Shown piece by piece: positions 1 to 41,311 of a DNA stretch of 41,311 bases. A program made the translations under genes and the position numbers. The stretch's first letter is position 1. Every line of letters begins with the position of its first letter. The notes beneath the pieces are model-generated. The model made no database searches and had not been told where the DNA came from. It saw only the letters and a program-made list of their open reading frames with translations. Source of the DNA: Acidobacteriota bacterium (GTDB lineage: Bacteria; Acidobacteriota; Blastocatellia; Pyrinomonadales; Pyrinomonadaceae). The DNA is taken from assembly GCA_003222895.1 (NCBI GenBank), contig QHXI01000074.1, positions 3,429 to 44,739 on the forward strand, written 5' to 3'.

Positions 1-2
1 AC

Positions 3-317
3 TATGTGCGCGCTTTGAAGGCCAGAGGCGCTGAGACGGCCACGCTCGCGGTGGCCCTGCAGCGGAAATATGCGGCGCCGTTTAGCGTGATCGTGATGGC
101 CCTGATCGGAATGCCGCTGGCAGTTTCGTTCGGCAGAAAGAGCACCGTCGTGGCTTTGTGCGCAGCCGTAGTCGTCAGCCTCGCCTTCTGGCTGGTATCG
201 GCCGGCTTCCAACAGTTGGGCGAACATTCTCTGCTACCGCCGGAACCCGCCGTATGGACGCCCATCGTGATCTTCGCGTGCGGCGGGCTTTATTTCATTT
301 CGCGCGTGCGAACCTGA
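3..317 (+). CDS. LptF/LptG family permease, C-terminal fragment
   Basis: This is the C-terminal part of an inner-membrane permease of the LptF/LptG (YjgP/YjgQ) family. With LptB and LptC these proteins extract lipopolysaccharide for transport to the outer membrane. The frame is open to the left edge, so the start is outside the window and the internal GTG at 6 is not a real start. About 104 residues remain. They contain the typical segment in which a polar helix ending in LQRKYAAPFS leads into a membrane helix carrying ALIGMPLAVSFGRK, followed by two more hydrophobic helices and a short basic end. LptF and LptG cannot be told apart from this fragment. Family assignment is by motif recognition and is fairly safe. 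Confidence 0.85.
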   Translation, partial: YVRALKARGAETATLAVALQRKYAAPFSVIVMALIGMPLAVSFGRKSTVVALCAAVVVSLAFWLVSAGFQQLGEHSLLPPEPAVWTPIVIFACGGLYFISRVRT

Positions 318-405
318 GTCTTTCCTGATCCCCACAGACTGGCTCGGGCATTCTTTTGAACTTAGACCATTTCACTGTCGTAGTGTCACGCAGGAGGTCA
401 AGCTG

Positions 406-855
406 ATGTACTGTTCATCTTGCGGAGTCGCCGTTGCGCAGGGACTGACTTACTGCAACTACTGCGGCGCCAAATTGAATCGAGACAGCGGAGACAAAAC
501 ACCTGACATCCGACCGGGCGGCCTGGTAAGCATGATGGTTGCAACCTTTGTCATGGGTCTGTTCGCAATCAGCGTTTTGATGAGCGTGATGAAGGCTATA
601 CTTCATTTCGAATACGGCCCGATCATGGGCCTCACCGTGTTAAGTTTTCTGATCATGCTGATGCTCGAAGGCGTATTCATTCGTCTGCTGTTTCGAATCC
701 TGCAGAAAAACGAAAACTCTGGCAACACCTTCCCGAATGATGGAGCGACGAGGAACGAGTTGGGGGCACAATCTCGGCTGCCGATTGAATCCATCACGAG
801 CGTCACTGAACATACCACCCGCGCGTTTGATCCGGTTTTCAATGACAGAAAATAA
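406..855 (+). CDS. Zinc-ribbon membrane protein, hypothetical
   Basis: This 149-residue protein has an N-terminal zinc ribbon with Cys3-x2-Cys6 and Cys17-x2-Cys20, the zinc-ribbon signature common in small bacterial membrane proteins. Two hydrophobic stretches follow, at about residues 42-66 and 74-98, which look like transmembrane helices. The C-terminal 50 residues are polar and look disordered. The start is well supported by an AGGAGGT ribosome-binding site eight bases upstream. The gene lies 88 bases after the LptF/G fragment on the same strand and could be co-transcribed with it. No enzymatic function is visible. The role is unknown; the ribbon probably binds one zinc ion on the cytoplasmic side. 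Confidence 0.75.
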   Translation: MYCSSCGVAVAQGLTYCNYCGAKLNRDSGDKTPDIRPGGLVSMMVATFVMGLFAISVLMSVMKAILHFEYGPIMGLTVLSFLIMLMLEGVFIRLLFRILQKNENSGNTFPNDGATRNELGAQSRLPIESITSVTEHTTRAFDPVFNDRK

Positions 856-1243
856 GGTAAGCGTTGCGCGCGCATCAAAGTCAATGCGAGAGTAAATGCG
901 CGGGCGCTGGATGGTGACGTAAGCGAATCTAATTCGCCATCCGCAGCGCGCGAGCGTGGTTACGCAAACACTCACCTGCATCGCCCAAGGCTTTTTCTTA
1001 CCGTTCCTCATCTCCTGTGATAAGTTATGGCGATTGGTTTTTAAGGTAGGGGCGAATGCTCGATGACCGCCGGAGTTCCCGGGCGATTCATTGGTATGCC
1101 GCTTCGCAATACGCAACCCCAGGACACGGATCGTTGAGAGTCTATTAGGGACCGTAGCCGGCCCTTGATCGCATTGCTGTTCTTGTCGATGACGGCCGGC
1201 GATCTTACCGGGCTGCACGTCTCAAACCGAGGTCAATTCCTAA
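856..1243. other. Intergenic region with an extended stem-loop
   Basis: No gene is supported in these 388 bases. The main structure is a long stem-loop at 904-949. GCGCTGGATG (904-913) pairs with CATCC and AGCGC (938-942 and 945-949), leaving a two-base bulge. Inside it a perfect six-base hairpin pairs GCGAAT (923-928) with ATTCGC (932-937). No T-run follows on either strand, so it is not a classical terminator. It lies just after the zinc-ribbon gene and may mark its 3' end. The role is unknown. Confidence 0.45.
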
Positions 1244-4200
1244 ATGAAAACAAATTATCGCGTCTGGTTGATCGTTGCTGTGTTCGGAATCACGCTGTTT
1301 ATGACACCGGTTAACGCTCAAGGTCCAATCTATGCAATAGGCGATCGCATCGAGGTCAGTATGCCTGCTGGCGACGACCTCTTTACCGGTCTCCGCTGGC
1401 GCAACATCGGCCCGTTTCACGGTGGGCGCATCGCGGCCGTCACCGGCGCGATCGGGCAGCCGGGGGTGTTCTACATCGGAGCGCCGGCAGGCGGCATTTG
1501 GAAAACGACTAGTGCCGGCGTGACATGGTTCCCGATCTTCGATCAGTTCACAAACGTCGACAGCATCGGCGCGATACAGGTGGCGCCGTCCGACGCAAAC
1601 ATTGTGTATGCCGGGACTGGCGATTCCGTGGGAGGCTCGCTCGGCGACGGCATGTACAAATCGATCGATGCCGGCAAGACGTGGACGCACATCGGCCTCG
1701 AGGACACGGTCAAGATCAACCGGATCGCGATCGACCCGAAGGATCCGGATGTCGTGCTTGTGTCGACGCAGGGCGACGCGCAGCGCAGCGGCCAGGGCGT
1801 CTTTCGAAGCACCGACGGCGGCAAGACGTGGACGAACGTGCTTAAGCCGGAGCACGCGAACGGCACGCGCGATCTTGAATACGCGTTCGACGCGCCGCAT
1901 GTGATGTTCGCGACTTCGCAGAGCCTTGGCGCCTTTGGCGGCGGGGGTTTCGGTGGCCCGCCGGTGTCCCAAGGTCCGAACGGCACAGCGCTCTACAAAT
2001 CGACCGATGCCGGCAAGACGTGGAAGAAGGTGGACACGCTGCCGCAGTACACAGGACGTATCAGCGTCGCGATAGCGATGCACACGAAGGGTCAGCGGGT
2101 CTACGTCGTTGGCGGTCCGCTCCAGGGCGGCTCGGGTTTGTATCGCTCTGACGATCAAGGCGCGACGTGGCAGCACATGGCAGGCAACGACACGCGCGTG
2201 GCCAATGGCCAGGGCACTTTCAGCTCAGGTGTGTGGGTTGACTCACAGAATCCGGACATTCTCTACACAGTCAGCACCACCGTGTATCGATCGACCGACG
2301 GCGGCAAAACATTCAGTGCGTTCAAGGGCGCGCCCGGCGGTGAGGACCCGCACGAGATCTGGATCGACCCGACCAACGGCCAGCGGATGTTGTTCGGCTT
2401 CGATCAGGGCCCGGCGGTCACGCTCGATGGCGGACAGACATGGAGCGGCTATTACCAGATACCGGTCGCGCAGGTCTACCACATCGCCACCGATTCCCGG
2501 TACCCGTATTGGGTGATGGGGTCTCAGCAGGACACGGGCGCGATCATGACGCGCAGCCGTAGCGACTTCGGTCAGATAACTAACCTTGATTGGTATCCGT
2601 TGCAGTCGTCCGAGTTCGGAACTGTCGTACCGGATCCGCTCAAGCCCACGACTGTGTACGGTGTGGGCTATGGCGCCGGACAAGGCAACGGGATGATCAA
2701 GATCGATATCGCGACCGGCCAGTGGGGCAACGTCGCGCCGAATTTTGGAACGGATGCGAACCTGTATACCGCGGGCCGCGATTTCTGGAAACGGTTCGAC
2801 ACCGCGTTCGATCCAAAGGCGCTCTACGTCGGCTACAACTGCATTCTCGTAACGCGAGACGGCGCACAGACGTGGAAGGCATTCAGTCCCGATCTCACAA
2901 CACCGAAAGGCCAGCCGATGGTGCCGTGCGGCGTCGCGCCCGCGGCAGCGGGAGCGCCGCGACCGGCAGCTCCGGCTCCGACGCCGGGGGCTCCGACTCC
3001 GACTCCGGCGGCTCTGGCCGGCGGGCGCGGTGCCGCAGCCGCATCGATTTCCGATTTCTCGCTCTCAACCCTCAAGCAGGGTGTCGTCTGGTCGGGCAGC
3101 AGCACGGGACAGATCTATAACACGTTGGACGGCGGCAAGACCTGGAACAACGTCACGAACTTTACCGATCTGCCGCCGAACGCCAACTTCGTCACCGTCG
3201 AAGCCGGACACAGCGATATCAATACGGCCTACGTGCTCGCGAACATTGGCTTCGGCCGTGGTGCTCCCGCGGGCCCAGAGCAGCACTACATCTACCGCAC
3301 GCACGACGGCGGCAAGACCTGGACCCGCATCGTCAACGGCTTGCCGGTCGATGAGCGCACAGGCAGTCAGACACACGTCATTCGCGAAGACCCCAAACAG
3401 ACGGGCTTGCTCTTCGCCGGCACTGAGACGACCGTCTACGTTTCATTCGACGACGGCGATGACTGGCAGTCGCTGCGGCTCAATCTGCCAAGCACGTCGA
3501 TCCGCGACATGGTTTTTCATACCGACGATCACATGAACGATCTCGTCATTGGTACGTACGGCCGGGGTTTTTGGGTGCTCGACGACATGAGTCCGCTGCG
3601 CGACATCGCGGCGAAGGCGCAGCAGATCACCGCAGCGCCGGCATATCTGTTCAAACCGGGCGACGCAATACGCTCGCGAATGAACTCGAATTGGGATCAA
3701 CCGATGAACCCCGAGATGCCGCACGCGCCGAACCCGCCGTTCGGAGCGCTCCTCTACTACCACTTGAGCAAGGAGCCGGCCGGCGAGATCAAGCTACAGA
3801 TCTTCTCGGCGAATAAGTTGGTGCGGACGATCACGAGTACGCCGCCGCCGATGTACCAGCGGCCGCCGTATCCCGATTATTGGCTGATGTCCTCGTCTGA
3901 GCGCGCGCTCTCGACTAATGTCGGGACCAGTCGCATCAATTGGGATCTGCGTTATGACGATCCGGTCGGCTACAATCCGGACATTAATAACCAGATGAAC
4001 TCCGCGCCGGGCCAGGTCACGCCGGCGCCGCACGGGCCGCTCGCGTTGCCGGGCACGTACACCGTCAAGCTGCTGGTGGACGGCGCCACGTACACGCAGA
4101 CTCTCGTCGTCCACAACGATCCGCGCGTCGGCGAAGGCGCGAACGTGATGTCGGCGCTGCGGGCACAGAACAAGCTGGCCATGGCCGCCGTGCAGAGCAT

Positions 4201-4696
4201 GAAGGACAGCTACGCCGCCAACGAGGAAGTGGGCGCGGTGCGTACACAGCTGGCCGTGATTTCCAAAGGCCCGCTGCCGCCGGATGTCGCGACGGCCGCG
4301 ACCGCGCTCGATGCGAAACTGGCGACGATCGGCGGCGCCAGGGCGCCCGGCGGACGCGGCGGTGGTGGCTTCGGCGCACCAGCACGTGCTCCCGGCAGCG
4401 TCATCCCGTTCTCTTCGATCAACGCGCTCTTCAACACCGTGCTCGCGCCGCTCGCGCAGAACGGCATCGACATGCCGCCCACAAAAGCGGAGGTCGACAC
4501 GTGGGAATCCGGCTGCAAGGAGTTCACCGCAACCTTGAACGCGTGGCAGACGATGCTCGGCGTGGACCTCGTCGGATTCAACACGCTGCTAACGAAGAAC
4601 AACCTGACGCCGCTGAAGATCACGCCGACGGCGCTGGCGGCGCCGGCTTCGTGCACGTTCGTGTGGCGCACGGCGACGGCGGTAAGGGGCAAATAG
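1244..4696 (+). CDS. Secreted BNR/Asp-box (VPS10/sortilin-like) propeller protein
   Basis: This 1150-residue exported protein starts with a signal peptide (MKTNYR, a hydrophobic stretch, then VNAQG). Residues from about 45 carry the RWRNIGPFHGGRI opening typical of the large bacterial Asp-box 'glycosyl hydrolase' family. At least ten Asp boxes (S/T-x-D-x-G-x-T-W) are visible, for example SIDAGKTWTHI, STDGGKTWTNV and THDGGKTWTRI, spread over two beta-propellers. An Ala/Pro-rich linker near residues 565-600 separates the propellers. The last 400 residues form a Sec-exported beta-rich and helical tail with another Gly/Ala-rich stretch near residue 1045. A GAGGT motif lies upstream of the ATG. 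No catalytic residues can be named, and many relatives are annotated as glycosyl hydrolases without proof. It is probably periplasmic or cell-surface. Copies of this family are abundant in Acidobacteriota. Confidence 0.88.
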   Translation: MKTNYRVWLIVAVFGITLFMTPVNAQGPIYAIGDRIEVSMPAGDDLFTGLRWRNIGPFHGGRIAAVTGAIGQPGVFYIGAPAGGIWKTTSAGVTWFPIFDQFTNVDSIGAIQVAPSDANIVYAGTGDSVGGSLGDGMYKSIDAGKTWTHIGLEDTVKINRIAIDPKDPDVVLVSTQGDAQRSGQGVFRSTDGGKTWTNVLKPEHANGTRDLEYAFDAPHVMFATSQSLGAFGGGGFGGPPVSQGPNGTALYKSTDAGKTWKKVDTLPQYTGRISVAIAMHTKGQRVYVVGGPLQGGSGLYRSDDQGATWQHMAGNDTRVANGQGTFSSGVWVDSQNPDILYTVSTTVYRSTDGGKTFSAFKGAPGGEDPHEIWIDPTNGQRMLFGFDQGPAVTLDGGQTWSGYYQIPVAQVYHIATDSRYPYWVMGSQQDTGAIMTRSRSDFGQITNLDWYPLQSSEFGTVVPDPLKPTTVYGVGYGAGQGNGMIKIDIATGQWGNVAPNFGTDANLYTAGRDFWKRFDTAFDPKALYVGYNCILVTRDGAQTWKAFSPDLTTPKGQPMVPCGVAPAAAGAPRPAAPAPTPGAPTPTPAALAGGRGAAAASISDFSLSTLKQGVVWSGSSTGQIYNTLDGGKTWNNVTNFTDLPPNANFVTVEAGHSDINTAYVLANIGFGRGAPAGPEQHYIYRTHDGGKTWTRIVNGLPVDERTGSQTHVIREDPKQTGLLFAGTETTVYVSFDDGDDWQSLRLNLPSTSIRDMVFHTDDHMNDLVIGTYGRGFWVLDDMSPLRDIAAKAQQITAAPAYLFKPGDAIRSRMNSNWDQPMNPEMPHAPNPPFGALLYYHLSKEPAGEIKLQIFSANKLVRTITSTPPPMYQRPPYPDYWLMSSSERALSTNVGTSRINWDLRYDDPVGYNPDINNQMNSAPGQVTPAPHGPLALPGTYTVKLLVDGATYTQTLVVHNDPRVGEGANVMSALRAQNKLAMAAVQSMKDSYAANEEVGAVRTQLAVISKGPLPPDVATAATALDAKLATIGGARAPGGRGGGGFGAPARAPGSVIPFSSINALFNTVLAPLAQNGIDMPPTKAEVDTWESGCKEFTATLNAWQTMLGVDLVGFNTLLTKNNLTPLKITPTALAAPASCTFVWRTATAVRGK

Positions 4697-4768
4697 ATCG
4701 AAGCTCGGACCTTCGATCATTCTGGCGAAGGCGATGACGGGCTGCGTCATTTCCCTGGCACTGGCATA

Positions 4769-5030
4769 CCGCCGAACGAACACGTGATGATCGTTAGCGT
4801 CTCGGCGACCCTGCAAATGAAGGATGCGAAGCCTGTTTCGCTGCAGGCCGGCGCCTTTGCCTTGATGCCGTCGCATCACGCGCATCAATTCCGATGCCTG
4901 CGTACCTGCGCTGTACATCTACTCTGACACGGCGTTCGATATTCGCTATACCGACAAGCAAGGCAACGAGATGGCGCCCGCGGATGCGCTCAAAGCTGTG
5001 AGAGAAAAACCTGCAACCGAGATGAAGTAA
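4769..5030 (+). pseudogene. Cupin-domain protein remnant, frameshifted
   Basis: Joining two frames gives a recognisable cupin C-terminal half. From 4769 one frame reads PPNEHVMIVS, then TLQMKDAKPVSLQAGAFAL and MPSHHAHQFRC. Around 4890-4907 the frame changes, and the next frame reads ALYIYSDTAFDIRYTDKQ and ends at a TAA at 5028-5030. This matches the usual small secreted cupin layout, with a GTLQ strand, an AG-x-F-x-x-MP strand, a HHAHQF metal-site strand and a C-terminal DALKAVRE helix. The N-terminal half and any start codon are missing, and the IVSVSATLQ stretch suggests an extra in-frame insertion. It lies directly after the Asp-box gene. Truncation together with the frameshift argues for decay over a single sequencing error. 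Confidence 0.6.
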
Positions 5031-5073
5031 GAAGGGAGCTAGGGTTAAGAGCTGGGAGTTGGAAGAAAAAGTT

Positions 5074-5104
5074 AAGCCGCGGAGAAGGGAAGTTTCCGCG
5101 GCTT
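5074..5104 (-). terminator. Rho-independent terminator after ahcY
   Basis: A perfect ten-base inverted repeat (AAGCCGCGGA at 5074-5083, TCCGCGGCTT at 5095-5104) has an 11-base loop. Read on the minus strand the stem is followed by AACTTTTTCTTCC, a U-rich tail. It lies about 70 bases beyond the ahcY stop, so it should end the metK-ahcY transcript. Confidence 0.8.
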
Positions 5105-5172
5105 CTTATGTACGGCAAACTGGTAGCTGGCGCGCTATTACGAAACGAAGATGCGGCAGGATGCCCGCGCGG

Positions 5173-6459
<1,287 letters not shown>

Positions 6460-6490
6460 TCAGTTTTGAATTTGATTTTGAAACAAACGG

Positions 6491-7573
6491 TTAGACACCG
6501 GCAGCGGCCCGCAAAGCTTCAGCCTTATCGGTGCGCTCCCACGTGAAACCATCGCCGCTGCGGCCAAAGTGGCCGTACGACGCGGTCGCTTTATAGATCG
6601 GCCGGCGGAGATCGAGTTCGGAAATGATTTCTTTCGGCGTTAACGGGAAATATTTGCGAACGAGATCCGAAAGCGCCGCTTCGCTGACGCGTCCGCTGCC
6701 ACGCGTATCGACGTACACTGAAACTGGTTCGGCGACACCGATCGCGTATGCGAGTTGCACTTCGCATTTCTCAGCCAAGCCGGCAGAGAACGCGCCGCCG
6801 CCGTGCGGAGCATAACCCCCGTAGGTGTCGACGATGATCTTGCGTCCGGTCAGTCCGGAATCGCCCTGCGGACCGCCAGTAACGAAACGTCCTGTCGGAT
6901 TGATGTGATACTTCGTATTGTCGTCGAGTAGATCGCCCGACACCGTGTGTTGAATAACGTGTTCGCGAATCTCTGAACGCAGTTGTTCGTTCTCGACTTC
7001 GGGCGCGTGCTGCGACGAGATGACTACTGCATCGACACGGAACGGGCGGCCGTCGCGATATTCAACTGTGACTTGAGACTTTCCGTCCGGACGAAGATAA
7101 GGAAGCTGGCCTGACTTGCGAGTTTCGGTGAGGCGCAGCGCCAACTGATGTGCGAGTTGAATTGGCAGCGGCATTAGCTCAGGCGTTTCAGTGCAAGCAA
7201 AGCCGAACATCAAGCCCTGATCGCCCGCGCCGCCTGGATCGACGCCCATAGCGATGTCGGGGGACTGCGCGTGAATTGCCGATAACACCGCGCAGGTGTC
7301 GCAATCGAAGCCGTACTTGGCGCGGTCGTAACCAATCTCACGAATGGTTTCCCGGGCGACGTCGGCATAATCGACTATAGCCTTGGTTGTAATTTCGCCG
7401 GCGACAATGACCATGCCGGTGGTCAGCAGCGTCTCGCATGCGACGCGAGAGGTAGGATCCTGAGCCAGCGTCGCGTCTAAGATAGAGTCAGATATTTGGT
7501 CTGCGATTTTGTCCGGGTGACCCTCGGTAACTGATTCTGAAGTGAACAGAACTCCACGATGATTACTACTCAA
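6491..7573 (-). CDS. metK: S-adenosylmethionine synthetase
   Basis: This cytoplasmic enzyme makes S-adenosylmethionine from methionine and ATP. The 360-residue protein shows the family motifs: [20 protein letters not shown] at the N-terminus, [15 protein letters not shown] for the GAGDQG loop, [20 protein letters not shown], and a C-terminal [15 protein letters not shown]. The open frame runs 62 codons further upstream, but that extension is not MetK-like. I chose the TTG at 7573 because AGGAGG lies eight bases before it and the protein then starts [14 protein letters not shown], the expected N-terminus. A sigma70-type promoter lies about 60-85 bases upstream. ahcY follows in the same operon. 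No SAM riboswitch is recognisable in the short leader. Confidence 0.96.
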
Positions 7574-7628
7574 TTCAAATTCCTCCTGCTCATTACGGTG
7601 AGCGAAAACGATAGTAAAAGACCGCGTA

Positions 7629-7657
7629 CGATAACAGCCAATTGAAAGCAGTGTCAA
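7629..7657 (-). promoter_or_regulatory. Promoter of metK-ahcY
   Basis: On the minus strand a consensus -35 box TTGACA (7657-7652) is followed, after a 17-base spacer, by TTATCG (7634-7629), which has a preceding TG as in extended -10 boxes. Transcription would start about 45-50 bases before the metK TTG. The leader contains a five-base hairpin (GCTCA / TGAGC) that partly precedes the AGGAGG site. Confidence 0.55.
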
Positions 7658-7773
7658 GGAAGGCTCTGGCGAACCAGGCCCAAAAACCCTGCAAAGGATC
7701 TGCACATTAGAGATTACTCGTGGATTTGAAACCGCCCCATTCAGTCTAGACCTTTTCATAAACGCGCCGGGCG

Positions 7774-8224
7774 TGAGTCCTATAAAACAAACATCGTTCG
7801 CCCCGGAACAGTTGAGTCACGTAAATGTACATGACGGCCTTCACCTAAAAGCAAGTTGCATAATCCACAGTTCGAAGTGCCGAGTCGGTCCCAATCGATT
7901 TGGAAATCGCAAAGCCCCTGGGCTATTGGGTTATTGGGTTTGGGTTACGCCTTTGATCCTAATACCGTTTTCGATCCAATAATCTCGAACTTTATCCATA
8001 AACGTTTTCGTGCATGAGATTTGGAGTCTCAGTTCCGGTTGAAGGTGCGCTGTGGAATTGAGTTGACATCCCTAATAAAGGAGCGCCGACCGCTCCTTAC
8101 TCCATTAAGAGGCAAATAAGAAGGACGAGGCTATTGGTTTGTTGTAGCTCGGCTGGATGATTGTTTTCGTCGTGGGTGAATTTGTTTTAGACGTTCCCGA
8201 TTTTTTAGTTTTAGGCTGGTGTGC
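7774..8224. other. Intergenic region with a perfect small hairpin
   Basis: No credible gene is seen here. A perfect eight-base inverted repeat, AAGGAGCG (8078-8085) and CGCTCCTT (8091-8098), has a five-base loop but no T-run on either side. A second six-base hairpin, TTAGGC / GCCTAA (8211-8228), overlaps the stop codon of the next minus-strand gene. A 15-base sequence, TTGGGTTATTGGGTT, at 7926-7940 recurs at 10952-10966 on the other side of the protease module. Confidence 0.4.
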
Positions 8225-8962
8225 CTAACCGCGCGGGCGCGATTCCAAGGCTATGGCCTTGACTGATCGCAGGAAGGTCACTACTTCCATTTGATCGTAA
8301 GCTCTCATCGGGTCGCCATCCAATAAGCTGTGAGAAGTTACATTGCGGTTAATCGCAGTCGTCGGAATTTCAAAGAGGCCTCGCGGTGCGGCCGTTAACG
8401 TCCAGCTTTGATCCGAGGATCTCTTCAAGCACAAAAGATAAGTCACGCCATTCATCATCTTCTTGAGCCAGGGCGTATGAATCTCGGCTGAAGTGCCATC
8501 TGAGAAACGTCTCATGCCACCCGGCAGACTGACTACCAATGTCTGACCTGGACTGACATTACCTTTGTATACATGCTCGACTTTCAACTGGTAGTTGATG
8601 GTAAGTGTTTTACCGGTGCCGTCGACGTCGCTTAAATTCGACATGGCCTTTCCAATCAACACGGCGTCGGAACCGGTAATTAAATCTTTGAGGGTATTAA
8701 AGCGCTTAAGATCGCCTGGATATTCGACGGCGACATAATGACCAAATTGTTTGGCTTTGTCTTTGAGCGGCCGGGGATCTGCGAGATTGTCGGTTTCGGT
8801 TTTTTTGTTGCCCTTCCAATTTAGCTTTTGCGGTGAGCGAATCTGGTGATAGACGCGAGTACCGACGACAATCCCGAGGGGGAGTATGAGCAGCCCCGAT
8901 ACAATCGTCAGCCAAATCGCCGTTTTTCTGGAAAATAATTGCATCTTCATCTTCAATAACAT
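8225..8962 (-). CDS. Membrane-anchored exported protein, hypothetical (module partner A)
   Basis: This 245-residue protein has a basic N-terminus followed by one hydrophobic helix at about residues 12-35, probably an uncleaved anchor, then an extracytoplasmic beta-rich domain. The domain has the sequence VLIGKAMSN near residue 98, YQLKVEHVYKGNV, PGQTLVVSLPGG, NGVTYLLCLKR and APRGLFEIP. I recognise no named domain, but the order of these elements matches the protein at 9901-10737, so the two are probably distant paralogues. Its start overlaps the metalloprotease stop by ten bases, which suggests translational coupling. A GAGG lies about ten bases before the ATG; in-frame ATGs at codons 5 and 7 are alternatives. 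Last gene of a three-gene operon. Confidence 0.7.
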   Translation of the reverse strand: MLLKMKMQLFSRKTAIWLTIVSGLLILPLGIVVGTRVYHQIRSPQKLNWKGNKKTETDNLADPRPLKDKAKQFGHYVAVEYPGDLKRFNTLKDLITGSDAVLIGKAMSNLSDVDGTGKTLTINYQLKVEHVYKGNVSPGQTLVVSLPGGMRRFSDGTSAEIHTPWLKKMMNGVTYLLCLKRSSDQSWTLTAAPRGLFEIPTTAINRNVTSHSLLDGDPMRAYDQMEVVTFLRSVKAIALESRPRG

Positions 8963-9879
8963 CTCACGTCCCTCAGGACGTAAATTGTCCCGAGGTACTC
9001 GGGCGGGAACTCAGGGTGACATGTACCATCTGACATGATCCAACGACAATACCAAAGATCGACTGCTTCATAATAGTAATAGCACGTTGGGTAATACCGG
9101 TATGGATTTGGATCTTCATAGCCACCGTCTACTATTCGCGAAACCGGCTTCGAACCCTTATTACACCCAGCCCGATTGCCCGCTTGTTGGTTTACCGATT
9201 GCACATCTCCGTTTGATACCTGGCTTCTCGGACAGCCGGTGGAGCAACCACGTCCGCCGCTGTGATTCTGATTCATGATACTGGTCGAACAGCCCTTCTT
9301 GACGTCACCGAGCCCCAGGACGTGGCCCATTTCATGTCCCAGGATGCAAGCAAGTTGTTCCTGACTCCAGTTTTGGGAACCAGGTGGCAGATGGATGACT
9401 CGCGAGCTTATTTGCAAGAGTGTTGCTCCAGGACGCTCCGGATCAGGAACTCTTTGTCCTGTTTGGGTGCTATAAGAGCAGCCTTTCTTAGAATCCCAAC
9501 TTGAATCCTGAGTGATTTGAATGTCAGTTGCGTCGTCAGATCCTTGCGAGTCTTGAACCAAACGCAATTTGTAATATGTGGAAACATCATCCCACATTTT
9601 TATGGCGCTCGGACCGGTGACGTTCGAGCAACCAGCCGTCTGAGTTCCGGCGCAGGTGGCATTCCAAACGTTAGCGGGTGTTTGATTCCCAAAAGTACTA
9701 TCGATCCGCACGTTGATCAGGCGTCGTGTATCGCCAGGGTCAGCACCGTGTCCTGCCATAACAGACGCGTCCCGCCAACAAGGCGGACACCCGGTAAACC
9801 CCTGGGGTGACACCTCGCTGACGCAAAGCGTTAATAGGAGCAGACCCAACGTAAATCGTCTTAACAGTGCGCCGTTCAT
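8953..9879 (-). CDS. Secreted zinc metalloprotease, snapalysin-like (HExxHxxGxxD)
   Basis: This 308-residue exported protein starts with a signal peptide (MNGALLRRF, a leucine-rich stretch, then EVSPQG). The catalytic motif HEMGHVLGLGD gives zinc ligands His182 and His186, catalytic Glu183 and a third ligand Asp192 in place of the usual metzincin histidine. Asp in that place is characteristic of snapalysin-type metzincins. A Met-turn candidate, SIMNQNHS, follows ten residues later. The protein has more than a dozen cysteines, including GCPPC and a Tyr/Cys-rich C-terminal region (CYYYYEA), so disulfides are likely. The ORF can be extended to a TTG three codons upstream, but the ATG is preferred. 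It starts 21 bases after the stop of the upstream gene. It probably acts outside the cytoplasm; its substrate is unknown. Confidence 0.82.
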   Translation of the reverse strand: MNGALLRRFTLGLLLLTLCVSEVSPQGFTGCPPCWRDASVMAGHGADPGDTRRLINVRIDSTFGNQTPANVWNATCAGTQTAGCSNVTGPSAIKMWDDVSTYYKLRLVQDSQGSDDATDIQITQDSSWDSKKGCSYSTQTGQRVPDPERPGATLLQISSRVIHLPPGSQNWSQEQLACILGHEMGHVLGLGDVKKGCSTSIMNQNHSGGRGCSTGCPRSQVSNGDVQSVNQQAGNRAGCNKGSKPVSRIVDGGYEDPNPYRYYPTCYYYYEAVDLWYCRWIMSDGTCHPEFPPEYLGTIYVLRDVRCY

Positions 9880-9900
9880 GAGAACCAAACTAAGGACGAA

Positions 9901-10737
9901 TCATTCACACAGCCAGGGCTTGTGGATACAAGGATCGAAAGCCGGCTGACAAGTACAATTGTTGTCGTTCCAGGTGCCGCCGTCGTCGATGCAGCTTTGC
10001 CTTTCGGTCTGATTACAGGTCGTGGGATTCAGGGCTGCTCGTAACTGGTTTAGCGAGTTTCCATATTGCGCGATCAAACCAGTGCTGATTTCATCGCTCT
10101 GATCTTCCAGAGACTCAATTACCGGTGTGAATGTGTTTTGGGAATTGACCAGCAGCGCGCCCGCTGGACCGTAATCAAGTCCGCCGATATTTGTCGCCGG
10201 ATCGAAATTCACAAACAACAGATATCGTTGCCCAATGACCATGCCTGAGAAGTCAGGCAACAATTCTTCTACGGCAACGTCGTCAATCACGGCCGCGCCG
10301 CCGGAAAGTGCTACCACCACCTGACCCGCATTAACGGGTTGAAGATCTGACGGCACCACCGGCGTGGTGCAGTTCTCGCACGGTTCGTACGCGCGTTGCA
10401 CCAGGGTCTCGACTGTATTGAACTTGTACCAGGTCGTAATTTCGCCGGTCGCATCGTCCCAAGAAGTCGAGACAGCGGCCAACTGTCCAACTATCAGCGA
10501 ACTGGTCGCGAGGGCTTCGCTAATGTCATTTGGAGCAGGGTAATTAAGCTCAACCACGACGGACATACTAGTGTCGCCTCGAGAACGGGCCTGCTGCACC
10601 TGGGCCCGAATGGAGCCTTCTGGATATGATGACTGCTGCGCTTTAGATTGCGGGAGAAACAAACGGCCGACGAACATTCCTGCGGTGACAAGAACGAGTA
10701 TTAAGGCAATAACGATGAATGTTGTTCTAGGCTTCAT
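9901..10737 (-). CDS. Membrane-anchored exported protein with Cys-rich tail, hypothetical (module partner B)
   Basis: This 278-residue protein is the first gene of the three-gene module. It begins MKPRTTFIVIALILVLVTAG, a signal anchor. The extracytoplasmic part has strands LIVGQLAAV, ITTWYKFNTVETL, AGQVVVALSGG, GMVIGQRYLLFVNF and GPAGALLVNS, in the same order as in the protein encoded at 8225-8962. The last 40 residues hold six cysteines (TTCNQTERQSC, then CTCQPAFDPC, then CE) and resemble small Cys-rich modules with a GGTWN core seen at the ends of other secreted proteins. A CxxC pair lies near residue 125 (CENC). The near-consensus promoter at 10773-10801 drives it. Function unknown; the context suggests a partner, regulator or substrate of the metalloprotease. 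Confidence 0.7.
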   Translation of the reverse strand: MKPRTTFIVIALILVLVTAGMFVGRLFLPQSKAQQSSYPEGSIRAQVQQARSRGDTSMSVVVELNYPAPNDISEALATSSLIVGQLAAVSTSWDDATGEITTWYKFNTVETLVQRAYEPCENCTTPVVPSDLQPVNAGQVVVALSGGAAVIDDVAVEELLPDFSGMVIGQRYLLFVNFDPATNIGGLDYGPAGALLVNSQNTFTPVIESLEDQSDEISTGLIAQYGNSLNQLRAALNPTTCNQTERQSCIDDGGTWNDNNCTCQPAFDPCIHKPWLCE

Positions 10738-10772
10738 AGATGCAAGCCCTGAAAAAACCTGAAGATGCTGCG

Positions 10773-10801
10773 ATTCTATGAGACAGCGCTAAACGTGTCA
10801 A
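10773..10801 (-). promoter_or_regulatory. Near-consensus sigma70 promoter of the metalloprotease module
   Basis: On the minus strand TTGACA (10801-10796), a 17-base spacer and TAGAAT (10778-10773) match the housekeeping sigma consensus at eleven of twelve positions. Transcription would start about 30 bases before the ATG at 10737. It is the strongest promoter match in the window, so this accessory module is probably well expressed. Confidence 0.78.
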
Positions 10802-11226
10802 CGAATCTCTTTGGTTTTGCGACAATTTTATCGCGCCCGATTTCGAAACAAGTGGAACATTTCAGCAAGCGATAACAGTAAGATGATTTTTGAGGCAGAA
10901 ACGGCGTTTGCCTCAGAAAGAAGCCCAAATCGGTATTTATGAGGCAAAACCTTGGGTTATTGGGTTACATAATATGTATTATCAGACGCGCGCCAGGTGG
11001 GTCGATTGGAAGGGCTCAGAGGATCTAATCGGCGGCACGTTTACTCTCCTGCTGGCTGGGGTGATCGATGGAAGTCGTTGCCGAAGGATTTGGATTCAAG
11101 TTGCGAGTTGATCATCTCGGCAGGGATCTTGACCGGCGAACTTTTCGAAGCCAGGTTGCGTAGCATCAGCGCGTTGACCGCTGCGTGAGACGGAATCTAA
11201 GGGCTTGTCTTAGGACGTCGGCGCGT
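10802..11226. other. Intergenic region, no supported gene
   Basis: Short open frames here have no recognisable product, weak start sites and unusual composition. A seven-base inverted repeat, TGAGGCA (10891-10897) and TGCCTCA (10909-10915), is followed at 10940 by a third copy of TGAGGCA. The 15-base sequence also present at 7926 lies at 10952-10966. GTTTACTCTCCT occurs twice, near 11039 and 11238. The region looks like non-coding or decayed DNA. Confidence 0.4.
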
Positions 11227-11256
11227 TTGACTCCGGTCGGTTTACTCTCCTACAGT
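11227..11256 (+). promoter_or_regulatory. Possible promoter of the 11287 gene
   Basis: TTGACT (11227-11232), an 18-base spacer and TACAGT (11251-11256) make a plausible sigma70-type promoter about 30 bases before the ATG at 11287. Confidence 0.4.
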
Positions 11257-11286
11257 CTCTGATTCCGAAAGCGTTACTTATTCCGA

Positions 11287-11829
11287 ATGGCAATCAAGAT
11301 TGAAAATCAATATACGGGCAAGCTGCCAGGAAAGACCTTAGCGAACATCGAAAGCGCGTTGGACAGCGTTCCGCGTGAACATCTTCGCGGCGTTGAGCGG
11401 TTGCGTTTGGTTGACGTGATTACTGAGCCGCGCGCGCGCATGGCGGCGAAAGGCACGGACCTGCCGGGGCTCTATCATCCACGACAAGGCAATCAGGGGG
11501 CCTGGTTCGAAGTCGCGGTGACTCCCTTGATGCAGGCTAACAAGCCCTTTCATAAACGAATAATTCCGCGGCTTTCATTCAAAGGCAACCTGGTCGCGGT
11601 GATCTTTTCACTGGTGGGCCAGCACTATTACTTAACGCTGCGCCATTCGGTTAAGCGCGGCGCGATCGAGCAGAACGTGCGCGCGTACGTCGAAAAGGAG
11701 TTGAAGGCCTGGAACGAGAATCAGCACAAGATCCGAGCGAAGCTGTTTAAGCCAATCCAACCGACGCTCGAGCGCTGGAGCAGGTCTCTGGCAAAGAAAG
11801 CTGCTGCGGAAAAGAAGAAAAGAGGTTAA
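11287..11829 (+). CDS. Hypothetical protein, possible inactive zincin-like fold
   Basis: This 180-residue soluble protein is not one I recognise. It starts MAIKIENQYTGKLPGKTL, has no signal peptide or membrane segment, and ends in a basic helix with AKKAAAEKKKRG. The middle (LVAVIFSLVGQHYYLTLRH) followed by an alpha-helical YVEKELKAWNE stretch resembles the active-site helix region of small zincin-like proteins, in which an HExxH motif would occupy the SLVGQH position. If so, catalytic residues are missing. This is a weak visual analogy. No clear Shine-Dalgarno sequence precedes the ATG. It converges with parB, and a double palindrome fills the gap. Confidence 0.55.
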   Translation: MAIKIENQYTGKLPGKTLANIESALDSVPREHLRGVERLRLVDVITEPRARMAAKGTDLPGLYHPRQGNQGAWFEVAVTPLMQANKPFHKRIIPRLSFKGNLVAVIFSLVGQHYYLTLRHSVKRGAIEQNVRAYVEKELKAWNENQHKIRAKLFKPIQPTLERWSRSLAKKAAAEKKKRG

Positions 11830-11853
11830 GCGAGACCCAAACCCTTCTGATTT

Positions 11854-11925
11854 CGTTTAGAGGCGGGCTAGTGCCCGCCAAATTGTTTAGTGAGAAAAGG
11901 GCGGGTGCTGGCCCGCCTCTAAACG
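11854..11925. repeat. REPIN-like double palindrome between convergent genes
   Basis: Two 26-base arms (11854-11879 and 11900-11925) are inverted copies of each other, 23 of 26 identical, separated by 20 bases. Each arm also folds alone: GGCGGGC-TAGT-GCCCGCC in the left arm (seven perfect pairs), and GGCGGG / CCCGCC plus a G-T wobble in the right. This is the architecture of paired REP sequences. Its place between the 3' ends of two convergent genes would also let it act as a bidirectional transcript end, though no T-run follows. Confidence 0.75.
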
Positions 11926-11945
11926 CGTAATGAAATGGGATTGAC

Positions 11946-12773
11946 TCAGATCGCTTCGTCGATGTTTTGCGCGGCGGCGTTGAGAGCTTCGAATAATTCT
12001 TCGGCCGAGATGTTGGCTTTCTTAAATTTCACCTCAACCTTGAATTCCCTGCCCGGAGCTTCATAACGGAATACGTATGGTTCAGATGCGCCGGTCGGAT
12101 CGATGTAGGCCTTGCGCGCCCTGCGTGCGCCGTCGCGAGTCAAACCTTCAGCAGCGATCTGCTCCGCCATCGAGCGCATCGACTCGTCGTCAGGCTGCCG
12201 AACGATTTGCAGCAGCAGAGACTTTGAAGTGATTTCACAGGCGCGACAGATTTCACGGATCGAATCAGGAATTGCGGCGATAGACAGAGCTTCAGTTACA
12301 GTACTGCGGCTCTTACCGACCTTGCGCGCGACTTCTTCGTGCGTGTAACCGAATCTCTCGCACAACGCGCGCAGGCCATCGGCCTCTTCCCAGGGAGTTA
12401 GGTCCTTGCGCTGCATGTTTTCGATGAGCGCGATCTCTGCAACTTCCGCGTCATCGACATCCATCTCAATGCAAGGCACTTCTTCCAGGCCGGCGGATTG
12501 GGCTGAGCGCCAACGACGCTCGCCGGCGATAATCATCCAGCGGCCCGACAACGTCGGCTTGACGAGCAAAGGCTCGAGCACGCCCTTCTCTTTGATCGAA
12601 GCTGTAAGATCGGTTAGATCGCCAATCTCAGTGCGCGGCTGATCCGGATTCGGATCGAGTTTATCGATCGGCAGCAATCGTCCGACGTGGGTAGTTTTCG
12701 TTTGCGTCAACTCTTCGACGTAGTGCGCGTCGTGACGCATGCTCAAGCCCGCGGGCAAACCTCTTCTAGACAC
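11946..12773 (-). CDS. parB: Chromosome-partitioning protein ParB
   Basis: ParB binds parS sites near the origin and spreads as a CTP-dependent clamp, working with ParA to segregate chromosomes. The 275-residue protein has the N-terminal ParB/Spo0J domain with IDKLDPNPDQPR, the arginine-rich CTP-binding motif GERRWRSA (84-91) and ENMQRKDLTP (118-127). A helix-turn-helix follows (GYTHEEVARKVGKSRSTVTE). A C-terminal domain covers about residues 225-275. The start is GTG at 12773 inside the end of parA, giving an eight-base overlap, with GAGG about ten bases upstream. The C-terminal part is somewhat divergent from classical chromosomal ParB. No perfect parS site was found in the window. Confidence 0.93.
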   Translation of the reverse strand: MSRRGLPAGLSMRHDAHYVEELTQTKTTHVGRLLPIDKLDPNPDQPRTEIGDLTDLTASIKEKGVLEPLLVKPTLSGRWMIIAGERRWRSAQSAGLEEVPCIEMDVDDAEVAEIALIENMQRKDLTPWEEADGLRALCERFGYTHEEVARKVGKSRSTVTEALSIAAIPDSIREICRACEITSKSLLLQIVRQPDDESMRSMAEQIAAEGLTRDGARRARKAYIDPTGASEPYVFRYEAPGREFKVEVKFKKANISAEELFEALNAAAQNIDEAI

Positions 12774-13521
12774 GGCTCAATACCTCGTTGCAAAGTTTTT
12801 CGTACTCGATGGCGCCTGATGATTGGGGCGCGAACGTGAAAATTGATTCCTTGTATGCCGGCGATTCTTCGAGGCGCACGCTCTTGGTAATCACAGTGTC
12901 GAAGAGTCGACTCCCAAATACCCGGCGAATCTGTTCAAAGACTTCCTTGCCCAAAGTCGTACGCTTGTCGTGCAGCGTCACCAGCACGCCGAGCATTTCA
13001 AGTTTGGGGTTCGGCCGCGCTTTAACCTTCTCGATGGTCTCAAGCAAATCATCCGTTCCTTCGAGCGCAAAGTAGGATGACTGAATCGGAATCAGCACAT
13101 GGGTTGACGCTACCAGAGCGTTCACTGTGATCAGTCCCAGTGTCGGCGGCGTATCGATGATGATCGTTTTATAAGTCTTCCGGAGCGGCTCCATCCGATC
13201 TTTCAAACGAAACGGAGCGTCGAAATCGCCAACTAGTTTCGACTCGAGTTTTGCGAGGCTAATCCTCGCGGGCACGATGTCGAGATTTTCGATCGGCGTT
13301 TTGTAAACCGGAAGTTCTTCACTTCCCTGCCCATCCATCATTAGCTCGTAGACAGATCGCTCGATGCCCAGCGGGTCCAGAAACGAAATCGAACTATTGG
13401 CTTGAGGATCGAGATCGAGGAGAAGCGTCTTTGACCCGCGTCGAGCGAATGCGGCTGCGAGGTTGATGGCGGTGGTCGTTTTGCCAACCCCACCCTTTTG
13501 GTTGGTGATTGCTATTATCAA
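12766..13521 (-). CDS. parA: Chromosome-partitioning ATPase ParA
   Basis: ParA is the Walker-type ATPase that moves or positions ParB-bound origins. The 251-residue protein shows the deviant Walker A box KGGVGKTT (residues 9-16) with the signature lysine, a Walker A' LLLDLDPQAN, and the Walker B-like IIIDTPPTLG. There is no N-terminal DNA-binding extension, so it is the short, chromosomal (Soj-like) type. The start is a TTG at 13521, which yields exactly MIIAITNQKGG, the expected N-terminus; no strong ribosome-binding site is visible. It lies 34 bases after bfn and overlaps parB. The order miaB-bfn-parA-parB suggests a single minus-strand operon. Confidence 0.95.
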   Translation of the reverse strand: MIIAITNQKGGVGKTTTAINLAAAFARRGSKTLLLDLDPQANSSISFLDPLGIERSVYELMMDGQGSEELPVYKTPIENLDIVPARISLAKLESKLVGDFDAPFRLKDRMEPLRKTYKTIIIDTPPTLGLITVNALVASTHVLIPIQSSYFALEGTDDLLETIEKVKARPNPKLEMLGVLVTLHDKRTTLGKEVFEQIRRVFGSRLFDTVITKSVRLEESPAYKESIFTFAPQSSGAIEYEKLCNEVLSRV

Positions 13522-13555
13522 GTTTTCGAAAAGTAGGTCTGGAGCAAGGCCTTAA

Positions 13556-14047
13556 TCACATCGGCAAATCACTCGCGTCGCCGATTACGTCGGGCCATTC
13601 TTCTTCGCCAACCTCGTGCTCACTCGAGCCGTCTTCGTCGCTGGCAATCGAGTTTTTGGAAGCCTGAATAACTTCGCTGTCAACGAAAATTGGACAATCA
13701 ACTCGCAGCGCCAGCGCAATCGCGTCGGACGGCCGTGAATCCAGACGCATCGACTCGCCATCTTCGCCGGACATCTCAATGACCGCATAAAACGTGTTGT
13801 CGCGCAGTGAAGTTACCACGACTCGATCAACTGTCAATCCTAATTCCACGATCAAATTGCGTAACAAGTCATGCGTCATCGGCCGCGGCGGCGCAATTTT
13901 TTCGATCTCGAGCGCGATCGCATTTGCTTCGTACGCGCCCACCCAGATCGGAAGCATGGTTTCGCTGTTTACATCTTTGAGAATGATGATGGGTGTGCCG
14001 CTATTCGGGTCCATCATCAAAGCGCGAATCTTAACTTCGATCTCCAT
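13556..14047 (-). CDS. Bifunctional nuclease family protein (DUF151)
   Basis: This 163-residue protein belongs to the BFN/DUF151 family, founded on a plant protein with DNase and RNase activity. The domain fills residues 1-130: MEIEVKIRALMMDP, then IIILKDVNSETMLPIWVG, then ANAIALEIEKI, then RPMTHDLL, then RLDSRPSDAIALALR. The C-terminal 30 residues are acidic and variable. The ATG at 14047 is preferred over one two codons upstream because AGGA then lies at a workable distance and the protein begins as its relatives do. It sits between miaB (31 bases upstream) and parA. Nuclease activity in bacteria is largely unproven, and the link with partition genes is unexplained. Confidence 0.88.
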   Translation of the reverse strand: MEIEVKIRALMMDPNSGTPIIILKDVNSETMLPIWVGAYEANAIALEIEKIAPPRPMTHDLLRNLIVELGLTVDRVVVTSLRDNTFYAVIEMSGEDGESMRLDSRPSDAIALALRVDCPIFVDSEVIQASKNSIASDEDGSSEHEVGEEEWPDVIGDASDLPM

Positions 14048-14078
14048 GTTCATATCCTATTGTACACAAAACGGAAAA

Positions 14079-15419
14079 CTAAGGGGCGCTGATTATTTCT
14101 CCGTAGAGACTGTTTTGTTTGGCCGCCGTGACGCGAACTCTTTTCACATCGCCGAGCATCGAGGAATCGCCGGGAAAATTTACCACCTTGTGGCAAGTCG
14201 AATGACCCGTCATGTCACTCTCCGATTTTGAACTCGGGCGCTCTACCAGAACGTTAAGCACGCGATCGATATACCTCTCATACATCGTTCTCTGAAACCG
14301 TCGTTGTGCCTCTTCGAGTTCAGCAAAGCGAGCCGACTTCTCTTCCCGGCTTACATCATCGTTCAGTTTCGCCGCTGGAGTTCCGTGACGTTCCGAATAT
14401 TTGAAGATGTAAAGTCCGTCGTACCCAACTTGCTCAACCAGTTTCACCGTCTCTCGAAAATCTTCCATCGTCTCGCCCGGGAACCCGACAATAATATCAC
14501 TGGTTATCGACATTGGACGCGCCGCATTTTTCACCGCCTCAATCCGCTGTAAGTAGTCGCTCACCGTGTGGCCGCGGCGCATTGCGCGCAAAATTCGATC
14601 GCTGCCTGACTGTACAGGCAAATGAATCCACTCGCAAAGACTTTCGTGTTCGTCAATCGCGGCGACAATGTCCGGATTAAAGTCGCGCGGAAACGAAGTC
14701 GTAAACTTGATCCGCTCCATTCCCGTAGTTGCGACGGCGCGCAGTAGACGGCAGAAAGGCGTCGCGCCTTTGAAGCCTTCCAACCCAGCTTCGGTTTTGG
14801 GTCGATAGCTGTTTACGTTTTGACCAATCAGGTGGATTTCCTTGTACCCCTGATGACACAGTTCGTGGATTTCGGCGATGATATCGGCAGCAGTTCGGCT
14901 CGATTCGCGGCCTCGCGAGAACGGCACAATGCAATAGGTGCAAAACTTGTTGCAGCCCTCGATGATGGGAACAAACGCGACGTACTTTGACGTTCGCGCC
15001 GTCGCCGGCACGTCCCAAACTTCTCCGTCAGCGCGCTCGTCCAGATCGAGCACCCGACGCTCGCCCTCCAGAGCGCGCGAAATTAATTGTGGTAAGCGAT
15101 CCGTCGCGCGAGTGCCGGCGACGATGTTAACTATCGGACTCGCATCGAAAATCGATTCGCCTTCCAGTTGCGCGACGCAACCCATTACGCCAACGACCGG
15201 CTCGCTGCCGATGCGTTGGCGTCGAACTTCGCCAATGCGCGTGAACACTTTGTGGGCCGCGCGCTCGCGAACTGAGCAAGTATTGAAAATGATTACGTCA
15301 GCGTTTTCGGGCGAACCGGAAAGATCGAATCCCGCGGCGCGCAAGCGCACGTCAGCACGCTCGCTGTCCGCGACATTCATCTGACATCCGAATGTTTCCA
15401 GGTAAACGGTGGCGCGCAT
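14079..15419 (-). CDS. miaB: tRNA-2-methylthio-N6-dimethylallyladenosine synthase
   Basis: MiaB is a radical-SAM methylthiotransferase that converts i6A37 to ms2i6A37 in tRNAs reading UNN codons. The 446-residue protein has the N-terminal UPF0004 domain with three cluster-binding cysteines (Cys12, Cys48, Cys81). The radical-SAM motif is CNKFCTYC (Cys156, Cys160, Cys163). A C-terminal TRAM domain covers about residues 375-440. The EGCNKFCTYCIVPFSRGRE stretch is MiaB-like. The motif YLETFGCQMN at residues 6-15 is diagnostic for the MiaB/RimO class. CGAGGA precedes the ATG. It diverges from ssb and is the first gene of the group leading into bfn and parAB. Confidence 0.96.
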   Translation of the reverse strand: MRATVYLETFGCQMNVADSERADVRLRAAGFDLSGSPENADVIIFNTCSVRERAAHKVFTRIGEVRRQRIGSEPVVGVMGCVAQLEGESIFDASPIVNIVAGTRATDRLPQLISRALEGERRVLDLDERADGEVWDVPATARTSKYVAFVPIIEGCNKFCTYCIVPFSRGRESSRTAADIIAEIHELCHQGYKEIHLIGQNVNSYRPKTEAGLEGFKGATPFCRLLRAVATTGMERIKFTTSFPRDFNPDIVAAIDEHESLCEWIHLPVQSGSDRILRAMRRGHTVSDYLQRIEAVKNAARPMSITSDIIVGFPGETMEDFRETVKLVEQVGYDGLYIFKYSERHGTPAAKLNDDVSREEKSARFAELEEAQRRFQRTMYERYIDRVLNVLVERPSSKSESDMTGHSTCHKVVNFPGDSSMLGDVKRVRVTAAKQNSLYGEIISAP

Positions 15420-15494
15420 TGTCCTCGACGTAACGGCACGAGTCTAGCAGATTTCATCAAGTCGTTTCTAACCCAAGGTCTAAAGTGCAAACGC

Positions 15495-15523
15495 TTGACG
15501 CACCGGACGTGGACGGTTAGTAT
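15495..15523 (+). promoter_or_regulatory. Promoter of ssb
   Basis: TTGACG (15495-15500), a 17-base spacer and TAGTAT (15518-15523) form a good sigma70-type promoter. It lies about 60 bases before the ssb ATG, in the divergent gap shared with miaB. Confidence 0.65.
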
Positions 15524-15584
15524 CGCGCCTCGTTAGAAAATCGTAAATCTCCCGTCAACGGAGAAAGACAAACCGGAGAGCATC

Positions 15585-16019
15585 ATGTCTTTCAATAAAA
15601 TTATTTTGGTCGGCAATCTCGGCCGCGATCCTGAATTGCGCTACACGCCGCAGGGCACACCCGTTTGCAGCTTCAGTCTCGCCACGAATGAACGTCGCAA
15701 GGATCGCACCACCGGCGAGAATAACGACATCACCACGTGGTTTCGCGTCACACTTTGGGGACGACAAGCGGAGACTGCTTCACAGTACTTGCAGCGTGGT
15801 CGGCCCGTCTATATCGAAGGTCGTTTGCGAATGGAGGAGTACACCGATCGCGACGGCAATAAGCGGCATTCACTCGAAGTGAATGCAACCGACATGCAGT
15901 TTATCGGCGGCGGCGCGCGAGGTGAAGATGCGGGCGCGCCGGCATCGAGAGCGGCTGCGGCTCCGTCCAATTCAGGACCTGAGCCAACTGATCTTGCTGA
16001 TGACGATGTTCCGTTTTAG
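15585..16019 (+). CDS. ssb: Single-stranded DNA-binding protein
   Basis: SSB coats single-stranded DNA in replication, repair and recombination and recruits partners through its acidic tip. The 144-residue protein has an OB fold at residues 1-108 (SFNKIILVGNLGRDPELRYT, then WFRVTLWGRQAE, then GRLRMEEYTDRDG). A short Ala/Pro-rich linker follows, and it ends in DLADDDVPF, the conserved acidic tail that binds partner proteins. GGAG lies eight bases before the ATG. The gene is monocistronic and converges with accA, with 12 bases between the stops. There is no sign of a second ssb or of a phage origin. Confidence 0.97.
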   Translation: MSFNKIILVGNLGRDPELRYTPQGTPVCSFSLATNERRKDRTTGENNDITTWFRVTLWGRQAETASQYLQRGRPVYIEGRLRMEEYTDRDGNKRHSLEVNATDMQFIGGGARGEDAGAPASRAAAAPSNSGPEPTDLADDDVPF

Positions 16020-16031
16020 TTTGCGGGCCAG

Positions 16032-16868
16032 TTAGGGATTGGTCGATTCGCGAGTTCCCCACTTCCCCATTTGCCGCAACTTCTGATAGCGCCGAGTCAG
16101 ACGCTCTTCGACACTGTGTGTGGAGGACTCGGCTAGTCGCTCGCACAAAGCTACATCAAGCAAGCGCGCAGCTTCATCATGAGAGTTCTGCGCGCCGCCC
16201 TTCGGCTCGTCGATAACCTGATCGACGATCCCTTCGCTTTTCAAATCCTTCGCGGTGAGACGCAGCTCTTCAGCGGCGCGCGCGGCCTGACCGGAATCCT
16301 TCCAAAGAATCGCCGCGCAACCTTCGGGCGAGATTACCGAATAGATCGAATTCTCGAGCATCATCACCTGATCGCCGACGCCGATCGCTAAAGCTCCGCC
16401 GGATCCGCCTTCGCCGATGACGGTGACCAACACCGGAACCGTTAGCTTTGCCATTTCACGCAAGTTGTAAGCAATGGCTTCGGCCTGACCCCGCTCTTCC
16501 GCATCGATGCCCGGATAGGCTCCCGGTGTGTCGATGAACGTGAAGATCGGACGAGCGAACTTCTCAGCGAGTTTCATCGCGCGAATTGCTTTGCGATAGC
16601 CTTCGGGCTTCGGCATGCCAAAATTTCGGAATTGACGCTGCTTTGTGTCGCGGCCCTTCTGATGCCCGACAATCAGCGTCGGCATTCCATGAAAACGCGC
16701 GAAGCCGCAAACAACGGCCGAATCGTCAGAGTAGCGACGATCGCCGTGGATTTCAGTGAAGTCTTCGAAGAGCCGCTCGACAAAATCGAGCGTATAGGGG
16801 CGATCCGGATGCCGTGCCAGTTGCACGCGCTCGAAAGCGGTCTGCGGGTCTTGGGTTTGTTCGGCCAT
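16032..16868 (-). CDS. accA: Acetyl-CoA carboxylase carboxyltransferase subunit alpha
   Basis: AccA and AccD together transfer carboxyl from carboxybiotin to acetyl-CoA, making malonyl-CoA for fatty acid synthesis. The 278-residue protein has the crotonase-like core: [19 protein letters not shown], then [20 protein letters not shown], then [20 protein letters not shown], then [15 protein letters not shown], then [12 protein letters not shown]. The N-terminal 30-residue helix found in the E. coli protein is absent. I place the start at the ATG at 16868, seven bases after the dnaE stop; the frame extends 19 codons further into dnaE with an unconvincing sequence. No strong ribosome-binding site is visible, so coupling to dnaE translation is likely. 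dnaE-accA order is also known from E. coli. Confidence 0.95.
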
Positions 16869-16875
16869 TCGATTC

Positions 16876-20430
<3,555 letters not shown>

Positions 20431-20484
20431 GATTGGTGACTCGTGAATGAACAGCGCGTGGAATTCCGTGTCTGTTCGGGTGAC

Positions 20485-20512
20485 ACTATATCACGTGGCG
20501 GCGAGCGATCAA
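20485..20512 (-). promoter_or_regulatory. Promoter of dnaE-accA
   Basis: On the minus strand TTGATC (20512-20507), a 16-base spacer and TATAGT (20490-20485) form a strong match. A TG one base before the -10 box makes it an extended -10 promoter. The predicted leader is about 48 bases. Confidence 0.68.
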
Positions 20513-20593
20513 CTTAACCAGATGTTGTCGGAGCTTTATTTGGTAGTTGAACTGCTACGATCCGCATGGAGTACAGAATTGTCGGGAAAATCC

Positions 20594-20677
20594 GTGTCAC
20601 TACCCGGAGCGGTAGCGACCGAATCATCTACTCAAGTTGAGCTTTGATCGGGTCGCTACCGCTCCCCGTACTGACAC
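20594..20677. repeat. REPIN-like inverted repeat between dnaE and guaA
   Basis: Two 27-base arms (20594-20620 and 20651-20677) are inverted copies with 24 of 27 positions identical, separated by 30 bases. The left arm also contains a five-base hairpin, CTACC-CGGAGC-GGTAG. The sequence is unrelated to the elements at 11854 and 25542. It lies in the intergenic gap between the guaA stop and the dnaE promoter. No transposase is nearby. Confidence 0.72.
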
Positions 20678-20722
20678 CCCATCCACCGCTCTTGCACCTG
20701 CCCGCCGCTCACTGCTCATCGC

Positions 20723-22276
20723 TCACTCCCACTCGATGGTGCTCGGTGGTTTCGAGCTGATGTCATAGACCACCCGGTTCACGCCTTTCACTTCGGAAAC
20801 GATTCGGCTCGAGACTCGCGCTAAAATATCTTGGGGTAAACGCGCCCAATCCGCGGTCATTCCATCGACACTGGTGACTGCGCGAATGGCCACGACACGT
20901 TCATAGGTTCGCTCGTCGCCCATGACACCGACGGTTGAGATGGGCAGCAGAACCGCGAATGCTTGCCACACAGATCCATACAATTCACCACGACGCAATT
21001 CTTCATCAAGAATTCGATCGGCAGCGCGAACTATTCGCAGTCGTTCTTCCGTTATGTCTCCGATGATTCGAACTGCCAAACCGGGCCCGGGGAAAGGATG
21101 TCGAGAAAGAATCTCTTCGGGAACGCCAAGCTCGCGGCCGATAATGCGCACTTCGTCTTTGAAAAGCTCGCGCAAAGGTTCGATTAGTTTCAAGTTCATC
21201 TTTTCTGGCAGGCCGCCGACGTTATGATGACTCTTGATCGTAACTGACGGGCCGCGCACGGAAACCGATTCGATCACGTCAGGATACAAAGTTCCCTGCA
21301 CCAGAAAACGGACGTCGCCAATCCGTTTGGCCTCATCTTCAAACACGTCAATGAAGGTTGCGCCGATGATCTTTCGCTTTCTTTCAGGATCGACGACGCC
21401 CTCTAACGCGTCGAGAAATCGAATGCCTGCATCAACCCCATGAATATTCAGCTTCAGGCTCTGTTTCAGCAGCGCCAGCGTAGTTTCAAATTCGCCTTCT
21501 CGGAGAACGCCGTTGTCCACAAAAATACAAGTCTGACGATCGCCGATCGCCCGATGCACTAATGCTGCGGCCACCGATGAATCGACGCCGCCCGACAATC
21601 CGCAAATGACGTGATCGTTTTCGCCTGCCGTTTCACGAATGCGCGCGACCTGTTCTTCGATCGCGGCGGCTGGACTCCAATCACCCTTGCACCCGCAAAT
21701 CTCAAAGACAAAATTTCGCAGGATCTGCCTGCCTAACGGCGTATGCGCGACCTCGGGGTGAAACTGGACGCCATAAAGATTTCGCTCGCGATTCTCGAAA
21801 GCGTTGACCGCGTCATCGGTTTTCGCGGTCATCACAAACCCGCCGGGCAAGCGCGTCACGTGATCGCCGTGGCTTAACCACACGTCAAGTTCCTTCGGCA
21901 GACCGGCGAACAAACGCGTGTCCGGCTCCACGATCGTCAAGCGCGAATAGCCGTACTCGCGACTCTTTGACGGCTGAACTTCGCCGCCCAGCTCGTAGGC
22001 CATCAACTGCAAACCGTAACAGATTCCCAGCACGGGACAATTCGCCTGATCAATTAATTTCCTCTCGACACGGGGCGCGTTCGGGTCATAAACAGACGAT
22101 GGCCCGCCGGAAAGAATCAAGCCGCGCGGTTTATGCGATTGCAGATCGGCTATCGACGTATTGAATGGAAGGATTTCGCAGTAAACCCCGGCTTCACGGA
22201 TTCGACGAGCGATCAGTTGGGTGTACTGCGAACCGAAGTCGAGTATGATTACCCTTTCATGACCGTTAGTTTGCAA
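20723..22276 (-). CDS. guaA: GMP synthase (glutamine-hydrolysing)
   Basis: GuaA converts XMP to GMP using ATP and ammonia from glutamine. The 517-residue protein contains a class I glutamine amidotransferase domain with the nucleophile in [15 protein letters not shown] and the His/Glu pair in [11 protein letters not shown]. Next is the ATP-pyrophosphatase domain with the P-loop [14 protein letters not shown]-terminal dimerisation domain ends in the diagnostic [13 protein letters not shown]. The start appears to be TTG at 22276 ([20 protein letters not shown]), with a G-rich stretch about ten bases upstream. A TATAAT box lies upstream. It diverges from the beta-propeller gene. Confidence 0.97.
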
Positions 22277-22328
22277 AAAAGGAAAACCCCCGAGGTAAGC
22301 TGAACGTCAAAAGCCATTAGAAGTTTGG

Positions 22329-22358
22329 ATTATAGATTTGATATTCGAAAAGCCGCAA
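22329..22358 (-). promoter_or_regulatory. Promoter of guaA in divergent gap
   Basis: On the minus strand a perfect TATAAT (22334-22329) lies 18 bases after a weak -35 box TTGCGG (22358-22353). The guaA TTG is about 53 bases downstream. The same short gap must also hold the start signals of the plus-strand propeller gene, so the two are probably co-influenced. Confidence 0.45.
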
Positions 22359-22387
22359 AGACGATCGCTGAAATCGTAAGGCATTTG

Positions 22388-23512
22388 ATGACCAAGAGCT
22401 TCCTAAACTCCCGCAAACATTTCCGCAGAATTGTATTCGGCAAGCTCTGTTTGCTGTCCCTCCTGGCATCAGTCGTCGCTTTCCCAAATGCAAAAGATGA
22501 TGGATTGGTTCTGTCCCAACCGCTGACGATTGCATGGCGTTATCAAAGCGATCGCACGACGGACCTCACGCCTGCCGCCGATGACAAGACCGCCTTCATT
22601 CCGCTCGGCTCCGGATTACTGCTGGCGCTGAACGCGGCCGATGGAAAGCTGCAATGGAAAGCTGAAACGGGCGGAGAGTTCTCAGCGGCGCCGGTCGTTG
22701 ATGATCGTAGCGTGTATATCGCGACGCAGTACCCAGAGCCGGACGAGAAGCACCTTCATGGTACGGTCCGCGCGATTAGCAAAAGAACGGGCGTCACGCT
22801 GTGGATGCGAACGTTGCCTGCGCCATTAGCGGGTGGCTTGGTGGCGAACGAATTAGGCGTCTTCGGAGGAAGCCGCGACGGACATGTCTATGCGTTCGAC
22901 AAACGTACCGGGCTCTCGTTTTGGGGTAATCAATACGCGGAGCAGTTCAGCGGCCAACCGTTGATTGCGGGAAATGCAGTTTACTTTGGCAGCAGCGTGG
23001 GCACGGTCCGCGCGCTAGATGTGAAGACGGGCAACGTCTTGTGGCAGTACAAAGCACGCGGCCCAATTCAGGGCATCGCGATCAAAGATAACATCGTATA
23101 TTTCGGCTCAGCAGACACAAACGTGTACGCCTTCAGCGAAATTCGACACAAGCTCGTTTGGCATCGCCGCACCGGGGCGGCGGTCCAGGCCGTGACCGCG
23201 ACCAACGATGGCCTGCTCGCATCTTCCCTCGATAACTTCGCATACTTTCTGTCGCTGAATAAAGGATCGCTCGTATGGCGGCGTCAGCTCCCTGGAAGAA
23301 TTTCCGCGCGGCCGCTCACGTCTGCTGATGGTGCATTGTTCACGCCGTTCTCGACCGACTCAGCGATTGTCCTGAATCTGCATGACGGAAAATCCGCGAA
23401 CACGTTGCCGCTGGGTGAAGAAAACAGCAGCGCGGCCGCGCCAATCTCGATCGATAAACTGGTGCTGATTACGACGCCGCACGGACTGCTCGCTTTCAGC
23501 GGGCCGCGATAA
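22388..23512 (+). CDS. Exported PQQ-like beta-propeller repeat protein
   Basis: This 374-residue protein has a basic n-region (TKSFLNSRKHFRRIVFGK), a hydrophobic core (LCLLSLLASVVAF) and a likely cleaved signal. Blades with the PQQ/BamB pattern follow, for example LLLALNAADGKLQWKAETG, then VRAISKRTGVTLWMRTLP, then VYAFDKRTGLSFWGNQY, then VRALDVKTGNVLWQYKARG. Six or seven blades are visible. I chose the ATG at 22388 over a TTG at 22325 because AAGG lies about eight bases upstream and a proper signal peptide results. It may be a BamB-like scaffold or a general binding propeller; no quinone-binding catalytic residues are evident. It converges with pssA. Confidence 0.82.
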   Translation: MTKSFLNSRKHFRRIVFGKLCLLSLLASVVAFPNAKDDGLVLSQPLTIAWRYQSDRTTDLTPAADDKTAFIPLGSGLLLALNAADGKLQWKAETGGEFSAAPVVDDRSVYIATQYPEPDEKHLHGTVRAISKRTGVTLWMRTLPAPLAGGLVANELGVFGGSRDGHVYAFDKRTGLSFWGNQYAEQFSGQPLIAGNAVYFGSSVGTVRALDVKTGNVLWQYKARGPIQGIAIKDNIVYFGSADTNVYAFSEIRHKLVWHRRTGAAVQAVTATNDGLLASSLDNFAYFLSLNKGSLVWRRQLPGRISARPLTSADGALFTPFSTDSAIVLNLHDGKSANTLPLGEENSSAAAPISIDKLVLITTPHGLLAFSGPR

Positions 23513-23541
23513 TAACCGGATTGTGAGCGGAGAGTGAGGGC

Positions 23542-24447
23542 TTAGACTTCGCGCATCTCCCTTTTGTCTGAAGAGCGATGCGTCAGTGAAGTGAGGCCGC
23601 GAGCGAGCAGTCCGTGTAAGATGTATGCCGCGACGAGAATCAGCAGGACCCACTGCGAGTACAAATAGATCAAGCCAACAAGCGCGATTAAGGCAATCAC
23701 CATGCGCGCGTTTCTACGTTCGGGGCCGACTGACTTGAAGGCGGAGAATCTCACGGTGCTGACCATTAATAAACCCAGAAACACCATCAACACCATCATG
23801 ACAATCGCGATTATTTCTGCCCGGTGTGAATAATACTTGAGTGGCACCGGTGCGAAGTGAACGATCGCCGCGACTAAACATCCGGCTGCCGGTATCGGCA
23901 ATCCAACATAGCTCTTCTTATCGACCTTTGGTGTTCCTTCGGCGAGCGGACGCGGACGCGACGCCTGCACATTGAATCGGGCCAGACGGAATCCGCCGCA
24001 AATCACGAACATGAAAGATATGAACCACGCGAATTGGCTGGCGTTGGTCCAACCTTCCAGCGTCGTTCCGTAACCCCAAACGTAAGCCAGGACGGCCGGC
24101 GCTAACCCAAAGGAAACGATGTCAGCCATCGAGTCGAGTTGGATGCCGATCTCGGTGGCTGTCTTTGTCATGCGGGCGATTCTACCGTCGAGAATATCGC
24201 ACACGACAGCCAAACCTATGGCGATGGCCGCTTTGTCCAGCCGCCGAGAGGTGGCGTCCACTTGATCGATACCGAGCCAGCGAAAGGCGCTCATCGTAGT
24301 CATCAACGAATAAAATCCGGCGAGGATATTGAGCGCGGTGAAAAAAGACGGCACGAGATAGACGCCCTTCTTCAGACCCTTGTGGCCTGAAGGCGCGGGC
24401 GCTGGTCCTAAACGCGAAGCCTTCTGTTGTAATCGCGGAAAACTCAA
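23542..24447 (-). CDS. pssA: CDP-diacylglycerol-serine O-phosphatidyltransferase
   Basis: PssA makes phosphatidylserine from CDP-diacylglycerol and serine in the inner membrane. The 301-residue protein has about eight hydrophobic segments and the CDP-alcohol phosphotransferase motif DG-x2-AR-x8-G-x3-D-x3-D, with Asp87, Gly88, Ala91, Arg92, Gly101, Asp105 and Asp109 all present. The C-terminal tail is basic. The apparent start is TTG at 24447, which overlaps the psd TGA by four bases; the upstream AAGG is closer than usual, so a slightly later start is possible. Together with psd it forms the route to phosphatidylethanolamine. Confidence 0.93.
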   Translation of the reverse strand: MSFPRLQQKASRLGPAPAPSGHKGLKKGVYLVPSFFTALNILAGFYSLMTTMSAFRWLGIDQVDATSRRLDKAAIAIGLAVVCDILDGRIARMTKTATEIGIQLDSMADIVSFGLAPAVLAYVWGYGTTLEGWTNASQFAWFISFMFVICGGFRLARFNVQASRPRPLAEGTPKVDKKSYVGLPIPAAGCLVAAIVHFAPVPLKYYSHRAEIIAIVMMVLMVFLGLLMVSTVRFSAFKSVGPERRNARMVIALIALVGLIYLYSQWVLLILVAAYILHGLLARGLTSLTHRSSDKREMREV

Positions 24448-25055
24448 GCCTTAATTTTTCCGATTATCGTTTCGCCGCCGCGAACGTGCATTCCTTCGCT
24501 GACGATTATCTCGACGTGCGGCGGCATCACCAAGTCTGTACGCGAGCCGAACTTTATCATGCCGAAACGTTCCCCGCATTTTACTCTTTCGCCCCGCCGC
24601 TTCCAACAAACAATTCGCCGCGCCAGAATTCCTGCAATCTGTGTACACTTTACCGTCAAGCTGTCGTTTTGAATTATCAGGGTGTTTTGCTCGTTCAGGA
24701 GGCGCGAGTCATCGCGCGTCGCCATCACAAATTTGCCTGATTTATAGGCTACATCGACGATTTCGCCTTCGATCGGAGCGCGGTTGATGTGCACATCGAG
24801 CGGTGATAGAAAGATGCTGACCAACGATTCGGGATTGTCTGCGTCGGCCGGCCGAACGATCGTGACTCGCCCGTCAGCCGGCGCGATAACGATGCCCGGC
24901 TCGAGCGGAATCGAGCGTCGGGGATCACGAAAGAAAAAGGCCATGAACCCCGCCAGAAACAGAAACGGAATTGCGAGCCACCAAAAACCAAAGATGATTG
25001 GGACGATCGCGAGAATGATCGGCACAATCACAAATGGAATCCCGTCACGGATCAT
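24444..25055 (-). CDS. psd: Phosphatidylserine decarboxylase, short proenzyme type
   Basis: Psd decarboxylates phosphatidylserine to phosphatidylethanolamine. This is the short form (203 residues), with two N-terminal hydrophobic helices (residues 6-42) and the motifs IAPADGRV (57-64), LDVHINRAP (86-94) and KFGSRTDL (168-175). Self-cleavage between Gly170 and Ser171 would produce the pyruvoyl group. The ATG at 25055 is only weakly served by AGAG. It overlaps pssA, so the two are translationally coupled. The promoter must lie upstream, because a strong hairpin (25080-25113) abuts the start. Confidence 0.94.
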   Translation of the reverse strand: MIRDGIPFVIVPIILAIVPIIFGFWWLAIPFLFLAGFMAFFFRDPRRSIPLEPGIVIAPADGRVTIVRPADADNPESLVSIFLSPLDVHINRAPIEGEIVDVAYKSGKFVMATRDDSRLLNEQNTLIIQNDSLTVKCTQIAGILARRIVCWKRRGERVKCGERFGMIKFGSRTDLVMPPHVEIIVSEGMHVRGGETIIGKIKA

Positions 25056-25079
25056 TCTGGTTATTCTCTAACAACAAAC

Positions 25080-25113
25080 GCGGGGCGCAACAGCCCATGC
25101 CTGTCGGCCCCGC
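25080..25113 (-). terminator. Strong hairpin just upstream of psd
   Basis: GCGGGGC (25080-25086) pairs with GCCCCGC (25107-25113), and ACAG (90-93) with CTGT (101-104) inside. On the minus strand the stem is followed by GTTTGTTGTTAG, which is moderately U-rich. It could be a second terminator after the ydcH-like gene or an attenuator in the psd-pssA leader. Confidence 0.5.
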
Positions 25114-25128
25114 TCAACAAAATAAATT

Positions 25129-25157
25129 AAAAAGACGCGGCATTCACATGCGGCGTC
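25129..25157 (-). terminator. Rho-independent terminator after the ydcH-like gene
   Basis: On the minus strand GACGC-C-GCAT, a four-base loop and ATGC-C-GCGTC form a nine-pair stem with one C-C mismatch, followed directly by five T. It lies eight bases after the stop of the ydcH-like gene. Confidence 0.8.
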
Positions 25158-25164
25158 AACGAAA

Positions 25165-25404
25165 TTAGTGCGCTGTGCTTGCTTTTTCGGCCTGGAGCAT
25201 CAACGAGTACATCTGGTCTTTTAGAGCAAGCTTCTTTTTCTTTAACGTTACCTCTTCCAACTGTTCCTCATCACTGGGATATGTAAGTGCAGACAATTCA
25301 CTCAAACGCTGTTCGTAACGACCGTGTTCGCGAGCCATCTCCCGAAATTCGGGATTGCTCGTCATCAATTCCTCTTTGAGGTTGTCCGCCTGTGACATGT
25401 CCAT
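25165..25404 (-). CDS. YdcH family protein (DUF465)
   Basis: This 79-residue helical protein matches the DUF465/YdcH family: NPEFREMAREHGRYEQRLSE, then SDEEQLEEVTLKKKKLALKD. It is an antiparallel helical hairpin with the conserved LKK-x-KL-x-LKD motif near the C-terminus. The function of the family is not established; it is small, cytoplasmic and widespread in Gram-negative bacteria. AGGAG lies nine bases before the ATG. A promoter is predicted at 25490-25517 and a terminator directly follows. Readthrough of that terminator would reach psd. Confidence 0.85.
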   Translation of the reverse strand: MDMSQADNLKEELMTSNPEFREMAREHGRYEQRLSELSALTYPSDEEQLEEVTLKKKKLALKDQMYSLMLQAEKASTAH

Positions 25405-25489
25405 ATCTGTAATCTCCTCTCGACTGATTGGGTTGGAAAGAAAGTGCTTGCGGATGAGAATTGCCTGGGGCAGTTCGTCATGCGCGAAT

Positions 25490-25517
25490 GTTATCGCAAG
25501 CCATCAGTCTAAATCAA
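25490..25517 (-). promoter_or_regulatory. Possible promoter of the ydcH-like gene
   Basis: On the minus strand TTGATT (25517-25512), a 16-base spacer and GATAAC (25495-25490) form a moderate sigma70-type match. It lies about 85 bases before the start codon. Confidence 0.4.
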
Positions 25518-25541
25518 GACCAACCTTTGTTCTGACTGGCG

Positions 25542-25611
25542 GTGTTAGAGTACCAACTTTAGTTGGGTTCTCTTCTGGGCGAAATCCCGACTAAAGTCGG
25601 TACTCTAACAC
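25542..25611. repeat. REPIN-like double palindrome with compensatory change
   Basis: Arms of 26 bases at 25542-25567 and 25586-25611 are inverted copies with two differences. Each arm folds alone: CCAAC-TTTA-GTTGG in the left arm, CCGAC-TAAA-GTCGG in the right. The two differences are an A-T pair in one hairpin and a G-C pair in the other, so both hairpins are preserved. This is strong evidence for selection on, or a replicative origin of, the folded unit. Confidence 0.78.
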
Positions 25612-25637
25612 GGCTACCAAGACGATGATCTCGCCTG

Positions 25638-26132
25638 CTAAAGCACCAAACTCATCAGCAAAGCATCTTCCGTCGGCTCGCGATAATATTTCTTCCGCCG
25701 TCCGTCGACTTCAAATCCGCAATGTCGATAAAGCCTTTGCGCGGCTTGATTGCCCGCGCGAACTTCTAACCGCGCAACGGTTGCGCCCCTTTGCTGTGCC
25801 TGGTGCAGCGCGTGCCGCAGAAGCTCTGATCCGATGTGCTGCCCGCGAAATTCCGGCCGTACGGCGACGTTGTTGATGTGGACTTCATCGGCAACAATGC
25901 GAGTAACGATGAAACCCGCGATTTGATATTCATGAAAAGTCGAATCAACTCGGGCTGCCAGCATGATTGATTCCGGCATTGCCTGCAATTCTCTGTGATA
26001 AGCATCCCAGCCCCACGTGCTCAAGTCGCTCATCTGTTCGATCGCGCAAACTTCGAGCAGGTCGTGCTCAACCATTTTGTCAACCGAGATGTTTAGCCCT
26101 GAGCTAATTGCTGCGCGTTCTGTTGTTGCCAT
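25638..26132 (-). CDS. rimI: Ribosomal-protein-alanine N-acetyltransferase
   Basis: RimI-type GNAT enzymes acetylate the N-terminal alanine of ribosomal protein S18, and some acetylate other proteins. The 164-residue protein has the GNAT fold, with DLLEVCAIEQ near the start, HINNVAVRPEFRGQHIGSEL (the R-x-x-G-x-G-like acetyl-CoA loop), then LEVRAGNQAAQRLYRHCGF and RKKYYREPTEDALLM. The frame is open 50 codons further upstream inside tsaB, but that sequence is not GNAT-like. The ATG at 26132 gives a sensible N-terminus and a 40-base overlap with tsaB. The tsaB-rimI pair is a common bacterial arrangement. Confidence 0.88.
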   Translation of the reverse strand: MATTERAAISSGLNISVDKMVEHDLLEVCAIEQMSDLSTWGWDAYHRELQAMPESIMLAARVDSTFHEYQIAGFIVTRIVADEVHINNVAVRPEFRGQHIGSELLRHALHQAQQRGATVARLEVRAGNQAAQRLYRHCGFEVDGRRKKYYREPTEDALLMSLVL

Positions 26133-26872
26133 CGTTCGTTTATCTCTGCGTCGGATGCCCGCACGTAAACCGCTTGCAGGTCGTCCGCATTGACCGACTT
26201 CCCTTCTCGATAATCCTTCAGCGCTAAAGCCGCCACCGAAACCGCGAGAGGTGCCAAGCCGTTTGCGCCGGCGGGCGAGCACACAGACGCCTTCGATGAT
26301 TCAGATTGAAGAAACTCGGAGAGCTTCTCCACACCTTCTCCCGCCCAGCGCACACCTGATTCTCTGGCGTATCGCTCGAACGTTTCTTTCGGGCTAAGAT
26401 GTGCCGCCGCGTCCGCAGCAATCACATCGCCGTCGTTTACCGAAAACATTTGCGCGAAGACTTCGCCCCGGCCAGCCGGCAAGAGCGAAACGATTCGTCC
26501 TTCAACTCGCGTCGCATGCGCAATCGCAGCCAGTGTTGATACGCCCACAATTCGCCGGCCAGTTACAGACGCGAACGCCTTCACAGTTGCCAATCCAATC
26601 CGAAGTCCCGTGAAGCTTCCCGGTCCCACCGCGGCTGCGAAGAGATCTAACTCAGAGAGTTTTGCGCCCGCGTCATTCAGAGCTGATTCGATCATCTCGA
26701 TCAAGTTAGTCGAATGCGAAACGGACGGATCGCCGACGCGCGACGATAAGTAAACTTCGCCTCGCGCGACCGCAACGCTGCCCGCCCGCGTCGCCGTTTC
26801 AATCGCCAGAATGAGCGGCTGGGGTTCCCCGCCTTGCTTCTGAATTTCCTCTGCGCTCTCTGTGGTTAACAT
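26093..26872 (-). CDS. tsaB: tRNA threonylcarbamoyladenosine biosynthesis protein TsaB
   Basis: TsaB is a non-catalytic partner of TsaD in making t6A37 on ANN-decoding tRNAs. The roughly 259-residue protein shows the ASKHA N-terminal motif LILAIETATRAGSVAVARG and GPGSFTGLRIGLATVKAFA. A degenerate second domain lacks the histidine metal site of TsaD. Several starts are possible (TTG at 26905, GTG at 26887, ATG at 26872). I prefer the ATG because the others overlap the divergent pfkA promoter; no good ribosome-binding site is visible for any. The first 20 residues form an extra polar extension. It overlaps rimI. Confidence 0.9.
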   Translation of the reverse strand: MLTTESAEEIQKQGGEPQPLILAIETATRAGSVAVARGEVYLSSRVGDPSVSHSTNLIEMIESALNDAGAKLSELDLFAAAVGPGSFTGLRIGLATVKAFASVTGRRIVGVSTLAAIAHATRVEGRIVSLLPAGRGEVFAQMFSVNDGDVIAADAAAHLSPKETFERYARESGVRWAGEGVEKLSEFLQSESSKASVCSPAGANGLAPLAVSVAALALKDYREGKSVNADDLQAVYVRASDAEINERWQQQNAQQLAQG

Positions 26873-26880
26873 TTGTTCGT

Positions 26881-26909
26881 TTGACACATCCGAACCGCCG
26901 CGCAATGAT
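26881..26909 (+). promoter_or_regulatory. Promoter of pfkA
   Basis: A consensus TTGACA (26881-26886), a 17-base spacer and AATGAT (26904-26909) precede pfkA. The predicted leader is only about 15 bases and has no Shine-Dalgarno sequence, so translation may start near the transcript end. Confidence 0.55.
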
Positions 26910-26930
26910 CATAAAACACAACTAATCATC

Positions 26931-27962
26931 ATGCGAATTGGAATTCTAACTGCGGGCGGCGATTGTCCGGGCCTAAACGCTGCGATTCGCGCAGTCGTTC
27001 GCTGCGCGTCGTCCGACAACGTCGAAATTCTTGGCATTCGAAACGGCTATCTGGGTTTGTTTGAAAACGATGTCATTCCGCTGACTCGAGCAACAGTTAC
27101 CGGCATCCTACCTCGCGGCGGCACGATTCTGGGCACGTCGCGATTCAATCCGACAAAAGACGAGAACTGCCTGGTTCAATTCAAAGAGAATTGGAAGGTG
27201 CTTGGTCTGGATGGATTGATCGCAGTCGGCGGCGAAGGCTCACTTTCTGCCGCACACGATCTTTGGCATAAGCATGAGCTTAGTTTGGTTGGAATTCCGA
27301 AGACGATCGACAACGACATCTCCGGAACCGATTTTACGTTCGGCTTTGATACCGCGGTTTCCATTGTCACCGACGCGATCGATCGCTTGCATTCGACCGC
27401 TGAGTCGCATCACCGCGTCATGGTCGTCGAAGTCATGGGCCGTCACACTGGCTGGATCGCAGCGTATGGCGGAATCGCCGGCGGGGCTGACGTTGTGCTG
27501 GTGCCCGAACATCCATTTCGCATCTCACACGTTTGCGACTTGCTGGCGCGTCGCAAGAACGACGGGCGTGCCTTTTCGATCATTGTCGTTGCTGAGGATG
27601 CTCACCCGCATCCTGACGAAGCATTCCTGACTGAAGAGCAAACCAACACGATCTATCGCCACCATCGCCTGGGCGGAATCGGCGAAGCTTTGGCCGCGGA
27701 GATCGAACGCTGCACGGACATTCAAACGCGCGTGACGAAGCTCGGCTATGTCCAGCGCGGCGGCTCACCGACTGCGTTTGATCGAATCCTGGCGACGCGC
27801 TTTGGAATTAAGGCCTACGAGATGGTACGCGGAGGGCAGTGGGGTCAAATGGCGGCGCTGCGCGCAAATCGAATTGTGAGTGTTCCCTTAATTGAAGCTA
27901 TCGGAAACCTGAAGCGACTGGACGAAGAAATTTATCGCATAGCAGAAATCTTTTTCGGATGA
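26931..27962 (+). CDS. pfkA: 6-phosphofructokinase, mixed-substrate (group III) type
   Basis: This glycolytic enzyme phosphorylates fructose 6-phosphate. The 343-residue protein has MRIGILTAGGDCPGLNAAIR, GGEGS (residues 100-104), GIPKTIDND (121-129) with catalytic Asp127 and Asp129, then VMGRHTGWIA and GYVQRGGSPTAFDR. Lys124 replaces the glycine of classical ATP-type enzymes and is typical of PPi-type and mixed-substrate enzymes. The glycine after the Glu in GGEGS is retained, which in actinobacterial relatives goes with ATP use over PPi. ATP is therefore the likely donor. The ATG at 26931 is chosen over an upstream one that lies inside tsaB. It is followed by a DinB-like gene, with a small overlap if that gene's first ATG is used. 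Confidence 0.94.
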   Translation: MRIGILTAGGDCPGLNAAIRAVVRCASSDNVEILGIRNGYLGLFENDVIPLTRATVTGILPRGGTILGTSRFNPTKDENCLVQFKENWKVLGLDGLIAVGGEGSLSAAHDLWHKHELSLVGIPKTIDNDISGTDFTFGFDTAVSIVTDAIDRLHSTAESHHRVMVVEVMGRHTGWIAAYGGIAGGADVVLVPEHPFRISHVCDLLARRKNDGRAFSIIVVAEDAHPHPDEAFLTEEQTNTIYRHHRLGGIGEALAAEIERCTDIQTRVTKLGYVQRGGSPTAFDRILATRFGIKAYEMVRGGQWGQMAALRANRIVSVPLIEAIGNLKRLDEEIYRIAEIFFG

Positions 27963-27985
27963 TGCGTCACTGTCGAAGCGAAACA

Positions 27986-28510
27986 ATGATTAATCTTGAC
28001 GAGGTAGTGGCGCTTCTCCAGCGAACGCCGGAGAGTTTATCCGCTTTGCTTTCAGGTCTGCCCAATGTTTGGATTTCGGCCACCGAAGGTGAAGGGACGT
28101 GGTCGCCGTACGACGTCATCGGCCATCTGATTCATGGCGAGCGCACTGATTGGATTCCGCGAGCGCGGCACATTCTTGCGGGCGAGACCAGACCGTTTGA
28201 GCCGTTCGATCGATCAGCCCAGTTTACAGACAGTCAGGGCAAAAGCTTGGGGGAATTGCTTGAGACTTTTTCATCGCTGCGACGTGAGAATGTAGCGACA
28301 TTGTTGGATATGAAGTTGACCGCAGCAGACTTGAGCCGGAGGGGACTACATCCTGAATTAGGCGAGGTCACGCTGGGTCAATTGCTGGCGACATGGGTGG
28401 TGCATGATCTCGATCATGTCGGGCAAATCGCGCGAACCATGGCGAAGGCATCTGGCGATGCGGTGGGACCATGGAGCGCGTATCTCTCAATTCTTCACGA
28501 CCGAAAGTAA
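27986..28510 (+). CDS. DinB superfamily protein (putative metal-dependent)
   Basis: This 174-residue protein is a four-helix-bundle DinB-like protein. Diagnostic stretches are EGEGTWSPYDVIGHLIHGER with the first metal histidine, then RPFEPFDRSAQF, then LHPELGEVTLGQLLATWVVH and HDLDHVGQIARTM with the two further histidines (H-x3-H). The family includes mycothiol- and bacillithiol-dependent enzymes, but the substrate of this subgroup is unknown. The frame can start at 27959, overlapping the pfkA stop, but the ATG at 27986 gives the usual N-terminus. It is probably co-transcribed with pfkA and converges with the C25 protease gene, with two bases between the stops. Confidence 0.85.
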   Translation: MINLDEVVALLQRTPESLSALLSGLPNVWISATEGEGTWSPYDVIGHLIHGERTDWIPRARHILAGETRPFEPFDRSAQFTDSQGKSLGELLETFSSLRRENVATLLDMKLTAADLSRRGLHPELGEVTLGQLLATWVVHDLDHVGQIARTMAKASGDAVGPWSAYLSILHDRK

Positions 28511-28512
28511 AG

Positions 28513-31500
28513 CTAACGAATCTTCATTGACGGATCGCCGAATAGGATCCAGGTCCGGCGTACGTCCATGTCGCTGGTCGCGACCTTCGCCTGGCGACTG
28601 GCATCGCCGATCGCGATTGAACTTCCGCCATACAACAACTGAAACATTTTCAAACCCATCTCGTGCTGGCCGTCGGGAATAGTCAGACCGGACGACGCGA
28701 AGCTCGCAACTGCGCCGCCATTCGGCGCTTTCACCAAAGATTCAGCGAGGCTTTGCAACGACGGATCGGCGAAGTATCCGTTCAGACAGTCCATTACGAC
28801 GACAAACGGCAGCCGATTTCCATTCGCCAGCGCCGACGCGTCATTCGAACTGAAGATCGAACCTCCCCAGATGTTCACATTGCCGTGGCCTGAATAAACC
28901 GTCACCGCCTGACCCGAATTGAAATTCGAGATGATGTTCGCGCGAGCATCGGCATCGGAAGCTTGTAAGCGGCGATAGACCCTCTGAATCGGCATCGATG
29001 CCGGCAACGTCGCCCCGACTTGATCATCGGCCGCTTCAAAGTTGAAGTAGTAACTGCCCTGCGCGTCCGCTACGAGCATGGCGCGCTGCGGCGTATTCGC
29101 GGGCGCGTAATTCACGATTTTCGACACGACGAGAGTAGCTTCGGCCGGGGTTCTCACGGGCAAGCGACCGATAGAAATGTCGGCGATGCCGTCGCCGTTG
29201 AAATCGGTGAACCAATCGTCAGACGCAGTTTCCAACGCGGTCGCCGCGCTTGGAATTCCGGTGTCGATCTCTTTGGTAGGAACGAAATCGAGGTTGCCTG
29301 CGCCTGAATAATTGCGCGGATCATAGCTCGCATCGCCCACCAGCAGCACGTACGATGGAGAGCGTGACCAGGTCGTTTTTGCAAGCGAAATGAAATCGCG
29401 AAGAGCCTGCGGCGTGTGCAGACCGTAACTGAATTCATCGAAAATGTTTTCGACGTCCGCAACCGTCACGGTAAATCCCTGCGCTTGTCGTTGCGCAACC
29501 AGTGGAGCCAGCGTGGGAATGAAATCTTTATGAGAAATGATTAGAAAATCGGCGGCGTTGCTGCTTCGATTCAGTGTCGACGGTTGATTCAGGCTGAGCC
29601 ACGCCGGTTGAGAAATTCGATTCGTCGGCAGCGCAATCAAGCGGCGTGCTTTACCTCGCGCGCCCGCAGGAATCGTTGCAGCAAAGGCGCCGCTGCTTGC
29701 CTCGACGATTGGATCAACTTCCTGCACATTGCTCGTATCCGACAGATCGAGGACGCGAATATTCGAGGTGCTAAATCCCTCAACGCGCACCGACAGCGTC
29801 GAGCGCAGACTGAATTGCAGCGCATCGCTGTCAGCGCGAAAGCTATGCGCGTAAACGATGCGAAGGTAATCGATTACGCTCGTGTCGTGACTCGATCCCA
29901 CGGGCGCGAGCTTGACTATATTGTCGCCCTCTATCAGCCACGAGTTGGGGATCGAAAACGTTTGCGTGGTCGCGTCCTGATCGGCGAAAACCATCGTTCC
30001 AACCAACGAGCCGTTGATGAAAACCTTTACTTGGTGAGACTCAACCGATACCCCTTGTAGAGCGACTTGCAATTGCGCCGGCGCACTAGAGGTCGGCTCA
30101 ATATTGTGAAGGTTAACCGTCACCAGAGGGCCGTCGCCAAAGACTACTGCTCCGAAATAGTTCTCCTGATCGCCATTCAAAGCTGCGGAGTAGTACACCG
30201 TTCGATCCTTACGTTGTACGGAATAAGTGAAAGCTGGTGCGGGCGTGGCGGCGAGGGCCGCGTGATTATGTCGTCGCAGGAATCGTGCCGGCTTGCGGCG
30301 GTTACGCCGTCGAGAATTGCGGCGATTGATTCGCTTGGTGACTGTCGCGAATTTCTCAGCGTTGCCCGGACTGTCCTTCCGATCTGAGGACGGCGACTTA
30401 TTTGTCGAGCGCGATGACGCCGACCGCGGTGAGAAATCCCGGCTTCTTTCTGCACTCCGATTGCTGAACGTCGTTGGTTTTGTTTCAGCAGCAGGCTGAG
30501 CAGGCAGCGTGTTCGACGAAACGATCTTTGGTTCTTCGCGGGACCGAGACTTAGCTTCCCTTACCTGATCGTTCGTCACTGATTGAGGCGTAGCAGCGAC
30601 GAGTATGGCCAGATTTGGAAACCAGAAACGCGCCGCGACAATCGCGTTTGACGTTGTGGCGGGCGGCGGCGCCTGCACCGGCACGTCTCCCAGCGTGTGC
30701 AACTCGGCTTTTATGGCAATTCGTTTCCCGGGTTGCGAACCGTTTACTAACCAGTAGACCTGCGTGTCGGTTGTTGCCGTGTCCAGACCCTCGCCCCAGA
30801 ACTCAACGAAATCGGACGCCCCTAATGGACCACTGTCGTGACTGACGCGCATCGCGATTTCGTTGGCCGATACGAACAGTCGTAGATTGGCCGCCTCGCC
30901 GGTCGTATCGAAACCTGCGGCAGCCAATTCGGGTTGCGTGATGTGATACCAGCCACTGCTGCGGACACCGATCTTCAATGCAGGTTGATTTGCTATTGCC
31001 CATTGATCGGCGAGCGATGCGGTCGAAACTGCTTCGGCAGAGTTTGACCGTTCCGATTTGACTTGATCTGAATCCGTCAAGACCGCCTGTATGCTGACGT
31101 TTCGTTCGGCGCCGAGTCTACTCAGCAATAGTGACTGTTGATTCGCAACGGGAGTTCTACTCCACAAAGGCTTGGCTAAACTGCTTGCTGCTGATTCGCC
31201 CTGAAGATCGATTAACTGAACTTCGTACTCGCAATCGACCGTACCATTCGCGTCGAACCATGAATAGAGTTGGGTACGTTTTACGATTAGCACTCCGCCC
31301 GCAATCAGACTCGGATTGATTTGCGTGCGCGAGCCGTTGCGAACGCGGAAGACGTTGAACCCGAGAGCGCCGGAATCGAAACTAGTGCTCCATTCGACGA
31401 GCGCGCCGTTCGACGAAGCAATGGCGCGAACTTGAACAGACGGACCGAACGCAATCTCGGATCGTAATTGGTTGGTTAAGGCAGATCGACGAGGTGTGGC

Positions 31501-31578
31501 ATTGATCAAATTCGCACCGAAGAGCGCCGCGACGAGCGCGAGAGTGACAATTCGATTGAGAAACCGCACGCGTCTCAT
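28513..31578 (-). CDS. Secreted C25 (gingipain-like) cysteine peptidase
   Basis: This 1021-residue exported protein starts with a signal peptide (MRRVRFLNRIVTLALVAALF). Next are beta-sandwich regions up to about residue 330 and a basic Ser/Arg-rich segment at about 341-437. Another beta region leads to a peptidase C25 domain from about 675. The catalytic pair is visible: His898 in VYSGHGN and Cys931 in VMDCLNGYF, 33 residues apart, the same spacing as His211/Cys244 of gingipain RgpB. DYSYDPRN-like and NGDGIADISIGRLPV motifs are also typical. No type IX secretion C-terminal domain is seen. GAGGA precedes the ATG, and a promoter lies at 31600-31628. Last gene of the envelope region; it could process envelope or peptide products, but the target is unknown. 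Confidence 0.88.
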   Translation of the reverse strand: MRRVRFLNRIVTLALVAALFGANLINATPRRSALTNQLRSEIAFGPSVQVRAIASSNGALVEWSTSFDSGALGFNVFRVRNGSRTQINPSLIAGGVLIVKRTQLYSWFDANGTVDCEYEVQLIDLQGESAASSLAKPLWSRTPVANQQSLLLSRLGAERNVSIQAVLTDSDQVKSERSNSAEAVSTASLADQWAIANQPALKIGVRSSGWYHITQPELAAAGFDTTGEAANLRLFVSANEIAMRVSHDSGPLGASDFVEFWGEGLDTATTDTQVYWLVNGSQPGKRIAIKAELHTLGDVPVQAPPPATTSNAIVAARFWFPNLAILVAATPQSVTNDQVREAKSRSREEPKIVSSNTLPAQPAAETKPTTFSNRSAERSRDFSPRSASSRSTNKSPSSDRKDSPGNAEKFATVTKRINRRNSRRRNRRKPARFLRRHNHAALAATPAPAFTYSVQRKDRTVYYSAALNGDQENYFGAVVFGDGPLVTVNLHNIEPTSSAPAQLQVALQGVSVESHQVKVFINGSLVGTMVFADQDATTQTFSIPNSWLIEGDNIVKLAPVGSSHDTSVIDYLRIVYAHSFRADSDALQFSLRSTLSVRVEGFSTSNIRVLDLSDTSNVQEVDPIVEASSGAFAATIPAGARGKARRLIALPTNRISQPAWLSLNQPSTLNRSSNAADFLIISHKDFIPTLAPLVAQRQAQGFTVTVADVENIFDEFSYGLHTPQALRDFISLAKTTWSRSPSYVLLVGDASYDPRNYSGAGNLDFVPTKEIDTGIPSAATALETASDDWFTDFNGDGIADISIGRLPVRTPAEATLVVSKIVNYAPANTPQRAMLVADAQGSYYFNFEAADDQVGATLPASMPIQRVYRRLQASDADARANIISNFNSGQAVTVYSGHGNVNIWGGSIFSSNDASALANGNRLPFVVVMDCLNGYFADPSLQSLAESLVKAPNGGAVASFASSGLTIPDGQHEMGLKMFQLLYGGSSIAIGDASRQAKVATSDMDVRRTWILFGDPSMKIR

Positions 31579-31599
31579 ACCTAATCCTCGGATGCGGTA

Positions 31600-31628
31600 A
31601 TTATCAGCGAATGGAATTGTTCAGGCAA
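31600..31628 (-). promoter_or_regulatory. Promoter of the C25 peptidase gene
   Basis: On the minus strand TTGCCT (31628-31623), a 17-base spacer and GATAAT (31605-31600) match the sigma70 pattern well (five of six in the -10). The protease can therefore be transcribed separately from the nucleotidyltransferase gene upstream. Confidence 0.6.
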
Positions 31629-31662
31629 TGGCGAGTTGGGGTGGACGCTGTAAACAGGATGC

Positions 31663-32718
31663 TCAATTCACTCCGCCGGTCGTAGCCAAGCGAGCAGCTC
31701 GAAGAAGCCAATTTCCGAATTGATATCGCATTCTTTGCCGCTTGCCGAAAATTCCGTTTACCGTCACCGTGGCGAGAATCGGGTCGGGCCAGCGACGCGC
31801 AAGATCTTTCAGCAATCCAGGCGGGTGCCGGAAATATGATCGAATGGGAGCGCTGTGTTTTAGCGGAGCTTGCAGATGAGCAAACGGTGTCTCCCAGTTT
31901 TTGAGCACGCGAGCAACCAGCCAATCCGGAACCTGTCGCGCCTGATGAGCGACGGAGCCATCGTTTATTTCAGCGCCGAGCAGCGCGTGCGCAATTCCAG
32001 CCACCGACAGAATCCAGTTAGCGCGGCGCTTATCCCGGCCTAAGCAAATGTCCCAATCGAAATCATCGGACATCGTGTCGAGCAGCATCCCAATGTCGCA
32101 CAGCCACAACGGCCGCCACGCCGCATGCTTCAGCAGATGAATCGCCAGCAACGCCAAGTGATCTTCCACTGCCAGCACTCGTACCCTCTCTGCGCCACAT
32201 TGGACAAGTTGCGATCGCGAGAAGACCTCTTCGATCGAACGATCGGCCAGCTCAAACATTTGCAGGTGAAGATCCGTAAAATAGTTGCGCGCATCTTCGC
32301 TTTGCAGTACCCGCGCCGCGGCATCGAAATCCGATGGCCGTACCAGCAAATCAATATCGCCATACGGTCTGAGCGCCGGTTCGGAATAACAACGTGCGAT
32401 CGCCCATCCCTTTACGAGGCTCACTTCGACGTTCGCTTCACGAAATAACCGAAATAGATTTTCAATTTCGGTTTCGTGTGCGCGAGCGCGCAAGGCGAGA
32501 AGACGAAAAGCCTGATGCAGCAATTCACCTGAAGGGGTGTCGCGGAACTCTGTATCGCGAATGCGCCACCAACCGAGACCGGCCGCTCCCGATTCATAGA
32601 GCAGCGGCGCCACGGAGTCGAGCTGTTCCCTCGTTAGCAGACAAGCGTTCGGATGATGCGTGCGCCAGGATTGACGTAACGCTCGAGAGACTAATGTCCC
32701 GCGATTCAAATCAACCAT
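31663..32718 (-). CDS. Nucleotidyltransferase family protein (PF14907-type)
   Basis: This 351-residue protein is a member of the NTP_transf_5 family of minimal nucleotidyltransferases. The core motif is LVKGWAIARCYSEPALRPYG, then DIDLLVRPSD: Lys103-Gly104 and the metal-binding pair Asp121 and Asp123. A helical C-terminal part follows, including DHLALLAIHLLKHAAWRP, the usual HLxxH-like signature. Relatives occur in exopolysaccharide loci and in lasso-peptide and other RiPP clusters, where some modify peptides. No ribosome-binding site is visible before the ATG; it starts 15 bases after the PqqD-knottin stop and is probably co-transcribed with it. It may nucleotidylate a peptide or a sugar; the substrate is unknown. 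Confidence 0.85.
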   Translation of the reverse strand: MVDLNRGTLVSRALRQSWRTHHPNACLLTREQLDSVAPLLYESGAAGLGWWRIRDTEFRDTPSGELLHQAFRLLALRARAHETEIENLFRLFREANVEVSLVKGWAIARCYSEPALRPYGDIDLLVRPSDFDAAARVLQSEDARNYFTDLHLQMFELADRSIEEVFSRSQLVQCGAERVRVLAVEDHLALLAIHLLKHAAWRPLWLCDIGMLLDTMSDDFDWDICLGRDKRRANWILSVAGIAHALLGAEINDGSVAHQARQVPDWLVARVLKNWETPFAHLQAPLKHSAPIRSYFRHPPGLLKDLARRWPDPILATVTVNGIFGKRQRMRYQFGNWLLRAARLATTGGVN

Positions 32719-32733
32719 TTGTTTAGGAGGGAA

Positions 32734-33219
32734 TCACGTGCTGGCGCACACGCCGTCGTTGCACAGGTTCGAGCAACACTGAACACTGGCTCCGCATTGC
32801 GCGCCACCGGGTAGACAGCTCGCCGCTTCGGCGGGCCGAGGGGCAACGATCGACGCGACTACCGGAACTGCAACCGCGGCGGTAAGTCCAAGCGCGCGGA
32901 CCATGTCTCGTCGGTTGATCCCTTGCCGAGTTGGCGGAGGAGCCGGATCGATCAGCAAACGATTGCGCGAGAGCTGATCGAGGGCAAGCCAGACGATCTT
33001 GTCGTCAAGCTTCGCAGTCGCTTTTCTGCTGAGTTCGCGCGTTATTTCAGCGAGACTCTTGCGGCCATCGCAACGCTGCCAAACAAAGGCGGCAGTTTCA
33101 TTAAGGCAATGCGCGCGATCAGTTTCCGTGTCGTAGATCAGAAGTTCATCCGGCAGTTCCTTGATCACCAGGCCTTCTTTGCGGGCAAGTGGTTTTTGCT
33201 GCCGATGATTAGTCTTCAA
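32734..33219 (-). CDS. PqqD/RRE-domain protein fused to Tat-like signal and cystine-knot peptide
   Basis: This 161-residue protein has three parts. Residues 10-92 form a PqqD-type domain (GLVIKELPDELLIYDTETDR, then AHCLNETAAFVW), the leader-recognition fold (RRE) of many RiPP pathways. Residues 101-133 are a twin-arginine-like signal (NRRDMVRALGLTAAVAVPVV, ending APRPAEA). The last 27 residues carry six cysteines at 135, 142, 148, 149, 153 and 158. The spacing C-x6-C-x5-CC-x3-C-x4-C fits the inhibitor-cystine-knot (knottin) consensus. The start is TTG with GGAGG about seven bases upstream. Predicted: an exported disulfide-rich mini-protein carrying its own recognition domain. Alternatives are a membrane-anchored PqqD with a structural Cys tail, or a component of capsule assembly. 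Confidence 0.85.
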   Translation of the reverse strand: MKTNHRQQKPLARKEGLVIKELPDELLIYDTETDRAHCLNETAAFVWQRCDGRKSLAEITRELSRKATAKLDDKIVWLALDQLSRNRLLIDPAPPPTRQGINRRDMVRALGLTAAVAVPVVASIVAPRPAEAASCLPGGAQCGASVQCCSNLCNDGVCAST

Positions 33220-33278
33220 TTCTCTCCTCCAGAGAGTTGCGCGCGCACTTCTTGAGCAGTAGTTGAACTTCGGCGGAA

Positions 33279-33306
33279 ACTATCACGCCAATGCTAATGA
33301 GGTCAA
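33279..33306 (-). promoter_or_regulatory. Promoter of the PqqD-knottin gene
   Basis: On the minus strand TTGACC (33306-33301), a 16-base spacer and GATAGT (33284-33279) give a plausible sigma70-type promoter with a leader of about 53 bases. The knottin gene therefore need not depend on the upstream TPR gene. Confidence 0.55.
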
Positions 33307-33317
33307 TACTTCCGTTG

Positions 33318-33335
33318 CCTCCGGATTGCCGGAGG
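33318..33335 (-). other. Perfect seven-base hairpin upstream of the PqqD-knottin promoter
   Basis: CCTCCGG (33318-33324) and CCGGAGG (33329-33335) form a perfect stem with a four-base loop. It lies 15 bases after the stop of the TPR/jelly-roll gene. No U-run follows, so it is a weak terminator at best. Confidence 0.5.
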
Positions 33336-33349
33336 GTCCCTGTTCTGAA

Positions 33350-34591
33350 TTATTTTGCTCGTTGCTCGCTCAAGGCAAACGAATCCACCCACAAAGTACC
33401 GAACGCCGCGCAGGGATCGCTCGCGCATTCCTGACGCGAAAGCCTGATGATGATCGCCTTCGTCTCTTTGCCGCTAGTCAAATCGATCGAAATGGCGCGC
33501 CAGCCGTTGCTATCTGACACGAGTGATGCTGATCTGGCCATAATATTCTTTTCATCGGCGGCATCAATGACGCTGATCACGGGCGCCGCGGCCGAGATGA
33601 AATCTTTCGACTGTGAATAAAGCGTAAGTTGATAACGCGTCTCCGCTTTGACTATAGCGACTTGCGACGCGAGCGCATCAGTTGGTTTTGAATTACCGTG
33701 AAAATCTATGCGGAGACTCTTCGCGCCGCTTTGAAATTGAGATGGGTCAATCGAAATCGTGGTGTTCGAAGGCTCTGCCGGAATCTTCCAACCAAATCCG
33801 CTCTGTCCCACATCGACTTCGTCTTCAAAACTGCCATTCAGTAGTAATGGAGTCGACCTCGTTGTGTTATGAAGTCGCGCCCAGACTTCATATGCCTCGG
33901 GAAAAAGTTTTGCGGTTAACAACTCGTGGACCAGGTCATGAACGCGTTCGCCGGAAAGAGACTTGAGCGCATGAAACTGATCAAGCGCGGCACTTCCCTG
34001 CTTGTGCTGTGCAAAGAACAGCGCCAAGGCAATTCGCGCAGGGTCGGTTTGCGGCTGAATTGCTGCGACCGTCCTGGCTGAATCATTTCGCGAAACGCCC
34101 CAAGCTAAGTCAATCACGTTCGGCAAAAACGTCGCGTCGCTGGATGAGGCGAATCGAAGTTCCCTGAATGCTTCATCAGTCTGGCCTAGACGCAGCCACA
34201 AGTTTCCCAATTGCCAATGCGCCTTTGCGTAACTCGGCGCAAGCGCGATCGATTGTCTCAAGGCATTAATCGCGCCGTTCGGGTCTCCGTTGAGATCGCG
34301 GGTGACGCCGAGGATCATCCACGGGAAATAATCGCGCGGCCGCAATTGAACTGCGCGCTCCAGTTCGCGAATCGCTTCGGAATAATTCTCGGTATGCTGA
34401 AGTATCAAACCGCGCGTCGCATGAGTTTCAGCGTCGCTGGGCAGAATGCGTACCGCCCGCGCGGCCGCGTCACGATCGTTCGCAACCAACGCGTATTGCG
34501 CTAACGTGCGCGCGACCCCGATGCGTGCCGCCTGCCAGATTCCTAAACCGCAGGCGATGACGCCTAACAATCCGATCGCGATTCGCTTCAT
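33350..34591 (-). CDS. TPR protein with C-terminal jelly-roll (CBM-like) domain
   Basis: This 413-residue protein begins with a hydrophobic anchor (MKRIAIGLLGVIACGLGIWQ). Four or five tetratricopeptide repeats follow at about residues 35-190, for example SEAIRELERAVQLRPRDYFP and NGAINALRQSIALAPSYAKA. The C-terminal third (about 250-413) has LLLNGSFEDEVDVGQSGFGW and ASQVAIVKAETRYQLTLYSQ, a pattern like carbohydrate-binding jelly-roll domains. An ATG at 34591 is used; the codon before it is a TTG. No Shine-Dalgarno sequence is visible. It lies between two envelope genes and may be an assembly factor for a surface polymer. A terminator lies only 16 bases upstream of its start. Confidence 0.75.
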   Translation of the reverse strand: MKRIAIGLLGVIACGLGIWQAARIGVARTLAQYALVANDRDAAARAVRILPSDAETHATRGLILQHTENYSEAIRELERAVQLRPRDYFPWMILGVTRDLNGDPNGAINALRQSIALAPSYAKAHWQLGNLWLRLGQTDEAFRELRFASSSDATFLPNVIDLAWGVSRNDSARTVAAIQPQTDPARIALALFFAQHKQGSAALDQFHALKSLSGERVHDLVHELLTAKLFPEAYEVWARLHNTTRSTPLLLNGSFEDEVDVGQSGFGWKIPAEPSNTTISIDPSQFQSGAKSLRIDFHGNSKPTDALASQVAIVKAETRYQLTLYSQSKDFISAAAPVISVIDAADEKNIMARSASLVSDSNGWRAISIDLTSGKETKAIIIRLSRQECASDPCAAFGTLWVDSFALSEQRAK

Positions 34592-34606
34592 CAAATTTCA
34601 AGCATG

Positions 34607-34635
34607 AAAAAGCCAGCCCCCTTCCGAAAGCTGGC
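34607..34635 (-). terminator. Rho-independent terminator after the frameshifted secreted-protein gene
   Basis: On the minus strand GCCAGC (34635-34630), a 12-base loop, GCTGGC (34617-34612) and five T (34611-34607) form a textbook terminator. It lies about 30 bases after the stop of the broken gene at 34663. Confidence 0.85.
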
Positions 34636-34662
34636 GTCTTCAAAAAAGGTTGTGGTTGCGAT

Positions 34663-35171
34663 CTATGGAGTGCTGCCGCTGGTTTCGCCGCCGCGAGTCA
34701 AGGCGCCGATGATAATTGCGCCGCCGGTCCCACCGAGGATGATTCCGGCCAACTCACCGCCGCTGATTCCACCGCCCGGAAGCGAACCCAACTGGCCATT
34801 CGGCAGAATGCAGCCGCCGACGTGATTGCGGTTCTTATCGGTCTTCTCTGAAGCGTTATCGGTGTAAAGCTCCATCTCGCCAGGCAGCACGTTTGATTTC
34901 TTCTGTGATCGCCGAGATCGATGACGGCGCTCACTTGATCCGGAGTTTCAATCGTCGCTCCCGTCAGGATTGTTCCGCCAGTTCCGACTGCGTTGCCGTT
35001 GACCGTGATTGATTGATTGTTCTTTGTCGTCACGCGGGCCGTGATAACCCGCTGCGGCGGACCAGCCGGGGTCTTTGCGTTTGGCAAACTCGCTTGCACG
35101 CAAACCTGCGCAAACGAAAAAGCGACGAACACGGCGAGCGCCTTTAATGCTTTCATTCGTCTCAGGTTCAT
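34663..35171 (-). pseudogene. Secreted FecR-like/Gly-rich protein, frameshifted
   Basis: Two overlapping frames join into one protein. The first frame, from the ATG at 35171 with AGGAG nine bases upstream, encodes a signal peptide (ALKALAVFVAFSFAQVCVQA) and the domain ARVTTKNNQSITVNGNAVGT, then GGTILTGATIETPDQVSAV and IDLGD. After about 34900-34925 only the second frame makes sense: NVLPGEMELYTDNASEKTDK, then RNHVGGCILPNGQLGS, ending in a Gly-rich tail (GGGISGGELAGIILGGTGGA). The joined length is 509 bases, not a multiple of three. A central part of the domain also seems shortened. The gene keeps its own promoter and terminator, so the break may be recent, or a base may be wrong in the sequence. 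Confidence 0.68.
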
Positions 35172-35225
35172 GTTGGGCAACTCCTGTGACTTGTCAGTAC
35201 CGATTTCCCTTTGATTAGCGGAGGA

Positions 35226-35254
35226 AGTGTACTTCCCTCGCCCGACTGCGTCAA
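35226..35254 (-). promoter_or_regulatory. Promoter with overlapping palindrome before the broken secreted-protein gene
   Basis: On the minus strand TTGACG (35254-35249), a 17-base spacer and TACACT (35231-35226) form a promoter. A near-perfect palindrome, GGAAGT-GT-ACTTCC (35223-35236), covers the -10 box and could be an operator. The promoter lies in the 95-base gap after the 15-TPR gene. Confidence 0.55.
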
Positions 35255-35266
35255 TCTTTTTTCCGG

Positions 35267-37153
35267 CTACTTCTTGACTGCGTGGTAGAGCTGCTCTGCC
35301 AGTTTCGGATCGAGTCGTTTCAGAATCGCAAATTCGCGAGTCACGCCATCCTTGTCGTTCAAACTCGCGTAGACGAGGCCGAGGCTGTAATGCGCCTGGG
35401 CATAATCGGGTTTCAACTTCAGCGTAGTTTTCAGTGCGACTTGCGCATCCTGCAGTCGGTTCGCTCTGTAGCTCGAATTGCCAAGACCGTAGAACGCTTC
35501 GACGTTGGTCGGATCCATCACACTCGCTTTTTTGAAAGCGTCGGCGGCGTCGGGAAACTGTCCCGCCAGAAACGCCGAGGTTCCCAGACCAAGATAGGCC
35601 TGCTCGTATTCGGGTTTCAGTTGCGTCGCTTGCTTGTATGAAGCGGCGGACTCAGCGAAGCGCTTGGCGTCGAACAAAGCCTTGCCCAGGTTGTAATGCG
35701 CGGCAACGTAGTCGGGCTTAGACCCGACCGCCTGCTTCAAAAGATCGATGGCTTCGTTCGGTTGGCCATTCTTGTCGTAAAGATAGCCGAGCCCGTTCAG
35801 CGCCTTGGCGTATTTCGGATCGAGGCGGATCGCTTCTTTGTAATCGGCGATTGCTTGCGGGTCGTTTCCGGTTTTGTCTTCCGCGAAAGCAAGATTGTTG
35901 AAGATGGTCGCAAGATCGGGTTTCAGCCGCGCGGCTTCTTTGAACGCCGAGACCGCTTCGGCGAATCGATTCAAATTCGTCAGCGCGATGCCGAGATTGT
36001 TTTGCGCCTCCGGATAATCCTTCTTGTGCGCGATTGCCTGCTGATAAGCGCCGGCGGCGTCACTGAACTTTCCTGACATCAGTAAAGAGTTCCCGAGGTT
36101 GTACTCTGCATCCGCGTATCCGGGTTTCAGTTTTGCCGCCTGCTGAAATGATTTCGCGGCGTCGCCGTACTTCTCTAACGCGTATTGCGCGGCGCCGAGG
36201 TTGTTCATCGTTTCCGAATCGTCCGGTTTCAAACGCAGTGCCTGTGTGAACGCATCAACTGCGTCCTGGTACTTCCCGGCTTTGTAAGACGCAGCCCCGA
36301 GATTGTTGAAGCCGAACGCATCCTTAGGATTGAGCTGAACGACTTTCTTGAGCACGCGGATCGAATCTTCATAGCGGCCGGCACGATCATAAGCGTAGGC
36401 GAGGCTGTTGTAGGCGCTGACGTTGTCAGACTGAAGCTTGACGACGTTTTCGTAAGTCTTTGCCGCGTCAGCATAACGCCCGAGTTGCAAGTAAGTGTCG
36501 CCCAAAGCGATCAGCGCGTCGGGCCAATCAGGTTTCAATTCAAGCGCGCGCTTCAGAGCCGTAGCGGCTTCATCATATTTTTCAGCGGAGTTGTAAGCGA
36601 CACCGAGATTGAAAAAGCTGTCAGCGTCATCAGCTTTCGCTTTCGTCGCGCGCTGGAAAGATTCGATCGCAGGTTGATTCTGATTAAGCGCGAGATAAGT
36701 TACGCCAACGTTGTTCAGACTCGGCACGTCATCCGGTTTTAGCTTCAGCGCTTGCTGATAAGCGTCGAGCGCCTTGGCGTAATCGCCGGCGTCATAAAGC
36801 GCATTGCCCTGATCGTTTAGCGCCTCGACTTTCTCCTGCGTCGAAACTTCCGCTGGCGTCGGTTGCGGTTGCGGCGAGCCCGGCGACGGCGAAGCGACCG
36901 GACGGTTGCGAGCTATTTCAATTCTTCGCGGCGGGCGATGCCGAACTATCAGCGCCGCCGCACCGCCCGCGAGATCGCGAACGCGTGGTGGTCGCTTAAA
37001 AACGATCGCCGCGCCGCCGATGATGTCTTGTCCGATTAAGGCAGACGCGCCGCCGGCAATGTCTTGAGGCCAGCCGAATAGCGACTGACTGATGAGAACA
37101 ACGAGTAACGCAATTGCGATGCGATTAGTCTTCTGCGGCCGGTTCAATTTCAT
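35267..37153 (-). CDS. Exported protein with fifteen TPR repeats
   Basis: This 628-residue protein has a signal peptide (IAIALLVVLISQSLFGWPQD). A Gly/Ala-rich stretch at residues 30-72 contains three copies of a D-[IL]-[IA]-G-G-A motif (DIAGGASALI, DIIGGAAIVF, DLAGGAAALI), followed by a Pro-rich linker. From about residue 108 to 617 there are fifteen contiguous 34-residue tetratricopeptide repeats with the usual N-L-G, Y and A-L-x-P positions. It is probably a periplasmic or outer-envelope scaffold for protein complexes. Its ATG overlaps the stop of the O-antigen ligase gene by four bases (ATGA), so the two are translationally coupled. Confidence 0.9.
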   Translation of the reverse strand: MKLNRPQKTNRIAIALLVVLISQSLFGWPQDIAGGASALIGQDIIGGAAIVFKRPPRVRDLAGGAAALIVRHRPPRRIEIARNRPVASPSPGSPQPQPTPAEVSTQEKVEALNDQGNALYDAGDYAKALDAYQQALKLKPDDVPSLNNVGVTYLALNQNQPAIESFQRATKAKADDADSFFNLGVAYNSAEKYDEAATALKRALELKPDWPDALIALGDTYLQLGRYADAAKTYENVVKLQSDNVSAYNSLAYAYDRAGRYEDSIRVLKKVVQLNPKDAFGFNNLGAASYKAGKYQDAVDAFTQALRLKPDDSETMNNLGAAQYALEKYGDAAKSFQQAAKLKPGYADAEYNLGNSLLMSGKFSDAAGAYQQAIAHKKDYPEAQNNLGIALTNLNRFAEAVSAFKEAARLKPDLATIFNNLAFAEDKTGNDPQAIADYKEAIRLDPKYAKALNGLGYLYDKNGQPNEAIDLLKQAVGSKPDYVAAHYNLGKALFDAKRFAESAASYKQATQLKPEYEQAYLGLGTSAFLAGQFPDAADAFKKASVMDPTNVEAFYGLGNSSYRANRLQDAQVALKTTLKLKPDYAQAHYSLGLVYASLNDKDGVTREFAILKRLDPKLAEQLYHAVKK

Positions 37154-38628
37154 CTGCGGGCTGTTTCGCTGTCACGGATCATCAAGACGTCGCTTGGAAC
37201 ATTATCAGAACGCTGCGATTTGATGCGCTTGCGGTGTGGGCCGTTGGTAGTTTTGTCGGCGCTCAAAATCGAAAGCAATATTGTGAAGAGCAGCGCGTTA
37301 CCCGTTATGTGTAAACCAAAATCGATCAAGCTGTGGATGCCAACGCCGACGATGCCGACCAATGCTCCCAGCACAGCGGCTCGCTGAAAACCGCTCAGCG
37401 TGCCGAGCACCCAGCGAACTCGCTTTACCAGCACGACCCCGAACCAGAAGAAAATGCCGACGCCGACGAGGCCAGCACTGGCCAACAACTCAAGATAATC
37501 GTTGTGCGCCTGGGCCGGCGTCTGCGCTCCCGAAGCATCATGATATACCGGCACTTCAGCCCAAAAGCCGCCCAGGCCCGCGCCAATAATCGGATGCGCG
37601 CGCGCCATGCGCCACGTGGCATTCCAGATGTCGCGACGACGGGCGCCCTCATGAGAATCGGTGCTCTTGATTTCAATCTGTGCAGTTTGGATTCCGGTCG
37701 TCAGTTGATCGCCACCCAGCCACGCCACACCTGCACCGATCGCAATCGCTAACACTGTGGCCGTGACAGCCGCAAATCCGACCGAGTATCCCCAACGTCG
37801 CCAGCCGAGTACTTGTTGACTCCTGCGCCTGTTGAGATAGATGAACAGCAGCGCCGCAAAAAGTATCTGCACCGTCACCGCGAGCAAACCGCCGCGCGAT
37901 TTCGACATCACGAGCGCAACCCACAGCAGAATCATCGCTGAGAAATAAATGAGAATGTGTTGGCGATGATGCTCGCGCAGGATTGTGATTCCCAGCAGCA
38001 GACCCATCGCCGGTTCGACGAGAAACGCGAAGTGATTTTTGTTGATGAACTGTGCGAAGCCGCCCCCGTATCTCAGCGCCGGCAGGATAAAGCCCTGATC
38101 GTGTTGCATCGCCTGCCGTAGGATCCCGAAGATGGAACTGATTACGGCGAGAACCACGATCGCATGAACCAGGATTTTCAGTCGGACCGAATTGCGCGCA
38201 AAGCGAACCGCGAGAATTCCCGCGAGTGTCAAAGCTGCTAATCGGAGAGCAAACAACCAACTTCCGAAGGGATCGGCGCTGATCGCGTTGACTACCTTAA
38301 CGCCCGCGACTTCGGTCTGAGACCACGAGAGACTTTGCAGGATCGCGACGACGATTAATGCGATCAGCGGAAAGAACAGTTGCAGGTTGCCCGCCCGCCA
38401 CGAACTCTCGATAAGGCCATGAATGACCCACAGGAGGCCCAGCGCAAACACCAAACATTCGAAGATCGCCTGCGACCAGGGTTCGACTGAGCCATAAGGA
38501 ATTGCCGTGAGAAAAATGACGCCGACGAGGGCGAAGAAGATCGTCGCGCCAAGCAGTTTAGCGACACGCGACTCGCCGGACTCAGCGTCCTGTTTGAACG
38601 ACCTGACTTGAGCACGCGAGGCTTTCAA
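37150..38628 (-). CDS. O-antigen ligase / polymerase family membrane protein (Wzy_C)
   Basis: This 492-residue inner-membrane protein has about eleven transmembrane helices and a large periplasmic loop near residues 290-375. The loop contains EGARRRDIWNATWRMARAHP, then GAGLGGFWAEVP and AQAHNDYLELLASAG, the Wzy_C (O-antigen ligase) signature with an essential-type histidine and NDYLEL. It should polymerise or ligate surface polysaccharide. The start is TTG at 38628, which gives MKASRAQVRSFKQ; no alternative in-frame ATG or GTG exists before the first helix and no clear ribosome-binding site is visible. It lies 27 bases after the WecA-like gene. Confidence 0.86.
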   Translation of the reverse strand: MKASRAQVRSFKQDAESGESRVAKLLGATIFFALVGVIFLTAIPYGSVEPWSQAIFECLVFALGLLWVIHGLIESSWRAGNLQLFFPLIALIVVAILQSLSWSQTEVAGVKVVNAISADPFGSWLFALRLAALTLAGILAVRFARNSVRLKILVHAIVVLAVISSIFGILRQAMQHDQGFILPALRYGGGFAQFINKNHFAFLVEPAMGLLLGITILREHHRQHILIYFSAMILLWVALVMSKSRGGLLAVTVQILFAALLFIYLNRRRSQQVLGWRRWGYSVGFAAVTATVLAIAIGAGVAWLGGDQLTTGIQTAQIEIKSTDSHEGARRRDIWNATWRMARAHPIIGAGLGGFWAEVPVYHDASGAQTPAQAHNDYLELLASAGLVGVGIFFWFGVVLVKRVRWVLGTLSGFQRAAVLGALVGIVGVGIHSLIDFGLHITGNALLFTILLSILSADKTTNGPHRKRIKSQRSDNVPSDVLMIRDSETARR

Positions 38629-38655
38629 GCGTTATTTAAGAGGTCCGGCGGAAAG

Positions 38656-40239
38656 CTATCGGGCGGTCGCGGCCATCCGCCGAGGCATCGAGTGCTCGGC
38701 GTTCTTGAAAACTCGCGCGGCCGCTCCGGTCACGGCAGGATGAAAAACGTCGGTGAGGTAGTTGATGTCAAACAACAATGGATCGGCATCGAGCCGCCGA
38801 TAAAGATTCAGGTAACCAAGCGAGCAACCATTCCCGGCAATTGGCAGGCGCATTGCCCAAAATCGATCCGAACCGACAACGTTGGCGTTCACCAAATTGC
38901 TGCGCTGCCAGTTCCATTGAATTCGGCCATTCAGAATTTTCGCATGCTCGGAAAAACCATTCGCGTCGCTTAGTTCGAAAGCGCGCTCGTTGACCTGGGC
39001 CTGATCGTCGCAGGTCAACTGCGCTTTGGCGTAAACGAAATCGCCCAGCTCCAGAACTTCGACGACCGCATCGAATAGTTCGCTCATCGTCTTTGCCGAC
39101 TCAAGCGCCTGACACGCCCGACGTAACCTCAGATTGTTAATGGCCCGCGCGCGTCGATCGCTAAGATTGCGTTTCACGCTCGCGCGTAGCTCATCCACTT
39201 CGTGATAACGCAGATTCCCAAGCGCCAGCGCAACGGCGACGCCCAGCACGAACAGCATGACGCCGGTCATCCCGCTGCCACCATTGACGAACATCATCGC
39301 AGCCAGGCCGAACGCGGCGCTGACTGCGTAAAGGACGAGCGCGACTCGACGCTGCGACCATCCGCGCGCCAAAAGCATGTGATGAATGTGTTCGCGGTCG
39401 CCTTGAAAAATCGGCTTGCCGCTCAGCAACCGACGGCCAATAGTCACGGTAGCGTCAACCACCGGAAGGCCGAAAGCGAGAATCGGAATCGCGACGGCAA
39501 CGGCGGTCGAGGCTTTCTGCGAGCCCATGATTGAAAGTGCCGCAAGCGCGAATCCGACGAATAACGATCCGGAATCGCCGAGGAAGATCGACGCTGGATT
39601 AAAGTTGTAACGCAGAAATCCTGCGAGTGCGCCGGTCAATGCCAACAAGATCACGGCCATCAGCGCGCGGCCTTGGATCAAGGAAATGGTCAGCAGCACG
39701 AGCGACGAAAACAACGCCGAGCCGGCCGCCAAACCGTCAACGCCGTCGATCAGATTGAAAGCATTGGCGATCCCGACGACCCAGGCGATAGTTAAAAGAA
39801 ATCCGGCGACGGGATGCAGCGTAACTTGGCCAAAGAATGGAATCGACAACCCTTCGATCCTTCCACCCAGGGCGTAGAAGATCATCGTGATGATGCCGAG
39901 CACGACGAACTTTATCATCGCATTCGCGCCCCGAATGTCGTCGTAAGCGCCGAGCGCGACGACTAACAAGCTGCACAGCAAAAAGGCGCCAACCGATTTG
40001 ACGTCGCTGCGCAGGTTTTGCGTGAGCAGGTTATGAACTGCGAACAACGACGACAGAGCGACCAATACAGACAAGAAGATTCCAATGCCGCCCAATCGCG
40101 GAATCGGCGTGCGGTGCACGTGTCGTTCGCTGCGCGGTCCCGCAACCAGGCCGAACCGCTCGCACAGGCGTCGCAGCAGAGGCGTGATCAAGGCTGAGCT
40201 GAACGCCGCAATCAGGAACAGTACGAAATAGGTTTTCAT
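38656..40239 (-). CDS. WecA/TagO-like undecaprenyl-phosphate sugar-1-P transferase with C-terminal extension
   Basis: This enzyme starts polysaccharide synthesis by moving a sugar-1-phosphate (probably GlcNAc) from UDP-sugar to undecaprenyl phosphate. The first 345 residues are a MraY/WecA-type multi-helix domain with the motifs RTPIPRLGGIGI (43-54), GAYDD (97-101), NAFNLIDGVDGLAAGS (159-174), IFLGDSGS (218-225) and HIHHML (284-289). After residue 345 there is a soluble 180-residue tail not found in classical WecA. It starts with a basic helical linker and contains a segment resembling a GAF-like sensor fold. The ATG at 40239 is straightforward. It is 19 bases from the GT4 gene stop. Confidence 0.9.
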   Translation of the reverse strand: MKTYFVLFLIAAFSSALITPLLRRLCERFGLVAGPRSERHVHRTPIPRLGGIGIFLSVLVALSSLFAVHNLLTQNLRSDVKSVGAFLLCSLLVVALGAYDDIRGANAMIKFVVLGIITMIFYALGGRIEGLSIPFFGQVTLHPVAGFLLTIAWVVGIANAFNLIDGVDGLAAGSALFSSLVLLTISLIQGRALMAVILLALTGALAGFLRYNFNPASIFLGDSGSLFVGFALAALSIMGSQKASTAVAVAIPILAFGLPVVDATVTIGRRLLSGKPIFQGDREHIHHMLLARGWSQRRVALVLYAVSAAFGLAAMMFVNGGSGMTGVMLFVLGVAVALALGNLRYHEVDELRASVKRNLSDRRARAINNLRLRRACQALESAKTMSELFDAVVEVLELGDFVYAKAQLTCDDQAQVNERAFELSDANGFSEHAKILNGRIQWNWQRSNLVNANVVGSDRFWAMRLPIAGNGCSLGYLNLYRRLDADPLLFDINYLTDVFHPAVTGAAARVFKNAEHSMPRRMAATAR

Positions 40240-40258
40240 TTGCTGATTCGCGAGTGGA

Positions 40259-41311
40259 TCAAATCTGACCGGGGGAAGTACGAACGACTGGTTTGATCAC
40301 AGAGTCATCATGCACGGCGGCGTGCGCCGATTCGATAACTGCAACCAGACTCGGCAATGAATCAAACTCGTGAATCTCGGGCGCGCGAAAGCTGCGTTTG
40401 AAATCGGACATCTCTTTCGCTGCTTCGGAAATCGACTTCGCCAATTCGATGGCAGCTCCATGACTGACGTGGGCGGCGTGTTTTGGATCGCCAATTTGTG
40501 AAACGATCTCGCCCATCGAACTGTGTTCAGGTCCGATGAAAACAAACGGCGCGCCGATTGAAAGGATGTTGTAGATCTTCGACGGATGAACGATTCCGAC
40601 GAATGGATCGCCCATCACGACAACGTGCAGGTCAGCTGCTGAAAGAACGGCAGAGAAACTTTCCTGCGGTTGATAAGGAAAGCATTTGATGTTTGTTAGC
40701 TCGTGCGCGCGCGCGAACGCTTCGACCTTCTTGAACTCGCTGCCGCCCCCGGCGAAGACAAACGCGATCGCCTCGTCAGATTTCAATTCATTGGCGCTTT
40801 CAAACAGCGTATTCAGCGGATGACACGGACTGTGATTGCCGGCGTACATCACCACGAATTTGTCAGCGAGGTGGTGCTGTCGTCGAAATGCTTCCCTGCC
40901 CTCTTCGTCGAATCGCACGTTGTCATCGCGAGCCGGCGGAATGACCGCAATTTTCCTTTCGTCAATTCCTTTGCTAACGATTCGCTCTTTCATGAATTCG
41001 TCCAGAGCGACAATTGTTTTCGCGCGGGCCATGCTGCTTTTCAGTAACCGTGATAAGAATTTTGCAATGAGCGAATTCTGTTTGAGCCAGCCTGCGGCGA
41101 TCGCTTCATCGGGATTCAAATCCATCGCCCAGAAGACCATCTGGCCGCCCTTGAATTTGGTGAACAGCGAGCCCAGCCAGGAGATCAGCGGCGGTGAAGT
41201 GAGCGCAACAACCACGTCGTGTCGTGGCAATCTCAACATTTGCAGCGCCGACGTTAAAAGAAAACTGACGAAGTTCACCGTTCGTGCCGATCGAGTTTTC
41301 TTTCCAAGATT
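40259..41311 (-). CDS. Glycosyltransferase family 4 (WcaI-like), N-terminally cut by the window
   Basis: This is a GT-B fold glycosyltransferase, here 350 residues long and open to the right edge. The apparent GTG start at 41278 is internal, because the frame continues to 41311 (NLGKKTRSARTVNF) in a way that matches relatives. Typical motifs are VVVALTSPPLISWLGSLF, then FWAMDLNPDEAI, then MYAGNHSPCHPLNTLFE and FAGGGSEFKKVEAFA. Near the C-terminus are FSAVLSAADLHVVVMGDPFVGIV and HPSKIYNILSIGAPFVFIGP, the E-x7-E-like donor site region in this subfamily. It should add a sugar to the lipid-linked intermediate made by the WecA-like enzyme, on the cytoplasmic side. Confidence 0.88.
   Translation of the reverse strand, partial: NLGKKTRSARTVNFVSFLLTSALQMLRLPRHDVVVALTSPPLISWLGSLFTKFKGGQMVFWAMDLNPDEAIAAGWLKQNSLIAKFLSRLLKSSMARAKTIVALDEFMKERIVSKGIDERKIAVIPPARDDNVRFDEEGREAFRRQHHLADKFVVMYAGNHSPCHPLNTLFESANELKSDEAIAFVFAGGGSEFKKVEAFARAHELTNIKCFPYQPQESFSAVLSAADLHVVVMGDPFVGIVHPSKIYNILSIGAPFVFIGPEHSSMGEIVSQIGDPKHAAHVSHGAAIELAKSISEAAKEMSDFKRSFRAPEIHEFDSLPSLVAVIESAHAAVHDDSVIKPVVRTSPGQI

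What the first reader, a model, noticed from the sequence alone, without database searches (positions are those of the whole stretch)
32734..33219. PqqD/RRE domain fused to a twin-arginine-like signal and a six-cysteine knottin-type peptide
Seen: one 161-residue ORF with a PqqD-like N-terminus, an RR-plus-hydrophobic segment ending in AEA, and a tail with C-x6-C-x5-CC-x3-C-x4-C. Known: that spacing lies inside the inhibitor-cystine-knot consensus, PqqD/RRE domains bind RiPP leaders, and Tat exports folded proteins. Inference: a self-recognising precursor whose cystine-knot peptide is exported folded, possibly released by proteolysis. This would be an unusual bacterial knottin system. It has its own promoter, a strong ribosome-binding site and no obvious radical-SAM partner.
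Basis: partly seen in the sequence, partly recalled or inferred. Interest (0 to 1): 0.85.

Follow-up and report, generated by a model that had tools for sequence, protein, structure and literature searches.

The report
Exported knotted peptides with docking leaders
Soil bacteria, mostly Acidobacteria, carry a large family of small, probably secreted proteins that I could not find described: each joins a fixed recognition-and-export front end to a rapidly changing tail whose cysteines nearly always come in even numbers (here predicted to fold like a venom-type knot), and a kinase gene goes with them.

Summary
The ORF is real (minus strand 32734-33219, TTG start, GGAGGAGA site): a PqqD/RRE domain (PF05402, E 6e-9), a Tat-like signal ending AEA, then a six-cysteine tail.

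It belongs to a large family: 84 of 119 family genomes match, and 57 of 396 sampled phylum genomes (41 strongly); two genomes have at least 31 matches. In 156 distinct members RR is invariant; of the 152 with tail cysteines 150 have an even number (2 to 20, 33 arrangements), while other residues split near 50:50. That points to cysteine-cysteine pairing. The leader is conserved; the tail usually diverges faster. The window's tail is predicted to fold like an inhibitor cystine knot; 22 of 156 tails share its cysteine order, four have no cysteines.

Similarly annotated enzymes phosphorylate and glycosylate lasso peptides.

Best reading: a docking-domain-fused, probably Tat-exported, disulfide-rich peptide system with a kinase and often a nucleotidyltransferase. 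Docking, modification, cleavage, disulfides and function are unproven.

The parts
32734..33219 (-). precursor gene (161 aa): PqqD/RRE domain - RR signal - six-Cys tail, stop included
   Evidence: homologues; alignment A1
32956..33171 (-). PqqD/RRE domain, residues 17-88
   Evidence: PF05402 (residues 25-66); AF2 three strands then three helices, block pLDDT 89-96; Foldseek ranks 1-3 TbiB1
32824..32916 (-). Tat-like signal, residues 102-132 (NRRDMVR...AEA)
   Evidence: RR 156 of 156, Pro127 156 of 156, Ala132 in 129 of 156
32737..32823 (-). predicted released tail, residues 133-161, Cys 135/142/148/149/153/158, predicted inhibitor-cystine-knot-like fold
33223..33230 (-). Shine-Dalgarno GGAGGAGA before the TTG start
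   Evidence: sequence
33279..33306 (-). promoter-like match TTGACC-16-GATAGT (weak)
   Evidence: 3 sites found, 0.9 expected
31663..32718 (-). NTP_transf_5 nucleotidyltransferase, starts 15 bp after the precursor's stop
   Evidence: PF14907 E 4e-30; alignment A4 of 17 with invariant D121 and nearly invariant D123
28513..31578 (-). C25 cysteine peptidase, PorU-like; the only C25 match in this genome at E<=1e-10; candidate processing protease
   Evidence: PF01364 E 9e-82

Best explanation
This is a precursor of a secreted disulfide-rich peptide whose leader is itself a folded RRE docking domain. Shown by sequence: the RRE domain, the invariant RR signal, a small-residue cleavage-type site, and a conserved leader joined to a usually faster-changing tail whose cysteines are nearly always even in number. 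Inferred: the RRE in the cytosol holds the precursor to an HprK-like kinase and, where present, an NTP_transf_5 enzyme, which modify the tail (phosphate, then nucleotide or sugar, by analogy with lasso peptides). The Tat-like signal then takes the tail across the membrane, signal peptidase cuts after the A-x-A-type site, and the cysteines pair. A genome usually has one such kinase for one to at least 31 precursors. The released peptides most likely act outside the cell (antagonism, protease inhibition or surface matrix); which of these is open.
For: RRE: Pfam hit, predicted fold, Foldseek ranks 1-3 TbiB1. RR 156/156; 150 even, 2 odd, 4 without cysteine. Earlier set of 138: 136 even; 104 of 106 tail clusters under 50% identity even; twelve other residues 59 to 89 even of 138. 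Fetched paralogues of single genomes: 17 of 17 (10-20 Cys) and 15 of 15 (6-14 Cys) even. Cleavage-type site: A-x-A in 84 and [AVSGT]-x-A in 119 of 132. Leader dN/dS 0.03-0.10 in 25 of the 30 closest pairs printed; tail dN 0.2-0.7 in 25 of 30. Tail fold. Kinase co-occurrence 79/5/3/32 of 119, Fisher p 2e-20; outside the window's family, 16 of 16 strong precursor genomes of the phylum sample have it. Kinase before and nucleotidyltransferase after, same strand, in 35 of 37 contexts with all three. G007 and G034: at least 31 precursor matches, one kinase each. Lasso analogues: passages of PMC9266682 and PMC8498205.
Against: 52 of 114 contexts have neither enzyme within 1.5 kb. G007, with at least 31 precursor matches, has no nucleotidyltransferase at E<=1e-15, so that enzyme is not obligatory. 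No conserved target residue was found: 17 of 138 tails end in Ser/Thr, unlike the C-terminal Ser of lasso kinase targets. Two kinases score 60 and 39 bits against a cut-off of 200 for HprK_rel_A. The Tat model is below its cut-off here and was listed for 8 of 32 members at E<=5. Six relatives have no cysteine tail. Fold matches of the tail are weak by score (best Foldseek E 0.07, VIA Z at most 4.0). In 1 of 30 close pairs printed the tail is more alike than the leader, and tail dS is mostly saturated, so positive selection is not shown.
Confidence: 0.6

Rival explanations
1. The segment after RR is an uncleaved signal anchor: the protein stays in the membrane with the RRE domain inside and the cysteine-rich tail outside, acting as a receptor or sensor that reports to the kinase through the RRE domain.
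For: The N-terminal domain is a folded, conserved domain ahead of the hydrophobic stretch; a kinase co-occurs; one genome can hold many variants.
Against: Ala at 132 in 129 of 156 and [AVSGT]-x-A in 119 of 132 fit cleavage. Many tails are only about 30 residues. RR in 156 of 156, with S/T/N before it in 130 of 138, is the Tat pattern (recalled) rather than a plain anchor.
Confidence: 0.18
2. The tails are surface or matrix proteins that are linked to exported glycan: the nearby polysaccharide genes supply the sugar and the C25 peptidase acts like PorU to cut and attach.
For: The window locus holds WcaI-like and WecA-like glycosyltransferases, an O-antigen ligase and TPR proteins on the same strand; the only C25 match of this genome is here; 10 of 14 C25 genes in 9 genomes lie within 5 kb of a precursor.
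Against: The 12 genomes were partly chosen because I had seen C25 there, so 10 of 14 is biased. Three of them (G113, G034, G007) have precursors and no C25 match. The PorU model cut-off is not met (233 vs 420 bits). The dispersed paralogues printed are not next to glycan genes that I could recognise.
Confidence: 0.12
3. The RRE domain works in trans on another, unseen peptide; the cysteine tail is a secondary export or anchoring add-on.
For: RRE domains in known systems bind a separate leader peptide (PMC7470986, passages).
Against: Where all three genes are together, gaps are at most 121 bp before the precursor in 34 of 37 and at most 151 bp after it in 33 of 37, leaving little room for another gene; in the two multi-copy genomes the RRE-tail genes are scattered with different tails.
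Confidence: 0.06
4. The cysteines bind metal or pass electrons rather than forming structural disulfides.
For: Even numbers would also suit cysteine pairs that hold metal; the tails are not strongly charged (median net charge -0.5, range -6 to 6).
Against: Counts of 6, 10, 14 and 18 occur, arrangements vary widely, and the predicted fold of the window's type resembles disulfide knots.
Confidence: 0.04

Closest known systems
Lasso peptide clusters with HPr-like kinase and nucleotidyltransferase (paeninodin, pseudomycoidin)
   Same: A PqqD/RRE domain, an HprK-like kinase and an annotated nucleotidyltransferase act on a ribosomal peptide (PMC8498205 and PMC9266682, passages); whether that nucleotidyltransferase is NTP_transf_5 was not tested
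   Different: There the RRE (B1) is a separate protein, with a B2 protease and a lasso cyclase; here the RRE is part of the precursor, no cyclase or B2 was seen in the nine window proteins scanned, tails have paired cysteines behind a Tat-like signal and rarely end in Ser/Thr
HPr-rel-A system (TIGR04352 kinase, TIGR04353 PqqD chaperone)
   Same: TIGR04352 is the best NCBIfam hit of both kinases scanned; TIGR04353 is listed for 20 of 32 members
   Different: All below the models' cut-offs where shown; the PqqD part here carries an export signal and tail
Nitrile-hydratase-like-leader (NHLP/proteusin) precursors
   Same: A long folded leader carries a short variable core; one enzyme can serve many precursors (PMC12455567, passages)
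   Different: Different leader; here it is itself an RRE, export looks Tat-type, and cysteines appear to pair with each other
Inhibitor cystine knot peptides (omega-atracotoxin, U3-scytotoxin, SOTI-III, conotoxins)
   Same: Six-cysteine C-C-CC-C-C framework and predicted fold; that these are ICK peptides is recalled
   Different: Bacterial, behind an RRE-Tat leader; similarity probably convergent; one of many tail types here

Membership tests
PqqD/RRE domain | PF05402 above gathering score | tested here: met
   36.5 bits vs 23.4; 32 of 32 members of A1 listed at E<=5
PqqD/RRE domain | three strands then three helices, similar to solved RREs | tested here: met
   Foldseek ranks 1-3 TbiB1, best E 2.4e-3, TMt 0.73-0.76; no match at E<=0.001
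PqqD/RRE domain | binds a peptide | not testable with these tools
   needs a binding assay
Tat substrate | twin arginine in an S/T-R-R-x-hydrophobic-hydrophobic-K/R type motif before a hydrophobic stretch (motif recalled) | tested here: met
   RR 156/156; S/T/N before RR 130/138, K/R at residue 108 127/138; the window's own residue before RR is N and the position of the usual F is M
Tat substrate | curated Tat model over cut-off | tested here: not met
   TIGR01409 15.0 vs 16.7 bits, PF10518 12.7 vs 22.7 bits for the window's protein
Tat substrate | TatC in the genome | tested here: met
   PF00902 E 3e-66
Inhibitor cystine knot | six cysteines C-C-CC-C-C with suitable spacing | tested here: met
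   window; same order in 22 of 156 members, window included
Inhibitor cystine knot | knot fold | tested here: inconclusive
   AF2 core pLDDT about 92; 22 Foldseek matches, best E 0.07, many ICK peptides but also colipase and LEAP-2; VIA Z at most 4.0
Inhibitor cystine knot | 1-4, 2-5, 3-6 disulfides | not testable with these tools
   no coordinates or peptide at hand
RiPP | enzymatic modification of a core peptide | not testable with these tools
   kinase and nucleotidyltransferase are associated only by genome data
HPr-rel-A system | TIGR04352 and TIGR04353 over cut-off | tested here: not met
   two kinases 60.3 and 38.9 vs 200 bits; 16.7 vs 35 bits for the window's PqqD part
Lasso peptide cluster | lasso cyclase and B2 protease nearby | tested here: not met
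   none among nine window proteins (the precursor and eight neighbours, 28.5 to 41.3 kb) scanned with Pfam; other loci not scanned for it
Type IX sortase PorU (neighbour) | NF033707 over cut-off | tested here: not met
   233 vs 420 bits, C25 domain clear

The most novel reading that the evidence does not exclude
A distinct class of bacterial ribosomal peptides in Acidobacteriota and (by record titles) Gemmatimonadota: precursors carry their own RRE, are modified by a shared HprK-like kinase, leave by the Tat route, and supply a venom-like, fast-evolving arsenal of disulfide-knotted peptides, up to dozens per genome.
Probability: 0.35. Interest if true: 0.92.

Novelty: new variant of a known kind. 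Interest (0 to 1): 0.8.

Why it matters
RRE domains are known as free proteins or as parts of larger biosynthetic proteins that bind another peptide's leader (PMC7470986, passages); a precursor that carries its own would change how such clusters are found. A 2025 survey reports that 21% of proteins matching PF05402 exceed the stand-alone RRE size with no other Pfam annotation, and names this as an opening for exploration (PMC12710340, section 6); the window's protein is of that sort, since PF05402 is its only Pfam hit over cut-off. The even-cysteine rule across 33 arrangements makes full disulfide pairing a directly testable claim. If the peptides are released, these soil bacteria hold a large set of stable knotted peptides, and an HprK-like kinase gains a candidate substrate outside lasso peptides.

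Tried and rejected
Lanthionine or sactionine cross-links (Cys to a non-Cys residue) would not need even cysteine numbers; disfavoured by 150 of 152 even. Phosphorylation of a C-terminal Ser as in lasso peptides: 17 of 138 tails end in Ser/Thr. A separate peptide gene between the three genes: little room. A radical-SAM partner: rough motif scan, 2 of 114 contexts, same protein. PDB profile searches for the kinase and for the nucleotidyltransferase gave nothing at E<=0.1. The viral fold library and the other DNA collections were not searched.

Rows set aside. (final count, six-frame, all 262 sources held) had 296 hits: 156 kept; 122 duplicates, 16 under 90 bits and 2 with X left out. Earlier counts were smaller: 132 with a stricter expression (131 even) and 138 from 212 hits of my gene caller (even), which missed members overlapped by longer frames. 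The two odd tails are L045 (3 Cys, ends abruptly) and L179 (7 Cys). L236 (2 Cys) may be cut short by a stop. Strict phylum count: 16 weak matches left out; with all 57 it is 42 both, 15 precursor only, 3 kinase only, 336 neither. The genome lists were copied by hand. Tails under 50% identity still share ancestry, so the binomial figures are not true probabilities. Members were found with a profile that includes signal and tail, which favours RR and cysteine-bearing tails but not even counts. Gene calls are from my own simple script; the named records are metagenome assemblies. The 12 genomes were partly chosen because C25 had been seen there.

Literature searches that listed no description of this architecture: (open-licence PMC papers only). 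Papers seen: passages of PMC7470986, PMC12710340 (section 6 in full), PMC12455567, PMC8498205, PMC7533575, PMC9266682; others only as search listings.

Full report
What is in the window. Minus-strand ORF 32734-33219 encodes 161 residues from TTG with GGAGGAGA just upstream. Residues 25-66 match PqqD (PF05402, E 6e-9). Residues 102-132 form an RR-headed hydrophobic signal ending AEA. The tail has Cys at 135, 142, 148, 149, 153 and 158. The next gene on the same strand, 15 bp away, is an NTP_transf_5 nucleotidyltransferase (E 4e-30), followed by a C25 peptidase; upstream on the same strand are two TPR proteins, an unassigned protein, an O-antigen ligase, and WecA-like and WcaI-like glycosyltransferases.

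Family. The genome has a second copy at C40, 47% identical. Matches occur in 84 of 119 genomes of the family, at least 31 each in G007 and G034, and in 57 of 396 genomes drawn from the phylum at E<=1e-8, of which I count 41 as strong. In the phylum of G488, whose record (L127) is labelled Gemmatimonadetes, 15 of 298 genomes match at E<=1e-12.

Leader and tail. In 156 distinct members (296 six-frame hits) RR and Pro127 are invariant and position 132 is Ala in 129. Tail cysteines are even in 150, odd in 2, absent in 4; there are 33 arrangements. In the earlier set of 138, Leu39 and Gly52 of the PqqD part are invariant, and the even counts for A, G, S, T, N, P, Q, V, L, D, F and I range from 59 to 89 of 138, against 136 for Cys; of 106 tails under 50% identity to each other 104 are even. 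The 17 paralogues fetched from G034 have 10 to 20 cysteines and the 15 from G007 have 6 to 14, all even. Among the more distant relatives, 12 tails with cysteines were even and none odd, and six with the RR signal had none (some further pieces were broken or too short to judge). Among 53 pairs with leaders over 75% alike, median identity is 83% for the leader and 53% for the tail. Of the 30 pairs printed, leader dN/dS is 0.03-0.10 in 25 and tail dN is 0.2-0.7 in 25; in one pair (L067/L090) the tail is slightly more alike than the leader. Tail dS is mostly saturated, so I claim faster change, not positive selection. A tandem pair in L036 has 85% identical leaders and 31% identical tails.

Fold. 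AlphaFold2 with 16 sequences gives an RRE-like domain (block pLDDT 89-96) and tail blocks of 78 (131-140), 86 and 88 (141-160). Foldseek's best PDB matches are TbiB1-leader complexes, E 2.4e-3. The tail alone, with 17 sequences, gives pLDDT 92 in its core. Its 22 Foldseek matches include omega-atracotoxin (TM 0.70/0.83, rmsd 0.7 over 24 columns, E 0.07), nemertide, U3-scytotoxin, conotoxins and SOTI-III, which I recall as ICK peptides, but also LEAP-2 and colipase; none reaches E 0.001. VIA-align gives Z at most 4.0, which the tool warns is not high. A tail profile finds venom and plant peptides in the PDB from E 3.5e-8 (Xt3a) and 4e-5 (Aca toxin 1) downwards; cysteine-rich sequences inflate such scores.

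Partners. The gene before the precursor in many relatives is an HprK-like kinase (TIGR04352 60 bits, under its cut-off). Across 119 family genomes precursor and kinase are both present in 79, precursor alone in 5, kinase alone in 3, neither in 32. In the phylum sample, with 16 weak matches left out, the numbers are 40, 1, 5 and 350; outside the window's family 16 of 16 strong precursor genomes have the kinase, and 5 kinase genomes there lack a strong precursor match. The window's genome has one such kinase, without a precursor beside it, at C135 next to an S9 peptidase. Of 114 contexts (of 138 members, those with at least 1.5 kb on both sides), 37 have kinase and nucleotidyltransferase within 1.5 kb, 14 only the latter, 11 only the former, 52 neither; 35 of the 37 have kinase before and nucleotidyltransferase after, on the same strand. 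The nucleotidyltransferase is found in 83 of 119 family genomes, in G034 next to the kinase, but not in G007. L127, from a Gemmatimonadetes-labelled assembly, has the full triad.

Peptidase. This genome's only C25 match is in the locus; in 12 chosen genomes 10 of 14 C25 genes lie within 5 kb of a precursor, but the choice was biased and three of the genomes have no C25 match. It is a candidate for processing, not a required part.

Mechanism. RREs bind leaders; in lasso clusters HprK-like kinases phosphorylate the peptide, and in pseudomycoidin a nucleotidyltransferase gene is needed for its sugars (PMC8498205, PMC9266682, passages). Fusing the RRE to the substrate could bring the substrate to the kinase without a separate leader motif. 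Docking, modification, Tat use, cleavage and disulfide bonding are inferred; the architecture, conservation, even-cysteine rule and co-occurrence are shown.

Verdict. I rate it a new variant of a known kind (RRE-guided ribosomal peptides) that may prove a separate class. The recount did not change my odds.

Noticed in passing
G000:C135:15230-16039 (L187 9231-10040): The genome's only match to the HprK-like kinase sits apart from any precursor, next to a prolyl-oligopeptidase-type S9 peptidase.
   Followed up: partly
L036:9680-10953: Tandem pair of precursors with 85% identical leaders but 31% identical tails, which looks like fast tail change after duplication.
   Followed up: partly
window 28513-31578: C25 peptidase similar to PorU, the only C25 match in this genome, beside the precursor and glycan genes.
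   Followed up: partly
L048:9692-10255: A precursor with two knottin-like six-cysteine units in tandem in its tail.
   Followed up: no
L231, L233, L239, L250, L251: Relatives with the same leader and RR signal but cysteine-free tails, some rich in Asn/Gln, Lys or Ser/Pro.
   Followed up: no
L045:8065-8529: Precursor copy with only three tail cysteines and an abrupt end; possibly frameshifted, not checked.
   Followed up: no
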